Of a stretch of DNA of 57,723 nucleotides, positions 1 to 57,723 are shown piece by piece (the stretch's first letter is position 1; every line of letters begins with the position of its first letter). Position numbers and translations under genes: made by a program. The notes below the pieces were generated by a model. That model had not been told where the DNA came from and made no database searches. It saw only the letters and a list, made by a program, of their open reading frames with translations. This DNA comes from Bacteroidales bacterium (lineage in GTDB: Bacteria; Bacteroidota; Bacteroidia; Bacteroidales; Muribaculaceae), in assembly GCA_020859845.1 (NCBI GenBank), contig JAJBVL010000065.1, positions 14,786 to 72,508 on the forward strand, read 5' to 3'.

Positions 1-105
1 GGTATTACCATCAAAAGCAACCCCGTAGGGGTTGTTTCAAATAGATAGTCGGTATTACCATCAAAAGCAACCCCGTAGGGGTTGTTTCAAATAGATAGTC
101 GGTAT
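1..105. repeat. Two tandem 50-bp units with internal palindrome
   Basis: A 50-bp unit beginning GGTATTACCA is present at 1-50 and 51-100, and a third copy breaks off after five bases. Each unit has a hairpin: CAACCCC, loop GTA, GGGGTTG (18-34 in the first copy). With the central hairpin at 115-149 and the three units at 154-308 it forms one composite element. The same plan recurs near 22990-23121 and 41940-42081, where the arms are single or differently duplicated. The left end may continue outside the window. Confidence 0.9.
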
Positions 106-114
106 AACATAATA

Positions 115-149
115 CCCCAAAAACGGCGCCAACGGCGCCGTTTTTGGGG
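115..149. terminator. Perfect 16-bp hairpin, terminator-like on both strands
   Basis: CCCCAAAAACGGCGCC (115-130) pairs perfectly with 134-149 across a 3-base loop. The arms carry A and T runs, so both strands read as a G+C stem followed by T residues. It lies downstream of the minus-strand transporter gene, beyond the 52-bp repeats, so it could end that transcript. It is also the centre of the composite repeat element. Confidence 0.7.
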
Positions 150-153
150 TTAA

Positions 154-308
154 GGGTGGGGGTAAATGATTTACATCTAATTGGAAGAATCCCTACGGGA
201 TTCGAGGGTGGGGGTAAATGATTTACATCTAATTGGAAGAATCCCTACGGGATTCGAGGGTGGGGGTAAATGATTTACATCTAATTGGAAGAATCCCTAC
301 GGGATTCG
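154..308. repeat. Three tandem 52-bp units with internal palindrome
   Basis: A 52-bp unit starting GGGTGGGGGTAAATG occurs at 154-205, 206-257 and 258-308 with essentially no differences. Each ends in a hairpin, GAATCCC, loop TAC, GGGATTC (187-203 in the first copy). The part before the hairpin (TCTAATTGGAAGA) also occurs, diverged, near 23092-23104 and in reverse orientation near 42022-42031. The third copy ends 27 bp before the stop codon of the transporter. Confidence 0.9.
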
Positions 309-335
309 TCGCGGGAATGAAAACCTTAAGCCGTT

Positions 336-1997
336 CTATACCAAGAAGGCTAATACTAAGCCTTGGGCCGCCACTACGCGTAGGAACATCGTCAACGGAT
401 AGATCGTAGAATATGCCACGGCGGGAGCGTCGCTACCCGTGGAGCCATTGGCGTAGGCCAAGGCTGGGGGATCGGTGTAGCCTCCCGAGAAGAGACCCAT
501 GATGGTGAGGAAATTGATCTTGTAGACGCCACGCGCTATGCATCCCACGATCACCAGAGGGATAAACGTGATGATGAAGCCCCAGAGCACCCACATCATA
601 CCAGTGGAATTGAACACCGTCTCGGCGAAGCCTGCGCCTGAGCTGATGCCCACGGAGGCCAAGAAGAGACAGATGCCCAGCTCGCGCAGCATCATGGATG
701 CGGAGGTGGAGGTGTAGGTGACGAGCTTAAACTTATAGCCGAAGCGGCTCAAGAGGATGGCCACTACCAGAGGACCGCCAGCGAGGCCGAGCTTCATGCC
801 GAAACCTACGTTGATGGAGCCCACGATGATACCAAAGAGGATACCAACGAAGATAGTGATGATATTGGGGTGGTTGAGGCGCTTTACCGAGTTGCCAAGC
901 TTTTCGCTCAGGCGCTCGATGTCGTTGAGGTCGCCAACAACGGTGATGCGGTCGCCCATCTGCAGGCGGAGGCTGGGGGCAGCCAAGAGGTCGATACCAC
1001 CACGATTGACGCGGGTGGCGTTGAGCTTGTAGGCGGTGTGGAGGCGTAGGGAGCCGAGGGTGACACCGTTGAACTCGCTCTTGGTGATGGCGATACGGCG
1101 CGACACCACGTCGACAGGCGAGTTGTTTTCCCAGTCGCGGTCGTTCTTGGGACCTACCACGGCCTCAAAGCGCTCCACATCGTTGGGCGAGATGGCCACA
1201 TATAGCTCGTCGCCCACGCGCAGCTGAGTCTTCGACACAGGGATAATCACATCGGGACTGCCAGCGGCCATCATACGCGAGATGACGAAGTCGCACTGGA
1301 TGATCTTGCAGAGGTCCATCACCGTCTTGCCATTGATCAGAGGATTGGTCACTTCGACCGAGATGAGGTCGGGCTTCATCTGGGAGGCTTCGTTCTCCTC
1401 CTCGATGGCCTTTATCTCGCGGTCGGTCTTGATGCCGAAGAGAGCCTTGATAAGAAACATAGCACCGATGATGCCACACACACCGAGGGGATAAGCGGCG
1501 GCATAGCCCATGGCCATGATGTTGATAGCCTCGGGGGTGTTGGCCGTCTGCTGGGCGGCAGCAAGACCAGGGGTGTTGGTGACGGCACCCGACATGATAC
1601 CCACGAGGGCCTCCATGGGGGCGTCGTTGACGTAATGGATGACAAGGACTATCACCACGTTGAGGGCGATACCCAACACTGCCAAGCCATTAAGACGCAT
1701 ACCTCCCTCCTTGAAAGAAGAGAAGAAAGCCGGACCTACCTGAATACCTATAGCAAAGATAAAGAGGATAAGGCCAAACTCTCGGACAAACTTCAGCACT
1801 TCGCTATTGACAACATAGCCAAAGTGGCCCATCAGGATGCCTACAAACAACACAAACGTGACACCCAGCGACACTCCACCCACCTTGAGTTTGCCGAGAT
1901 AACAGCCTACGGCAATCACAAAGGAATAGAGCACGAGGGTGCTCGCAAGCTGCGTGTGGCCTGGACCAATAAGGTCGATCAACCAGGTGAAATCCAT
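336..1997 (-). CDS. AspT/YidE-family membrane transporter
   Basis: A 553-residue inner-membrane protein with the duplicated design of the aspartate-alanine exchanger (AspT/YidE/YbjL) family. An N-terminal membrane half carries SGAVTNTPGLAAAQQT (near 135-150). Two TrkA-C (RCK_C) domains follow at about 213-280 and 295-371. A C-terminal membrane half carries the matching SGGYTDPPALAYANG motif. AspT swaps aspartate for alanine, but YidE-like members have no firm substrate, so none is assigned. Length is normal for the family. It is transcribed away from the BamA-like gene, from its own promoter about 60 nt upstream, and ends next to the repeat element at 154-308. Confidence 0.85.
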   Translation of the reverse strand: MDFTWLIDLIGPGHTQLASTLVLYSFVIAVGCYLGKLKVGGVSLGVTFVLFVGILMGHFGYVVNSEVLKFVREFGLILFIFAIGIQVGPAFFSSFKEGGMRLNGLAVLGIALNVVIVLVIHYVNDAPMEALVGIMSGAVTNTPGLAAAQQTANTPEAINIMAMGYAAAYPLGVCGIIGAMFLIKALFGIKTDREIKAIEEENEASQMKPDLISVEVTNPLINGKTVMDLCKIIQCDFVISRMMAAGSPDVIIPVSKTQLRVGDELYVAISPNDVERFEAVVGPKNDRDWENNSPVDVVSRRIAITKSEFNGVTLGSLRLHTAYKLNATRVNRGGIDLLAAPSLRLQMGDRITVVGDLNDIERLSEKLGNSVKRLNHPNIITIFVGILFGIIVGSINVGFGMKLGLAGGPLVVAILLSRFGYKFKLVTYTSTSASMMLRELGICLFLASVGISSGAGFAETVFNSTGMMWVLWGFIITFIPLVIVGCIARGVYKINFLTIMGLFSGGYTDPPALAYANGSTGSDAPAVAYSTIYPLTMFLRVVAAQGLVLAFLV

Positions 1998-2056
1998 AAA
2001 CGCGTTGCTAAGAGATTGATTTTATGTGATAAATGAGTTGGTTACAATTCGTGGTG

Positions 2057-2082
2057 CAAAGATAGTAGTTTTACGCCACCAA
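2057..2082 (-). promoter_or_regulatory. Promoter of the AspT-family gene
   Basis: Read on the minus strand, TATCTTTG (2064-2057) matches the Bacteroidetes -7 box TAnnTTTG. A TTTG/TTG lies about 15 bp upstream. The start codon at 1997 is about 60 nt downstream. It is back to back with the plus-strand promoter at 2109-2135. Confidence 0.55.
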
Positions 2083-2108
2083 AGCAAATTTTTCGTTCGT
2101 TATAAGGG

Positions 2109-2135
2109 TTGTATTAGCGAAATAGGTTAACTTTG
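2109..2135 (+). promoter_or_regulatory. Promoter of the BamA/TamA-like gene
   Basis: TAACTTTG at 2128-2135 fits TAnnTTTG, and TTG at 2109-2111 could be the -33 element with a short spacer of 16 bp. The expected transcript start is near 2140, about 19 nt before the ATG at 2159. A 14-codon reading frame (2145-2189) lies in the leader. Its TGA overlaps an in-frame internal ATG of the gene at 2189. Confidence 0.6.
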
Positions 2136-2158
2136 CACTCCAAAATGTCTCTCAGCGT

Positions 2159-4501
2159 ATGGTTCTTTGTCGATATATACCCCACGTGATGATGGTCTCA
2201 CTGCTTGCTCTGGCTGTGGGGTGTAGCTCCACAAAGCATGTGGCCGAGGGCGAATACCTCGTGGATCATGTCGACATTGAGATACAAGATAGCAGCACCG
2301 AGGTGAAGAGCCTCGACCTCGTAAACTACCTCCGACAGACACCCAACCACAAGGTGCTCGGCTTCCTGAAACTGCAACTCAACACCTACAACCTCTCGGG
2401 CGACGACACCTCGAAATGGTACAACCGATGGCTGCGGCGACTGGGACAGCCCCCAGTAATCTTCGACCCCAACCTCACCGACGCTTCTCGCCGACAGCTG
2501 CAACTGGCTCTGGTCAACAAAGGCTATCTTGGCGCCCAAGTGAAGGTGGACACTATATTTAAGGAGGGGGAGAAGAAGGTGGATGTGGCTTATGAGGTGG
2601 TGACTGGCACGCCCCACTACATACGCTCGCTTTCCTACACCATCCCCGACACGGCAATAGCCGCAATAGTACTACCCGACACCATCCATACTCTCCTGAA
2701 GCCCGGAGGCCTCTTTGACCGCAACAACCTCGACATGGAGCGCACACGCATCACCGAGCGACTGCGCAACCACGGCTACTATGCATTCTCGAAGGAGTAT
2801 ATCACCTTCTATGCCGACACGGCCGAGGGGTCGTATGCCGTCGACTTGGAGATGATGGTCCACGCCCCATTCGTGGGCGGGCAGCCGCTGCCCGACAGCG
2901 TGCCTCACCCTCAATATATGATACGCAAGGTGTGGTTTCTGACCAACTATCAGCCGGGAGCCACGCCCGACGAGCAGCGCGCGCTGTCGCGCGACACGGT
3001 GGACTATCGCGATGTGGAGGTGGTGTATGGCGACGACCACTATATCAAGGCGTCGGTGCTCGAGAAGAAATGCTTTATACGCCCGGGCGAGATGTATCGC
3101 GCCAAGGAGGTGGATCGCACCTACGAAGCCTTGGCCCAACTCGGCATCTTGCGCTCGATAAATATAGAGATGGTGCCGGTGGCCACGGTGGGGGGCGAGG
3201 AATGGCTCGACGCGTATATCTACCTGACGCGCAACAAGAAGCAGGGTATCACAGTGGAACTGGAAGGCACCAACTCGGAGGGCGACCTCGGATATGGTAT
3301 AGGCCTTACGTATCAGCACCGCAACCTGCGCCATCAGAGCGACCTCTTCACTGGCAAACTGAGAATGAACTATGAGAGCCTTTCGGGCAACTTCTCGGGC
3401 TTGGTCAACAATCGCTACTCGGAGTATGCCGCCGAGGCGGGGATAACGTTCCCAAAGTTTAAGTTCCCCTTCCTGAAGCGCTTGTTTAAGGATAGGGTGA
3501 AGGCGGTGTCGGAGGCTACGGTGTCGTTCAACTACCAGGAGCGACCGGAGTATACGCGTATCATTGCTGGCGCGGCGTGGAAGTATCGCTGGACCACGCG
3601 CAACAATATGGAACGCCGCACATTTGACCTGCTGGACATCAACTATGTCTATCTCCCCGAAAGCACTATCGACTTTATCAATCAGATAGCACCCACCAAC
3701 CCACTGCTGCGCTATAGCTACGAGGACCACTTCATAATGCGCAGCGGATATACCTTCTATCGCACCAATAGGCGCGTGGCCTCGGCGGCCATTCGCCGCT
3801 ACATCCTCCAGAAGACGGTGTATAGCCTACGCGCCTCGGGAGAGACGGCCGGCAACCTGCTCTATGCCCTGTCGGCTCTCACGGGACAGCATCGTAGGGA
3901 TGGGGTCTACAAGGTGTTTGGGATCCAGTATTCCCAGTATGCCAAGGCTGAAATCGACTACTCGTCGGTGAGAAACTACGACGAGCGCCACTCGCTGGCG
4001 TGGCATGTGGGGGCGGGTATCGGGGTGCCTTACGGCAACTCCCACGTGCTGCCTTTCGAGAAGCGCTTCTATGCTGGAGGGGCCAACGGAGTGAGGGGCT
4101 GGGGTGTGCGCACCCTGGGGCCTGGTAGCTACGACGCCCGCAACTCGGTGACCGACTTTATCAACCAGTGTGGCGACATACGCCTCGACTTGAACGTGGA
4201 GTATCGCATGAAGCTTTTCTGGGTGTTTGAAGGAGGAGCATTTGTCGACGCGGGCAATATATGGACCATACACAACTATGAGAACCAGCCTGGAGGCATG
4301 TTTCACTTCGATACGTTTTGGAAGCAGATAGCTCTTGCCTATGGCGTGGGACTGAGAATGGACTTTGAATACTTCTTGCTGAGGTTTGACCTCGGTATGA
4401 AGGCCCACAATCCAGCTCAGAATCAAGAGCATTGGCCCATCATACACCCTCGCTGGGGACGCGATGCCACATTCCACTTCTCGGTGGGGTATCCGTTTTA
4501 A
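2159..4501 (+). CDS. BamA/TamA-family outer-membrane assembly protein
   Basis: A 780-residue Omp85-family protein. The N-terminus is a lipoprotein-type signal ending LAVGC, so it may be both lipid-anchored and a beta-barrel. POTRA-like repeats follow (about 40-400). The 16-strand barrel then occupies the C-terminal half. The loop-6 motif appears as GGANGVRGWG (VRGY/F in BamA), and the protein ends in Phe (SVGYPF), the usual outer-membrane beta-signal. Members insert or translocate outer-membrane proteins. It is probably not the main BamA but the TamA-like paralogue common in Bacteroidetes. The start at 2159 gives the signal peptide a positive charge; the ATG at 2189 would leave it too short. 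Confidence 0.85.
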   Translation: MVLCRYIPHVMMVSLLALAVGCSSTKHVAEGEYLVDHVDIEIQDSSTEVKSLDLVNYLRQTPNHKVLGFLKLQLNTYNLSGDDTSKWYNRWLRRLGQPPVIFDPNLTDASRRQLQLALVNKGYLGAQVKVDTIFKEGEKKVDVAYEVVTGTPHYIRSLSYTIPDTAIAAIVLPDTIHTLLKPGGLFDRNNLDMERTRITERLRNHGYYAFSKEYITFYADTAEGSYAVDLEMMVHAPFVGGQPLPDSVPHPQYMIRKVWFLTNYQPGATPDEQRALSRDTVDYRDVEVVYGDDHYIKASVLEKKCFIRPGEMYRAKEVDRTYEALAQLGILRSINIEMVPVATVGGEEWLDAYIYLTRNKKQGITVELEGTNSEGDLGYGIGLTYQHRNLRHQSDLFTGKLRMNYESLSGNFSGLVNNRYSEYAAEAGITFPKFKFPFLKRLFKDRVKAVSEATVSFNYQERPEYTRIIAGAAWKYRWTTRNNMERRTFDLLDINYVYLPESTIDFINQIAPTNPLLRYSYEDHFIMRSGYTFYRTNRRVASAAIRRYILQKTVYSLRASGETAGNLLYALSALTGQHRRDGVYKVFGIQYSQYAKAEIDYSSVRNYDERHSLAWHVGAGIGVPYGNSHVLPFEKRFYAGGANGVRGWGVRTLGPGSYDARNSVTDFINQCGDIRLDLNVEYRMKLFWVFEGGAFVDAGNIWTIHNYENQPGGMFHFDTFWKQIALAYGVGLRMDFEYFLLRFDLGMKAHNPAQNQEHWPIIHPRWGRDATFHFSVGYPF

Positions 4502-4567
4502 GGCAAAAGGCAAGAGTCAAAAGTCAAAAGGCAAAAGTCAAAAGGCAAGAGTCAAAAGTCAAAAGGC
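4501..4567. repeat. 7-bp tandem repeat (AAAAGTC/AAAAGGC), about 9 units
   Basis: Units AAAAGGC, AAGAGTC and AAAAGTC alternate, starting on the last base of the TAA of the preceding gene. The same family occurs at 15442-15555, 18474-18561, 27685-27752 (degenerate), inside a gene at 29217-29292, and inverted at 51938-52036. Confidence 0.9.
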
Positions 4568-4577
4568 TAATCCCTCG

Positions 4578-4721
4578 CTGCGGTAGCTTTCGCAGTGCAG
4601 CGGCCTCCGCTGCTCTTTTTGAGCCAGCCCTCTGGCTCTCCCCAGGTGATGCCTTTAAATCGCGGCGGAGGCCGCCGCTTAAAGAGCAGCGGAGGCCGCT
4701 GCACTGCGAAAGCTACCGCAG
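4578..4721. repeat. Perfect 41-bp inverted repeat with nested hairpins
   Basis: The 41 bases at 4578-4618 are the exact reverse complement of 4681-4721, 62 bp apart. Two more perfect stems lie in the spacer: GAGCCAG/CTGGCTC near 4621-4638, and a GCGGCGG/CCGCCGC palindrome near 4662-4678. It sits between two plus-strand genes. No reading frame or transposase ends are evident. It could be a strong terminator or processing structure, or a non-autonomous repeat. Confidence 0.9.
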
Positions 4722-4776
4722 AGGGGGTAGTTAATAGTTAGTTTAACGTTAATGTGACGATAGAATTTAAGGAATT

Positions 4777-5439
4777 ATGAAGAAATTAGTAATATTTGAT
4801 TTGGATGGTACGCTACTCAACACCATCGACGACCTGGGCCACGCTACCAACTATGCTTTGGAGAAGTGTGGCTTCAAACCTCATCCCATGTCGGCTTATC
4901 CTTTCATGGTGGGCAATGGGGTGAAACGCTTGATTGAGCGCGCTCTCCCCGAGGAAGAACGCATCCCCGAACGCATCGAGGAACTGCGCACCCACTTTGT
5001 GGAGTATTACGGCCAGCATCTGACCGACTTCACCGAGCCTTATCCGGGCATCAAGAGTCTGCTCATCGATCTGCGGTCGGAGGGTATACAGGTGGCAGTG
5101 GCCAGCAATAAGTATCAATCGGCGGTGGAGGAACTCATCCACCACTTCTTTGGCGACATCGACTGGGCGGCCATCGAGGGACAGAGAGACGATTACCCGG
5201 TGAAACCCGACCCTTCGATAGTGTTTAGAATACTCGGCGAGTGTCCTACACCGAAAGCGGAGGTGCTGTATGTGGGCGACTCGGGGGTGGATATGGAGAC
5301 CGCGCGCAGAGCCTGCGTCGACTCTGTGGGCGTCACGTGGGGCTTTCGCCCAATAAAAGAGCTGCAAGAGAGCCATGCCGACACGCTGGTCCACAACGCC
5401 GAAGAGATCTTGGCGATAGCCAAACGCCCAGGTCTATAA
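4777..5439 (+). CDS. HAD-superfamily phosphatase, phosphoglycolate phosphatase-like
   Basis: A 220-residue soluble phosphatase of the Gph/PGP type. Motif I is FDLDGTLLNT, with nucleophile Asp8 and acid/base Asp10. Motif II is the VASN region near 110, and the motif III lysine lies in VKPDPS. Motif IV is GDSGVDMETA. The cap domain sits between motifs I and II. The likely substrate is 2-phosphoglycolate or a similar small phosphate ester; sequence alone does not decide. The gene stands alone behind the inverted repeat and ends 13 bp from the convergent yigZ-like gene. Confidence 0.85.
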   Translation: MKKLVIFDLDGTLLNTIDDLGHATNYALEKCGFKPHPMSAYPFMVGNGVKRLIERALPEEERIPERIEELRTHFVEYYGQHLTDFTEPYPGIKSLLIDLRSEGIQVAVASNKYQSAVEELIHHFFGDIDWAAIEGQRDDYPVKPDPSIVFRILGECPTPKAEVLYVGDSGVDMETARRACVDSVGVTWGFRPIKELQESHADTLVHNAEEILAIAKRPGL

Positions 5440-5452
5440 GAGCATCGCTCAC

Positions 5453-6049
5453 TTAATCGGCCATTTGGGCTCCGCAGCTCTCGAGCTTGGCGCGGAGAGC
5501 ATCGGCGCGGTCGGCGCGGATGGTGAGGGTCATGGAGCAAAGATTGTCGAAGGCTTGGGCCACGATCTTCACATCGGGACTTTTTACGGCCTTCATCACG
5601 TCGTTCATGGCAAGGTAAGGGAAGGAGAAGGTCAGGGTGGCCATCTCGTAGGCAGTAATAATCTGGGCAGCGGCAATGGCCTCGCGAGCGGCTTCGCGGT
5701 AGGCCACGATGAGGCCCGACGTGCCCAACTTGATGCCCCCGAAATACCTCACAACGCAAATCACCACGTTGGTGAGCCCCGCCGACCGTATCTGGCCGAG
5801 GATGGGCTTGCCGGCGGTGCCGCTGGGCTCGCCATTGTCGCTTGACAGCCACTCCTTGCCCTCGGCACCTATCATGTAGGCCCAGCACACATGGCGCGCG
5901 TCGTGGTATTGATTGGCCACACGCGCTATCACCTCCTTGGCCTCGGCGGCTGAGGCCACCGGGAAGGCCAGGGAGATAAAACGGCTCATCTTCTCGCGAT
6001 AAATGCCCTCAGCAGGGGCTGCGATGGTGTGGTATTCGGCTACGGCCAC
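5453..6049 (-). CDS. YigZ/IMPACT-family protein
   Basis: A 198-residue YigZ-family protein with the UPF0029/IMPACT signature around DNGEPSGTAGKPIL and YFGGIKLGTSGL. The family shares a ribosome-related fold with eukaryotic IMPACT, but its bacterial function is unsettled. The start is GTG at 6049; its G is the last base of the TAG of the upstream queA gene (TAGTG), which implies translational coupling. It is the last gene of the ftsX-to-yigZ cluster and meets the HAD phosphatase tail to tail. Confidence 0.85.
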   Translation of the reverse strand: MAVAEYHTIAAPAEGIYREKMSRFISLAFPVASAAEAKEVIARVANQYHDARHVCWAYMIGAEGKEWLSSDNGEPSGTAGKPILGQIRSAGLTNVVICVVRYFGGIKLGTSGLIVAYREAAREAIAAAQIITAYEMATLTFSFPYLAMNDVMKAVKSPDVKIVAQAFDNLCSMTLTIRADRADALRAKLESCGAQMAD

Positions 6050-7098
6050 TATAGTATCAGCATAGCATCGCCGTAAGCACCAAAGCGATATTTCTCTTTG
6101 ATGGCTTCTTCGTAGGCGTGCATCACCAGATTGTAGCCTCCGAAGGCTGCCACCATCATCAGCATTATGGAATAGGGGAGGTGGAAGTTGGTCACCAGGG
6201 CGTCGGTCACCGTAAACTCATAGGGAGGGAAGATAAACTTGTTGGTCCATCCGGAGTAGGTCTTCATGTGGCCTCCCATGCTGACGGCGCTGGCAATACC
6301 GCGCAGCACCGAGGTGCCCACGGCGCATACCTTATGCTCGGCATCCTTCACGCCGTTGACCATATCGACGAGCGCCTGCGATATCTCCAGTTGCTCGGAG
6401 TCCATGCGGTGTTTGGTGAGGTCTTCAACGTCGATCTCGCGGAAGTTGCCCAGGCCGGAGTGGACGGTCATGAATGCTTGGTGGATACCTTTGATCTCCA
6501 AGCGCTTGAGGAGCTCGCGGCTGAAGTGGAGGCCAGCCGCTGGCACTACGACCGCCCCTTCGTTGGTGGCATAGATGGTCTGATAGCGCTCAGCATCCTC
6601 GTCGATGGGTTCGCGCTTGATATATTCGGGGAGTGGGGTCTGGCCTAAGGCGTAGAGGGCGGCCTTGAAGTCGTCGTGGTTGCCATCGTAGAGGAAGCGC
6701 AGGGTGCGACCGCGCAAGGTGGTATTGTCAATCACCTCGGCCACCATCGACTCATCCTCGCCAAAGTAGAGCTTGTTGCCAATGCGTATCTTGCGTGCTG
6801 GCTCTACCAATACATCCCAGAGCTTATTGTTGGCGTTGAGCTCTCTCAGCAGAAACACCTCAATCTGAGCGCCAGTCTTCTCCTTGTTACCGTAGAGGCG
6901 GGCAGGGAAAACCTTGGTGTCATTGAAGAGAAAGATGTCGCCGTCTTCAAAGTAGTTGATGATATCCTTGAAAATCCGGTGTTCGATGTCGCCGGTGGCG
7001 CGGTTGAGTACCATTAGTCGCGCTTCGTCGCGGACCGGTGCCGGATACTGTGCAATTAGTTCTTCGGGCAGACGAAATTTAAATTGCGATAACTTCAT
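6049..7098 (-). CDS. queA: S-adenosylmethionine:tRNA ribosyltransferase-isomerase
   Basis: A 349-residue QueA. It transfers the ribosyl part of SAM to 7-aminomethyl-7-deazaguanine at wobble position 34 of GUN-anticodon tRNAs, making epoxyqueuosine. Visible family blocks are the N-terminal [44 protein letters not shown], and the C-terminal [17 protein letters not shown]. Length is normal. It overlaps yigZ by one base and follows truB by 26 bp. The tRNA-Tyr(GUA) gene at 10591-10673 encodes one of its natural substrates. Confidence 0.95.
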
Positions 7099-7124
7099 GA
7101 GGTTATGGGATTGTTATGAGGGGG

Positions 7125-7847
7125 TTAATTTAACGTGTCGTCAAGAAAAGTGAGTGGGGCTTGCTCGATGGCCTCTACGGCGGCGTCGATTGACAGGCAA
7201 TGAGCGAGGTCGACCGTACCGACGCGGGTGCGTTGCAGAGCCGTGAGGTGACCACCGCTGCCCAAGGCCTCGCCGATGTCGCGAGCCAAGGCGCGTATAT
7301 AGGTGCCTTTGCTGCACACCACCCTAATACGCAGCTCCGTAGGGCTAAAGGAGAGAAGCTCTATTTCATCTATAACAAGCGTCTTGGGCTTGAGTTGAGG
7401 TGTGTGGCCTTTTCGGGCCATATTATAGGCTCGGCGCCCGTCGACCTTGATGGCCGAGAAAGCTGGCGGTATCTGCTCGATGGCGCCTTGGAAACGCTTG
7501 AGAGTCTCCACGACCAGGGGGAGGGTGATGTGATCAGTTGGATAGGTGGCGTCGATGGTGGTCTCCAAGTCGTAGCTGGGGGTGGTGGCTCCCAGGGCTA
7601 TGGTGGCGATGTATTCTTTGACACCGGCTTGTAGCTCCTCGATGAGCTTGGTGCTACGCCCCGTCACCACGATCATCACTCCCGACGCCAGAGGGTCGAG
7701 AGTGCCGGCGTGGCCCACCTTGAGGCGCTTCACGCCATAGGGCTTGAGGCGCCGCAGCATAGCAGAGCGCAGACGCTTGACGGCGTCAAACGAGGTCCAG
7801 CCCAGCGGCTTGTCGATATAGAATATTTCTCCTGAGAGGAAATCCAT
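7125..7847 (-). CDS. truB: tRNA pseudouridine(55) synthase
   Basis: A 240-residue TruB, which makes pseudouridine 55 in the T arm of tRNAs. The catalytic motif is GHAGTLDPLASG with Asp51 as nucleophile; IDKPLGWTSFDAV is the usual N-terminal block. The ATG at 7847 is chosen because it lies one base after the uppP stop (TAA-T-ATG) and aligns with the family N-terminus. An ATG at 7871 would add eight residues overlapping uppP. It is embedded in the ftsX-DUF3098-uppP-truB-queA cluster. Confidence 0.93.
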   Translation of the reverse strand: MDFLSGEIFYIDKPLGWTSFDAVKRLRSAMLRRLKPYGVKRLKVGHAGTLDPLASGVMIVVTGRSTKLIEELQAGVKEYIATIALGATTPSYDLETTIDATYPTDHITLPLVVETLKRFQGAIEQIPPAFSAIKVDGRRAYNMARKGHTPQLKPKTLVIDEIELLSFSPTELRIRVVCSKGTYIRALARDIGEALGSGGHLTALQRTRVGTVDLAHCLSIDAAVEAIEQAPLTFLDDTLN

Positions 7848-7848
7848 A

Positions 7849-8667
7849 TTACCAGCAGATACAGATGACACCCACTATCAGACAGTAGACGGCAAACCAC
7901 ACCATCTTGCCGCGTTTTACGATGTTGAGCATCCATTGGCAAGCAGCGCAGCCCACCAAGAAGGAGGCTACGAAACCTACCAGCAAGGGGAGCCAGCCCA
8001 CGCTGGCGCTTGTGGCGGCCTCACCGCCCACCATGTCCTTGATGTCGAGAAGAGCCTCGCCGAGGATGGGGATGATGACCATGAAAAATGAGAACTGTGC
8101 CACCTTGTCGCGGCGGTCGCCCAGCAGGATACCTGTGGCGATGGTGGAGCCTGAGCGGCTAAGGCCGGGCAACACGGCTACGGCTTGAGCGCAGCCAATG
8201 ATGAAAGCGTCGAGCCACGTGATGTCGTGGGTGCGGCGATGGTGTTCGAGTTCGGGCTGGGTGCGGGTGAAGTAGGCAAACGCCAAGAGGCAAGCGGTGA
8301 TACACAGACAGATACCTACCACCAACAGTCCGCTGCCAAAGAATTGCTCTACGAAGTCCTTGAAGCAAAGTCCTACGATGGCCACAGGCACACAGGAGAG
8401 GAGGATTTTCCATACGTAGTAGAAGTCGTGGTCGCGGCGCCAAGTGAAAAATGATGTGCAAAGAGGCACAAATTCGCGCCATAGCACTACGATGGTGCTG
8501 AGCACGGTGGCCACGTGGAGCACGAGGTCAAACTCCAATGCCTCGGCTCCCGAGAAGTCGAGGCCCAGTATCTCGCGAAAAATCTCCAGATGACCGCTGG
8601 AGCTGATAGGAAGGTATTCGGCCAATCCCTGGACGATACCCATGATAAGCGCGTCGAGCCAGGTCAT
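7849..8667 (-). CDS. uppP: Undecaprenyl-diphosphatase
   Basis: A 272-residue integral membrane BacA/UppP. It removes a phosphate from undecaprenyl pyrophosphate to recycle the lipid carrier for cell-wall precursors. Signature blocks are GLAEYLPISSSGHL near residues 14-27 and LPGLSRSGSTIATG near 165-178. About eight hydrophobic segments are visible. It overlaps the DUF3098 stop by 4 bp (ATGA) and is followed one base later by truB, so translation is probably coupled. Confidence 0.95.
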   Translation of the reverse strand: MTWLDALIMGIVQGLAEYLPISSSGHLEIFREILGLDFSGAEALEFDLVLHVATVLSTIVVLWREFVPLCTSFFTWRRDHDFYYVWKILLSCVPVAIVGLCFKDFVEQFFGSGLLVVGICLCITACLLAFAYFTRTQPELEHHRRTHDITWLDAFIIGCAQAVAVLPGLSRSGSTIATGILLGDRRDKVAQFSFFMVIIPILGEALLDIKDMVGGEAATSASVGWLPLLVGFVASFLVGCAACQWMLNIVKRGKMVWFAVYCLIVGVICICW

Positions 8668-8960
8668 CTCTTCTTCCAGATAATAGCTACACCCATGAAT
8701 ACAAAACCGAGAAAGGCTATCGTAGGCCCTACCACTATGCGGCGCGTGCTGAAGATGTCGGGGTTGAACTCATCGGCTCCCGAGCCTGAGCCTGTCATCA
8801 GCAGAAAGCCACCGACTATCATCAAGCCGGCGATGGCCATTAGTATGAAATTGAGCTTAACGAGGGGGAGCTCCACATGGCTTTCGTGCTCTATCTGAGA
8901 GCCTTGCTGGGGAGCAGGGGCTTGTGGGGCTATTTTAGGGGTTGCCTTTTTTGCTGTCAT
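8664..8960 (-). CDS. DUF3098 membrane protein
   Basis: A 98-residue protein with two hydrophobic segments (about 33-55 and 72-93) and a short charged start. It matches the DUF3098 family found next to ftsX and uppP in Bacteroidetes. Function is unknown; the fixed position suggests an envelope or division role. The ATG at 8960 follows directly after a 9-bp tandem repeat that separates it from ftsX. Confidence 0.8.
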   Translation of the reverse strand: MTAKKATPKIAPQAPAPQQGSQIEHESHVELPLVKLNFILMAIAGLMIVGGFLLMTGSGSGADEFNPDIFSTRRIVVGPTIAFLGFVFMGVAIIWKKR

Positions 8961-8963
8961 GGG

Positions 8964-9085
8964 TTGTTGTTATTGTTATTATCGTTATTATCGTTATTAT
9001 CGTTATTATCGTTATTATCGAGAGTATCGAAAGTATCGAGAGTATCGAGAGTATCGAAATTATCGAGATTATCGAGATTATCGAG
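8964..9085. repeat. 9-bp tandem repeat (TTATCGTTA type), about 13 units
   Basis: On the plus strand the units are TTATCGTTA at the left, then TATCGAGAG and TATCGAAAG, then TTATCGAGA. On the coding strand this is (TCGATAATA)n. It fills the whole gap between the ftsX stop (9095) and the DUF3098 start (8960), inside an otherwise compact operon. Both strands stay open here only because the unit is a multiple of three without stops; no gene is proposed. Confidence 0.92.
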
Positions 9086-9094
9086 GGGGGAGCG

Positions 9095-9997
9095 CTATTT
9101 AAACATATCGTTGTAGCCGAGGCGGAGGTATTTGTTGGCGGCAAAGAGCGAGGCCAAGCCGCAGATGATGATGCCTCCCACGATGAGGGCGCCGAAGATG
9201 ATGCAGGCTCCTTCCCAGGGGACAGCCCCGGCCACTTCTGGCTCGAGGTGGTCCAAATAGTAGAGCAGCGCCGCCAAAGCCACTGAGGAGATAATCCCCG
9301 CCATGCAGCCTTGCAGGATGCTGCTACGGACGAAGGGGCGCCGGATAAATCCGGCGGTGGCGCCTACGAGCTTCATCGTGTAGATGGTGAAGCGGCGTGC
9401 ATATACCGTGAGGCGCACGGTGTTGTTGATAAGCACGCAAGAGATGAGCAGCAGGGCCGCGGCCACGATACACATGATGATGGACATTGAACGCACCGAG
9501 CGGCTCACGGCATCAATCAAGTCGGTGTTGACCTTCACCTCGTTGACTCCAGCCATCTCGCGCAGAGGAGCGGCAATGCGCGCCAGCGAGTCGCCGGAGG
9601 CATACTCAGGCTTTACCATCACCTCAAACTCGGCAAAGAAAGGGTTGACACCAAAGAGGCTTATCAAGTCGTCGGGCCCGTCGCCACCATCAGTGTCGGT
9701 GGCTACCATCTCTTCCCAGCGACGCAACACGTCGGCTGCCGAGGAATACTTGACGCTGGCCACGTAGGGCGCCTGGCGCCATAGCTGCTTGAGGGCATTG
9801 ATGTCGGCCTCGGTGGCTCCATCGTTGACGATCACCACAAAGCCGAGACGTTGGCGTATGTCGTTTTGCAGCGAATTGCCTGCCACGCCCATCAAGGCCA
9901 CAATACCCAACAAAAAGAGCACTAAAGCCACGCTGATGGTAGCTGTAGTGCGCGAACTTATTACTGATATGGTGTGGTGTTGGGGCTTTTTCCTCAT
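9095..9997 (-). CDS. ftsX: Cell-division ABC permease FtsX
   Basis: A 300-residue FtsX with an N-terminal membrane segment (about 22-45), an extracytoplasmic loop (about 50-165) and three C-terminal membrane segments, the usual 1+3 layout. With FtsE it activates septal peptidoglycan hydrolysis. No FtsE is adjacent; the ABC ATPase at 13413 looks like LolD instead. The ATG at 9997 is chosen because the upstream TTG at 10006 lies inside the promoter -7 box. The transcript start should fall within a base or two of the ATG, so the mRNA may be leaderless. Confidence 0.88.
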   Translation of the reverse strand: MRKKPQHHTISVISSRTTATISVALVLFLLGIVALMGVAGNSLQNDIRQRLGFVVIVNDGATEADINALKQLWRQAPYVASVKYSSAADVLRRWEEMVATDTDGGDGPDDLISLFGVNPFFAEFEVMVKPEYASGDSLARIAAPLREMAGVNEVKVNTDLIDAVSRSVRSMSIIMCIVAAALLLISCVLINNTVRLTVYARRFTIYTMKLVGATAGFIRRPFVRSSILQGCMAGIISSVALAALLYYLDHLEPEVAGAVPWEGACIIFGALIVGGIIICGLASLFAANKYLRLGYNDMFK

Positions 9998-10003
9998 AGC
10001 CTG

Positions 10004-10034
10004 CAAAGATAATATATCAAGGAGGCGATGTCAA
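10004..10034 (-). promoter_or_regulatory. Promoter of the ftsX cluster
   Basis: TATCTTTG (10011-10004) and TTG (10034-10032) on the minus strand are 20 bp apart, a strong Bacteroidetes match. The ftsX ATG starts 7 nt after the -7 box, leaving almost no 5' untranslated region. Confidence 0.7.
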
Positions 10035-10046
10035 GCATTTTAACAT

Positions 10047-10577
10047 CTATTGGAGAGTAACTGTGCCGTCTTTGGCCACAGTATACTTGAAGGTAGTGGT
10101 CTTGGGATATACTTTTGAAAGATTGCTGACCTTAAGGGTGGCCGACTCTTCTTTCTGGCTCAAGCGACTGCTAATCACCGACCCGCCTACACTGTAGGAC
10201 TGCAGGCTTACCGTCAGCTTTGCGCCCAGATTGTAGGTCTCCTTATCGTAGGTGATGCCGCTGCGAAGGCTTTGGGTCACAACGATATTGCCCGAGGCAG
10301 GCACCTTGGTAAACTCGTGGGAAGTGATGGTCTGATAATCAGCGTCGGAAGAGGAGTCGAAGACATCGCTGACGAGGTTGCCTTTATAGTCGGTGTAGGA
10401 CACGGTGGTCATCACGAGGCTCCCTTGGTCGCGACCCTCTTCGCTCATTGTGATGGTGAAATAATAAGAAGAGAATGCCTCCTCATTAACAGACTTGGGG
10501 TCATCGCTGCCACATGACGTCAATCCCATGCAAGCGATGAGTGTTAGCATCCAATAAAGCTTTGTGAGGGTTTTCAT
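10047..10577 (-). CDS. Putative lipoprotein behind tRNA-Tyr
   Basis: A 176-residue exported protein of unknown function. The N-terminus is a lipoprotein signal (MKTLTKLYWMLTLIACMG, lipobox LTSC near residue 22). A predicted beta-rich body follows, with no family recognised. The ATG at 10577 lies 13 nt after the mature end of tRNA-Tyr. No promoter was seen between them, so the gene is probably read from the tRNA promoter and its mRNA freed by tRNA 3' processing. The frame continues upstream through the tRNA, but that part is a translation of the tRNA. Confidence 0.7.
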   Translation of the reverse strand: MKTLTKLYWMLTLIACMGLTSCGSDDPKSVNEEAFSSYYFTITMSEEGRDQGSLVMTTVSYTDYKGNLVSDVFDSSSDADYQTITSHEFTKVPASGNIVVTQSLRSGITYDKETYNLGAKLTVSLQSYSVGGSVISSRLSQKEESATLKVSNLSKVYPKTTTFKYTVAKDGTVTLQ

Positions 10578-10590
10578 AATCGTAGGATAG

Positions 10591-10673
10591 TGGGCGCGGA
10601 TGGATTCGAACCACCGAAGGTGATAACCAGCAGATTTACAGTCTGCCCCATTTGGCCACTCTGGAACACGCCC
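10591..10673 (-). tRNA. tRNA-Tyr (anticodon GUA)
   Basis: An 83-nt class II tRNA with a long variable arm. The acceptor GGGCGTG pairs with CGCGCCC. The anticodon GTA is at 10639-10637 in the loop CTGTAAATC. The T arm is GGTGGTTCGAATCCATC, and the discriminator base is A. No CCA is encoded. A good promoter lies 19 nt upstream. Confidence 0.97.
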
Positions 10674-10691
10674 ATAGCATAAATTAGGCTG

Positions 10692-10722
10692 CAAAGGTAA
10701 GCATAAGTTTTGACCTATACAA
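10692..10722 (-). promoter_or_regulatory. Promoter of tRNA-Tyr
   Basis: TACCTTTG (10699-10692) with TTG (10722-10720) 20 bp upstream on the minus strand. The expected start is about 12 nt before the tRNA, leaving a short 5' leader. Confidence 0.7.
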
Positions 10723-10764
10723 GCCTTGCAGCCTAAAAAATGAGGGTAAAAGCGTGGAGAAGCC

Positions 10765-12243
10765 TTATTTTAGGCTCCATTCCACACCATCCTTGGTGTC
10801 TTTTACATTAAATCCTATCTCCGCCATGCGGTTGCGGATGGCGTCGCTGGTGGCCCAGTCCTTGCGAGCCTTGGCCTGTGAGCGCATCTCCAGCAGCAGA
10901 TCGATGGCCTGGCGATAAGGCTCGAGGTTGACGCCCGAGGAGGCCGAGCCATCGGTGGCGGTGGGGATGCCGAGCACGTCGCTCAGGAAGGTGTCGAAGA
11001 TCTCCTTCAGCGCGTCGATATCGGCCTGGGTGGCTGTGGCGTGGCCATCGTTGACCTTGTTGATCAGTGTGCAGGCTTCGAAGAGGGCTGCGATGACCAT
11101 GGGGGTGTTAAGGTCGTCGTTGAGAGCCTCGTAGCAGCGCTGGCGTATGGCCTCGACATCTATCGACGAGGTGGCCGAGGGCTTGAGCGTGGCCAAACGG
11201 CCGTAGCCTTCGAGCATTCGCTGCAAGGCTCGCTCGGCAGCCTTGAGGGCGTCGTTGCTAAAGTCGAGAGTGCCACGATAATGGGCCTGGAGGATAAAGA
11301 ATCGGATGGTCATCGGGGAGTAGGCCTGCTCCAGCAGCGGGTGGCTGCCGGTGAAAAACTCCTCAAGGGTGATGAAGTTGCCCAGACTCTTGCCCATCTT
11401 CTGGCCGTTGATGGTGATCATGTTGTTGTGCATCCAGTAATGGACTGTCTCATGGCCATTGTGGGCCACCGATTGGGCAATCTCACACTCGTGGTGGGGG
11501 AACTTGAGGTCCATACCACCGCCGTGGATGTCAAACTGCTCACCGAGATACTTCTCGCCCATCGTGGAGCATTCGAGATGCCATCCGGGGAAACCCTCGC
11601 TCCAGGGGGAGGGCCAGTGCATGATATGCTCTGGCGCTGCTTTCTTCCATAGGGCGAAGTCGGCCGGGTTGCGCTTCTCGCTTTGGCCGTCGAGCTCGCG
11701 CGTGGTGGCCAGCAATTCGTCGATGTTGCGGCCTGAGAGTTTGCCATAATGGTGGTCGGCGTTGTAGCGCGGCACGTCGAAGTAGACCGAGCCTTGACTC
11801 TCGTAGGCATAGCCGCTCTCGAGAATCTTCTTGATATACTCTATCTGCTCTATGATATGGCCCGAGGCGTGAGGCTCGATGGATGGCGGGAGCACATTGA
11901 GCATCTCCATGGCCTTATGGTAGCGGTTGAGATAAAACTGCACCACTTCCATGGGCTCCAACTGCTCGAGGCGCGCCTTCTTGGCTATCTTGTCCTCGCC
12001 GTCGTCGGCGTCGTGCTCCAGATGGCCCACGTCGGTGATGTTGCGCACGTAGCGCACCTTGTATCCGAGGTGGGTCAGGTAGCGATAGAGCACGTCGAAG
12101 GTGATGGCGGGGCGGCAATGGCCCAGATGAGGATCGCCGTAGACTGTCGGACCACATACATACATCCCTACACGGCCCTCGTGTAGGGGCTTAAATACCT
12201 CTTTGAGGCGTGTGAGAGAGTTGTAGATAAGCAATGGCTCCAT
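10765..12243 (-). CDS. cysS: Cysteinyl-tRNA synthetase
   Basis: A 492-residue class I synthetase that charges tRNA-Cys. The HIGH motif is HLGH (within [16 protein letters not shown]), and the KMSKS loop is KMGKS. The zinc ligands are visible as the Cys of MYVCGPT, the Cys of HLECSTMG and HHECE. A DALR-type helical domain and anticodon-binding tail fill the last third. Length is normal. It lies 11 bp behind the DUF3467 gene, probably in the same transcript. Confidence 0.96.
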
Positions 12244-12254
12244 AGCTTTACCTA

Positions 12255-12590
12255 TTAGGCGTTGCCTCCCTTAATAAAGGGGTTGGGGAGAGCGCCGTTG
12301 TCGCCGCCATTGTTGGGACGGTTTTTGGGGAGTTTGGGCTGAATCTCGCCAAAGATAGCCTCGTAGCGCTTCACGTTTTCGGCGAGGGCCGAGAGGAGGG
12401 TCTTGGCGTTCTCGGGGGTCATGACGATACGGCTCTGCACCTTAGCCTGGGGCATGTTGGGGGCCACGGTGACAAAGTCGAGGAAAAACTCGGAAGCGCC
12501 GTGGGAGATTACTGCAAAGTTGGCGTAGTGGCCGTTGGCCACTTCGGGGGTGATCTCTATCTTGAGCTCGGTGGGTTTCTTTTGTTCCAT
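12255..12590 (-). CDS. DUF3467 protein
   Basis: A 111-residue soluble protein matching DUF3467 (blocks [19 protein letters not shown] and [19 protein letters not shown]), ending in a Gly/Asn-rich tail. Function is unknown. Members are widespread in Bacteroidetes and some archaea. It is immediately upstream of cysS. The 115 bp before it contain an AATCGCTG triplet repeat near 12629-12650 and no clear promoter. Confidence 0.8.
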
Positions 12591-12705
12591 TTTGATTGGG
12601 GGGTATTTGGGGGGTTAATATTTATTTAATCGCTGAATCGCTGAATCGCGTAAGCCTTAGAGGGGAGGGAGCGCGTAATCGCTAGAGGGGGTAATTTCTA
12701 GGGGA

Positions 12706-13416
12706 TTAGTCGCGCGAGATGGTGAGGTAGGTCTGCGAGGGGTTGCTGGTGTTGCTTATGTATAGGTTGAAGCTATCGTAGGTGGAGAGGAGATAGCTGA
12801 TGTTGAAGCAAGCGTAATAGTAGCTCGTTGAGGTGAGGCTCTGCGAATAGTTGTGGACCAGGTATACGTTGGGGGTGGCGCTGTTGCGGGTGCTTTCGTC
12901 CATCACCAGTTTGATCTCAAAGTTCTCGCCAAGATCGTAGGGTACCAGGGCATAGAGGTTCATGAAGTTGCCCGAGCGGTGGAAGGAGTAGATCTGGATG
13001 GCGCAGTCGGTCTTCCACTGAGGATAGGCAGTGGCGATGTCGGCTACGTCTTCGGGGGTAAACGTGATGGTTGGCACCTTCATGCCGCCAGTGAGGGTTA
13101 TGTCGTAGGTGCCGGCCTTAGAGGCGTCGAAATATTGGTCGTCGGAGATGGTGTAGCTTATCACCATGCGGTCGCCGGCAGTAAAGGGGTCGTCGCTATT
13201 GGAACTTTGGATCGACTGGTTGGCTTGGAGGGTGATGATGGGGGAGTCGCCGCTGGCTTGATATTGAAATTGCGCGCCTTCAGAGAGATTACCCATAAAG
13301 GTGACAAAGGAAAGGAAGGACGAAGAGCTATCGCCATCGTCGTCGTTACAGCTGGTGAGGGTGGCTGACGTCAGGGTTGCCAGCAGGATTGTGATTGCAA
13401 GAAAAGTCTTTTTCAT
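12706..13416 (-). CDS. Putative lipoprotein
   Basis: A 236-residue exported protein, probably a lipoprotein: [20 protein letters not shown], then TSC at residue 23 followed by the Asp/Ser run [10 protein letters not shown]. The body looks beta-rich, with many Ser, Tyr and Asn residues; no family is recognised. Its ATG overlaps the lolD stop by 4 bp (ATGA), so it is translationally coupled to lolD. That could reflect a tie to lipoprotein sorting or simply operon packing. Confidence 0.7.
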
Positions 13417-14099
13417 TGTGTGAATGTGTAGTTATGTTGGGTTGTTTCTATTTCTCCGTCCACAAGTGTTATCTTACGGTCGGCTTGCTCGGCGAGCTGG
13501 AGGTCGTGGGTGACGATGACAAAGGTCTGGCCAAAGTCGCGTCGCAGGTCGAAGAAGAGGCGGTGGAGCTCTTGACGATTGTGGGTGTCAAGACTGCCCG
13601 AGGGCTCATCGGCCAGCACTACGCGTGGGCTGTTGACCAAAGCGCGCGCCACTGCCGTGCGTTGCTTCTCGCCGCCCGAGAGCTCGCCTGGCCGATGGGA
13701 AGCACGGTCGGCCAGCCCCAGATAGTCGATGAGCTTTTGAGCTCGCGCCATGGCCTCGGAGCGGCGTGTGCCTCCTATCAGGGCAGGAAGGGCTACGTTT
13801 TCGAGCAGCGTGAACTCGGGGAGGAGCTGGTGGAATTGAAAGACAAAGCCTATCTTGGTGTTGCGCAGGCGAGCTTGACGAGCATCGTTGAGGCTCATGA
13901 CGTCGACACCATCGATGGTGACCGTCCCTGAATCGGGACGGTCAAGTGTCCCTATAATCTGAAGGAGGGTGGTCTTGCCAGCTCCGCTGGGGCCAACAAT
14001 CGACACCACTTCTCCCTGGTCGATGTCGAGGGAAACGCCTTTGAGCACCGTCAGCTTGTCAAAGCTTTTAACTATATTGCGTACCTTTATAAGGCTCAT
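13413..14099 (-). CDS. lolD: Lipoprotein-release ABC ATPase LolD-like
   Basis: A 228-residue ABC ATPase with Walker [10 protein letters not shown] (about 36-44), signature LSGGEKQR, and Walker [10 protein letters not shown]. The Q-loop stretch [18 protein letters not shown] is typical of LolD, which powers release of lipoproteins from the inner membrane with LolC/E. No permease gene is adjacent. FtsE was considered because ftsX is nearby, but the LolD-type Q-loop region argues against it. The start codon lies 5 nt from a TAATTTTG box. Confidence 0.82.
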
Positions 14100-14103
14100 G
14101 CTA

Positions 14104-14111
14104 CAAAATTA
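14104..14111 (-). promoter_or_regulatory. -7 promoter box before lolD
   Basis: TAATTTTG on the minus strand (14111-14104) ends 4 nt before the lolD ATG (14099). No TTG is found at the expected -33 position, so support is moderate. If used, the mRNA would be leaderless. Confidence 0.4.
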
Positions 14112-14183
14112 GTGATTCTGGCTTTAATAGAGTAGAATAAGAGAAGGGTTTATAGATTTTTTAACCATTTACTCGGTCGTGGC

Positions 14184-14999
14184 TCATTGAAAGTGGTAGG
14201 TGATAGTGCCCACTTGCTCCGCAGGAGCGTCGAGGTCGACAGAGAAGCGGCTCTTGAGCGCCGCCTGTTCACAGCTGCGACGGGCGGCAGCATTGCCGGC
14301 TATAGCGCCTGTGCCTGAAGCGTAGGTGGCCTTTACCACATGGCCTTGACGGTCTACACGCACGTTGACGGTGATGGTCCCGGTGGCGTTGCCCGAGGGC
14401 TTGTCCCACGCGTCGAGCGTGCGTCCACGGAGATTAAATCCGGGGGTGCCGCGCTGCGCTCCCGTGGCCGCGTTGCCACTGGGAGAGCCAGTGGTGCCTG
14501 AGGATGAGGCTGATGAGGAGGAAGAGCCTCCAAAGGCGGTGCGCTTGGCTATCTTGGCTGCTGTCTCTCGTTGCTGGCGTTCGCGCTCCTGAGCTTCAAG
14601 CTCCTCTTTTGTGGGGCCTGTAGGCTCGGTGGTCACCTTCTTGCGCTCTTTGGCTGGCGACTCTTCGGTGGCTGTCACCAATGGGGCAGGATTGCTATGG
14701 GCAGGGCCACTGTCGTCGAGGTCGTGGCTCTCGGGGGTCTCCTCGCTGGCGGCTGAGGGGGCTTCGCCGTCGGTCATCTCAGGCTCTGCCACATCGCCGC
14801 GCATAACCCATTCGCCTGCCAAGAGGAGTTCGCTGGTGTCTTCGGGTGGCCACTTGCGCGGCTCGTCGGCGGTATAGCGTAGATAGAGCAGCGACATCAC
14901 GACGAGCGCGGCTACCACTATCAGCAGGGTAGCCAAAGCAGCTATCAAGCGGCGGCGCTTTTCGCTGGGGTCGTGTCGAGGGTCGGTGGTAGTCATCAA
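14184..14999 (-). CDS. tonB: TonB-like energy transducer
   Basis: A 271-residue TonB-family protein. It has one N-terminal membrane anchor (about 18-42). A periplasmic linker follows (about 45-170), rich in Glu, Ser, Thr and Gly rather than the classical Pro-Lys repeats. The C-terminal TonB fold (about 185-271) contains ITVNVRVDRQGHVVKATYASGTG and ends GTITYHF. It passes proton-motive force from ExbBD to outer-membrane transporters. It starts 5 bp after exbD in the pdxJ-exbB-exbD-tonB cluster. Confidence 0.88.
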   Translation of the reverse strand: MMTTTDPRHDPSEKRRRLIAALATLLIVVAALVVMSLLYLRYTADEPRKWPPEDTSELLLAGEWVMRGDVAEPEMTDGEAPSAASEETPESHDLDDSGPAHSNPAPLVTATEESPAKERKKVTTEPTGPTKEELEAQERERQQRETAAKIAKRTAFGGSSSSSASSSGTTGSPSGNAATGAQRGTPGFNLRGRTLDAWDKPSGNATGTITVNVRVDRQGHVVKATYASGTGAIAGNAAARRSCEQAALKSRFSVDLDAPAEQVGTITYHFQ

Positions 15000-15004
15000 T
15001 AGCC

Positions 15005-15436
15005 TTAAAGGGTTGGCCGCGCCGAGGAGGGCGCGGGCTTGGTGGCAAGTACCATCTTGAGGCCTGTCTTAGAGCCCATGTCGAGCACTTCTACCAGGCG
15101 TCCATAAGGCACCTCGGCATCGGCATAGATGGCGATAAACTGCTGAGGGTCTTCGCGCTGCATCATCTGGAGGAATCCGAGCATCTGGTCGGCTGTCATC
15201 TCGTGGGGCTCCTTGCCTTCGAGCGACACGTAGAGCCGCAGCTCCTTGTCGATATAGATACGTGTGGAGGGCTTTATGGCCGTTTGCTCCGAGCTTTGAG
15301 GAAGATTAATCTCCAGAGCCGTGGGAAAGACAAACGTAGAGGTGACCATAAAGAATATCAGTAGGAGAAAAATGACGTCGGTCATCGAGGCCATCGAGAA
15401 GAGCGACGTCATATCGTATTGGCGCTTAAGAGACAT
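15005..15436 (-). CDS. exbD: ExbD/TolR biopolymer transport protein
   Basis: A 143-residue ExbD/TolR protein: short cytoplasmic start, one membrane helix (about 20-38) with the proton-path Asp20 in MTDVIFLLLIFFMV, then a periplasmic domain including IYADAEVPYGRLVEVLD. It works with ExbB as the proton-driven motor. It is separated from exbB by 124 bp made almost entirely of 7-bp repeats. Confidence 0.92.
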   Translation of the reverse strand: MSLKRQYDMTSLFSMASMTDVIFLLLIFFMVTSTFVFPTALEINLPQSSEQTAIKPSTRIYIDKELRLYVSLEGKEPHEMTADQMLGFLQMMQREDPQQFIAIYADAEVPYGRLVEVLDMGSKTGLKMVLATKPAPSSARPTL

Positions 15437-15441
15437 GGGAT

Positions 15442-15555
15442 TAAGTCAAGAGTCAAGAGTCAAAAGTCAAGAGTCAAGAGTCAAGAGTCAAAAGTCAAGA
15501 GTCAAGAGTCAAAAGTCAAGAGTCAAAAGTCAAAAGTCAAAGGGGCAAAGGGGTG
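15442..15555. repeat. 7-bp tandem repeat (AAGAGTC/AAAAGTC), about 14 units
   Basis: AAGAGTC and AAAAGTC units run from just upstream of the exbD ATG (15436) almost to the exbB stop (15561), ending in two AAAGGGG units. This is the longest copy of the family in the window. It lies inside an operon, so a change in copy number would alter the distance between two coupled genes. Confidence 0.92.
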
Positions 15556-15560
15556 GAGGG

Positions 15561-16262
15561 TCAGGAGACTGGCTCGTTGAGGAGGTCCATAAACTCCATC
15601 GTCTTGCCTTCGAGCGAGGTCATCACTCCATTGATGCGAGCCACGAGATAGTTGTAGGCAAAGAGGGCCAAAATGCCCACTATAAGACCCGCCACGGTGG
15701 TGACGAGGGCCTCGTAGATGCCACCCGCCAGCACATCGATGTTGGCGCTGCTTCCAGCGGCTGCAAGATTGTAGAATGCCTGCACCATGCCTATCACAGT
15801 CCCCAAAAAGCCTATCATCGGGGCTCCAGCAGCCGTGGTGGCCAGCCAAGGAAGGCCTTTGCCCAGAGCGGCTACTTCAAGATTGCCAGTGTTTTCGATG
15901 GCCACCAGCACGTCGTTCATTGGGCGCCCTATGCGGGTGATGCCCTTGGCTATCAAGCGCGAATAGGGGGTATTGGTGTGGCGACATAGGTTTTGTGCCG
16001 TCTCAAGTTCGCCTTCGTGGATATAATCCTTGATGCGCTTCATAAAGGTGTCGTCCTCGCGTGCTGCTCGCCGGATGGCGATAGCTCGCTCTATGAAGAC
16101 GTAGATGGAGATAATGGCCAGCAACGCCAGCGGTATCATTATCCACCCACCTTCGAGACATAGATCCCACACCGAGAGCTCCTCAACGACGGGAGCCGAG
16201 GCTTCCAAGGCTGCTGCCGTGGGGTCGGGAATGACAGTTGTCAGTGTGTCCTGTAACATCAT
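15561..16262 (-). CDS. exbB: ExbB/TolQ/MotA proton-channel protein
   Basis: A 233-residue ExbB-family protein with three membrane segments: about 32-55, and a C-terminal pair including GFLGTVIGMVQAFYNLAA and VAGLIVGILALFAYNYLV. It forms the pentameric proton channel around ExbD. Its ATG shares one base with the pdxJ stop (TAATG), so translation is probably coupled to pdxJ. Confidence 0.93.
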   Translation of the reverse strand: MMLQDTLTTVIPDPTAAALEASAPVVEELSVWDLCLEGGWIMIPLALLAIISIYVFIERAIAIRRAAREDDTFMKRIKDYIHEGELETAQNLCRHTNTPYSRLIAKGITRIGRPMNDVLVAIENTGNLEVAALGKGLPWLATTAAGAPMIGFLGTVIGMVQAFYNLAAAGSSANIDVLAGGIYEALVTTVAGLIVGILALFAYNYLVARINGVMTSLEGKTMEFMDLLNEPVS

Positions 16263-16975
16263 TAGTTGAGCTGTTCTTTGTATTTCTTGATGGCTTGCTC
16301 AATGCCCATATAGAGGGCATCGCAGATAAGGGCATGGCCTATCGACACCTCGTTGAGGTAGGGGAGGCTCTGCTTAAAGTAGGCCAGATTGGCGAGGTTG
16401 AGGTCGTGGCCTCCATTCACCCCCAGGCCTGCCTTGTGGGCGGCGATGCTGGCTTCTACGTAGGGCGCTACGGCAGCTTCGCGGTTGGCCTCAAATGCGT
16501 CGGCATAAGGCTTGGTGAAGAGCTCAACACGGTCGGCGCCAGCGCGAGCGGCCATGCGTATATTGTAGGGGTCGGTGTCCACAAAAATCGATGTGCGGAT
16601 GCCAGCCTCACGAAAGCGGTCAACGACGCCTGTCAGAAATTCGAGATGAGGCTCCACCACCCATCCTGCCGACGAGGTGAGGTCGGCGGGAGCGTCGGGG
16701 ACGAGGGTCACCTGGGTGGGCTTGACCTTGAGCACCAAGTCGATAAACTCAGGGCTGGGATAGCCTTCGATGTTAAACTCCGTCTTGACAATAGGACGCA
16801 GCTGATATACATCGCGCCGGCGTATATGACGCTCATCGGGGCGAGGATGCACCGTGATGCCATCAGCACCAAAGCGCTCACAGTCAATAGCAAACTGCGC
16901 TACATCAGGAAGATTCTCGCCACGAGCATTGCGCAGAGTGGCCACTTTGTTGATATTTACACTTAAGTTGGTCAT
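16262..16975 (-). CDS. pdxJ: Pyridoxine 5'-phosphate synthase
   Basis: A 237-residue PdxJ, the TIM-barrel enzyme that condenses 1-deoxyxylulose 5-phosphate with 3-amino-2-oxopropyl phosphate to form pyridoxine phosphate. Family blocks are [13 protein letters not shown] at the start, [20 protein letters not shown] and [12 protein letters not shown]. Length is normal. It is the first gene of the TonB-motor cluster and is divergent from nadK, a gene order known in Bacteroidetes. No clear TAnnTTTG box was found upstream. Confidence 0.95.
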
Positions 16976-17054
16976 CAGATATTAAAACTAGTGAAAAAGA
17001 ACCCACATCGCTCGCAGATTGTTATCAAGATAAGGAGATGTGAATAATTTTTCT

Positions 17055-17062
17055 TATTTTTG
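17055..17062 (+). promoter_or_regulatory. -7 promoter box upstream of the CBS remnant and nadK
   Basis: TATTTTTG at 17055-17062 fits TAnnTTTG. No TTG is present at the usual spacing. A small stem, GCGGC-ATCG-GCCGC (near 17082-17095), lies in the presumed leader. Confidence 0.4.
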
Positions 17063-17154
17063 CACTCTAAAACAACGTACCGCGGCATCGGCCGCAGGCA
17101 TTGCCTCTAAAATGGGTACAAAATTAGTGAGAAATAATTACATATTAAAAGACT

Positions 17155-17553
17155 TTGGGATTAAAAGATAACATAATCGCTCAAAAAGCCACCTGTTTCT
17201 CGTCGTTGGAACTCTTGACTCCAGCCTTAGAGGCCCACTTCTTCCCCACCGTGGAGGAGGCCAGCCGGCTAAGCATCTCATGCTATCGCGCTGACTACTC
17301 AGCGTCGAGGATAGCGTGTGCGGTGGAGGACTGCGATGCCCATCTCATCAATCTCAACGTCACGGATCGTCTCACCCCCGAGGGCGAGATTATCATCGAC
17401 TTGCGCATCAATCATCGCAATGCCTCCTCGGTGGCGCGTTCGCTTGAGCGCTACGGCTATACCGTCATCCAGACCAGCAGCGAGGATGGCGACCTCCATC
17501 AAGAGGTTGCCGCCGGTCGTGTGGCCCAGCTGATGGCTCAGCTCAATGTATAA
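17155..17553 (+). CDS. C-terminal domain of a CBS-domain protein family (CBS pair missing)
   Basis: A 132-residue product. From about residue 40 (CYRADYSASRIACAVEDCDA) to the end it resembles the C-terminal ACT-like part of the roughly 220-residue CBS-domain protein found beside nadK in Bacteroides; SLERYGYTV matches its SLERFNYTV, from memory of that family. The two CBS repeats are absent. There is no in-frame ATG early on; TTG at 17155 is the best start. An ATG at 17112 opens a different frame that stops after 19 codons (NYILKDFGIKR), so an old frameshift or deletion is possible. It may be a degraded or minimised gene. Confidence 0.55.
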   Translation: MGLKDNIIAQKATCFSSLELLTPALEAHFFPTVEEASRLSISCYRADYSASRIACAVEDCDAHLINLNVTDRLTPEGEIIIDLRINHRNASSVARSLERYGYTVIQTSSEDGDLHQEVAAGRVAQLMAQLNV

Positions 17554-17598
17554 CATCACATTCCCCCACCCATTACTACCACCATACCTCCACCTCCT

Positions 17599-18474
17599 AT
17601 GATGAAGATTGCTGTCTATGGCAATAGCTTTCAGGACGCTTCAGTGCAGTATGTCGACCAGTTGCTGAGGCTCCTGTGCGAGCACCCTGGCGTGGAGGTG
17701 GCTATCGACCCCGACTATCTGGCGTATCTCTCGGAGCGGCTCGCTCATGAGCCTCTCATCAGTCATATTATAGGGCGCTATGGCTATGAAGCCGACTTGG
17801 CATTGAGCATCGGTGGCGATGGCACGTTTCTCTCCACGGTAAGGAAAATAGGGCCTTCCGAGACTCCCATCATGGGGCTTAATTCGGGGCGACTGGGCTA
17901 CCTGTCGGCAGCGAGAATAAGCCAGGTGCATCAAGTGGCCCATCTCATCCTCTCGCGGCAATATGCTGTTGAGCCTCGCTCGATGCTGCAAGCCACTGTC
18001 ACCTCGCGCTGGGAATATGCTCCTCAAATGGCGCTCAACGATGTGGCTATCCTAAAGCAGGACACGGCTTCGATGATTACGGTCAACGTCTATGTGGGGG
18101 GAGAATTGCTGGCAAAGTATCTCGGCGATGGATTGATAGTGTCGACCCCAACGGGGAGCACAGGCTACAATCTCTCAGTGGGGGGGCCTATAGTGGCTCC
18201 TTCGTCGCCGTCGTGGGTGTTGTCGCCGGTGGCAGCTCATTCGCTAAATATGAGGCCGCTGGTGGTGAGCGATGCCACGCAGATGGATATCGAGGTGGTG
18301 TCGAGGACGCATACCGCTCTCATCAGCGTCGATGGCCAGTCGATGACCCTCCCCGACGATGCACGGCTCCATCTGGAGCGTGCGCCTTACGTCACCAATG
18401 TGGTGCATGTACCGGGCCACAGCTTTATCCACACTCTGCGCGAAAAACTGATGTGGGGAGTGGATAGTAGATAA
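17599..18474 (+). CDS. nadK: NAD kinase
   Basis: A 291-residue NAD kinase that phosphorylates NAD to NADP. The GGDGT motif is at 72-76 with catalytic Asp74. The substrate block LIVSTPTGSTGYNLSVGGPI and the C-terminal SVDGQ segment are present. Either of the first two adjacent ATGs could be the start. It follows the CBS-family remnant by 45 bp and diverges from pdxJ. A 7-bp repeat begins at the last base of its stop codon. Confidence 0.94.
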   Translation: MMKIAVYGNSFQDASVQYVDQLLRLLCEHPGVEVAIDPDYLAYLSERLAHEPLISHIIGRYGYEADLALSIGGDGTFLSTVRKIGPSETPIMGLNSGRLGYLSAARISQVHQVAHLILSRQYAVEPRSMLQATVTSRWEYAPQMALNDVAILKQDTASMITVNVYVGGELLAKYLGDGLIVSTPTGSTGYNLSVGGPIVAPSSPSWVLSPVAAHSLNMRPLVVSDATQMDIEVVSRTHTALISVDGQSMTLPDDARLHLERAPYVTNVVHVPGHSFIHTLREKLMWGVDSR

Positions 18475-18561
18475 GGCAAAAGTAAAAAGGCAAAAGGCAA
18501 AAGGCAAAAGTCAAAAGGCAAAAGTAAAAAGTCAAAAGGCAAAAGTAAAAAGTCAAAAGTA
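18474..18561. repeat. 7-bp tandem repeat (AAAAGGC/AAAAGTC), about 12 units
   Basis: Units AAAAGGC, AAAAGTC and AAAAGTA run from the nadK TAA to 9 bp before the next ATG at 18571. They occupy the full intergenic space where a promoter or translation signal would be expected. Confidence 0.9.
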
Positions 18562-18570
18562 ATACCAATC

Positions 18571-19857
18571 ATGAAATTCTATCACATTTTAGCTACTGCC
18601 CTTATGGGCGCTTGTGCTCTGGGAGCATCAGCTCAAGATTTTGATCAATATTTTCAAGATAAGACCTTGAGGGTCGACTATATTTTTGGTGGCGACACGG
18701 CTCAGACGGTGGTGTTGCTCGAACGCCAAGTGGAGCTCCCTGGCTGGGCTGGGCGCAAGATACGTCTGCGCGAGCTGCCGCTCAAAGGTAATGGGCAGGT
18801 GACAGTAATCGACGAGGCCAGTGGCGACACTATCTATCGCCACAGCTTCTCTTCGCTCTTCCAAGAGTGGCTGCGCACCGAGGAGGCTGCCTCGCGTCCA
18901 CGCGCGTTCCAGAACTCTTACCTCGTGCCTCTGCCCAAAGCACCAGCCATTATAGCGTTGGAGCTTCAGGACAGCCATGACCAGCCGCTTGCTTCGCTGC
19001 ACCATCGTTATGACCCCGCAGATGTGCTTGTGGAGAAGCGGGGCTACACGGATGTCACCCCCCATCGATACATCCATCGTAGTCCGCGCACGGAGAATGT
19101 CATCAATGTGGCCATCCTTGCCGAGGGCTATACCCCCGAGGAGATGGAGAGCTTCTATGGTCATGCCCAGGAGGCTGTAGAGTCGATGTTTAGCCACGAG
19201 CCTTACAAGTCGCGGCCCGACGACTTCAATTTCATAGCCGTGGGAGCTCCATCGGAGGACAGTGGAGTCAGTGTGCCACGCCTTGGCGAGTGGAAGCGTA
19301 CGGCTGTGGGTTCCCACTACTCCACCTTCTATAGCGACCGCTATCTCACCACCGACAATGTGCAGCAGATACATAATCTGCTGGCCGGTATCCCTTATGA
19401 GCATATTATCATCCTGGCCAACACGGAGGAGTATGGTGGCGGGGGCATCTACAATAGCTACACGCTTACCACCTCGCGCGAAGCCAACTTCCGCCCAGTC
19501 GTTGTGCATGAGTTTGGCCACAGTTTTGGCGGCCTTGCCGACGAGTATTTCTATGTGGGCGATGTGATGGACGACACCTATCCCACCGACACTGAGCCTT
19601 GGGAGCCCAACATCACCACGATGGTCGACTTCTCATCAAAATGGGAGAATCAATTGACCCCGGGGACTCCGGTGCCTACCGACCCCGCCGACGCTGAGAA
19701 ATATCCTGTGGGGGTGTATGAGGGTGGTGGCTACTCCTTCAAGGGCGTTTACCGCCCGGCCGACGACTGCCGGATGAGGACCAATACTTATCCTACATTC
19801 TGCCCCGTCTGCGAGAAGGCGCTCTCCGACCTTATCGACTTCTATACACGCCCGTAA
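18571..19857 (+). CDS. Secreted M64-family metallopeptidase
   Basis: A 428-residue exported protease. A signal peptide (MKFYHILATALMGACALGAS, cleavage near 21-22) is followed by an N-terminal beta domain (about 25-170). The catalytic domain has the zinc motif HEFGHSFGGLADEY (His313, Glu314, His317), as in the M64 family that includes Clostridium ramosum IgA peptidase. Cys residues near the end (TFCPVCEKALSDL) are typical. The substrate is unknown; cleavage of host IgA should not be assumed. Confidence 0.85.
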   Translation: MKFYHILATALMGACALGASAQDFDQYFQDKTLRVDYIFGGDTAQTVVLLERQVELPGWAGRKIRLRELPLKGNGQVTVIDEASGDTIYRHSFSSLFQEWLRTEEAASRPRAFQNSYLVPLPKAPAIIALELQDSHDQPLASLHHRYDPADVLVEKRGYTDVTPHRYIHRSPRTENVINVAILAEGYTPEEMESFYGHAQEAVESMFSHEPYKSRPDDFNFIAVGAPSEDSGVSVPRLGEWKRTAVGSHYSTFYSDRYLTTDNVQQIHNLLAGIPYEHIIILANTEEYGGGGIYNSYTLTTSREANFRPVVVHEFGHSFGGLADEYFYVGDVMDDTYPTDTEPWEPNITTMVDFSSKWENQLTPGTPVPTDPADAEKYPVGVYEGGGYSFKGVYRPADDCRMRTNTYPTFCPVCEKALSDLIDFYTRP

Positions 19858-19895
19858 TCAACAAAAATTCAATATTAATCCCGCACACATATACT

Positions 19896-20504
19896 ATGGA
19901 TCCAAAAGCAATGTTTAAACTGAGCTATGGCCTCTTTGTGCTCACAGCTCGCCAAGATGGCAAGGACAATGGCTGCATTGTCAACACCGTGGAGCAAGTG
20001 ACGGCCGAACCTCTACGTATCACCGTGGCTGTCGACAAGACCCACCTCACCCACGACATGATAAAGGCTACCGGGCGCTTCAACGTGTCAATCCTAAGCG
20101 AATTGGCGCAGATGGACACCTTTCGCCACTGGGGCTTTGTCAGCGGTCGCGATGTGGACAAGATGATAGGTGTCACCTATTCGCGCTCAGAGAATGGATT
20201 GGTGTATCTCACCGACCAGACCAATGCCTATATCAGCGGCAAGGTGATACAAGAGATTGACTTGGGTACCCACACCCTCTTTATAGCCGATGTGGAGGCT
20301 GCCGAGGTGTTGGCTCCCGACGAGCGTTCGGTCACGTATGCTTTCTATCAGGATAATATCAAGCCTAAGCCTGCTCCCGTCAAGAAGAAAGGGTGGGTAT
20401 GCACCGTGTGTGGCTACATCTATGAGGGCGATCCTCTCCCAGAAGATTTCGTGTGTCCGTGGTGTAAGCATCCTGCCTCCGACTTCGTGCCTCTCGACAA
20501 ATAA
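19896..20504 (+). CDS. Flavin reductase-like protein fused to rubredoxin
   Basis: A 202-residue two-domain redox protein. Residues 1-155 are an FMN-binding flavin-reductase-like split barrel (LTARQDGKDNGCIVNTVEQV, FNVSILSE). Residues about 165-202 are a complete rubredoxin with two knuckles, CTVCGY and CPWCKHPASDF, binding one iron. Such fusions move electrons from NAD(P)H-linked flavin to iron, often in oxygen or peroxide defence in anaerobes. The role here is inferred. Confidence 0.88.
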   Translation: MDPKAMFKLSYGLFVLTARQDGKDNGCIVNTVEQVTAEPLRITVAVDKTHLTHDMIKATGRFNVSILSELAQMDTFRHWGFVSGRDVDKMIGVTYSRSENGLVYLTDQTNAYISGKVIQEIDLGTHTLFIADVEAAEVLAPDERSVTYAFYQDNIKPKPAPVKKKGWVCTVCGYIYEGDPLPEDFVCPWCKHPASDFVPLDK

Positions 20505-20529
20505 TTCAAAAAAGTAGGGTTTACGGAGC

Positions 20530-20559
20530 TTGGCAAAATTGAGATTTTTTGTAATTTTG
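20530..20559 (+). promoter_or_regulatory. Promoter of the 103-residue protein gene
   Basis: TTG at 20530-20532 and TAATTTTG at 20552-20559 with a 19-bp spacer. The expected start is about 65 nt before the ATG at 20632. Confidence 0.6.
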
Positions 20560-20631
20560 CCATGCCTGACTCCGTACTATGCAGACCCATCAGTCGCGTT
20601 TCGAGGCATTGTTTAACCCTAACACTAAGCA

Positions 20632-20943
20632 ATGAACAAGATTTATCAAGATTGCATAGAGAAGGCAACTGCAATTTCAGAGGGCATCGCTCGAAACACC
20701 TCCGAACTCGCCTCCAAGGGCTATGACACCTCCATAGCTCAATCACTGGCCTCGCTGGCCTCACGTCTGAAGACCGAAGCTGAGAAGTATGACGAGATTA
20801 ATGAGGCCGCTACGGCCCAGCGTCAGAAGTGTCATGAACTCCTTGACCAGCTAAAAGCTATCGTTACCGAGTCGAAAGTAGGCATCAAGTCGCGCTACGA
20901 CCAGCCCGCTTGGCAACGCTTCGGCCTCCCCGACAAGAAGTAG
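20632..20943 (+). CDS. Small helical protein of unknown function
   Basis: A 103-residue soluble protein, not recognised. It is rich in Ala, Ser, Glu and Lys and looks like two long helices (about 1-60 and 62-90), possibly a coiled coil, ending in KSRYDQPAWQRFGLPDKK. It has no signal peptide. It has its own promoter 5' and a strong terminator just 3', so it is a stand-alone transcript, which supports it being real. Confidence 0.65.
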   Translation: MNKIYQDCIEKATAISEGIARNTSELASKGYDTSIAQSLASLASRLKTEAEKYDEINEAATAQRQKCHELLDQLKAIVTESKVGIKSRYDQPAWQRFGLPDKK

Positions 20944-20958
20944 GCACACCGTCTTTTT

Positions 20959-20986
20959 AGCTCGACCCAGGGGTCGAGCTTTTTTG
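20959..20986 (+). terminator. Intrinsic terminator
   Basis: AGCTCGACCC (20959-20968) pairs with GGGTCGAGCT (20971-20980) and is followed by a T run. It lies 16 bp after the stop of the 103-residue protein gene. Confidence 0.9.
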
Positions 20987-21066
20987 TTGTTAAATCAAGA
21001 CCGCACAAAGCGCTGAAGGGCCTGAATAAAGATGGTCCAGTGTGGGGGATATTCCCACATTATTCG

Positions 21067-21074
21067 TAAATTTG
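21067..21074 (+). promoter_or_regulatory. -7 promoter box of the MscS-family gene
   Basis: TAAATTTG at 21067-21074 fits TAnnTTTG, 19 nt before the ATG at 21093. No clear -33 TTG was seen. Confidence 0.45.
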
Positions 21075-21092
21075 TGGCATAAATAATTCGCA

Positions 21093-22952
21093 ATGGATAA
21101 TGTTATGTCGTTAAGGACCTTGTTTATATCTGCTGTATGCTTTATCGTCGCGTCGTTGACGGGTGTAGCTCAGGACGTAGCCTCCGACCTCCCACCTCTG
21201 GCTACTGTCGACTCTATAGTGACCGACTCGGCTCTTATAGCTCAGCTGACCACGAAGATGGAGGGGATGTCGCTCGAGATTGAAGATGCACGTCAGCGCG
21301 AGGTGGCCCTGAATGTGGAGATAGAGCAGTTGAGACAACAACTCCAGTCGGCCGACTCTCTGCGGCGCGAGGCTTTTCGAGCGCGCATTGATTCGTTTCG
21401 CGCCGTGACCACACCGGCATGGGTGGTGGTGGAGCAGGACTCGCTCTTCACGATCTACGCCAAGCATGGAGGCCTCGCTGCTGGCGAACGTGCACGTCGC
21501 GCCAGCGAGGAGATTGTCCTTGTGGGCAAGCTTTTTGGCTTGGCTCCCGACTCGGTCTATATCTCGTCCAATGAGTTTGAGACCGATATTATCTATGGCG
21601 ACAACATACTGGTGTCGCTCACCGATATCGATGCCATTTGGGCTGGCACCACTCGCGAGGAGCTGTCTCAGAGCGTGCGTGTAATCCTCGTTGATGAGCT
21701 CAGAAAGCTCAAGGAGCTCAATAGTTTTTGGACGCTGATACGCACCGTGGTGTTGCTGCTCTTGATTATAACTGGGCTCGTAGTGGTGTTGTGGCTCGTC
21801 AACAAGGGTTATCATAAGCTGTTGAAGAGAATTACCCGATGGTCGGAGACCAAGCTCCATCCTATCTATATCCAGCGTCTGGAGATTCTGGATGTGGCAC
21901 GCCAGACCAAGATTCTGAGGTGGATAGCCAGCGGCTTGCGTTTCATCGTAGGGTTGATAATCATTTTGCTGAGCATACCGCTGTTCTTCTCCGTATTCCC
22001 TCCCACCGAGAAGATTGCCACAAGCATCATATCCTATGTGTGGACGCCTTGTCGCGACATCCTGATGGCTATCATAGAGTATATACCCAATCTGTTTACG
22101 ATTTTCGTAATCTGTGTCGTAATCCGATTTATAGAGAAGGTGCTTCGCTTTGTGGCCGTGCAGCTGTCGCTCGACAAGCTACAAGTGAAGGGCTTTTATG
22201 CCGACTGGGCGATGCCTACATTCTATATCATCCGCTTTCTGCTCTATGCCTTTGCCGTGGCCATGATCTATCCTTATCTGCCGGGCTCCAACTCGGGGGT
22301 CTTTCAGGGTATATCGGTGTTTATCGGTCTGATAGTGTCGATAGGGTCGAGCGGTGCCATCGGCAACGTGATAGCAGGCTTGGTCATCACCTACATGCGC
22401 CCCTTTAGGATTGGCGACCGCATAGAGCTTCCCAACACCTCGGGCGATGTGATAGAGAAGACGCCCTTCGTCACCCGCATTCGCACGGTGAAGAATGAGA
22501 TAGTGACCGTCCCCAACTCGTTTATCATGAACACCCAGACGGTCAATCTCACCCAGTCGGCTCAGCAATATGGGCTTATCATCCATTGCGACGTCAACGT
22601 GAGCTACACCTATCATTGGCAGCGTATCTACAACTTGCTGATAGAGGCCGCCCTGGCTACGCGCGGCGTGGTCGACGACCCACGGCCTTTCGTGCTGCAG
22701 ACCACCCTCGGCAACGACTACGCTATCTATCAAGTCAACGCTTACATACGCAACGCCAACCTGCTCCCCGACGTCTACTCCGACCTCAACGTCAGCATCC
22801 AAAACGTATTCAACCGCGAAGGCATAGAAATCCTCTCGCCCCACTACATCTCCACCCGCGACGGCTCCCCCTCCACCCTCTGCAACGAGCCCGCACCTCC
22901 AGCCGGAGAAGAAAACCCTCTAAAGGCTGCCCATGAGAGCACATCAAAATAA
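21093..22952 (+). CDS. MscS-family mechanosensitive channel with periplasmic coiled coil
   Basis: A 619-residue channel protein. A signal sequence (about 5-25) is followed by a periplasmic region with a coiled coil (about 45-95). Several membrane helices occupy about 215-440. The MscS core has the pore helix GSSGAIGNVIAGLVITYMRP and the beta domain IGDRIELPNTSGDVIE, and VTVPNSFIMNTQTVNLT follows. It releases solutes on hypo-osmotic shock; the long N-terminal part makes it an MscK/YbdG-like large member. The next upstream gene ends in a terminator, so it is transcribed alone. Confidence 0.9.
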   Translation: MDNVMSLRTLFISAVCFIVASLTGVAQDVASDLPPLATVDSIVTDSALIAQLTTKMEGMSLEIEDARQREVALNVEIEQLRQQLQSADSLRREAFRARIDSFRAVTTPAWVVVEQDSLFTIYAKHGGLAAGERARRASEEIVLVGKLFGLAPDSVYISSNEFETDIIYGDNILVSLTDIDAIWAGTTREELSQSVRVILVDELRKLKELNSFWTLIRTVVLLLLIITGLVVVLWLVNKGYHKLLKRITRWSETKLHPIYIQRLEILDVARQTKILRWIASGLRFIVGLIIILLSIPLFFSVFPPTEKIATSIISYVWTPCRDILMAIIEYIPNLFTIFVICVVIRFIEKVLRFVAVQLSLDKLQVKGFYADWAMPTFYIIRFLLYAFAVAMIYPYLPGSNSGVFQGISVFIGLIVSIGSSGAIGNVIAGLVITYMRPFRIGDRIELPNTSGDVIEKTPFVTRIRTVKNEIVTVPNSFIMNTQTVNLTQSAQQYGLIIHCDVNVSYTYHWQRIYNLLIEAALATRGVVDDPRPFVLQTTLGNDYAIYQVNAYIRNANLLPDVYSDLNVSIQNVFNREGIEILSPHYISTRDGSPSTLCNEPAPPAGEENPLKAAHESTSK

Positions 22953-22988
22953 ACATACAAGAGGGTGGGTCAAAATTGCAATATCTTA

Positions 22989-23121
22989 GCGAATCCCGTA
23001 GGGTATTGATTCTTTCAATTAGGTATCAATAATTTACCCTTCTCTCCAAAAGGCGTCTTTGGCCGTTTTTTGGGGAGAAGGGTACAACTGTATCTAATCG
23101 GAAGAACTCCTACGGAGTTGC
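22989..23121. repeat. Composite three-hairpin element between convergent genes
   Basis: The left arm has AATCCC-GTA-GGGTATT near 22992-23006 followed by TTTCAATTAG. The central stem is ACCCTTCTCTCCAAAA (23036-23051) paired with 23068-23083, with one G-T pair. The right arm has TCTAATCGGAAG followed by AACTCC-TAC-GGAGTT (23105-23119). The order and the conserved segments match the element at 1-308. The central stem, flanked by A/T runs, can act as a bidirectional terminator for the MscS and beta-barrel genes. Confidence 0.75.
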
Positions 23122-23153
23122 AAAAGGTTGTGCTAATTAGACATCCCTCTGGA

Positions 23154-26018
23154 TTAGCGGGGACCACCGCCGCCGGGGCCACCGCCGCCGGGAGGAGGAC
23201 CGCCAGGACCACCACCACGACGGCCTCCGGGACCATCACCGCCGGGACCATCCATACCACGATTGCCTGGCTCCTTGCCCTTGCCGAAGGTGTTGAAACG
23301 GTAAGCCACGGTAAACATGAAGTAGCGCGTCAGGGAGTTGTAGCGCGAGTCGTCGATATAGTTAGCCGTGATGGTGCGGCTGATATTTGACTTCTGCTGC
23401 AGCAGGTCGTAGACCTTAAGCGAGAGCGTCAGGCTCTTGGAGCGCAGCAGCTGATAGGAGATGGAGGCGTTCCACATCCATTCGCTCTGGTTGTAGCCGG
23501 CGGCATAACCCTTGGTGTCGGAGTAGGATACATCGGTGGCGAGCACGACGCCTATTGGGGTATAGTAGTAGGCGTTGAACGATGCTCCGTAGCGATGCAC
23601 GGTGTTGTCGCTGGTGGTAGCGAGCGAGTTGTGGGTGGTCTGCAGCGAGTAGTTGGGTCGCAGCTCCAGCTCCAGGTTGTCGGGGCGGAAAGCGAGGCTG
23701 AAGGATTCGCTGACAGAGAAAGCACCACTGACGTTGCGCTCGCCATTGTTGAAGCCCACCGAACGATTGTAGTTGGTGAATAAATTGTTGGAGAACTGCC
23801 AAGCCTTGTTGCGGAAAGGCGTGGAGAACATCATCATCAGTCGTCCGCTCCACACACCGTTGACATTCTCATAGGTGGTGGTCTGACCGCCCGTCTCGCT
23901 GTTGTAGGTAGTCTTGCTGACGATAGAGTTTTGGGTCATCGACACATTGGCCATCGCCATTATAGAGCGCTGAGCATCGGCGTTGAAGTCCTGGAAACGC
24001 AGAGTGAGGTTGTGGGTAAACGAAGGATTCAAGTCGGGGTTACCAATGACGATACGCAGAGGATCGCTCATGTCGGCCACAGGCTGTAGTTGCGTCATCG
24101 AGGGCTGCGACGAGCGGCCATTATAGCGTGCGTTGAAGGAGCGCGTCTTGCTCATGCGGTAGCGGAAACGTAGGAAGGGCGCATAGTTCATCACGTTGCG
24201 CTTGGGGACATTCTTGGCCTCATTGATGAGGTCGATGCTCTTCATCATCGTTGGTACGAGCGACATACCCACCTCCATGTTCAAAGCGCTCGACACATGC
24301 TTGAAGCCCACGCGAATATCTTGATTCATATACTCGTTGCGGAAGTGGTTGCTGAGATCCTCGTTGAGCACCTCCACGGCATAGTCGATGACGGGGTCAA
24401 CGCCTGACCCCGTATAGTCGGGATCGTCGGGGTAGACGACCGGATGGTCATACACGAGCTTGTCGGCGTTGTTCCAGCGATATTGCATACGATAGGAGAG
24501 GGTCAGGAAGTTGCCATTCTTGACATTGCCCAGCGGCTCTGTCCAGCTCAAGCGTCCCTCCACTTGGTCGCTCCACGTGTGATTGTTGGTAAACTGGTCG
24601 TAGAGGTCGAGCGAGTCGTTGAAGAGGTAGAAGATGTTGCGCGAGTAGCTGTTCATCTTCTCGCGCACGTTGCTATGGCTATAGCGTGCCTGCACCGAGA
24701 AGGAGCGACCGCGATGATGCTTGAAGCTATGGTTGTAGATGGCCTGAGCGCCATACTCCAGCGAGTGGCCCGACGACGTGCCGTTATTGTAGCTATAGTT
24801 GACCGGCGAACGGGCAGCGTCGCCAGCGCGAGTCCACGACGAGTCAACGCTCCAGGAGTCGTTGCGGTTGTAGGAGATGTTGGGGCGGATATCGAGGGTG
24901 TTGAAGGAGTCGGGCTTCCACTGCATACGGAAGTCGGCACGGAGATTGTGGCCGCGGTCGCGAGTCCACTTGTCGGTAGAGGAGTAGGAGGTGGAGTCGG
25001 TGAAGAGATACTGACGCTCTTGGCTCTGAATGGAGTTGCTGCTGGAGTAGCTATACATCACGTCGCCACCTACGCGGAATATCTCCTGATTGCCCACGTT
25101 GAAGTTGAGACCCAAAGCCTTGGATGTAGTGATACCGTTGTTGCCGCCAAAGCGCTGGAAGCGATTGCCGTTGCTATCGGTGAATCCCAGCTCGTTGACG
25201 TTGTTGAAGTTGCCCAGCAGCGTCATCTGGTTCTCGTTCCAAAACTTGTTGAGGTTGAAGTTCACCTTGTAGCGGTCGTCGGTGCCGTAGCCAGCCTCAA
25301 TGTTGCCAAAGTAGCCATTCTTCATGTCTTTCTTCACAGTGAGGTTGATGACCGTCTCTTCCTCACCATCGTCGACACCTGTCAGGCGTGCGAGGTCGCT
25401 CTTGCGGTCCACTACCTGCAGCTTGTCGACCATCTCCACGGGGAGGTTTTTGGAGGCCACTTTTGGGTCGTCGCTGAAAAACTCCTTACCATCCACAAGG
25501 ATTTTCGACACCGTCTTGCCGTTGGCCGTGATAGAGCCATCGGAGCCTACCTCCACGCCTGGCAGACGTTTCAGGAGGTCTTCGACCACGGCGTTGGGCT
25601 GCACCTTGTAGCTATCTGCATTGTACTCGATGGTGTCTTCCATCACCTTGATTTGAGTCTTGACGCCCGTGGCCACTACCTCTTGGAGCATGATGCTCGA
25701 CTCGGTCATGTTGACGGGGTCGAGAGTGACGCTCGACGTAGAGATAGTGACGTTCTTATAGTAGTTGGCATAGCCAATATAAGATGCTTCGACGATGTAA
25801 GAGCCCTTCTTCACGTCGGCGAGAGTAAAGACGCCCTTGTCGTTGGTCTTTGTGCCCTTGACAAACGCCGAATCTTTCTGGGCCAAGAGCTTGATAGTGG
25901 CTCCTGCCAGAGGCTCGCTTTCAGAGTCGCGAATGGTGCCCTTAATATTAAGGGCCGTGGCTGTTGCCGCGACCCATAAAGAAAAGAGTACTAAAATAAG
26001 TTTAGGAGATAACTTCAT
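23154..26018 (-). CDS. Outer-membrane beta-barrel receptor with carboxypeptidase-like domain
   Basis: A 954-residue outer-membrane protein of the TonB-dependent-receptor-like family with an OMP_b-brl_3-type barrel. The signal peptide (about 1-22) is followed by a carboxypeptidase-regulatory-like beta domain (IKGTIRDSESEPLAGATIKLL, about 24-110) and a plug (about 120-215, with VVEDLLKRLPGVEV and SKILVDGKEFF). The barrel extends to about 910. After the last strand (MFTVAYRFNTF) comes an unusual tail of about 40 residues, almost all Gly, Pro and Arg. The substrate is unknown. The sulfatase and tricorn-like protease upstream on the same strand may or may not be linked. Confidence 0.85.
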   Translation of the reverse strand: MKLSPKLILVLFSLWVAATATALNIKGTIRDSESEPLAGATIKLLAQKDSAFVKGTKTNDKGVFTLADVKKGSYIVEASYIGYANYYKNVTISTSSVTLDPVNMTESSIMLQEVVATGVKTQIKVMEDTIEYNADSYKVQPNAVVEDLLKRLPGVEVGSDGSITANGKTVSKILVDGKEFFSDDPKVASKNLPVEMVDKLQVVDRKSDLARLTGVDDGEEETVINLTVKKDMKNGYFGNIEAGYGTDDRYKVNFNLNKFWNENQMTLLGNFNNVNELGFTDSNGNRFQRFGGNNGITTSKALGLNFNVGNQEIFRVGGDVMYSYSSSNSIQSQERQYLFTDSTSYSSTDKWTRDRGHNLRADFRMQWKPDSFNTLDIRPNISYNRNDSWSVDSSWTRAGDAARSPVNYSYNNGTSSGHSLEYGAQAIYNHSFKHHRGRSFSVQARYSHSNVREKMNSYSRNIFYLFNDSLDLYDQFTNNHTWSDQVEGRLSWTEPLGNVKNGNFLTLSYRMQYRWNNADKLVYDHPVVYPDDPDYTGSGVDPVIDYAVEVLNEDLSNHFRNEYMNQDIRVGFKHVSSALNMEVGMSLVPTMMKSIDLINEAKNVPKRNVMNYAPFLRFRYRMSKTRSFNARYNGRSSQPSMTQLQPVADMSDPLRIVIGNPDLNPSFTHNLTLRFQDFNADAQRSIMAMANVSMTQNSIVSKTTYNSETGGQTTTYENVNGVWSGRLMMMFSTPFRNKAWQFSNNLFTNYNRSVGFNNGERNVSGAFSVSESFSLAFRPDNLELELRPNYSLQTTHNSLATTSDNTVHRYGASFNAYYYTPIGVVLATDVSYSDTKGYAAGYNQSEWMWNASISYQLLRSKSLTLSLKVYDLLQQKSNISRTITANYIDDSRYNSLTRYFMFTVAYRFNTFGKGKEPGNRGMDGPGGDGPGGRRGGGPGGPPPGGGGPGGGGPR

Positions 26019-26132
26019 TATGGGGGAAAATGCTAGTAAAAAATATACACGCCCCTTTTGACTTGGTGACTTTGCAAAGGTTTAACCTTAGTTGGGGAAA
26101 ATTGACAAAGAGAAAGAATTTCCCGAAGTTTG

Positions 26133-27647
26133 CTACCTCTTTGTTTTTTCTTTACGCAGGCGCTCCGCAAGGTCAAACACCACCTCGGGATGCTGTGCAG
26201 CTACGTTGGTCTGCTCGCCCACGACAGTCATGTCGTAGAGCTGGGGCGTTTGTAGGTAGCCGGTCTCTATCTTTGGGCCCCAAGTGATCAAAGGGGCTCC
26301 ATCGCTGGGCTCGATATACTTCCACTGGGAGGTGCGCAGCGAGAGGGCATGGTTGTTGGCTTGCTCTATCACGTAGTCGCGCCCCACGGTGTCTTGACCG
26401 AGCAATACGGCCAGCTGGTCGCGGCTATCAGGGGCTTCTCCTTGGGGTATCTTGGCGCCGGTGAGAGCAGCAAGAGATGCCAGCCAGTCGATCTGCGACA
26501 CGAGGGCGTCGCTCTGCTGACCACCCTTGATGGTGGCAGGCCAATGGACTATGAGCGGGATACGTGTGCCGCCTTCGAAAGCGCTATACTTGCCACCGCG
26601 CAGGGGGCCTGTAGGGGAGTGGCCGTTGAGCAGCTCCTCTGCTTGGTCGTCATAACCATCGTCAACCACAGGGCCGTTGTCGCTTGAGAGCAGGATAAGA
26701 GTATTGTCGGTGAGACCCAGAGAGTCGAGAGTGGCCAGCAGTTGCCCTACGCTCCAGTCAAACTGAGCTATGGCATCTCCGCGAAGCCCCATCTTGTTCT
26801 TGCCACGAAAACGCTCGTGGGGGAAGCGAGGCACGTGGACGTCATTCGTGGCAAAGTACATGAAGAAAGGCTCATCTTGGTGGGCCACAATGTAGTCGAT
26901 GGCATGCTGGGTGATGGAGTCGGCTATATTCTCATCTTTCCAGAGAGCCTTGCCTCCACCTTTCATGTAGCCAATGCGGCTAATGCCGTTGACTATCGAC
27001 ATGTCGTGGCCATGGCTCGGACGCAGATTGTAGAGAAGTTCGGGGTTGTCGGCGCCCGTAGGCTCTCCCTCAAAATTCTCACGATAGCTGACGTAGATGG
27101 GAGCCTCGGGGTCGTAGTTGGCCACCAGCCCATTCTCAATGAATACGCATGGCACACGGTCGGCTGTAGCAGCCATGATATACGAGTAGTCAAAACCGAG
27201 GTCGCCGAGAGCGGCTGGCAGGGGAGCGTTCCAGTCTTGCTCGCCGGTGCGGTTGCCAAGCCCAAGATGCCACTTGCCGAAGGCCGCCGTCTGGTAGCCA
27301 GCACTCTTAAACATGTCGGCAATCGTGTATTGCTCTGGGCGCACTATCATTCCGGCGTTGCCAGGAGCCACGTCGGTGCCAGGGCGTCGCCAAGAATATT
27401 CGCCCGTCAGCAGCGAGTAGCGCGAGGGAGTGGAGGTGGAGGCCACCGCATGAGCGTTGGCAAACTGTATGCCGTTTCTCGCCAGGCGGTTGACGGCTGG
27501 GGTCTCTACATTCTTGGCACCGTAGCATTCGAGGTCGCCATATCCAAGATCGTCAGCAAAGATGATGATGACGTTGGGCTGGGGTTGCTCTTGAGCAGCG
27601 GCTCCAAGAGCCAGGAGGGAGAGAGGCAATACAGGTAGTTTTGGCAT
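26133..27647 (-). CDS. Exported arylsulfatase (serine-type)
   Basis: A 504-residue S1-family sulfatase. A signal peptide (about 1-18) is followed by the metal-binding block VIIIFADDLGYGD and the active-site signature S-T-P-S-R at 72-76. Ser72 is the residue turned into formylglycine, so it needs an anaerobic sulfatase-maturing radical-SAM enzyme, which is not in the window. Other sulfatase blocks are FGKWHLG, MYFATNDVHVPRFPH and LSSDNGP. The substrate could be host glycan sulfate, but the sequence does not specify. Confidence 0.92.
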   Translation of the reverse strand: MPKLPVLPLSLLALGAAAQEQPQPNVIIIFADDLGYGDLECYGAKNVETPAVNRLARNGIQFANAHAVASTSTPSRYSLLTGEYSWRRPGTDVAPGNAGMIVRPEQYTIADMFKSAGYQTAAFGKWHLGLGNRTGEQDWNAPLPAALGDLGFDYSYIMAATADRVPCVFIENGLVANYDPEAPIYVSYRENFEGEPTGADNPELLYNLRPSHGHDMSIVNGISRIGYMKGGGKALWKDENIADSITQHAIDYIVAHQDEPFFMYFATNDVHVPRFPHERFRGKNKMGLRGDAIAQFDWSVGQLLATLDSLGLTDNTLILLSSDNGPVVDDGYDDQAEELLNGHSPTGPLRGGKYSAFEGGTRIPLIVHWPATIKGGQQSDALVSQIDWLASLAALTGAKIPQGEAPDSRDQLAVLLGQDTVGRDYVIEQANNHALSLRTSQWKYIEPSDGAPLITWGPKIETGYLQTPQLYDMTVVGEQTNVAAQHPEVVFDLAERLRKEKTKR

Positions 27648-27684
27648 GGGGGTGGGATTTTGGGGGTGAGTAAATATAGGGTCT

Positions 27685-27752
27685 TAAAAGCTAAAAAAGG
27701 GTAAAAGCTAAAGAGAACGGGTAAAAGCTAAAGAAAGCTAAAAGGTAAAAGC
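27685..27752. repeat. Degenerate AAAAGCTA/GGTAAAAGCTA repeat
   Basis: AAAAGCTAAA-type units at uneven spacing fill the gap between the tricorn-like gene stop (27754) and the sulfatase region. It resembles the 7-bp family, but GCTA replaces GTC/GGC and the periodicity is broken. Confidence 0.7.
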
Positions 27753-27753
27753 A

Positions 27754-30700
27754 TTAGTGGGAGAGCATCTCCTTGATGGCGCGGTCGAGCTGTGGGTCTT
27801 GACCGTTGAGAATCTGCTCGGGGGATGTGTAAACCTCGATGTCGGGCCATAGCTCTTGGTTCTCCAGATAGCGGCCTTGCTCGTCAACGCATCCCACTTG
27901 AGGAATGCCAAATACCAACGACGGGTCAATCTGGCGTTCCCACCACACGGCGGTCATAGTGCCAGGCACGGGTGTGCCTATCAACTGGCCAAGGCCAAGG
28001 GTCTTGTAGGTCCAGGGGAAACCGTGGGCATTGCTGTAGTCGTCCTCGCATACGAGCACGCAGGAAGGCTTGTTCCAGCGGTTGAAGGGGTCGCTACCCA
28101 CGTATTGACCGCGAGGCTTAAACTGGGCGAATTCCTTGCCGCTAAGCAGTATGGCGAGGTCTTCATGGAGCCATCCCCCACCATTGTGGCGCACGTCTAC
28201 AATGACGGCATCGCAGTTGCGATAACGCCCCAGAAGCTCTGAGAAGACGGTGCGGAAACTCTCGCTGTCCATCGACTTCACGTGGACGTAGCCCACCTTG
28301 CCTCCGGTGGCTTCTTCCACATGGCGGCGATTGCGTTCTACCCAGCGTTTGTAGAGCAGGTCGCCGTATCCGCCAACGGGCTTCAGCCGCTGCTCGGTCT
28401 TCTTGCCCTCTGTGGTGGTGACACCGAGCGTCACCGTCTTACCAGCCTTACCTGCCAGCAAGCGATAGTAGTCCTTGCCTGCTTCTATTGGTTGGCCATC
28501 TATAGAGGTGATCACGTCGCCAGCCTTGAGCGCTACGTCGGCGCGGTCCATAGGGCCACCTACGATAATCTCGCTTATACGGAGTCCATCGCCCTGATAT
28601 TCATTGTCGAAGTAAGCACCCAGGAGAGCTGTGGTCTGTGCTGTATTGTTGGGGTAGTAGCGAGCACCCGTGTGGGAGGCATTGAGTTCGCCAAGCATCT
28701 CGGAGAGCATTTCTGCAAAGTCGTAGTTGTTGGTAATCCAAGGCATATAGCGCTGGTAGGCCTCGCGATATCCCTCCCAGTCGATGCCATGGATATCGGG
28801 GTCGTAAAATTTCTCTTTCACTTGCTGCCAAGCGTGGTCAAAGATGTATTGACGTTCTTGAGCAGGGCGTAGATTGAAGTCGGCCTTAAAACTAATGTCT
28901 TTAGACGAGCCTCCGTCAAAGTCAATCTCTTTTAGTCCTCCTCTTGAGGCCATATAGCCCTTCTTCCCCTCTTTGTTGAGCTGGAAGGCTCCATATCCGG
29001 CGTTCTTGATGAGTATCTTTTGATTTCCTTCCTTGAGATCGAGTTCCCAGAGGTCGCCTTCCCCGTCAAAGTTGGAGGCAATGTAGTAGAGCTTGTCGCC
29101 CTTGGGCGAGAGAATAGCATCGCCCATATTGGCCGATGATGTGGTCAGACGGCGTATGCGGTCGCGATGGTGGGTGAGGTCAAACGTCAGCGGCTCAACG
29201 CTTTCGTCATCCTCGGCCTTTGCCTCTTTGCTTTTGCCTTTTGACTTATCGCCCTTCCCTTTTGCCTTTTGACTCTTACCTTTCGACTTATCACTATCGT
29301 CGTCGGCATCATCCTTGTCCTTGTCGGCATTGTCTTTGAGCTCGTCGGCCAAAGCAAGCTCCTCCTTCGAGAGACGGAAATGGTCGAAGGCCTCCTCGTC
29401 AAAAAACATGATGTAGACATCCTCTTCGGCGCCCCAGCTGCCATGGCTACGATAGCCGGCGCGGTCGCTCTGCCATATCATGGCCTTGCCATCGAGCACC
29501 CAGTGGGGATTGCCATCGCTATAGCCGCTCTCTGTCAGGTTGGTGATGTCGCCAGAGCCATCAGCCTTGACGAGGGCAATGTCGCTATTGTTCCATCCGC
29601 CAATACCTATATAGTCAACCAAAAACCATCGGCTGTCGGGCGACCAGCAATAAGTGATATCGCCATCGGTATACGAATAGTTGAATTGCCCAGGAAGCAC
29701 TGTGCGCTGCTGGCGGGATTCGAGATTGACCACGCAGAGCTCGGTGCGGTTTTTGAGGAAGGCCACTTCCTTGCCGTCGGGCGAGTATTGAGGCTGAAAA
29801 GCCGTGACGCCTGTCACCAAAGGATGCTCTTCTATCTCTTGAGCGTAGGTGAAATATTTATCTTCGGGGCGCACCAACGAGCTCTCATAGATGCCCCAGG
29901 TGTGAAGCCCGTTTTCGTCGGGGCGCTCAGCGGAGTAGACGAGGCTACGTCCCCCGGGGCTGAAGGCCACGTTGCGCTCTTGCTGAGGAGTATCGGTGAT
30001 GCGTTTGGTGGTGCCATACTCAATGGAGGTGACATACACGTCGCCATGGGCGATAAAGGCCACCTCTTTGCCGTTAGGCGCCACAGCAATAGTGTTGGCT
30101 CCTGAGGTCAGAGTCTGAGGAATGACGCTCTTCTCCAATCGGTCACCGACAATCTCCACGTTGAGGCGTTGAGGTTGGTTGCCAGGAGCGAGGGTATAAA
30201 GTGCGCCGTCGTAGCTGTAGGCGAGGGTACCGTTGTTGGCTCCTGAGAGAAAGCGTACGGGGTGGGTAGTGTGGTGGGTGAGTTGCTTGGCCTTGGCGCT
30301 CGGTGAGGGATCTGCTTGGTATACGTTCATGGAGCCATCAGCCTCGCTAAGGTAGTAATAGCTCTGGCCATCGGGAGCCCATACGGGATTGCGGTCTTCG
30401 CCTCGAAAAGAGGTCAGCTTCTCATACCCGCTTTTAGCGTCGGGAGCCGTCAGCCATATATCGCGGGTCACCGACGATTGATGGTGCTTGCGCCAGGGGT
30501 CTTCATAGCCTTTCTTGTCGGTGTAGAGTAGGCGCCCGTCGACAGGATTGACCGATACATTCTCCATGTGGAGTGATGTCAACATCTGAGGGCGTGCATC
30601 GCCTGTGGTCTCTACGACGTAGGTCTGGGCATAGTTGCCCGGAAACTGCAAGTCGTTGACGTCGCCCAACACTGAGGAGGAGTAGATTATATGAGTGTCG

Positions 30701-31056
30701 TCGAGAAAACTCATGGGAGTCTCCGCTCCGCTGCTCCATGTCAAACGCTGAGGCTGCCCTCCCCGAGCGTCCATGATGTAGATGTCCATCGAGCCTTCGC
30801 GGTCGGAGGCAAAAGCTATCTTGTCGCCCTTAGGGCTCCAGATTGGCATATAATCGTGGGCTGGATTGGTGGTGAGCTGGGTGGCGCGACCTCCGCGGGA
30901 GTCGACGGTGTAGATATCGCCTTGGAAGCAGAAAGCTATCTTGCTTCCATCGGGTGAAATAGCTGGGTAGCGGAGCCAGAGGGGAGAGTCGGCAGCGCTC
31001 ATTGTCATTGTCGACACGGAGAGGGCTGCAAGAGTGATAAATGAGTAGCGATTCAT
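27754..31056 (-). CDS. Tricorn-like S41 protease with PDZ domain
   Basis: An 1100-residue exported protein with the tricorn order. After a signal peptide (about 1-21) come two beta-propellers made of WD40/PD40-like repeats (SPDGSKIAF, SPKGDKIAFASDREG; about 25-570). A Lys/Asp-rich linker covers about 575-630. A tricorn core follows with His in LNASHTGARYYP. A PDZ domain (about 825-905) precedes an S41 domain with the candidate nucleophile Ser in DDYSNAHGFPW. Tricorn proteases trim peptides; the signal peptide implies a periplasmic role. Part of the linker (about 589-612) is coded by the 7-bp repeat family. Confidence 0.88.
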   Translation of the reverse strand: MNRYSFITLAALSVSTMTMSAADSPLWLRYPAISPDGSKIAFCFQGDIYTVDSRGGRATQLTTNPAHDYMPIWSPKGDKIAFASDREGSMDIYIMDARGGQPQRLTWSSGAETPMSFLDDTHIIYSSSVLGDVNDLQFPGNYAQTYVVETTGDARPQMLTSLHMENVSVNPVDGRLLYTDKKGYEDPWRKHHQSSVTRDIWLTAPDAKSGYEKLTSFRGEDRNPVWAPDGQSYYYLSEADGSMNVYQADPSPSAKAKQLTHHTTHPVRFLSGANNGTLAYSYDGALYTLAPGNQPQRLNVEIVGDRLEKSVIPQTLTSGANTIAVAPNGKEVAFIAHGDVYVTSIEYGTTKRITDTPQQERNVAFSPGGRSLVYSAERPDENGLHTWGIYESSLVRPEDKYFTYAQEIEEHPLVTGVTAFQPQYSPDGKEVAFLKNRTELCVVNLESRQQRTVLPGQFNYSYTDGDITYCWSPDSRWFLVDYIGIGGWNNSDIALVKADGSGDITNLTESGYSDGNPHWVLDGKAMIWQSDRAGYRSHGSWGAEEDVYIMFFDEEAFDHFRLSKEELALADELKDNADKDKDDADDDSDKSKGKSQKAKGKGDKSKGKSKEAKAEDDESVEPLTFDLTHHRDRIRRLTTSSANMGDAILSPKGDKLYYIASNFDGEGDLWELDLKEGNQKILIKNAGYGAFQLNKEGKKGYMASRGGLKEIDFDGGSSKDISFKADFNLRPAQERQYIFDHAWQQVKEKFYDPDIHGIDWEGYREAYQRYMPWITNNYDFAEMLSEMLGELNASHTGARYYPNNTAQTTALLGAYFDNEYQGDGLRISEIIVGGPMDRADVALKAGDVITSIDGQPIEAGKDYYRLLAGKAGKTVTLGVTTTEGKKTEQRLKPVGGYGDLLYKRWVERNRRHVEEATGGKVGYVHVKSMDSESFRTVFSELLGRYRNCDAVIVDVRHNGGGWLHEDLAILLSGKEFAQFKPRGQYVGSDPFNRWNKPSCVLVCEDDYSNAHGFPWTYKTLGLGQLIGTPVPGTMTAVWWERQIDPSLVFGIPQVGCVDEQGRYLENQELWPDIEVYTSPEQILNGQDPQLDRAIKEMLSH
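29217..29292. repeat. 7-bp repeat family inside the tricorn-like gene
   Basis: On the coding strand, AAAAGTC/AAAAGGC-type units are read through as Lys-Ser-Lys-Gly-Lys-like residues (about 589-612). Three 7-bp units make one 7-codon period, so the repeat is tolerated only in multiples of three. This is the same family as the repeats in the gaps between genes. Confidence 0.85.
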
Positions 31057-31100
31057 AGGGAAGTAATGTGGTGGATGGTCACTGAATGGTTTTGAGATTG

Positions 31101-31108
31101 CAAATCTA
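31101..31108 (-). promoter_or_regulatory. -7 promoter box of the tricorn-like gene
   Basis: TAGATTTG on the minus strand (31108-31101), about 45 nt before the ATG at 31056. The -33 element is not obvious. Confidence 0.45.
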
Positions 31109-31158
31109 CGAAAAATAACGTGAAAAGCCCACAGAGAAAAGAAAAATTCTTAAATCTT

Positions 31159-31189
31159 TTGTTTCTCAAACGTTTATTGACTACTTTTG
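31159..31189 (+). promoter_or_regulatory. Promoter of the C69 dipeptidase gene
   Basis: TTG at 31159-31161 and TACTTTTG at 31182-31189 with a 20-bp spacer. The ATG is at 31236. It diverges from the tricorn-like gene promoter. Confidence 0.65.
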
Positions 31190-31235
31190 TAGGAGAAAAT
31201 AAATCAAAAAAATTCAATATACCAATCATAATCCT

Positions 31236-32882
31236 ATGCACCGACTGATAAAACTTTTGCTTCCAGCAGTGGGCGTTGTAGCTTATATGCCTGCCGCTGA
31301 TGCCTGCACGAGCCTTATCGCCAACGCTGGCGCTACTACCGATGGCTCCGTCATGATCACTTATGCTGCCGATAGCCACGTATTATATGGCGAGCTCTAC
31401 AACCAGCCTGCCGCTGACCATGCTCCTGGCACGATGCGCCCGGTAGTGGAGTGGGACACCCACAAGCTCCTCGGCGAGATTCCCGAAGTAGCCCATACCT
31501 ACGCTACTATTGGCAACATGAATGAACATGGCCTCACTATCTCTGAGAGCACGTGGGGCGGACGTCCCGAGCTGGCTGGCAGTGGCCTCATTGACTATGG
31601 AAGCCTTATCTATATCACCCTCCAGCGCGCCAAGACTGCCCGCGAAGCTGTAGATGTGATGACCTCTCTTGTCAAAGACTATGGCTATTCCAGCAGCGGC
31701 GAATCCTTCTCGATAGCCGACCCAAATGAAGCTTGGATCATGGAGATGATAGGCAAGGGACAAAGCGACCCAGGTGCCGTATGGGTGGCTCGTCGTGTGC
31801 CTGATGGCTACATCTCAGGCCATGCCAATCATAGCCGCATCCATCAGTTCCCGCTCAACGACCCCGAGACCCTCTACGCCCCCGACGTCATCTCCTTTGC
31901 TCGAAAGCAGGGCCTCTATGAGGGCAAGGACGAAGACTTTAGCTTCTCGTCGACCTATGCCGAGCTTGATGGTGGCGCCGTTCGTGGTTGCGATGGCCGT
32001 GTGTGGGCCTACTACAATAAGTTTGCCGATGGCATGGATGCCTATCTTCCTTGGGTGTTGAAAGCTGAGGGTGAAGTGCTGCCTCTTTGGGTGAAGCCCG
32101 ACAAGCCTGTGAGCGTACGCGACATGCAATGGATGATGCGCGACCACTTTGAAGGCACTCCTATGGACATGACGCTCGATATCGGCGCAGGCCCCTACAA
32201 GGTGCCTTATCGTTGGCGCCCATTGACGTTTGAGGTAGACAGCGTCACCTACACCCACGAGCGCGCTATCGCCACCCAGCAGACAGGCTTCTCCTTTGTC
32301 AGCCAGATGAACGCCCGTGCCCACGATGCTATGAAAGGCATCCTTTGGTTTGGTGTCGACGATGCCAATACGTGTGTCTACATCCCTGTCTACAGTTGTG
32401 TAGTGGAGGCTCCTCATGAATTTGCAGTGGGGAATGGCGACATGTACAACATCTCGTGGGATGCCGCATTCTGGGTAAACAATTATGTGGCCAATCAAGC
32501 ATATAATCGCTATTCGCAGATGATACCCGATATTCGCCGCGTGCAGAATGGCATCGAGGACCGTCTGGAGGCTCAAGTAGCCGAGCTCCGCACTCAGGTT
32601 GAGGGCAAGAGCTATGATGATGCAGCTGCTCTGCTCCGCGCTCACACTGCCGATGCTTCAGCTGCATATACAAAGGAATACAAGGCGCTGGGCGACTTCC
32701 TCCTCGTGAAATTCCTCGACGGCAATATCAAGAAGGAGGTTGACGGCAAGCTGGCCACTACTCCCGAGGGTGTCCCTGAATATCCCGACTTCCCTGGCTA
32801 CGATGAGGGCTACTATCGCTCCATAGCCAAGGATCCTAACGGCGGCGAGCGTCTGCGTCTGTTGGAAATCGACAAGAAATAA
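31236..32882 (+). CDS. C69-family dipeptidase
   Basis: A 548-residue peptidase of the PepD/C69 (Ntn-hydrolase) family. The signal peptide ends at Ala23, and cleavage exposes Cys24 (CTSLIANAGATTDGSV), the expected N-terminal nucleophile. Supporting blocks are NEHGLTISESTWGGRPEL, SFSIADPNEAWIMEMIG and VWVARRVPDGYISGHANHSRI. It probably hydrolyses dipeptides in the periplasm. It has its own promoter and is followed after 17 bp by the cytidine deaminase gene. Confidence 0.92.
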   Translation: MHRLIKLLLPAVGVVAYMPAADACTSLIANAGATTDGSVMITYAADSHVLYGELYNQPAADHAPGTMRPVVEWDTHKLLGEIPEVAHTYATIGNMNEHGLTISESTWGGRPELAGSGLIDYGSLIYITLQRAKTAREAVDVMTSLVKDYGYSSSGESFSIADPNEAWIMEMIGKGQSDPGAVWVARRVPDGYISGHANHSRIHQFPLNDPETLYAPDVISFARKQGLYEGKDEDFSFSSTYAELDGGAVRGCDGRVWAYYNKFADGMDAYLPWVLKAEGEVLPLWVKPDKPVSVRDMQWMMRDHFEGTPMDMTLDIGAGPYKVPYRWRPLTFEVDSVTYTHERAIATQQTGFSFVSQMNARAHDAMKGILWFGVDDANTCVYIPVYSCVVEAPHEFAVGNGDMYNISWDAAFWVNNYVANQAYNRYSQMIPDIRRVQNGIEDRLEAQVAELRTQVEGKSYDDAAALLRAHTADASAAYTKEYKALGDFLLVKFLDGNIKKEVDGKLATTPEGVPEYPDFPGYDEGYYRSIAKDPNGGERLRLLEIDKK

Positions 32883-32899
32883 TAATTATTCATCCCCTT

Positions 32900-33373
32900 A
32901 TGCATCGATTTGATATCACTACGCCCATCGAGGTCAAGAGCCTCGATGAGCTCGATGCTCGCGAGGTGGCTTTGGTAGAGGCAGCTCTCCAAGCCACCTT
33001 GCGTGCTTATTCCCCCTATAGCCATTTCAGCGTGGGCGCTGCCATACGCCTCTCCGACGACACTATCGTAGCCGGCTCCAATCAGGAAAATGTGGCTTAC
33101 CCGTCGGGGATGTGCGCTGAGCGCACGGCGGCTTATTATGCCCATTCACGCCATCCTGAGGCGCGTTTTGTGGCTATTGCCGTAGCTGCCCGTGATAGTC
33201 AAGGACGCCAACCCGATGAGCCCATTACGCCGTGCGGTGCCTGTCGGCAAGCGTTGCTGCAATATGAGCTGCTCGCCGGCGCTCCTGTCAAGGTATATAT
33301 GGCCGGTCGCCAAGAGATATGGATGGCTCCCTCCATAGAGAGCCTCCTCCCTCTCTGCTTCAAAGACTTCTAA
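32900..33373 (+). CDS. cdd: Cytidine deaminase
   Basis: A 157-residue zinc hydrolase that deaminates cytidine and deoxycytidine for pyrimidine salvage. The first motif is CAERTA, with zinc ligand Cys72 and catalytic Glu74. The second is PCGACRQ (Cys112, Cys115). YSHFSVGAAI and GSNQENVAYPSG contribute to the nucleoside site. Length fits the small tetrameric class. It ends 7 bp before a 9-bp repeat array. Confidence 0.95.
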   Translation: MHRFDITTPIEVKSLDELDAREVALVEAALQATLRAYSPYSHFSVGAAIRLSDDTIVAGSNQENVAYPSGMCAERTAAYYAHSRHPEARFVAIAVAARDSQGRQPDEPITPCGACRQALLQYELLAGAPVKVYMAGRQEIWMAPSIESLLPLCFKDF

Positions 33374-33380
33374 GCTTCCC

Positions 33381-33425
33381 ATAAGCCCTATAATCCCCAT
33401 AAGCCCTATAGGGCCTATAAGTCCT
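33381..33425. repeat. 9-bp tandem repeat (ATAAGCCCT), 5 units
   Basis: ATAAGCCCT, ATAATCCCC, ATAAGCCCT, ATAGGGCCT and ATAAGTCCT, right after cdd. Related arrays are at 33976-34038, 45108-45134 and 57211-57267. Confidence 0.9.
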
Positions 33426-33481
33426 CAACTTATCCCAAGCCTGATTGTTTTATTACTAAAAACCTTTACACTTTACACGCT

Positions 33482-33970
33482 ATGAAACGGTCAAGCTTAT
33501 TCACGATATTAGGCGTAGCGATGCTGAGCGGGGCTCTGCTCAGTGGCTGCGCGGCTTGGGATGCTTCGTGGGATGTCACCCCAGGGGTATACGTGGGCGG
33601 TAGTTTAGGGTTAGGCCCTGGCATTAGCATACCTCCTCTGGGTCCTCCTCCTCCCTCGCCCATCGTGGCTGTCAACCCTCCATTGCTCAACCATCCTATC
33701 CATCCAGTCAGCAAGCCTATCAACCCTGGCATGGGCAACAACCCCGGCATAGGCAACAATCCTGGCATTAATGTCCCCAACAATCCTGGCAATAATCCAG
33801 GGAACAACAATGTGCCCAATCAGCCCTCCAACATTGGTGGAGGTCCAGGCCTTCTGATAGGAGGAAGCAGCAGCGGGCAGCGCCCTGGAGCTAATATGCC
33901 CACCTTTACTCCCAGCGAAGGTGGCGGTGGCGGCAACAATCTTCCAGTAATGAATCCTGGGCGCCATTAA
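33482..33970 (+). CDS. Pro/Asn/Gly-rich putative lipoprotein
   Basis: A 162-residue exported protein. A lipoprotein signal (GVAMLSGALLSGC, Cys23) is followed by about 135 residues of low complexity. These include a proline cluster (GPPPPSP), repeated NNPGI/GNNPG units (about 80-110) and a Gly/Ser-rich end. No domain is recognised. It could be a surface linker or stalk. It is flanked on both sides by 9-bp repeat arrays. Confidence 0.65.
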   Translation: MKRSSLFTILGVAMLSGALLSGCAAWDASWDVTPGVYVGGSLGLGPGISIPPLGPPPPSPIVAVNPPLLNHPIHPVSKPINPGMGNNPGIGNNPGINVPNNPGNNPGNNNVPNQPSNIGGGPGLLIGGSSSGQRPGANMPTFTPSEGGGGGNNLPVMNPGRH

Positions 33971-33975
33971 CCGCT

Positions 33976-34038
33976 ATAAGCCACATAAGCCATATAAGCC
34001 CCATAGGTCCCATAGGTCCTATAAGGCCTATACGCCCT
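33976..34038. repeat. 9-bp tandem repeat (ATAAGCCNN), 7 units
   Basis: Seven 9-bp units from ATAAGCCAC to ATACGCCCT lie between the lipoprotein gene stop (33970) and the convergent GH3 gene stop (34046). Confidence 0.9.
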
Positions 34039-34045
34039 AGAGGCT

Positions 34046-35551
34046 CTATCCCTCCTCATTAATCCTCAGCAGCTCATCTATTATATGACGATCATTGGCT
34101 AGGCGGGCCACCTTGCGCTGTCCGCCCAGCTTTCCTGTGGCTGCCAGCCACTGATCAAAGAGCCCTGGGCGCGCATTGACGATGGTCAGCGGCGAAAGGA
34201 AGATGTCGGAGGAGCGCTTGGCATCGTAGTCGCTATTCTCGGCGCGCAGGCAGTCGTCAAGACAGCGTTCGAAAGCATGCAAATCGTCGGGGGCTTTTGC
34301 CCACTCTATCACCCATTGATGGTGGCCTTTGCTCTTATCAGTAGTATACACAGGGGCTGCTGTATAGTTGAGGGCCTCGCATCCCATCTGCTGGCAGGCT
34401 TTTGTCAGAGCAGCGTCGGTGTTGTAGACCATCACTTCCTCGCCAAAAGCGTTGATGAAATGGCGTGTGCGCCCCGCCAATGATATCTTGAGGATTGGAG
34501 CAGTGCTCTCTATTTTTATTGTGTCGCCAAGAGGATATCGCCAAAGGCCATTGCACGAGGTTATAATCAACCCATACACTTCTCCCTCTACCGCCTCCCA
34601 TACAGGGATTATCTGCTCGTCGCCGAGCCGTTGTAACTCGTAGAATACGCCAGCATCGGGGAGGAGCATCATGGGGCCAGGCTCGCGAGTGGTTTGCACA
34701 GCGAAGAAGCCTTCGCTGGCATTATACGTCTCCAGAAAGTGCATTTTCTTTGGGTCGGTAATTGCTTGGTATTGCTCGCGATAAGGCCCAAAGGCTATAC
34801 CCCCATGGAAAAACACCTCCAGCCGTGGCCATATGTCGTGGAGACTCTCAGCCCCGGCTTTCTTCATCATGGCACGGAGCACGGTGAGCCACCATGAAGG
34901 CACTCCCGAGATATTGGTCACTCCGCGGTGGCGCAAGGCCGTCTCCACCAGTCGGGGTAGTTTCTCTTTCCAGTCGGCCATCAAAGCCACCTCTTTCTTT
35001 GGGATACGCACCAAGTTGGCCAACGGATTTATTCGCTCTATGAGATGAGCCGACAGGTCGCCTACCTTCACTCTTCTGTCTTTGAGTTTAAGTTCGTTGG
35101 CAAAGCTGCCTCCAAGTATGAAAGCTTGTCCGTCAAAGACGCGACTCTCGGGGTAAAGCCGTAGATAATGGGCCACCGACTCCTTGCCGCCGCGATAATG
35201 GCAGGCAGTGAGCGACTCTTCGGTGAGAGGTATATATTTGCTTTTGCCATCGCTTGTCCCCGACGATTGGGCAAAGCGGCGTGTGACCCCCGGCCACAAT
35301 ATGTCCTTCTCGCCGCCTACCATTTTCATCACCCAAGGTCGCAACTCTTCGTAGGGCGTCACCGGCTGTCCTTGCCAGTCGGAGTAGCTTCTGATGCCCG
35401 AGAATCCATGCGCGAGCCCCCATTGGGTATTTGCTCCCTGCTTAAGTAGCGAGATCAGCTGCTGGCGCTGCACCTCTTCAAGCCGAGTAGCAGCCTTCAG
35501 GGTAGCGTCGGCGCCCTTAAGAAATAGTGGGCGTAATATCTGAGTAATCAT
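34046..35551 (-). CDS. GH3 auxin-responsive-promoter-family protein
   Basis: A 501-residue bacterial GH3 protein. Plant GH3 enzymes adenylate small acids and join them to amino acids. The nucleotide-binding stretch AQSSGTSDGKSKYIPLTEESL (about 92-112), TYNASEGFFAVQ and the C-terminal domain fit the family. The bacterial substrate is unknown. It starts 4 bp after the DUF486 gene. Confidence 0.85.
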   Translation of the reverse strand: MITQILRPLFLKGADATLKAATRLEEVQRQQLISLLKQGANTQWGLAHGFSGIRSYSDWQGQPVTPYEELRPWVMKMVGGEKDILWPGVTRRFAQSSGTSDGKSKYIPLTEESLTACHYRGGKESVAHYLRLYPESRVFDGQAFILGGSFANELKLKDRRVKVGDLSAHLIERINPLANLVRIPKKEVALMADWKEKLPRLVETALRHRGVTNISGVPSWWLTVLRAMMKKAGAESLHDIWPRLEVFFHGGIAFGPYREQYQAITDPKKMHFLETYNASEGFFAVQTTREPGPMMLLPDAGVFYELQRLGDEQIIPVWEAVEGEVYGLIITSCNGLWRYPLGDTIKIESTAPILKISLAGRTRHFINAFGEEVMVYNTDAALTKACQQMGCEALNYTAAPVYTTDKSKGHHQWVIEWAKAPDDLHAFERCLDDCLRAENSDYDAKRSSDIFLSPLTIVNARPGLFDQWLAATGKLGGQRKVARLANDRHIIDELLRINEEG

Positions 35552-35555
35552 TGCC

Positions 35556-35927
35556 TTAGTCCTTCATAAACACAAGGTAGACAGCCAGAATTAGGCAGAG
35601 AAAGGCCGCAAAATGATTCCAGTGGAGGGTTTCCCCTTTGAAAAACACGGTGACAAAGATAGTAAAGATGGTGAGGGTCACCGCTTCCTGTATCACCTTG
35701 AGTTGCATCAGCGAGAAGGGGCCGCCATTGCCTTGAAAACCCATACGATTGGCAGGCACTTGACACGAATATTCGGCCAAGGCAATCCCCCATGAAAAGA
35801 GAATCACCACGAAGAGGGGCCAGCCAGTGGAGATTTTTAGTTCTTGTAGCTTTAGGTGTCCATACCAAGCAAATGTCATGAAGATGTTGGACACTATCAA
35901 TAGGAGGATGGTGTAAATAGCAGTCAT
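35556..35927 (-). CDS. DUF486 (DMT-superfamily) membrane protein
   Basis: A 123-residue protein with four membrane segments and the DUF486 signature (NIFMTFAWYGHLK, EYSCQVPANRMG, SLMQLKVIQE). It is a small relative of drug/metabolite transporters with unknown substrate. The ATG at 35927 is preferred to one at 35978 because the latter lies against the promoter box. It probably forms one transcript with GH3. Confidence 0.85.
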   Translation of the reverse strand: MTAIYTILLLIVSNIFMTFAWYGHLKLQELKISTGWPLFVVILFSWGIALAEYSCQVPANRMGFQGNGGPFSLMQLKVIQEAVTLTIFTIFVTVFFKGETLHWNHFAAFLCLILAVYLVFMKD

Positions 35928-35966
35928 ATTAGAGCATGTTGAGCTTACGTGTAAGCAAAAACTCGG

Positions 35967-35997
35967 CAAAATTAGCAAAAAATATGATTGAAGTCAA
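35967..35997 (-). promoter_or_regulatory. Promoter of DUF486-GH3
   Basis: TAATTTTG (35974-35967) with TTG (35997-35995) 20 bp upstream on the minus strand, about 40 nt before the ATG at 35927. Confidence 0.65.
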
Positions 35998-36027
35998 AAA
36001 TAGGCGTTATGCTCCGAAAAAAAGCAT

Positions 36028-36035
36028 TAATTTTG
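36028..36035 (+). promoter_or_regulatory. -7 promoter box of the pseudokinase gene
   Basis: TAATTTTG at 36028-36035, 24 nt before the ATG at 36060. No clear -33 TTG. It diverges from the DUF486 promoter. Confidence 0.45.
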
Positions 36036-36059
36036 TATCTTACTTGTATATCATAAACA

Positions 36060-36842
36060 ATGAACGACTCTTCACCCCTTAATCCTCAGCCTCCAGCCCA
36101 TCACAAACATCAGCCTGAAGCCGCTGAGAAATGGACCGAAATCGAACACCTCCCCGCCTGGGATGAGGAGTTTTACGACATATATACGGCCAAAAAACAT
36201 GGCAAGTGGGTTATGCTCAAGACCCTCAAAGCGGCCTATAAGGAAGACCCACGATTTCAGGCTATGATCGAAAAGGAGTTTGACGTGAGGTATAATCTTG
36301 CCCACTCCAATATCGTGATGATTAATGATTTCGACTTCATACCTGGCGTAGGTTGGAGCATTATCACGGACGATGTCTACGGCCTTTCGCTACGCAAGCT
36401 CTTGGACGACCATAAAGTGACCGACCATCATCTCCAGCAAGTGACCCATCAGTTGGTAGATGCCATCGATTATATACAGACCAACCATTTGGTCCACTTT
36501 CCCATCCGTCCAGAGACCATCATTTTCACTGAGAATATAGAGAATCTTAAGCTCATCGATGTGGGGTTTGACCAACGCGAGAGCCTCACCCCGGCAGATG
36601 CCGCAGAGGATATACAGCGCTTTGGCGAGGTGTTGACAGCCATCCTTGACGAGCTCCCCGACTCACCCCCACGCCTGCGACGCGTGGCCGAACGCTGCAC
36701 CGATTCACGCCGGCGCTACAAGAATGTCCACGAGCTGAGGATGGCGCTCGCAGGCCGCAGCGACAGCGGTATTCTCGTAGCCATCATAGCTTTCCTCGTG
36801 GTTATGATTGGCCTCTTGGTATGGCTCCGAGTCCATCAGTAA
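36060..36842 (+). CDS. Membrane-anchored protein-kinase-like pseudokinase
   Basis: A 260-residue protein with a Ser/Thr-kinase fold (about 36-235) and one C-terminal membrane helix (about 237-256). The ATP-anchoring Lys54 (VMLK) and a helix-C Glu (near 73) are kept. The catalytic HRD is HFP at 146-148, so the base Asp is lost, and the metal Asn is Thr153. DFG is DVG at 167-169. No glycine-rich loop is clear. It therefore probably binds rather than phosphorylates. The kinase domain faces the cytoplasm. A GNAT gene follows after 51 bp. Confidence 0.8.
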   Translation: MNDSSPLNPQPPAHHKHQPEAAEKWTEIEHLPAWDEEFYDIYTAKKHGKWVMLKTLKAAYKEDPRFQAMIEKEFDVRYNLAHSNIVMINDFDFIPGVGWSIITDDVYGLSLRKLLDDHKVTDHHLQQVTHQLVDAIDYIQTNHLVHFPIRPETIIFTENIENLKLIDVGFDQRESLTPADAAEDIQRFGEVLTAILDELPDSPPRLRRVAERCTDSRRRYKNVHELRMALAGRSDSGILVAIIAFLVVMIGLLVWLRVHQ

Positions 36843-36893
36843 AACTATCCTCTCCTCCCTATCGTTTCTAAAGAAGAAATACCTAACACATTC

Positions 36894-38030
36894 ATGGCAA
36901 CAGTAGAAATTCGCCCCGTTAGCCCCACTAAGCGCGAGATGCGCCGATATTTAGAGTTTGGCATTAGTCTCTACAAAGACAATCCCTACTATGTGCCCCC
37001 GTTGATTATCGACGAGGTGGAGACCTTCCTGCCCAAGGTCAATCCTGCCTTCGACTTCTGCGAAGCACAATCGTTTATGGCCTATCGCGACGGTAAGCCC
37101 GCAGGGGTGATAACGGCTATTATAAATCGCCAGGTCAACGAGCGCACTGGCCGTAAACAAGCCCGATTTGGCTACCTCGAGATGATCGACGACCAAGAGG
37201 TGGTAGATGCTCTCTTCAAGGCTGCCGAGGACTGGGCCCGCTCCAAGGGCATGACCGAGATTATTGGTCCTATGGGCTTCACCGACCTCGACCATGAGGG
37301 TATGCTTGTCGACGGATTTGACGAGTTGGGCACTATGGCCACCATCTACAATCATCCCTATTACCCCAAGCATATGGAACGCATGGGATATGAACGCGAC
37401 ACGGATTGGGTGGAGTTTCGCATGACGGTGCCCGACAAGGTGCCCGACAAGTATCAGCGCATAGCCGACATCGTGCGCCGCAAGTACAATCTCCGCACCC
37501 TCAAATACACCTCACGCTCCAAAATAAAAGCCGACTATGGCGAAGCCCTCTTCAAACTCATCAACGAGGCCTACGACAACCTCTATGGCTATTCTCCATT
37601 GACCGACCGCCAGATACAGTACTATATCAAGAAGTATCTCGGCGTGTTGCGGCTTGAATGTCTATGCCTCATCGTTGACGAACACGACACTCTGGTGGGC
37701 GTGGGCATATCTATCCCTTCTTTTTCGCGCGCCCTGCAAAAAGGCCATGGGCGCCTGTTCCCGATGGGATGGTACCACCTTCTCAAGGCTATGTATAAGC
37801 GCCATAATGAGATAGTCGACCTCATGCTTGTGGCCGTAAAACCCGAGTATCAAAACAAGGGTGTCAACGCCCTGCTCTTCGCCGACTTGCTTCCTGTATA
37901 TATACGCAATGGCTACCGATGGGCCGAAAGCAATCTTGAGCTTGAAGAGAACGCCAGCGTGCAGCTCCAGTGGCAATACTTTGAGCGACGGCAGCATCGC
38001 CGCCGTCGCGCCTATCGCAAGAATCTGTAG
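36894..38030 (+). CDS. GNAT-family N-acetyltransferase-like protein
   Basis: A 378-residue protein with a GNAT-type fold in its C-terminal half (LMLVAVKPEYQNKGVNALLFADLLP, a typical acetyl-CoA loop region, about 300-330). The N-terminal half (EIRPVSPTKREMRRYLEFGISLYKDN) is shared with uncharacterised Bacteroidetes GNAT-related proteins. The substrate is unknown. It sits between the pseudokinase and lipA (6-bp gap). Confidence 0.7.
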   Translation: MATVEIRPVSPTKREMRRYLEFGISLYKDNPYYVPPLIIDEVETFLPKVNPAFDFCEAQSFMAYRDGKPAGVITAIINRQVNERTGRKQARFGYLEMIDDQEVVDALFKAAEDWARSKGMTEIIGPMGFTDLDHEGMLVDGFDELGTMATIYNHPYYPKHMERMGYERDTDWVEFRMTVPDKVPDKYQRIADIVRRKYNLRTLKYTSRSKIKADYGEALFKLINEAYDNLYGYSPLTDRQIQYYIKKYLGVLRLECLCLIVDEHDTLVGVGISIPSFSRALQKGHGRLFPMGWYHLLKAMYKRHNEIVDLMLVAVKPEYQNKGVNALLFADLLPVYIRNGYRWAESNLELEENASVQLQWQYFERRQHRRRRAYRKNL

Positions 38031-38036
38031 TGGTTT

Positions 38037-38903
38037 ATGATACATTCCTCACCTTCCGGCTATAAGCGCAAGCCCCAGTGGCTGCGCATCAAGCTCCCTA
38101 ATGCTCTTGACGCTGCTCGCGTGGTAAAGCTTCTCAATCAGAAGAATATCCACACGATATGCACCAGCGGCATGTGTCCCAATCGAGGCGAATGTTGGGG
38201 AGCGGGCACTGCTACGTTCATGATTGGTGGCAATATCTGCACTCGCCGTTGTCGTTTCTGCAACGTCACTCATGGTCGTCCCTTGCCTCTCGAGGAAAGC
38301 GAAATTGACAACATAGTGCAGGCTATCCGTGAATTGGGCCTTCGTCATGTGGTGATTACCTCGGTGGATCGCGACGACCTCCCCGATCTTGGTGCTGGCC
38401 ATTGGGTTAAAACCATCCGCAGGGTGAAAGAGGAGTGTCCCGGAGTGACGATGGAGGTTCTCATACCCGACTTCCAAGGGCGCTTGGATCTCGTCGACGC
38501 GGTGATTGATGCAGGGCCCGAAGTCATCTCCCACAATCTGGAGACCGTGCGTCGCCTCACCCCCGAGGTGCGTACCCATGCCACCTACGACACCTCACTG
38601 CGTGTCCTGGAGCATATTGCTCGTCGGGGCGTGAGAGCTAAGAGCGGCATTATGCTCGGTCTGGGCGAGACGTCTGAGGAGATCCTCCAGACGATGGACG
38701 ATCTTCGCGCCGTGGGCTGCGAGGTTATGACCATAGGTCAGTATCTACAGCCTACCCCTGAGAATTATCCTCTCCAGGAGTATATCACTCCAGAGGCTTT
38801 TGAGGAGTATGGTCGCATCGGCCTTGACAAGGGCTTTGCTTTCGTGGAGAGTTCACCGCTGGTGCGCTCCAGTTATCACGCCGATCGCCATGTGCGCCGT
38901 TAG
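38037..38903 (+). CDS. lipA: Lipoyl synthase
   Basis: A 288-residue radical-SAM enzyme that inserts two sulfurs into octanoyl groups on lipoyl domains. The auxiliary cluster ligands are Cys42, Cys47 and Cys53 (CTSGMCPNRGEC). The radical-SAM CxxxCxxC is Cys68, Cys72 and Cys75 (CTRRCRFC). The C-terminal RSSYHAD supplies the auxiliary-cluster serine. Length is normal. It overlaps lipB by 14 bp, so the two steps of lipoate assembly are coupled. Confidence 0.96.
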   Translation: MIHSSPSGYKRKPQWLRIKLPNALDAARVVKLLNQKNIHTICTSGMCPNRGECWGAGTATFMIGGNICTRRCRFCNVTHGRPLPLEESEIDNIVQAIRELGLRHVVITSVDRDDLPDLGAGHWVKTIRRVKEECPGVTMEVLIPDFQGRLDLVDAVIDAGPEVISHNLETVRRLTPEVRTHATYDTSLRVLEHIARRGVRAKSGIMLGLGETSEEILQTMDDLRAVGCEVMTIGQYLQPTPENYPLQEYITPEAFEEYGRIGLDKGFAFVESSPLVRSSYHADRHVRR

Positions 38904-39597
38904 TCAACAGCCTAAGATAATTGATTGTGGCCTCGTGGCTTACCGCGAGATGTGGGCGCGTCAACGCAAGCTATTCGACCGCTTGGTAGCGGCCAGCCAC
39001 GATGGCCAGATGCTTGATGAGGAGACAGTCTTTCTGGTGGAGCACCCTCCCGTCTACACCCTTGGGCGCCATGCCCATCGCGAGAACGTGCTCTGGAGCG
39101 CCGAGCATCTGGCACGCGAAGGCATGGAGGTAGTGGAGATAGAGCGCGGTGGCGACGTCACGTTTCATGGCCCTGGCCAACTGGTGGTCTACCCCATCAT
39201 TTACCTCAATCGGCATCACCTGGGAGTAAAATCCTATGTGGACCTACTTGAGCAGGCAGTCATCGATCTCTTGGCCCTCTATGGCATTCAAGGTGAGCGC
39301 GACGAGGGAGCCACTGGGGTGTGGATAGAGCCCTCCACCCCGCGTGCACGCAAGATTAGCGCCATCGGAGTGAAGTGTAGCCGCTTCGTCACGATGCACG
39401 GCCTTTCGCTCAACGTAGATGTCGACCTCAGTTGCTTCCACGCCATCAATCCTTGCGGGTTCACCGACCGAGGCGTCACCTCCCTGGCCGTTGAGCTCTC
39501 CCAAGCGGGAACTCCTTGTCCCTCCATGGCCGAGATCAAGACCAAGTTCTCCGAAATCTTTCTCAACCTTCTTGCCCATAAACCATCCCCATTATAA
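38890..39597 (+). CDS. lipB: Octanoyltransferase
   Basis: A 235-residue LipB that moves octanoyl from acyl carrier protein to lipoyl domains. Motifs are RGGDVTFHGPGQLVVYPI (about 86-103), GVKCSRFVTMHGLSLNV with Lys162, and HAINPCG with the acyl-accepting Cys189. The ATG at 38890 matches the family N-terminus; the frame is open further upstream, but only inside lipA. Confidence 0.94.
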   Translation: MCAVSQQPKIIDCGLVAYREMWARQRKLFDRLVAASHDGQMLDEETVFLVEHPPVYTLGRHAHRENVLWSAEHLAREGMEVVEIERGGDVTFHGPGQLVVYPIIYLNRHHLGVKSYVDLLEQAVIDLLALYGIQGERDEGATGVWIEPSTPRARKISAIGVKCSRFVTMHGLSLNVDVDLSCFHAINPCGFTDRGVTSLAVELSQAGTPCPSMAEIKTKFSEIFLNLLAHKPSPL

Positions 39598-39780
39598 TCA
39601 AACTGTAACATTTAGTTTTTATAAAAATCAAATTAGTCCTCTTTTTGGTTTTTGCAAAAACTAAAATCAAGATTGGCGCCACCAACAAGATACCTCTCTG
39701 GGTGTTTGGGTTGCTGTACTGAAGAATTTTTTAGAGCTATCGATGTAACAAATCTTGAGATTTTGGGTCTTCTATTATGA

Positions 39781-40287
39781 ATGGACATCAAAACGTTTGA
39801 ACATATGGCCCGCCAACTCAGCCCCTCCATCATGGCCTTCTGCTTGCGCCTCTGCCGCGCGCGCGAGGAGGCGGAGGACCTCTATCAGGAGACGATGCTT
39901 AAGATGTGGCGCCACCGCGACCACCTCGATGAGTATAAGAGCCTGGAGGCCTTGGCCAAGGTCATAGCTCGCAACACCGCCATCAACCAAGCACGCAGCG
40001 GTGGCGTGGTCACGGTGGCTCTCGATGTGGCCATGGAGATTCCCAGCCATCTGCCTGCGCCTGACCAAGCCTTGATTGAGGCCGACGAAGAGGCCGAGAC
40101 TGATGCTCTCCTTCGCCAGCTGCCAGAAGCCCAACGCACCATCTTGGAGCTGCGCCATCACCAAGGCCTCGACAACGCCGAGATTGCTGCCCTGCTTTGT
40201 TGCCCCGAGGGGCGTGTGCGCACCACCCTCAGCCGCGCCCGTCAGCGCATACGTCAACTTTATCTCTCATGCAACACCGACCATTGA
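39781..40287 (+). CDS. ECF-type RNA polymerase sigma factor
   Basis: A 168-residue sigma-70 family member of the ECF class. Region 2 is about 10-70 (FCLRLCRAREEAEDLYQETMLKMWRHRD). Region 4 is about 110-160 (LRHHQGLDNAEIAALLCCPEGRVRTTLSRARQRIRQLY). It should direct a small regulon, often with a membrane anti-sigma; the next gene is the candidate. Upstream, 39598-39780 holds the palindrome GTTTTTGCAAAAAC near 39649-39662, but no TAnnTTTG box. Confidence 0.9.
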   Translation: MDIKTFEHMARQLSPSIMAFCLRLCRAREEAEDLYQETMLKMWRHRDHLDEYKSLEALAKVIARNTAINQARSGGVVTVALDVAMEIPSHLPAPDQALIEADEEAETDALLRQLPEAQRTILELRHHQGLDNAEIAALLCCPEGRVRTTLSRARQRIRQLYLSCNTDH

Positions 40288-40288
40288 T

Positions 40289-40891
40289 ATGAAACACGAC
40301 AACCATACACCACTCAATCTTTCTGAGCCACAGGCTCGCTCTCTGCTCGAGCGCTACTACGACGGCTCTACCACTCCCGCCGAGGAGGCTGCCTTGACAG
40401 CCTACCTCTCTCAGCCGGGCCTTCCCGCCGACCTTGCTCTTGAAGGAGCGATTCTCGGGTGGACGGCTGAGGTTTTTGAGGCTCCAAAAACAGATACTCC
40501 AAAGGGGCAAAGGGGTAAAGGGGCAGGGCTCACCTGGCGACAGTGGGCGCGACGCTTGTCGGTGGCCGCAGCCATCGCCGTCTTGGCCACGGCCTTCACG
40601 CTCTTCATCTCGCGCGAGGCACGCCTCCAGCAACTTTATGCCCAGTATGAAGGCAGCTACGTGATTCGCGACGGCAAGAAAATCACCGATATCTCAGAGA
40701 TTCTCCCCGACCTTTTGGCTGCCGAGCAGCTCTCCCAGCGCTTAGAGCTCTACGAGATGACTCATGAGCCAGTGATACCGGAGATAGAAGTGCCTGAGCC
40801 AGCTGAGATTCTAACCCTCGAAGAAATCCTTACTGAGGAAATCGCCGACCCTCAACAACGACAATTAGTGATTGACAATCTAGCAAAATAA
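40289..40891 (+). CDS. Single-span membrane protein, candidate anti-sigma factor
   Basis: A 200-residue protein. A cytoplasmic part (about 1-85) includes LLERYYDGSTTPAEEAALTAYL, like the N-terminal segments of FecR-type anti-sigma factors. One membrane helix follows (about 92-112), then an acidic periplasmic part (about 115-200). No zinc HxxxCxxC motif is present. It starts one base after the sigma-factor stop, which implies coupling. Near 40500-40526 an AAAGGGGC-type repeat codes the linker TPKGQRGKGAG. The function is inferred from position. Confidence 0.6.
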   Translation: MKHDNHTPLNLSEPQARSLLERYYDGSTTPAEEAALTAYLSQPGLPADLALEGAILGWTAEVFEAPKTDTPKGQRGKGAGLTWRQWARRLSVAAAIAVLATAFTLFISREARLQQLYAQYEGSYVIRDGKKITDISEILPDLLAAEQLSQRLELYEMTHEPVIPEIEVPEPAEILTLEEILTEEIADPQQRQLVIDNLAK

Positions 40892-40929
40892 ACATCCTAA
40901 ACAGTAACCCATCCCCACCTCTACGCCAC

Positions 40930-41364
40930 ATGATAAAACTATTTACCCGCCTTGCGCTTCTGAGCATCATGATGCTTGGAGCCATCCCTGGCCTAAAGGC
41001 CCAGCAAGCTCTGATTGACGCTGTCACCGAGCTATCGCAACGCGATGGCGTCAACGCTACCTCGACCGTCAAACGCGACCCTGTGTCGCATGATCTTATC
41101 TCCAAGACTCTCACCGTCTGGATTACCACACAAGCCGATTGGGAAAAACTGAAGAAGCTAATGGTGCAAGAAAGTTCCAAGGCCGAATCCTATCAGGTGG
41201 TCAACAACGTCACTTATACTGCCAAGTTTGAAGAAGGCCAACAGAATATTAGTGTGACGCTGATGAAACAGGGTTCAAATAAGAAACCAATATTACCCTT
41301 GATAGCCGCTGAAGAACCTAAGGATGCCGAGGGTATGATAGTGGTCAAAATTACCTCGCGTTAA
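40930..41364 (+). CDS. Exported protein of the ECF locus (DUF5024-like)
   Basis: A 144-residue protein with a cleavable signal peptide (MIKLFTRLALLSIMMLGAIPGLKA, cleavage near 24) and a small body after it. I do not recognise it firmly; it has the look of Bacteroides DUF5024 or similar short periplasmic proteins near ECF sigma genes. It resembles the next gene in layout (ALIDAVTEL versus ALIEPYCQT, and a central Lys/Glu helix), so the two may be distant paralogues. Confidence 0.6.
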   Translation: MIKLFTRLALLSIMMLGAIPGLKAQQALIDAVTELSQRDGVNATSTVKRDPVSHDLISKTLTVWITTQADWEKLKKLMVQESSKAESYQVVNNVTYTAKFEEGQQNISVTLMKQGSNKKPILPLIAAEEPKDAEGMIVVKITSR

Positions 41365-41401
41365 CCTCTCCCATCGTTCAACTATTTAGCATTTTCTTCG
41401 T

Positions 41402-41929
41402 ATGTTTACGCTCCGCAACCTTTTAGTAAGCCTGTTGCTTCTGCTTGCCACCCTATGCTTCGCTCAGTCGCCAGCCCATGCTCTAATCGAACCTTATTGC
41501 CAGACCGAAGGGCGAAAATTCCTCTCTTCAGTAATCAAAGAAGATGATGGTTCTTTCGGGTCCAAGCGTCTCATAGTGGCCCTCTCGTTTGAAGAGGCCA
41601 AGGCTCTGCTACAAGAGCTTCTGAAGCTTCAGGATGAAGCCATGATGGCAGAGAATCTCTCCAACAAACTCTTGAAAATGAGATTTGAAGGGGAGCAAAA
41701 CGGGCAATACCTCACCACATTTGTCACTCTCGTGATGGATCTTACATCCCCGGAGGCCAAGGGGAGTGTATGGACAACCGATGGTTTTAGCAACTATCCA
41801 GCGCAAGTAGAGATTGTTACCCACGCCTCTGAGGCCTCCCAACCCTCCAAAAAATCCAAGAAATCCTCTACCTCCACTGATTCCGAAGTCCCCGACATCT
41901 TCCAAAACACCTCCTCCACCACCTTCTGA
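41402..41929 (+). CDS. Second exported protein of the ECF locus
   Basis: A 175-residue protein with a signal peptide (about 1-27), a folded part up to about 145, and a Ser/Lys/Thr-rich tail (SKKSKKSSTSTDSE). No family is recognised. Its size and order of elements parallel the preceding gene, 37 bp upstream. Both may be targets or parts of the sigma-factor signalling unit. Confidence 0.6.
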   Translation: MFTLRNLLVSLLLLLATLCFAQSPAHALIEPYCQTEGRKFLSSVIKEDDGSFGSKRLIVALSFEEAKALLQELLKLQDEAMMAENLSNKLLKMRFEGEQNGQYLTTFVTLVMDLTSPEAKGSVWTTDGFSNYPAQVEIVTHASEASQPSKKSKKSSTSTDSEVPDIFQNTSSTTF

Positions 41930-41940
41930 CCCCAATCCTC

Positions 41941-42081
41941 CCCGTTATCCACCCCGCTACCCCATTGGGGCAGTCATCCATCTCACTACCCCGTATCCAC
42001 CCCGCTACCCCGTAGAGGTAGTTCCAATTAGCATTAGATCGTAAACCTACCCCCTTCCGACGCCCTCGGCGTCGGAAGGGG
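41941..42081. repeat. Composite hairpin element upstream of the leucine operon
   Basis: Two tandem 48-bp units begin at TATCCACCCCGCTACCCC (41946 and 41994). The second contains the palindrome TACC-CCGTAGA-GGTA, followed by TTCCAATTAG (42022-42031) and CTACCCCC. A perfect 14-bp hairpin, CCCCTTCCGACGCC (42051-42064) with 42068-42081, ends it. The order matches the left arm and central hairpin of the element at 1-308. The hairpin, followed by CTGCTTTTGG, can terminate the ECF-locus transcript. Confidence 0.75.
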
Positions 42082-42156
42082 CTGCTTTTGGTAACATATT
42101 GTAGGGATTATTGGCGCTTTTTATGAATTTTGTTTCTCTGACTGCAAAAAAGATAG

Positions 42157-42164
42157 TAATTTTG
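42157..42164 (+). promoter_or_regulatory. -7 promoter box of the leucine operon
   Basis: TAATTTTG at 42157-42164, 37 nt before the leuA ATG (42201). The -33 position reads TTC rather than TTG. No leader peptide rich in Leu codons or T-box was seen in this short leader. Confidence 0.5.
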
Positions 42165-42200
42165 CAGCTTGAATCACTGTAAGTATATTTAAATGTCTAT

Positions 42201-43697
42201 ATGAGCGACCGACTATTTATCTTTGATACCACTCTCCGCGACGGGGAGCAGGTGCCGGGATGCCAACTCAACACCGTAGAGAAGATCCAAGTGGCCAAGG
42301 CCCTTGAGGAGCTCGGCGTTGACGTCATTGAAGCTGGCTTCCCCGTCTCCAGCCCGGGCGACTTCAACTCGGTGGTGGAGATATCGCGCGCCGTCACTTG
42401 GCCCACTATCTGTGCCCTCACGCGCGCCGTAGAAAACGACATCCGTGTGGCCGCTGAAGCCCTACAATATGCCAAGCGCAAACGTATCCACACTGGCATT
42501 GGCACCAGCGACTACCACATACGCTATAAGTTCAACTCCAACCGCGAAGAAATCCTTGAGCGCGCCGCCGCTTGTGTGCGCTACGCCAAGAAGTTTGTCG
42601 AGGACGTGCAGTTTTACGCCGAGGACGCTGGCCGCACCGACAACGAATACCTGGCCCGCGTCATCCAAGCCGTGGTCAACGAAGGAGCCACCGTAGTGAA
42701 TATTCCCGACACCACCGGCTACTGTCTCCCCAGCGAGTTTGGCGAGAAAATCAAGTATCTGATGGAGCATGTGGATGGTATCCACAAGGTGACCATCGCC
42801 ACCCACTGCCATAACGACCTCGGTATGGCCACTGCCAACACCATGAGCGGCGTCATTAACGGCGCACGCCAAGCCGAGGTGACAATCAACGGCATCGGCG
42901 AACGCGCTGGCAACACCTCGCTCGAGGAGGTAGTGATGATATGCCGTAGCCATAAGGAACTGGGTATCGACACCAATATCAACTCCACCAAGATTGCAGG
43001 CCTGAGCCGCATGGTGTCGAGCCTCATGAACATGCCTGTTCAGCCCAACAAGGCTATCGTGGGCCGCAACGCCTTTGCCCACTCCAGCGGCATCCATCAG
43101 GATGGAGTGCTCAAGAATCGCGAGAGCTACGAGATTATCGACCCCAAGGATGTGGGCATCGATGAAAACTCAATCGTGCTCACCGCTCGCAGCGGTCGCG
43201 CTGCTCTGAAGCATCGTCTCCACGTGCTCGGCGTTGACCTCGACAAGGATCAGCTCGACAAGGCTTACGAGTCATTCCTCAAGCTTGCCGACCGCAAGAA
43301 GGAGATCAACGACGACGACATCCTCATGCTCGCTGGCCGCCACCATATGGCCAACCATCGCATCAAGCTCGACTTCCTGCAAGTCACGTCGGGCGTAGGG
43401 CTGCGCTCAGTAGCCAGCGTGGGGCTCGACATCGCCGGGGAGAAGTTTGAGGCTTGCGCATCGGGCAACGGCCCTGTTGATGCTGCCATCACTGCCATTA
43501 AGCAGATTATCCATCGCCAGATGCTCGTCAAGGAATTTCTTATCCAAGCCATCAACAAGGGGAGCAACGATGTGGGCAAGGTGCATATGACCGTAGAGTA
43601 TGACAACCGTCCCTATTATGGATTCTCGGCCAATACCGACATCGTGGCTGCCAGCGCCGAGGCTTTCATTGACGCCATCAACAAATTCATCCGCTAA
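42201..43697 (+). CDS. leuA: 2-isopropylmalate synthase
   Basis: A 498-residue LeuA, which joins acetyl-CoA to 2-oxoisovalerate. The catalytic domain starts with [15 protein letters not shown]. The metal site is in [17 protein letters not shown], and [17 protein letters not shown] follows. The regulatory LeuA_dimer domain (about 385-498) contains the conserved [10 protein letters not shown] motif, so leucine feedback is expected. It is the first gene of leuA-leuC-leuD-leuA2-leuB. Confidence 0.95.
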
Positions 43698-43716
43698 AGT
43701 TTACTTACACACATAT

Positions 43717-45111
43717 ATGGGAAAGACTCTTTTCGATAAGATATGGGATGCCCACGTGGTGTCGGAGATACCCGATGGTCCCTGTCAACTTTATATCGAT
43801 CGCCATTACTGTCATGAGGTGACCAGCCCTCAGGCTTTTGATGGCCTGCGTCGACGTGGCCTGAAGGTGTTTCGCCCCGCGCAGACCACGTGCTCGCCCG
43901 ACCATAATATCCCTACCCACGACCAGGACCGACCGATAGAAGATCCCGTGTCGCGCGCTCAAGTCGACACCCTGATGCGCAACGCTGCTGAGTTTGGACT
44001 GACCATTTATGGTATGTGCAACCCTCGCAACGGTATTATCCACGTTATAGGCCCGGAGCAAGGATTGACTCTCCCTGGTGCCACCATAGTGTGTGGCGAT
44101 AGCCACACGTCGACCCATGGCGCCTTTGGCGCCGTGGCCTTTGGCATAGGCACGAGCGAGGTGGAGATGGTGCTGGCCTCGCAGTGTATCCTCCAGCCGC
44201 GCCCCAAGACCATGCGTATCACGGTCAACGGCCGTCTGCGCCCTGGAGTCACCGCCAAGGATATCGCCCTCTATATCATCGCCAAGATGACAACGAGTGG
44301 CGCCACGGGCTACTTCGTTGAGTATGCTGGCGAGGCCATCCGCTCGCTGTCGATGGAGGAGCGTATGACCGTCTGCAACCTCTCTATTGAGATGGGCGCA
44401 CGCGGTGGTATGATAGCTCCCGACGAGACTACTTTCGAGTATGTCAAGGGACGCGACAACGCGCCTAAAGGCGAGGCTTGGGAAAAAGCTGTGGCCTATT
44501 GGCGCACACTGGCCAGCGACCCCGATGCCCACTTTGATGCTGAGGTGACCTTCGACGCTGCCGACATAGAGCCGCGCGTCACCTATGGCACCAATCCTGG
44601 CATGGGCATTGGCATCTCAGAGACCATCCCTGAGCTTCCTGCTGATGCCGACGCTGCTGCTCGCGCTTCGTTTGACAAGTCGCTGGCCTATATGGGCTTC
44701 AAGAGCGGACAGAAGATTGAGGGCACGCCTATCGATTATGTCTTTTTGGGAAGCTGCACCAACGGCCGCATTGAGGACTTCCGCGCCTTTGCCTCGTATG
44801 TAAAGGGCAAAAAAAAGGCTGAGGGAGTCACGGCATGGCTTGTCCCCGGCTCATGGCGCGTCTTGGAGCAGATCAAGGCCGAGGGCATCGACAAAATATT
44901 GGAGGAGGCTGGCTTTGAGCTACGTCAACCGGGATGCTCGGCCTGCCTGGCAATGAACGACGACAAGGTGCCCTCGGGCAAACTCGCCGTCTCCACCTCC
45001 AATCGCAACTTTGAAGGCCGTCAGGGCCCTGGCGCACGCACCATCCTTGCTGGCCCCCTCGTGGCAGCAGCCTCAGCCGTAGCCGGGCGTCTTACCGACC
45101 CTCGCTTATAA
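43717..45111 (+). CDS. leuC: 3-isopropylmalate dehydratase large subunit
   Basis: A 464-residue aconitase-family large subunit. With LeuD it isomerises 2- to 3-isopropylmalate. The [4Fe-4S] ligands lie in [24 protein letters not shown] and GCSACLAMN. The ATG at 43717 gives the standard start [15 protein letters not shown]; the longer frame reaching back into leuA is not used. It is 19 bp behind leuA, and its stop lies in the first unit of a 9-bp repeat. Confidence 0.95.
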
Positions 45112-45134
45112 GCCCTATAGGCCCCATATCATCC
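45108..45134. repeat. 9-bp tandem repeat (ATAAGCCCT), 3 units
   Basis: ATAAGCCCT, ATAGGCCCC and ATATCATCC. The first unit contains the leuC TAA stop codon. It lies in the leuC-leuD gap. Confidence 0.75.
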
Positions 45135-45155
45135 ATAATCAACCCCCCAACGATA

Positions 45156-45749
45156 ATGAAGCAGAAATTTGATGTAGTGACTTCTCGGTGTGTGCCTCTG
45201 CCCATCGAGAATGTCGACACCGACCAGATAATCCCTGCTCGCTTCCTTAAAGCCACCTCGCGCGAAGGCTTTGGCGACAACCTCTTCCGCGACTGGCGCT
45301 TCGACAAGCAGGGCAACCCCATACCCTCATTCGTGCTCAACGACCCCACCTACAGTGGGTGCATACTTGTGGCCGGCAAGAACTTCGGTTCGGGCTCCAG
45401 CCGCGAGCATGCCGCGTGGGCCATCGCCGACTATGGCTTCCGTGTGGTGGTGTCGAGCTTCTTTGCCGACATCCACAAAAACAATGAGCTCAACAACTTC
45501 GTCCTTCCCGTAGTGGTGAGCGAAGCTTTCTTGAGCGAGCTTTTCAAGACTATACAGGACAATCCCCAAGCGGAGGTGCGTGTCGACCTCCCAGCCCAGA
45601 CCATTACCAATCTTACCACGGGAAACAGCGAGACTTTTGAAATCAACGCCTATAAGAAGCATTGTCTTCTCAACGGCCTTGACGACATTGACTATCTCGT
45701 AGAAAACCGCAGTAAAATTGCTCAATGGGAAAAGGCTCATGAATCGTAA
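45156..45749 (+). CDS. leuD: 3-isopropylmalate dehydratase small subunit
   Basis: A 197-residue swivel-domain subunit partnering LeuC. Blocks are NVDTDQIIPARFLK and the substrate-binding GKNFGSGSSREHAAWAI. Length is normal. The next gene begins 11 bp before its stop codon. Confidence 0.95.
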   Translation: MKQKFDVVTSRCVPLPIENVDTDQIIPARFLKATSREGFGDNLFRDWRFDKQGNPIPSFVLNDPTYSGCILVAGKNFGSGSSREHAAWAIADYGFRVVVSSFFADIHKNNELNNFVLPVVVSEAFLSELFKTIQDNPQAEVRVDLPAQTITNLTTGNSETFEINAYKKHCLLNGLDDIDYLVENRSKIAQWEKAHES

Positions 45750-47265
45750 TCATCCTGAGATAGAAATAATGGACACCACGCTACGCGACGGCGAGCAGAC
45801 CGGCGGCGTAGCGTTTGTGCCCCATGAAAAGCTGATGATAGCGCGCTTGCTGCTGGAGCAGCTCAAGGTCGACCGCATAGAGGTGGGCTCAGCGCGTGTC
45901 AGCGATGGAGAATTTGAGGCTGTAAAAATCATCTGCGACTGGGCTCGACGCCATGGCTATCTCGACCGTGTGGAGGTGTTGGCCTTTGTCGACCACACTA
46001 CCTCGGTCGACTGGGCAGTCGACGCCGGATGCAAGGTCATCAATCTCCTGTGTAAGGGCTCGGAGAAGCATTGCCGTGGCCAGCTTGGGAAGAGCCTCGA
46101 GGAGCATATCGAGGACATCACCGCTACAATCAACTATGCCACTACGCGAGGCCTCTCGGTCAACGTGTACCTCGAGGATTGGAGCAATGGCATGATGGCA
46201 TCGCCCGACTTCGTCTTTGGCCTCACCGATGCCCTCCAGCGCCTGCCTATCAAGCGCTTTATGCTGCCCGACACACTGGGAATCCTACAGCCCCTGCAGG
46301 TCATCAACTTCATGCGCCGCATGGTGCGCCGCTATCCTAAGCTCCACTTCGACTTCCATGCCCACAACGACTACGACCTGGCTGTGAGCAATGTCCTCGG
46401 TGCAGTGTTGGCTGGTTGTCATGGCCTTCACACCACCATCAATGGCCTTGGAGAGCGCGCAGGCAATGCGCCTTTGGCTTCCGTGCAAGCCATACTTAAA
46501 GATCACTTCGGCGCTACAACCCATATCGACGAGCGCAAGCTCAACGACGTGAGCCGCGTGGTGGAGAGTTACTCGGGCATCTCCATTCCTCCCAACAAGC
46601 CGGTGGTGGGCGACAGCGTGTTTACACAAGTGGCTGGCATTCATGCCGACGGCGACAATAAAAACAATCTCTACTGCAACCGCTTGCTCCCCGAGCGTTT
46701 TGGCCGTAAACGCGAGTATGCCCTGGGCAAGACCAGTGGCAAAGCCAACATTCGCAAGAATCTCGAAGACCTTGGCCTTCACCTCGATGAGGAGGCTATG
46801 CGCAAGGTGACCGATCGCATCATCGAGCTCGGCGATAAAAAAGAACTCGTTACACAGGAAGACCTTCCATATATTATCTCCGATGTGCTTAAGCATGTCG
46901 ACATGGAGGAGAAGGTGCGCCTGCTGAGCTATTTCGTCACCCTTACCTATGGCCTTAAGCCAATGGCAACCCTCAAGATTGAGATCAATGGACAGGAGTT
47001 TGAGGCTTCGGCCTCGGGTGATGGTCAGTATGACGCCTTTGTGCGCGCTCTGCGCAAGGTTTATAAAGACCGTCTTGGCCGCAAGTTCCCCCGGCTGCTC
47101 AACTATGCTGTCACCATTCCGCCTGGCGGCCGCACTGATGCCTTCGTGCAGACCGTCATCACTTGGAGCTACGAGGACAAGGAGTTTCGCACCCGTGGCC
47201 TCGATGCCGACCAGACAGAGGCTGCCATCAAGGCCACCATCAAGATGCTTAATATTATAGAGTGA
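45739..47265 (+). CDS. Second isopropylmalate/citramalate synthase-family enzyme
   Basis: A 508-residue DRE-TIM metallolyase of the LeuA/CimA group. The catalytic start is [16 protein letters not shown], the metal motif is HAHNDYDLAVSN, and NGLGERAGNAPLASV follows. A C-terminal regulatory domain (about 390-508) contains ASASGDGQYDAFVRAL. It is clearly distinct from the leuA gene in the same operon. The likely role is (R)-citramalate synthase for isoleucine from pyruvate, or a differently regulated isopropylmalate synthase; the sequence does not settle this. The ATG at 45739 overlaps leuD. Confidence 0.85.
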   Translation: MNRNHPEIEIMDTTLRDGEQTGGVAFVPHEKLMIARLLLEQLKVDRIEVGSARVSDGEFEAVKIICDWARRHGYLDRVEVLAFVDHTTSVDWAVDAGCKVINLLCKGSEKHCRGQLGKSLEEHIEDITATINYATTRGLSVNVYLEDWSNGMMASPDFVFGLTDALQRLPIKRFMLPDTLGILQPLQVINFMRRMVRRYPKLHFDFHAHNDYDLAVSNVLGAVLAGCHGLHTTINGLGERAGNAPLASVQAILKDHFGATTHIDERKLNDVSRVVESYSGISIPPNKPVVGDSVFTQVAGIHADGDNKNNLYCNRLLPERFGRKREYALGKTSGKANIRKNLEDLGLHLDEEAMRKVTDRIIELGDKKELVTQEDLPYIISDVLKHVDMEEKVRLLSYFVTLTYGLKPMATLKIEINGQEFEASASGDGQYDAFVRALRKVYKDRLGRKFPRLLNYAVTIPPGGRTDAFVQTVITWSYEDKEFRTRGLDADQTEAAIKATIKMLNIIE

Positions 47266-47300
47266 CAGAGCAGAGCACAGAGTGACAGAGCTGCGCACAG
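47261..47300. repeat. Two 20-bp direct repeats at the leuA2 stop
   Basis: AGTGACAGAGCAGAGCACAG (47261-47280) and AGTGACAGAGCTGCGCACAG (47281-47300) differ at two bases. The stop codon of leuA2 lies in the first copy. An A/T-rich ATTAGA repeat follows up to leuB at 47344. Confidence 0.85.
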
Positions 47301-47343
47301 AGAGATAGAAATTAGAGTATTAGAAATTAGAAAATATAGAATC

Positions 47344-48405
47344 ATGCACTTTAATATTGCAGTCCTCCCCGGCGACGGCATCGGCCCCGAGATTTCGCGT
47401 CAAGGCGTTGATGTGATGACCGCCGTGTGTGAGAAGTTTGGCCACACGGTCAAGTATGAATATGCCCTTTGTGGCGCCGACGCTATCGACAAGGTGGGCG
47501 ACCCCTTCCCCGAGCGCACTTATGAGATATGTCGCGATGCCGACGCTGTGTTGTTCTCAGCCGTGGGCCATCCCAAGTTTGACAACGACCCCAATGCCAA
47601 GGTGCGTCCCGAGCAGGGGCTGCTGGCTATGCGCAAGCGCCTGGGGCTGTTTGCCAATATCCGGCCTGTGGAGACCTTCAAATGCTTGCTCCATAAGTCG
47701 CCTCTGCGCGAGGAGCTGGTAAAGGGAGCCGACTTTGTATGCATCCGCGAACTCACTGGCGGCATGTATTTCGGCGAGAAACTCGAAGGCACAGAACGCG
47801 CCTACGACACCTGCCTCTACACCCGTCCCGAGGTAGAGCGCATTCTGCGCGTGGCTTATGAGTATGCACGTCGCCGTCGCCGTCATCTGACGGTGGTCGA
47901 CAAAGCCAATGTCTTGGCCTCAAGTCGCTTATGGCGCAAGGTAGCGCAGGAGATGGCTCCAGAGTATCCAGATGTTACGACCGACTTTATGTATGTCGAC
48001 AATGCCGCCATGCGCATGATCCAAGAGCCCACCTACTTTGACGTGATGGTGACTGAAAACACCTTTGGCGACATACTTACCGACGAAGGAAGCGTCATCT
48101 CTGGCTCTATGGGCCTTCTGCCCTCTGCCTCCACAGGCGAGAGCACCCCGGTGTTTGAGCCTATCCACGGTTCGTGGCCTCAGGCTGCTGGCAAGAACAT
48201 CGCCAATCCTTTGGCGCAAATCCTCTCTGTGGCCATGCTCTTTGAGTATTTCAATCTCATGGAGGAAGGTCGCTTAATACGCGAGGCCGTCAATGCATCG
48301 CTTGATGCCGATGTGCGCACTCCCGAGATTCAAGTTGAGGGTGGCGCTCATTATGGCACCAAGGAGGTCGGCGCATGGATCGTCGACTATATCCGTCGCA
48401 AATAA
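47344..48405 (+). CDS. leuB: 3-isopropylmalate dehydrogenase
   Basis: A 353-residue NAD-dependent decarboxylating dehydrogenase, the last specific step to 2-oxoisocaproate. Typical blocks are [51 protein letters not shown] and [18 protein letters not shown]. It ends the leucine operon and is followed by the triple-hairpin region at 48429-48515. Confidence 0.96.
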
Positions 48406-48428
48406 GACCTTCATTATGGAAAACGTAT

Positions 48429-48515
48429 CCGGATGGTTAGCTCCGAAGGAGCCTATCTTCTGAAAAGCCGCGGGCTAAAGCCCGCGGCTTTTCAGAAAGG
48501 TCGCCTTTCAGGCGA
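48429..48515. terminator. Triple-hairpin module, bidirectional terminator
   Basis: Between convergent leuB and manC. The left hairpin is GCTCC-GAA-GGAGC (near 48440-48452). The central perfect 16-bp stem, CTGAAAAGCCGCGGGC (48460-48475) with 48480-48495, carries A and T runs on its outer sides. The right hairpin is TCGCC-TTTCA-GGCGA (near 48501-48515). The three-part plan resembles the elements near 1-308 and 22989-23121. Confidence 0.8.
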
Positions 48516-48524
48516 TGCATTCCT

Positions 48525-49607
48525 TTACAGGTATTTGTCGTCAAAGCGGGTCTGCACGTCGTTGACTATCTGCTTGATACGCTGCTCTTCGGCTTGCGGA
48601 CAGATGAGCAACACATCGCCTGCGTCGGCTATGATATAGTCTTTCAGTCCCGACACCACCACCAGTTTCTCGTCTCTGACGGCAAAGATGTTGCCCGTGG
48701 AGTTGTAGGTGATGACGTTGCAGTTCTGTGTTACGTTGGCGTCGCGATTCTTGGGCGAGTTGTCGTAGAGAGCGCTCCAGGTCCCCAAGTCGCTCCAGCC
48801 AAAGTTGACACATTCCACGTAGACATTCCCGGCTTTCTCCATTACTGCAAAGTCAATGGAGATGCTGGGGCATGCTGGGAAGTGCTGCTCGATGAAGGCG
48901 CGCTCACCGTCGGTGCCAAACACGTTGAGCCCCTTGTCAAACTCCAAGGCCAAGTCGGCCGCATAGCGATGCAAGGCGTCCTTGATGGCACGAGCGCTCC
49001 AGAGAAAGATGCCGGAGTTCCAGAAAAACTCTCCCGACTCCACAAAGACACGTGCCAGCTCCAAGTCGGGCTTCTCAGTGAAGGTCTTTACCTTCAGGAT
49101 GTCTTTTTCTACTGGCTCACCCACCTGGATATATCCATAGCCCGTCTCTGGGCGCGTGGGCTTGATGCCAAGCGTCAACAAGGCATCGCGCTCCTCCACA
49201 AACTCAAAGCCATTGCGAATAGCATCGATAAAGAGCTGTTCCCGGGTGATGAGATGGTCGCTGGGGGTCACGATCATGCAGGCCTCGGGGTCGCGTGCGG
49301 CGATATGATAGGTGGCCCACGCTATACAGGGAGCGGTGTTGCGGCGTGAGGGCTCAAGCAAGACGTTCTCGGGACGCACGTCGGGTAGCTGTTCGCTCAC
49401 CAGTGGTGCATACTGCTCGTTGGTGACCACGATTACATTCTCGCTCGGTATGAGCTCCAAGACACGGTCGTAGGTCATCTGCAGAAGCGAACGGCCTGTA
49501 CCAAAAAAGTCGATAAACTGCTTGGGGAGATGAGCGCGGCTATAAGGCCAGAAGCGGCTGCCGATGCCCCCGCACATTATCACGCAATATCTATGTTGAT
49601 TTTTCAT
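48525..49607 (-). CDS. manC: Mannose-1-phosphate guanylyltransferase
   Basis: A 360-residue nucleotidyltransferase making GDP-mannose from mannose 1-phosphate and GTP for glycans. The signature is GGIGSRFWPYSRAHLPKQF near residues 14-32. Further blocks are TPSDHLI and FTEKPDLELARVF. It lacks the C-terminal isomerase domain of bifunctional ManC, so it is the short monofunctional form. It is a single gene here, with no sugar operon around it. Confidence 0.9.
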   Translation of the reverse strand: MKNQHRYCVIMCGGIGSRFWPYSRAHLPKQFIDFFGTGRSLLQMTYDRVLELIPSENVIVVTNEQYAPLVSEQLPDVRPENVLLEPSRRNTAPCIAWATYHIAARDPEACMIVTPSDHLITREQLFIDAIRNGFEFVEERDALLTLGIKPTRPETGYGYIQVGEPVEKDILKVKTFTEKPDLELARVFVESGEFFWNSGIFLWSARAIKDALHRYAADLALEFDKGLNVFGTDGERAFIEQHFPACPSISIDFAVMEKAGNVYVECVNFGWSDLGTWSALYDNSPKNRDANVTQNCNVITYNSTGNIFAVRDEKLVVVSGLKDYIIADAGDVLLICPQAEEQRIKQIVNDVQTRFDDKYL

Positions 49608-49699
49608 AAGCTGATGTATAAGGTTGTGTATGCGAAATTAAGCATTTTTTGTTAATCGTGATAAATCGAAATGTTAAAGAATGTTATATTCCAACTTTG

Positions 49700-49730
49700 T
49701 TGCTATTCCTACCAATAATTCGTAACTTTG
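49700..49730 (+). promoter_or_regulatory. Promoter of panB
   Basis: TTG at 49700-49702, a 20-bp spacer, and TAACTTTG at 49723-49730. The ATG at 49758 is 27 nt downstream. Confidence 0.7.
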
Positions 49731-49757
49731 CAAGTTGAATTTAACCCCACTACTATT

Positions 49758-50576
49758 ATGTCAACCTACACAGAAACCAAACCAAAGGTGACCACACGCC
49801 GCATCCTCGAGATGAAGCAGCGCGGCGAGAAGATAGCATGTCTGACAGCTTACGATTATACAATGGCCCGTCTGGTCGACGAAGCCGGCACTGACCTAAT
49901 CCTCGTAGGCGACTCAGCCTCCAACGTGATGCTGGGCAATTTCACCACTCTTCCTATCACCCTCGATGAGATGATTACCTATGCTAAGGGCGTGGTGCGT
50001 GGCGTCAAGCGTGCTTTGGTGGTAGTCGATCTCCCGTTTGGCTCTTATCAGGGCAATTCCAAGGAGGCTCTCACTTCGGCCATCCGAGTGATGAAAGAGA
50101 GTGGCGCCGAGGCCGTGAAGCTTGAAGGGGGCGCTGAGATACGCGAGTCGATAGAGCGTATTCTCTCCGCTGGTATCCCCGTGTGTGGCCATTTGGGCCT
50201 CACCCCTCAGTCGATTAATAAGTTTGGCACGTACACCGTTCGCGCTCGTCAGGAAGCAGAGGCGCAGAAGCTCATCGAGGATGCCCGTATGCTCGACTCT
50301 CTGGGATGCTTTGCCATCGTCTTGGAGAAAATCCCCGCAGAGCTTGCAGCGCGTGTGGCCAGCGAGGTTAGTGCCGCCATTATAGGCATAGGTGCTGGCA
50401 GCGGTGCTGATGGCCAGATTCTCGTCCTGCAAGATATGCTTGGAATGAACGATGGCTTTTCGCCTAAATTCTTGCGACGCTTTGCCGACATCGGCGATGC
50501 CATCCGTCGCGGCGTTAGCCACTATGTGGAGGATGTAAAGAATATCGACTTCCCCTCTGCCGAGGAGCAATATTAA
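49758..50576 (+). CDS. panB: 3-methyl-2-oxobutanoate hydroxymethyltransferase
   Basis: A 272-residue PanB, the first committed step of pantothenate and CoA synthesis (2-oxoisovalerate to ketopantoate). Blocks are [40 protein letters not shown] and [14 protein letters not shown]. The start is ATG 49758; an upstream TTG would lie inside the promoter box. The substrate also feeds the leucine operon nearby. Confidence 0.95.
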
Positions 50577-50606
50577 TCCCCCTTTCCCGATTAAATCCAC
50601 CAAGAG

Positions 50607-51935
50607 ATGATAAAGAAGATACTTCGCCTTGGATTTCCCATCTTGATTGCCCAGCTGGGCATGATAGTGGTGGGGTTTGCCGACACCAAGATGGTGGGCC
50701 TCTACTCCACCGAGGCGTTGGCTTCTGCGTCGTTTGTCAACAATCTCTTCACCACTGCCATCATGGTATGCATGGGCTTTGGATATGGCCTCACGCCGCT
50801 TGTCGGAGCCCTCTTCACTCAGCGTCGTCTCGGCGATATTGGTGGCATGGTGCGCACGGCCCTTATTCTCAACGTGGCTCTTGCGGTGGCTGTGACGCTC
50901 GTCATGGTGGTGGTCTACTTCAACGTGGAACGCATGGGGCAGCCTGAGCAACTCATTCCCCTTATCAAGCCCTATATGCTGCTCTATATCTTAGGTATTC
51001 TACCCATTGCCCTCTTCAATGTCTTTGCCCAGTGGAGCTTTGGCATCACCAATACCAGCCTCCCCATGTGGATCACTCTTGGGGCCAATGCTCTCAATAT
51101 CCTTGGCAACTGGGTGCTTATCTATGGCAACTGGGGCTTTCCTGAGCTGGGGCTTCAAGGCGCCGGCATTTCCACTCTCATCTCGCGCTGGCTGTGTCCG
51201 GTGGTGTTGATTACCATCTTCTTCACCGCAAGGCGCTTTAGGGAGTATAGCCGAGGCTTTGTCCATGGTAGGCTTATGAAGCGACAAGTGGGGCAGATCA
51301 ATCGCACGTCGTGGCCCGTATCTCTTCAGATGTTTTTCGAGACCAGCTGTTTCTCTCTTAGTGGCGTGATGGCTGGCTGGATAGGCGCCATCGAGCTCGC
51401 CTCGTTCCAGATTCTGATGGTGGTGGGCACCATGGGCTTCTGCATATATGCCAGTATGGCCAATGCTGTATCGGTATTGGTGGCTAATGCCGCGGGCCTC
51501 AACGACCAGCGCTTGATGCGCCGCACAGCTTTTACCGGCTATGCCATTATCTTGGTGATGGCCGTCGTGGCTTGTTTCTTCTTCATCTTCTGCGCTAAGC
51601 CCATCATCCATCAGTTCACGGAGGATGAGGCAGTGCTTACCGTGGCCGTTAGTCTGATTATCCCGTTGGCTCTCTATCAGGTGGCTGATGCCACTCAGAT
51701 AACGTTTGCCAACGCCCTGCGAGGCACGGCCAACGTCCTGCCTATGATATGGATTGCCTTTGTGAGCTATGTCATAGTGGGTCTCCCCGTCACGTATATC
51801 ATAGCCTTCCCTTTGGAGATGGGCATCTATGGTATCATCCTTAGTTTTTCAGTATCCCTATTTTTAGCTGCAGTCCTCTTCCTCTATTACTTTATGCGCA
51901 CCACCTCTCGCCCCTTGCTCTCTTCCCCCCACTAA
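50607..51935 (+). CDS. MATE-family efflux transporter
   Basis: A 442-residue membrane protein with about twelve helices, matching MATE exporters that expel cationic or aromatic compounds using Na+ or H+. Visible blocks are FPILIAQLGMIVVGFADTKMVG and FGYGLTPLVGALF in the first half, and the matching ASFQILMVVGTMGFCIYASM in the second. It follows panB by 30 bp and could be co-transcribed. The substrate is unknown. Confidence 0.9.
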   Translation: MIKKILRLGFPILIAQLGMIVVGFADTKMVGLYSTEALASASFVNNLFTTAIMVCMGFGYGLTPLVGALFTQRRLGDIGGMVRTALILNVALAVAVTLVMVVVYFNVERMGQPEQLIPLIKPYMLLYILGILPIALFNVFAQWSFGITNTSLPMWITLGANALNILGNWVLIYGNWGFPELGLQGAGISTLISRWLCPVVLITIFFTARRFREYSRGFVHGRLMKRQVGQINRTSWPVSLQMFFETSCFSLSGVMAGWIGAIELASFQILMVVGTMGFCIYASMANAVSVLVANAAGLNDQRLMRRTAFTGYAIILVMAVVACFFFIFCAKPIIHQFTEDEAVLTVAVSLIIPLALYQVADATQITFANALRGTANVLPMIWIAFVSYVIVGLPVTYIIAFPLEMGIYGIILSFSVSLFLAAVLFLYYFMRTTSRPLLSSPH

Positions 51936-51937
51936 CA

Positions 51938-52036
51938 CTTTTGCCTTTTGCCTTAATACTTTTGCTTTAGTACTTTTGCCTTTTGCCTTAATCCTTTTGA
52001 CTTAACCCTTTTGACTTTTGCCTTAACACTTTTGAC
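51938..52036. repeat. 7-bp tandem repeat (inverted orientation), about 13 units
   Basis: Units CTTTTGC and CTTTTGA with ACTTAATA-type interruptions run between the MATE gene stop (51935) and the convergent DUF4294 gene stop (52040). It is the reverse-complement form of the AAAAGTC/AAAAGGC family. Confidence 0.88.
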
Positions 52037-52039
52037 TTA

Positions 52040-52714
52040 TTACAGCATTCCTTGCTCCACGGCCACGGCCACGCGCTCAATGATGGCGTCTTGACGGTTT
52101 TTGTCGGGGTCATAGTCGCCCTTGAGGTTTACGCCAAAGAGGCGCCCAAACGTCTGCCAAAAGCCCGCACGAAAACTCCCCAGGAAGGCTTTGATGATGT
52201 TGTAGCTGCTTTGGTTGGTTTCGCGTTTGATTAGTTTCACTAAGGTCTGCGCTTGGCCCTTTGTAAACTTTTTGAGCACCGGTTTATATTGCTCAAAGAG
52301 GTCGTGCTCCATCTGCTTGAGATGCTTTTCGCGCTCTTCCTGCGTGGGGAAAGTCTCGATGTATTCATACGTCTCGATGAGGGTGGCGCAGATGAGCTTG
52401 GCGTAGGGGAGGGTCTTCTTCACGTCGCGCACAGTCTTCCAGTAGAAGTCTTCCTCCTTCTTGTTCTTAAACTTCAGCTCGGGGTAGACTACCACCTCGT
52501 TGAGCACGTACATCCTCACCGTCTCGCCGTTGATCTCCGTATAGTAGTAGCCTCGGATAGCCTTCTTGCGGCCTGAGCCGGGGTTTTCGAGGTCCACCTC
52601 AAGGCCTGGTGTAGATGGCTGGCTGTCCTGCGCAAAAGCAGATAGCGATGCCGGCAGCGCCATGAGCGCCGCCAGCATCGTCGTTGTTATTCTGGATTTG
52701 AGAGAGATTGACAA
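52040..52714 (-). CDS. DUF4294 exported protein
   Basis: A 224-residue protein with a signal peptide (cleavage near AFA-QD, about 29) and a DUF4294 body (YYTEINGETVRMYVLNEVVVYPELKFKNKKEEDFYWKTVRDVKK, split here as the family block near 57-100). It is helix-rich and charged, of unknown function, restricted to Bacteroidetes. It is 36 bp behind nadB, likely in the greA-HIT-nadB-DUF4294 transcript. Confidence 0.82.
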   Translation of the reverse strand: MSISLKSRITTTMLAALMALPASLSAFAQDSQPSTPGLEVDLENPGSGRKKAIRGYYYTEINGETVRMYVLNEVVVYPELKFKNKKEEDFYWKTVRDVKKTLPYAKLICATLIETYEYIETFPTQEEREKHLKQMEHDLFEQYKPVLKKFTKGQAQTLVKLIKRETNQSSYNIIKAFLGSFRAGFWQTFGRLFGVNLKGDYDPDKNRQDAIIERVAVAVEQGML

Positions 52715-52750
52715 GAATAAAAGTAATAGAGAAGTTGTTTTAAAAAACGG

Positions 52751-54331
52751 CTATTCGTTCTTCTTGGGAAGTGGAGGGTAGTCGAGCGTGTAATGCAGCC
52801 CGCGGCTCTCTTTGCGCTCCTTGGCTTGGCGCATTATCAAGTAGCCCACGTTGATGATATTGCGAAGCTCGCATATCTCGCGCGAGGCCTTGCTCTGCTT
52901 GAAGAGTTTCTCGGTCTCCTCGTAGAGGATGTCGAGGCGATTCCAAGCGCGGTCAAGACGCAGATTGCTCCTCACGATACCAACATACGCACTCATTATC
53001 TGGTTCACCTCGCGTATGCTCTGGGTGATGAGCACCATCTCCTCGGGGTGGCGTGTGCCTTCGTCGTTCCACTCTGGCACGTCGAGCCGCAGCTCATTGT
53101 GCTTGATGGCCTCGCTGGCATGCTTGGCGGCTGCGTCGGCATAGACCACAGCTTCTATCAATGAGTTGGAGGCCAAGCGGTTGCCGCCATGAAGGCCAGT
53201 GCACGAACATTCACCTACGGCGTAGAGATGCTTGATCGACGACTCGGCGTTGGTGTCAACCACGATACCCCCGCAGAGGTAGTGGGCAGCCGGCGCCACA
53301 GGGATATAATCCTTGGTGATGTCGATGCCGAGCGAGAGGCATTTGGCGTAGATGTTGGGGAAGTGGTGGCGCGTCTCCTCGGGGTCTTTGTGGGTCACGT
53401 CGAGATACACGTGGTCGTCGCCATGCATCTTCATCTCGCTGTCGATGGCGCGGGCCACGATGTCGCGGGGCGCAAGGCTCAGGCGCGGATCGTAGCGCTG
53501 CATAAACTCTTCGCCCTTCAGATTGCGGAGCACAGCCCCATAGCCTCTCATGGCCTCGGTGATAAGAAACGATGGGCGGTCGCCGGGATGAAAGAGAGCG
53601 GTGGGGTGAAATTGTATAAACTCCATATCCTTTACCGTCCCCTTGGCGCGGTAGACCATGGCTATACCGTCGCCTGTGGCCACCAGCGGGTTGGTAGTGG
53701 TGGTATACACTGCTCCTACGCCTCCCGTGGCCATCAGCGTGACGCGAGCCAAGAAGGTGTCTACGGCGCCCGTCTTCTCGTTGAGCACGTATGCGCCGTA
53801 GCAGGTGATGTCGGGGGTGCGACGGGTGACGATTTTGCCCAGATGATGCTGGGTGATGATCTCTATGGCAAAGTGGTGCTCGTAGATGTCGATATTGGGG
53901 TTGGCCTTGACAGCCTTGATGAGGCTCTGCTGTATCTCGTAGCCCGTGTTGTCGGCGTGGTGCAGTATGCGAAACTCCGAGTGGCCCCCCTCGCGATGAA
54001 GGTCAAATGAGCCATCCTCCTTGCGGTCAAAGTCAACGCCCCACTCCAGTAGCTGGCGTATCTGCTCCGGAGCTTCGGTGACCACCTTGCGCACGGCCGC
54101 TGGGTCGCTTAGCCAGTCGCCAGCCACCATCGTGTCGTGGATATGCTTCTCAAAGTTGTCTACCGCCAGATTAGTGACAGAGGCCACGCCACCCTGGGCC
54201 AGGGCGGTGTTGGCCTCGTCGAGGGTCGTTTTGCAGACCAGGGCCACGCGCCCAGTGGCTGCCACCTTCAGGGCAAAGCTCATGCCGGCAATGCCCGACC
54301 CTATCACGAGATAATCATATCGGCGAGTCAT
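52751..54331 (-). CDS. nadB: L-aspartate oxidase
   Basis: A 526-residue FAD enzyme oxidising aspartate to iminoaspartate for NAD synthesis. The FAD motif is VIGSGIAGMSFAL. Catalytic and substrate regions are EGGHSEFRILHHADNTG, QFHPTALFHPG and YLCGGIVVDTNAESS. Fumarate can serve as electron acceptor in anaerobes. NadA and NadC are not in the window. It starts one base after the HIT gene stop. Confidence 0.95.
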   Translation of the reverse strand: MTRRYDYLVIGSGIAGMSFALKVAATGRVALVCKTTLDEANTALAQGGVASVTNLAVDNFEKHIHDTMVAGDWLSDPAAVRKVVTEAPEQIRQLLEWGVDFDRKEDGSFDLHREGGHSEFRILHHADNTGYEIQQSLIKAVKANPNIDIYEHHFAIEIITQHHLGKIVTRRTPDITCYGAYVLNEKTGAVDTFLARVTLMATGGVGAVYTTTTNPLVATGDGIAMVYRAKGTVKDMEFIQFHPTALFHPGDRPSFLITEAMRGYGAVLRNLKGEEFMQRYDPRLSLAPRDIVARAIDSEMKMHGDDHVYLDVTHKDPEETRHHFPNIYAKCLSLGIDITKDYIPVAPAAHYLCGGIVVDTNAESSIKHLYAVGECSCTGLHGGNRLASNSLIEAVVYADAAAKHASEAIKHNELRLDVPEWNDEGTRHPEEMVLITQSIREVNQIMSAYVGIVRSNLRLDRAWNRLDILYEETEKLFKQSKASREICELRNIINVGYLIMRQAKERKESRGLHYTLDYPPLPKKNE

Positions 54332-54332
54332 C

Positions 54333-54734
54333 TCAGCTGGGGATAGTGATGCGTTCGGCGATAGCTTTTTGGAGAGCCTCCATCTCCTCGGCGGGGAGGG
54401 TCTGCTTGTGTTTGAAGTCCATGTCGCCCTCTTTCGAGATGGGGATGAGATGGATATGGGCGTGGGGCACCTCCAGGCCTATCACGGCCACGCCTATCCT
54501 CTTGCAGGGCACTGCCTGGCGCAGCCCCTCGGCTACGCGCTTGGCAAAGAGCTCCAGCGCCAGAAACTCCTCGTCGGTGAGGTCAAAGATGTAGCTCTCC
54601 TCGCGCTTTGGCACCACCAGCGTATGTCCTGGGGCCACGGGGTTGATGTCGAGAAAAGCGATGTGGTGGTCATCCTCGGCCACCTTGTAGCAGGGGATCT
54701 CGCCAGCAATGATTTTAGAAAATATTGATGACAT
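54333..54734 (-). CDS. HIT-family nucleotide-binding protein
   Basis: A 133-residue histidine-triad protein (HINT-like). The HIT motif is HAHIHLIPI near residues 96-104, and the N-terminal block is FSKIIAGEIPCYKVAEDDHHIAFLD. Such enzymes hydrolyse AMP-lysine or related phosphoramidates. It lies 27 bp after greA and is tight against nadB. Confidence 0.92.
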   Translation of the reverse strand: MSSIFSKIIAGEIPCYKVAEDDHHIAFLDINPVAPGHTLVVPKREESYIFDLTDEEFLALELFAKRVAEGLRQAVPCKRIGVAVIGLEVPHAHIHLIPISKEGDMDFKHKQTLPAEEMEALQKAIAERITIPS

Positions 54735-54761
54735 ATGGATAACCTTTGGGTTTTTATAGGG

Positions 54762-55232
54762 TTAATAATTGATTTCTACGATTTCAAACTTCATCAGTCC
54801 GGCGGGCACCTTGATTTGTACCACCTCGCCAAGCTTGTGGCCTAGTAGCCCTTGAGCTATGGGGGTGGAGGAGCCAATCTTCTTCTCTTTGAGATTGGCC
54901 TCGCTGTCGGCCACGATGGTGTATTCCATGGTCATGCCGTTGGCCACATTGCGTATCTTCACGCGGTTGAGGATCTGCACCTCCTCGGTGTTGAGGTTGC
55001 TCTCGTCGATGATGCGTGCGTTGGCCACGAGGTCCTTGAGCTGGGCTATCTTCATCTCAAGCATTCCTTGGGCTTCCTTGGCTGCGTCATACTCCGAGTT
55101 TTCCGACAGGTCGCCTTTGTCGCGTGCTTCGCCTATGGCGCGGGAGATTTCGGGGCGTTTTACGTTTTCGAGATAGGCTATCTCTTCCATCTTTTTCTTA
55201 TAGCCTTCCCGGGTCATATAAGTGATTGCCAT
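54762..55232 (-). CDS. greA: Transcription elongation factor GreA
   Basis: A 156-residue GreA. The N-terminal coiled coil (about 1-75) has the tip acidic residues in GDLSENSEYDAAKE. The C-terminal FKBP-like domain (about 80-156) includes GSSTPIAQGLLGHKLGE. It rescues backtracked RNA polymerase by transcript cleavage. It has its own promoter and a 120-nt leader with a terminator-like hairpin, suggesting feedback on its own expression. Confidence 0.95.
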   Translation of the reverse strand: MAITYMTREGYKKKMEEIAYLENVKRPEISRAIGEARDKGDLSENSEYDAAKEAQGMLEMKIAQLKDLVANARIIDESNLNTEEVQILNRVKIRNVANGMTMEYTIVADSEANLKEKKIGSSTPIAQGLLGHKLGEVVQIKVPAGLMKFEIVEINY

Positions 55233-55281
55233 AATGAGGGTGGGGTGGGGGTTATAGGGTTGTTGTTTATTGGTTTATATG

Positions 55282-55320
55282 CAAAAAAATTAAAGAATCA
55301 CGTCCCTTCTACAGGCGTGA
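55282..55320 (-). terminator. Terminator-like hairpin in the greA leader
   Basis: On the minus strand, TCACGCC at 55320-55314 pairs with GGGACGTGA (with a bulged A) ending at 55298. TTCTTTAATTTTTTT (55297-55283) follows. It lies about 28 nt after the expected transcript start and about 65 nt before the greA ATG, so it could end transcription early. Confidence 0.55.
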
Positions 55321-55343
55321 CCCTCGTCTTGTCTTCTTAGCAT
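55290..55343 (-). CDS. Possible greA leader peptide
   Basis: A 17-codon frame, MLRRQDEGHACRRDVIL, starts about 4 nt after the expected greA transcript start and stops in the T-rich tract. It covers the whole hairpin, so a translating ribosome would block it. Four of its codons are AGA/AGG. An open frame of this size is common by chance, so this is only a candidate. Confidence 0.25.
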   Translation of the reverse strand: MLRRQDEGHACRRDVIL

Positions 55344-55353
55344 TTCTTCGCTG

Positions 55354-55384
55354 CAAAGTTACTAAAATTTCTTTACCCCACCAA
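55354..55384 (-). promoter_or_regulatory. Promoter of greA
   Basis: TAACTTTG (55361-55354) with TTG (55384-55382) 20 bp upstream on the minus strand. The 338-bp gap 55233-55570 contains this promoter, the greA leader hairpin and the divergent FKBP promoter; nothing else was recognised there. Confidence 0.7.
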
Positions 55385-55489
55385 TCCAAAATGCCAAAAA
55401 TTAACTCCCTCACCACATCTCCCCTTATTATCTGTCTCCTAATTACCTGCTCTGTGAACTCTTTTAATAATTTTTTGTTTAAATCTATA

Positions 55490-55519
55490 TTGGGGAGACA
55501 GATATTCTAGCTAACTTTG
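55490..55519 (+). promoter_or_regulatory. Promoter of the FKBP gene
   Basis: TTG at 55490-55492 and TAACTTTG at 55512-55519 with a 19-bp spacer; the ATG at 55571 is about 45 nt after the expected start. Confidence 0.7.
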
Positions 55520-55570
55520 TGCCGAAATTTTTGGCTCCTAATTGTTGACACACTAAAAACTAATATAACA

Positions 55571-56197
55571 ATGGAAACCAACGAAATGGACCGCCTGAGC
55601 TACGCGCTCGGCCTCAGTATGGGAAACAACTTCCGCAGTAGTGGCATCGAAAAGCTTTCGTATAAGGACTTTGCCGAAGGGGTAAAAGCCGTGTTTGAAG
55701 GCGCGAAGCCTCTTATGACCTACGACGAGGCCAAGGAAGAGATCCGTAAATTCTTCGAAGCCCTCGAGGAGCGTCAACGCGAAGCAATGGCTAAGATGGC
55801 CGAGGCCAACAAGGCCCAGGGCGAGGCTTACCTCGCTGAGAATGGCAAGCGCCCCGAGGTGCTCACCACTCCCTCAGGCCTGCAGTATGAAATCATCAAG
55901 GAAGGCGAAGGCCCACAGCCCGAACGCGGCGACCAGGTTGTAGTCCACTACACCGGCAAGCTCATCGACGGCACTGTATTCGACAGCTCAGTGGAGCGCG
56001 GCGAGCCTGCCACCTTTGGGGTCACCCAGGTAATCCCCGGATGGGTCGAGGCTCTTCAGCTCATGAAGGCTGGCTCCAAATGGCGCCTCCATATCCCCAG
56101 CAATCTTGCCTATGGGCCCAACGGCGCTGGTGGCATGATAGGTCCCAATGCCACCCTTATCTTTGATGTGGAGCTCATCAAGGTGCTCGGTAAGTAA
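55571..56197 (+). CDS. FKBP-type peptidyl-prolyl isomerase (cytoplasmic)
   Basis: A 208-residue isomerase. A helical dimerisation part (about 1-95, FKBP_N-like, LSYALGLSMGNNFRSSG) precedes an FKBP domain (about 105-208: GDQVVVHYTGKLIDGTVFDSS, QVIPGWVEALQLM, LAYGPNGAGG). It speeds proline isomerisation and may act as a chaperone. No signal peptide is seen. The ATG at 55571 is used because an upstream in-frame TTG is within the promoter. Confidence 0.9.
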   Translation: METNEMDRLSYALGLSMGNNFRSSGIEKLSYKDFAEGVKAVFEGAKPLMTYDEAKEEIRKFFEALEERQREAMAKMAEANKAQGEAYLAENGKRPEVLTTPSGLQYEIIKEGEGPQPERGDQVVVHYTGKLIDGTVFDSSVERGEPATFGVTQVIPGWVEALQLMKAGSKWRLHIPSNLAYGPNGAGGMIGPNATLIFDVELIKVLGK

Positions 56198-56250
56198 GAG
56201 ACTTACATATACAATCACTCACATACATTTCAACATTTTCCACATTCCAC

Positions 56251-57141
56251 ATGAAGAAAATTATTATTGCTTGTGGCGCTCTGGTAATGCTGCTTTCCAC
56301 TGCCTCTTGCGGTGGCTCATCCAGCGCCGAACCCAAAGACCTTGCCGACTCGATGGCCTATTATATCGGCCGTTCGCAGGGCGCTCAATTTGCCCAGCAC
56401 TTCTCCACCCTCCCAGAGGCTGATCGTGAGAAGATCAAGAAGGAGTCGTTTCTCCGCGGTTTCAAGCAGATTATCTCGCAGGCCGACACCAACGACATGG
56501 GCTATCTCTATGGCGTTAACTTCGGTATGCAAGTAGCACAGCAGCTCCTGCAGTGCCAGCAAAACGGCATCAATGTCAACAGCGAAGAGCTCTATCGCAA
56601 CTTCGCTTCGGCTTTCATGGCCGACAGCGTAAATGCTCAGACTATCAACGCCGACAACACCGGTTTCCAGGCCACGATGATGAAGGTGCAGCAAGTGCAA
56701 CGCGATCGTCAAGACGCTGCCCGACGTGCTGCTCGCGAAGCCAAGGAGGCTGAGGCCAACCAAAACATTGAGGCTGGCAAGAAGTATATAGATCAGCTCA
56801 AGGCCAACGATTCTTCTATCCAGACCACCGAAAGCGGCCTTTCTTATAAGGTGGTGAAGCAAGGCTCTGGCAAGCTTCCCGCAAAGGATGGCAAGGTGAA
56901 GGTGAAATACACTGGCAAGCTCATCGACGGCACCGAGTTTGATAGCTCTAAGGGCGAAGCCGTTGAGTTCCCAATGACGGGCGTTATTGCAGGCTTTGCT
57001 GAAGGCCTCGCTATGATGAACCCCGGCTCGCAGTATATCCTCTACATCCCCAGCGACATCGCCTATGGCAACAACTCGCAAGGCAATATCCCTGGTGGCT
57101 CCACCCTCGTCTTTGACGTTGAGATGGTGTCGGTAGAATAA
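56251..57141 (+). CDS. FKBP-type peptidyl-prolyl isomerase lipoprotein
   Basis: A 296-residue Mip/FkpA-like isomerase. A lipoprotein signal (LLSTASC, Cys20) is followed by a helical FKBP_N dimerisation domain (about 30-165, AYYIGRSQGAQFAQHF) and a long helix with a RDAARRAAREAKEAEA stretch. The FKBP domain covers about 195-296 (GKVKVKYTGKLIDGTEFDSS, YGNNSQGNIPGGSTLVFDVEM). It acts in the periplasm on envelope proteins. It is 53 bp behind its cytoplasmic paralogue, so the pair probably arose by duplication. Confidence 0.92.
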   Translation: MKKIIIACGALVMLLSTASCGGSSSAEPKDLADSMAYYIGRSQGAQFAQHFSTLPEADREKIKKESFLRGFKQIISQADTNDMGYLYGVNFGMQVAQQLLQCQQNGINVNSEELYRNFASAFMADSVNAQTINADNTGFQATMMKVQQVQRDRQDAARRAAREAKEAEANQNIEAGKKYIDQLKANDSSIQTTESGLSYKVVKQGSGKLPAKDGKVKVKYTGKLIDGTEFDSSKGEAVEFPMTGVIAGFAEGLAMMNPGSQYILYIPSDIAYGNNSQGNIPGGSTLVFDVEMVSVE

Positions 57142-57163
57142 TCCCACTAAAGAATCTCTTAGA

Positions 57164-57196
57164 AAGGCTGAGGCTCCTCCGGGTCCCAGCCTTTTA
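57164..57196 (+). terminator. Intrinsic terminator after the FKBP pair
   Basis: AAGGCTG (57164-57170) pairs with CAGCCTT (57187-57193), followed by TTATATT, 22 bp after the stop codon. Confidence 0.7.
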
Positions 57197-57210
57197 TATT
57201 ATATAGGTGT

Positions 57211-57267
57211 ATAGGCCCTATAAGCCCCATAAGCCTTATAAGCCCCATAGGGCCTATAGGGCCTATA
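57211..57267. repeat. 9-bp tandem repeat (ATAAGCCCC), 6 units
   Basis: Units ATAGGCCCT, ATAAGCCCC, ATAAGCCTT, ATAAGCCCC, ATAGGGCCT and ATAGGGCCT lie between the FKBP terminator and the rRNA promoters. Confidence 0.9.
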
Positions 57268-57308
57268 CCGCACTCAAATGTTAAATCGGAGTTAAAATGC
57301 GCCGGAAA

Positions 57309-57340
57309 TTTGGCGGGTCGCCGAAAAGGTTGTAACTTTG
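57309..57340 (+). promoter_or_regulatory. Ribosomal RNA operon promoter P1
   Basis: TTTGG at 57309-57313 and TAACTTTG at 57333-57340 with a 20-bp spacer. The upstream part GAGTTAAA...ATTTGGCGG repeats at P2. Position and strength fit an rrn promoter. Confidence 0.75.
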
Positions 57341-57442
57341 CACTCGCTTTTGAGAAACGGGTCGCCCGGCGGGGCGGCGAGAGACGCCCGAAGGCCTGGA
57401 ATGGTGAACGACGCGCAAAGAGTGTTAAAAGCGAGTTAAAGA

Positions 57443-57474
57443 TTTGGCGGTTTGAAAAACTTGCCGTAACTTTG
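57443..57474 (+). promoter_or_regulatory. Ribosomal RNA operon promoter P2
   Basis: TTTGG at 57443-57447 and TAACTTTG at 57467-57474, the same 20-bp spacer and the same GAGTTAAA/ATTTGGCGG context as P1, 134 bp further on. About 235 nt of leader follow before the 16S gene, including an imperfect CGAGAGAGC/GCTCTCGCG stem near 57570-57597. No protein gene is present in 57142-57723. Confidence 0.75.
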
Positions 57475-57710
57475 CAAAACATTTCGGCGCCAAAAAAAGA
57501 CGGCGCGGCTTAGAAAGCGAAACCAAGAACATTGACATTATTGCAACAGACGAAGTAGTACAAGAGAGCTTCGAGAGAGCACAACGCTCTCGCGAGAAGA
57601 GAGAGAACGAGGTGCGAGGCTACTCTAGTCAAATTCCAAAGTACACATACAGGAAGACCTTAAGGACATCCGGAGCACACTTCAGAGAAAAAAAGAAGAA
57701 CAAGATACAA

Positions 57711-57723
57711 ACAGCGAAGAGTT
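57711..57723 (+). rRNA. 16S rRNA gene, first ~13 nt (cut by window end)
   Basis: The window ends in GCGAAGAGTT. This is the conserved 5' start of 16S rRNA, which in nearly all bacteria continues TGATCNTGGCTCAG. By alignment to the E. coli start (GAAGAGTT at positions 6-13), base 1 falls near 57711. The two promoters and the long leader upstream support it. The rest is outside the window. Confidence 0.85.

Follow-up and report, generated by a model that had tools for sequence, protein, structure and literature searches.

The closest described systems are the REP, REPIN and BIME repeats with their RAYT (TnpA-REP) transposases, which have in common with the element presented here short extragenic palindromes, inverted pairs with a spacer, and heterodimers. 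In the available excerpts of two accounts, REPs are reported with stem-loop-bearing spacers and in clusters that are tandemly repeated together with flanking DNA, and two places with evenly spaced single REPs are described in P. fluorescens SBW25 (PMC3116915, PMC3733652). Tagged REP repeats are, according to an excerpt, found mainly in Proteobacteria (PMC3733652). In Bacteroidetes, the excerpted description of TnpA-Y1 subclass 2.6 mentions "atypical secondary structures" and no GT[AG]G (PMC6006769), while the BrickBuilt MITEs of Porphyromonas gingivalis are named in an excerpt of PMC5771137.

The window is defined as the whole stretch of 57,723 nt analysed, which lies on contig C68 of a Muribaculaceae genome. 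Its positions 1-308 hold a composite element whose arms are 26-nt units, each made of a foot, CTAWTTGRAA, and a hairpin, AAYCCC-TAC-GGGRTT; the arms are of C-type or T-type. The features of this element, its right neighbour and the further copies in the window are as follows.

1-18, minus strand: linker on the outer side of the window's first left arm, running left into a 100-N gap
19-44, minus strand: left arm 1, C-type, with its hairpin at 19-33 and the foot ending at 44, arm pattern with 0 mismatches
45-68, minus strand: left inter-arm linker, 24 nt
69-94, minus strand: left arm 2, C-type, arm pattern with 0 mismatches
95-113, unstranded: C-side inner flank, resembling by eye the inner flank of copies C35 and C86
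114-150, unstranded: central terminator-like hairpin, 17-bp perfect stem with A-run and T-run; minus strand in the terminator scan; helix 3 covaries in the 13-copy alignment
151-176, plus strand: T-side inner flank, from terminator foot to CTA, copied into the right linkers (0.92 identity)
177-202, plus strand: right arm 1, T-type, arm pattern with 0 mismatches
203-228, plus strand: right linker, 26 nt
229-254, plus strand: right arm 2, T-type, arm pattern with 0 mismatches
255-280, plus strand: right linker, 26 nt
281-306, plus strand: right arm 3, T-type, arm pattern with 0 mismatches
336-1997, minus strand: right neighbour, AspT/YidE-type transporter gene (PF06826, TIGR01625, NF003007), 3' end facing the element
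22961-22980 (C68:37746-37765), plus strand: second-copy outer-stem motif with 2 mismatches
22991-23022, minus strand: T-type left arm belonging to the second copy, with 5 nt inserted in its hairpin; boundaries placed by eye
23035-23084, unstranded: second-copy central hairpin (arms of 17 nt with 94% complementarity)
23094-23119, plus strand: right arm of the second copy, arm pattern with 3 mismatches
42006-42031, minus strand: third copy, one-armed, followed by a GC-rich hairpin at about 42051-42081 (by eye)

Tandem Repeats Finder identified a period of 50 with 2.1 copies at 1-105 and a period of 52 with 3.0 copies at 153-308, both at 100%, and the units were identical within each set. The central inverted repeat was perfect over 17 bp (114-130 with 134-150, 3-nt loop). 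These results bear out the original prediction of two 50-bp units, a hairpin and three 52-bp units, except that the stem, given as 16 bp, measured 17 bp. The arms had further been read as diverged inverted forms of one unit, and this reading held: they display a common foot and hairpins differing by paired changes, and a 28-nt comparison of left and right arms showed 82% complementarity. The second copy, expected to carry one arm per side, was located at 22988-23121 in the same order, with the 5-nt insertion in its left-arm hairpin. The fold of 1-308 reached -135.1 kcal/mol on the plus strand (z -11.9 versus shuffles) and -109 on the minus strand (z -8.2 versus shuffles). The arm pattern matched seven times in the window and 0 times in 100 shuffles, and the Rfam search of the window at gathering scores gave nothing at the element, its sole match being a tRNA. 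Arrays of a 7-nt unit (AAGGCAA/AAGTCAA) were also observed in the window, at 4500-4567, 15444-15540, 18473-18560 and 51933-52039.

Base 1 of the window is directly preceded by a run of 100 N, upstream of which stand two further left-type arms (C68:14605 and C68:14655). The element therefore extends past the window, and the left arms seen within it are a partial count. A second array, on C2, is likewise interrupted by exactly 100 N, so the length of such a gap is probably a placeholder.

The 26-nt pattern, allowing up to 3 mismatches, had 104 matches in the 2.9-Mb genome, 55 on the forward and 49 on the reverse strand, and the reversed pattern had none there. A weight matrix trained on those sites found 104 non-overlapping arms in stretches totalling 184,452 bases, with 0 for the reversed control. 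The arms group into 49 loci and comprise 57 of C-type, 43 of T-type and four mixed. When 74 distinct arms were aligned, 95.2% of the stem cells were paired and five of the seven pairs had changed on both sides; the covariation score was reached by 0 of 500 shuffles, a comparison that carries the tool's warning that related sequences can exceed shuffles. As with REP and REPIN sequences, the arms are palindromes within the 20-40 nt range present in many extragenic copies. The foot CTAWTTGRAA stands where a GT[AG]G tetranucleotide or a CGTC tag was looked for, and neither was found at the hairpin foot in the 74 aligned arms. At C30:708, C53:911, C65:1734 and C86:62554, an arm was nested within another repeat with GCTG...AGCAGC-like ends and a GC-rich hairpin.

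Fourteen loci presented two arms with the hairpins outward, 63-85 nt apart with a central hairpin between them, which was mostly long and terminator-like, those of C24 and C61 being weak. Opposed arms were of unlike type (C/T) in 17 of 20 typed pairs (binomial p 0.001; a 21st pair with a mixed arm was set aside), and tandem neighbours were of like type in 27 of 31 cases. The foot base W agreed between opposed arms in 13 of 17 (p 0.057), an agreement on which no weight is placed; the feet of the window's own opposed pair differ at one base (T versus A). The two-arm alignment included 13 of the 14 copies, C61 with its two C arms being omitted; 94.5% of its cells were paired, and both-side changes occurred in 16 of 36 pairs against a shuffled mean of 6.1, the central stem by itself accounting for 8 of 10 pairs. 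The two-arm copies thus resemble REPINs as inverted pairs with a spacer that are able to fold together. By eye, several of them also have flank sequence in common beyond the hairpins, and the genome holds ten AACGGCGCC hairpins, seven with an adjoining arm and three without. A covariance-model search had been proposed with the original prediction; the model built from the 13 copies gave at least 70 matches among the 150 of 668 own-genome candidates scored, counting the training loci and both strands of the near-symmetric element, and matches fell at loci outside the training set. In the 33 congeners, the model matched none of the 97 candidates scored per genome.

The element lies between converging genes, namely a thioredoxin gene on its left (PF00085, TIGR01068) and the transporter gene on its right. 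The outermost arms start 17 nt from the stop codon on the thioredoxin side and end 30 nt from that on the transporter side, and the gap between the genes is ∼530 nt, including the 100 N. The nearest relatives of the transporter are ∼80% identical, in records mostly named Paramuribaculum, Muribaculaceae, Porphyromonadaceae or Bacteroides sp., which would place the host near Muribaculaceae. Examination of 24 of 80 transporter-relative loci at the transporter 3' end revealed a convergent transporter/thioredoxin pair at most 300 nt apart in 11, the arrangement not being kept in that form in 13. In those 11 loci, the 77-160 nt between the genes contain no arms and form folds that surpass those of shuffled sequence (z -3.0 to -6.6). 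Within the own genome, 14 of the 49 arm loci lie between convergent genes, 22 between co-oriented and three between divergent ones, with ten lacking a resolved gene pair. With a home-made gene caller, the convergent context was found in 14 of 39 resolved loci compared with 5 of 50 gene pairs in the window (Fisher p 0.004), and none of the 49 loci lay inside a called gene, while several overlapped a called gene end.

The terminator scan called the central hairpin (150-114) on the minus strand only; on the plus strand, a five-T run after the inner GC stem was counted as part of the long stem (by eye). Two left-arm hairpins were also called on the minus strand, and the scan gave five sites in 2 kb versus 1.8 in shuffles. 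The central hairpin of the window copy is a probable intrinsic terminator. Given the fact that the copy fills the convergent gap and holds the longest hairpin between the genes, both transcripts probably end there.

The arm pattern was absent from the 33 congeners. Across 297 family genomes, own included, three were positive: the own genome and two genomes, G230 and G237, both of one other genus that is represented by 38 genomes among those listed. They contain 122 arms in 4.5 Mb and 49 arms in 4.1 Mb, respectively, versus 104 in 2.9 Mb in the own genome. A species-specific family is ruled out by these arms, and a patchy spread over 3 of 297 genomes and two genera is most simply read as horizontal transfer. 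The original prediction was to fall if copies existed only here, without structure-preserving relatives; instead, the 104 genomic arms were accompanied by the same plan in the two other-genus genomes.

In 334,435 bases around the G230 and G237 arms, a looser pattern identified 47 arms, with a tandem step of 49-53 nt in 18 of 19 cases, the miss being a partial arm in L287 at a distance of 22 nt from the next arm. Another portion of G230, amounting to 627,311 bases, held 16 arms with a step of 48-52 nt in 7 of 7. The other-genus arms end in GGGGTA and are nearly all C-type (by eye), C/T heterodimers not being evident among them. Two of their five opposed pairs were of the arm-hairpin-arm kind, 107 and 110 nt apart, with GC-rich hairpins of 9 and 19 pairs. 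CTTTTGA repeats, of the kind seen in the 7-nt arrays, directly adjoin family arms in both genomes (L282, L293). A pattern scan of an 84,980-species collection gave no match with a pattern that required the final TT and is blind to GGGGTA-ending arms. There was likewise no match in a phage search with 1-308, in viral contigs with two patterns, or in a plasmid search with an array from the other genus. In 758,486 bases from relatives, no tandem palindromic arrays were found save a 149-nt array by a Y1 gene in L196. This array (2192-2905, genus relative G002) repeats a 149-nt unit 4.9 times with GTAG-like feet and is of REPIN type.

Of 31 same-strand neighbours in the own genome, 28 had a spacing of 49-52 nt and the remaining three one of 30, 67 and 77 nt. 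For the three genomes together, the step was 48-53 nt in 53 of 57 tandem neighbours, which were counted within 80 nt in the own genome or 150 nt in the other genus, so that pairs across N gaps are omitted. The own-genome linker tests used 23 of the 31 linkers, after three of odd length and five duplicates or near-duplicates were left out. Linkers were 0.89 identical within one array (5 pairs) and 0.31 identical between loci (373 pairs), against 0.27 when shuffled; one linker was common to a few loci (C45 and two at C78). On the arm strand, 19 of 23 linkers of the own genome and 16 of 18 of the other genus contained more G than C. Support for palindromic linkers was weak, with z between -1.4 and -3.4 depending on set and strand, and the description is untrue of some linkers.

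At the window, the right linker is 0.92 identical to the inner flank from terminator foot to arm and the left linker 0.79 identical to its own inner flank, which suggests that the copied unit extends between successive hairpin feet. An identity of 0.70 or more between linker and a neighbouring flank was observed in 7 of 25 arrays (C2 6997, C2 7249, C56 23249, C68 14804, C68 14962, C71 9143 and C86 34082, the last with a 4-nt linker), and the others clearly match neither flank. Foot-to-foot copying is therefore best seen at the window and may not be general.

Two Y1 genes were identified in the own genome, which is 97.9% complete. One is of IS200/IS605 type (59 bits, cut-off 55), and the other weakly resembles the REP-associated type (54 bits, under the cut-off of 80). 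Each is flanked by its own hairpin repeats, and neither of the two is flanked by arms. A Y1 search of 961,746 bases from G230 and G237 likewise found no Y1 gene flanked by arms; it gave one clear Y1 gene with its own repeats and two weak matches (E 0.002 and 0.004) with no arms in the same stretch. The repeats of the IS200-like gene occur at 16 places by one pattern, some of them as arm-hairpin-arm, the same plan as the 1-308 family. At L045 (C38:34704-35033), this gene is flanked by GAGCCCC-nnn-GGGGC arms around a CCCCGGGTGACC hairpin, and L045-type copies stand ∼77 nt apart at C38:34252-35240, a stretch that also contains an N gap. Family arms start 35, 50 or 83 nt from these repeats at C5, C33 and C65. 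Hairpins with a TAC/GTA loop adjoin two of the 30 Y1 loci scanned (L190, L193) as well as the Y1 gene of L299 in G237, which lies at 4540-5500 between repeated units that include GTGCGTAGCAC and CCCCACAT hairpins. Half-arms, GAATCCCGTAGGGCCTCCCATGCAGCC, were also seen repeated at ∼36-37 nt steps near L045-type repeats in L064 (C65:43806-44085).

On the observed dispersal, structure, heterodimers, constant step and intergenic position of the arms, we read the element, with a probability of about 0.6, as a non-autonomous dispersed palindromic repeat that is REPIN-like in its working, probably moved by a Y1 transposase, and that carries a terminator between converging genes. Two inverted arms, each a short foot and a hairpin, with the hairpins outward, would enclose a spacer that is the probable intrinsic terminator. 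A Y1 (HUH) transposase of the IS200/IS605 or TnpA-REP kind would recognise the single-stranded hairpin arms and spread copies. Local copying from a hairpin foot to the next foot may then add arm-plus-linker units, which would yield a constant step of ∼50 nt while the inner terminator stays single. That the arms are copied in tandem around a single hairpin, as originally predicted, agrees with the loci listed in the genome, where one central hairpin is present in each.

Another reading is possible, if rather unlikely. Here, a length-measuring amplification process would add ∼50-nt arm units beside existing arms in at least two genera, with the step and not the sequence being inherited, and native terminators between convergent genes would have given way to these portable ones. 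The unit in this reading consists of the 26-nt arm and a G-rich, weakly self-pairing linker of 23-27 nt.

It is unlikely that the element is a MITE in which the outer repeats GAGGCTGTGTCAAAATTGCA ... TGCAATTTTGACACAGCCTC serve as terminal inverted repeats for a DDE transposase, with the arms being internal. The outer motif lies within 60 nt of 13 of 71 outermost arms (up to 6 substitutions; reversed motif 0 of 71), at a distance of exactly 10 nt for 10 of these, and is able to form a stem with the matching motif on the opposite side; simpler copies consisting of outer repeats and one hairpin occur at C4:19055, C17:15980 and C36:41800. However, by the same test the motif is missing at 58 of the 71 outermost arms, and the 10 of 18 motif places inspected, with about 170 nt on either side, lay in short palindromes or coding-like DNA, none of them in an evident IS end. 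Target-site duplication was not evident by eye in the flanks inspected, for which there was no closely related empty site for comparison. A similar stem without arms was found in 7 of 34 genus genomes (own included) and 0 of 27 others, so the outer stem may be a plain terminator.

We consider it quite unlikely that the copies are immobile, that is, terminators or 3'-end structures under selection that were spread by gene conversion and duplication only. Such selection would accord with the excess of loci between convergent genes, and with central hairpins that vary in sequence yet keep pairing in most two-arm copies, weakly so at C24 and C61. Nevertheless, near-consensus arms at 49 own loci together with their absence from 33 congeners point to recent spread, and the occurrence of 122 and 49 arms in the two other-genus genomes and the flank shared beyond the hairpins by several two-arm copies (by eye) also argue against immobility.

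Passive replication slippage or assembly inflation of the arrays of a real family, with no set step, is very unlikely. The near-identity of linkers within an array (0.89, 5 pairs) and the N runs present in arrays on C68, on C2 and, for another family, on C38 speak in its favour. In opposition to this, the step of 48-53 nt in 53 of 57 neighbours across three genomes is combined with between-locus linkers whose identity barely exceeds that of shuffled ones (0.31 versus 0.27), and a common step with unlike linkers argues against slippage alone, which predicts no shared step. A CRISPR-like repeat-spacer array, suggested by the 26-nt repeat, the spacers of mostly 23-27 nt and the constant period, is scarcely credible, as the spacers within an array are near-copies (0.89) rather than unique, the arrays have 2-4 units, and opposite-strand units meet in one array.

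The original prediction knew of no named family of this design. That view needs qualifying, since excerpts of PMC3733652 and PMC3116915 report REP dimers whose spacers are structured, as well as tandem REPs at even spacing; it stands in so far as the portions of the literature searched contained no name or description of this palindromic repeat family. No mention was found of the outer repeat searched as letters, and the same portions held no description of a constant step shared by many loci across two genera despite unrelated linkers. A dense, untagged Muribaculaceae family whose core resembles a terminator and whose arms multiply at the same step in two genera, with unrelated linkers, offers a clean test of hairpin-repeat amplification, and suggests that mobile elements can carry terminators that replace native ones.

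BrickBuilt elements are Bacteroidales intergenic repeats with internal tandem copies, a likeness to the present family that is by description only. BOX of Streptococcus pneumoniae is, in the excerpted account, also a modular intergenic repeat with one module expanded in tandem and the rest single; by that description, however, boxB is repeated centrally between single ends, whereas in the present family repetition affects the outer arms and leaves a single centre (PMC3049150). The boxA-(boxB)n-boxC order with its central repeated module is thus not that of this family. SPRITE of S. pneumoniae is, in the same excerpts, a dispersed terminator-like repeat enriched near gene 3' ends, but consists of one duplex with a U-rich tract and no arms (PMC3049150). 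TnpA-Y1 subclass 2.6, compared by its excerpted description, has in common the phylum, hairpins without GT[AG]G and copies elsewhere in the genome (PMC6006769), although no such gene flanks arms here. As this subclass also lacks GT[AG]G in that excerpt, the missing foot excludes the canonical REP/REPIN kind only. Given the absence of a GTAG/CGTC tag and of a cognate transposase among those found, we do not claim REP/REPIN membership, and the likeness is one of apparent working. In contrast to REP/REPIN, the family presented here is without the GTAG/CGTC foot and without a cognate RAYT found in its own genome, its spacer is a terminator-like hairpin, and it keeps one step of ∼50 nt at many loci in two genera with unrelated linkers.
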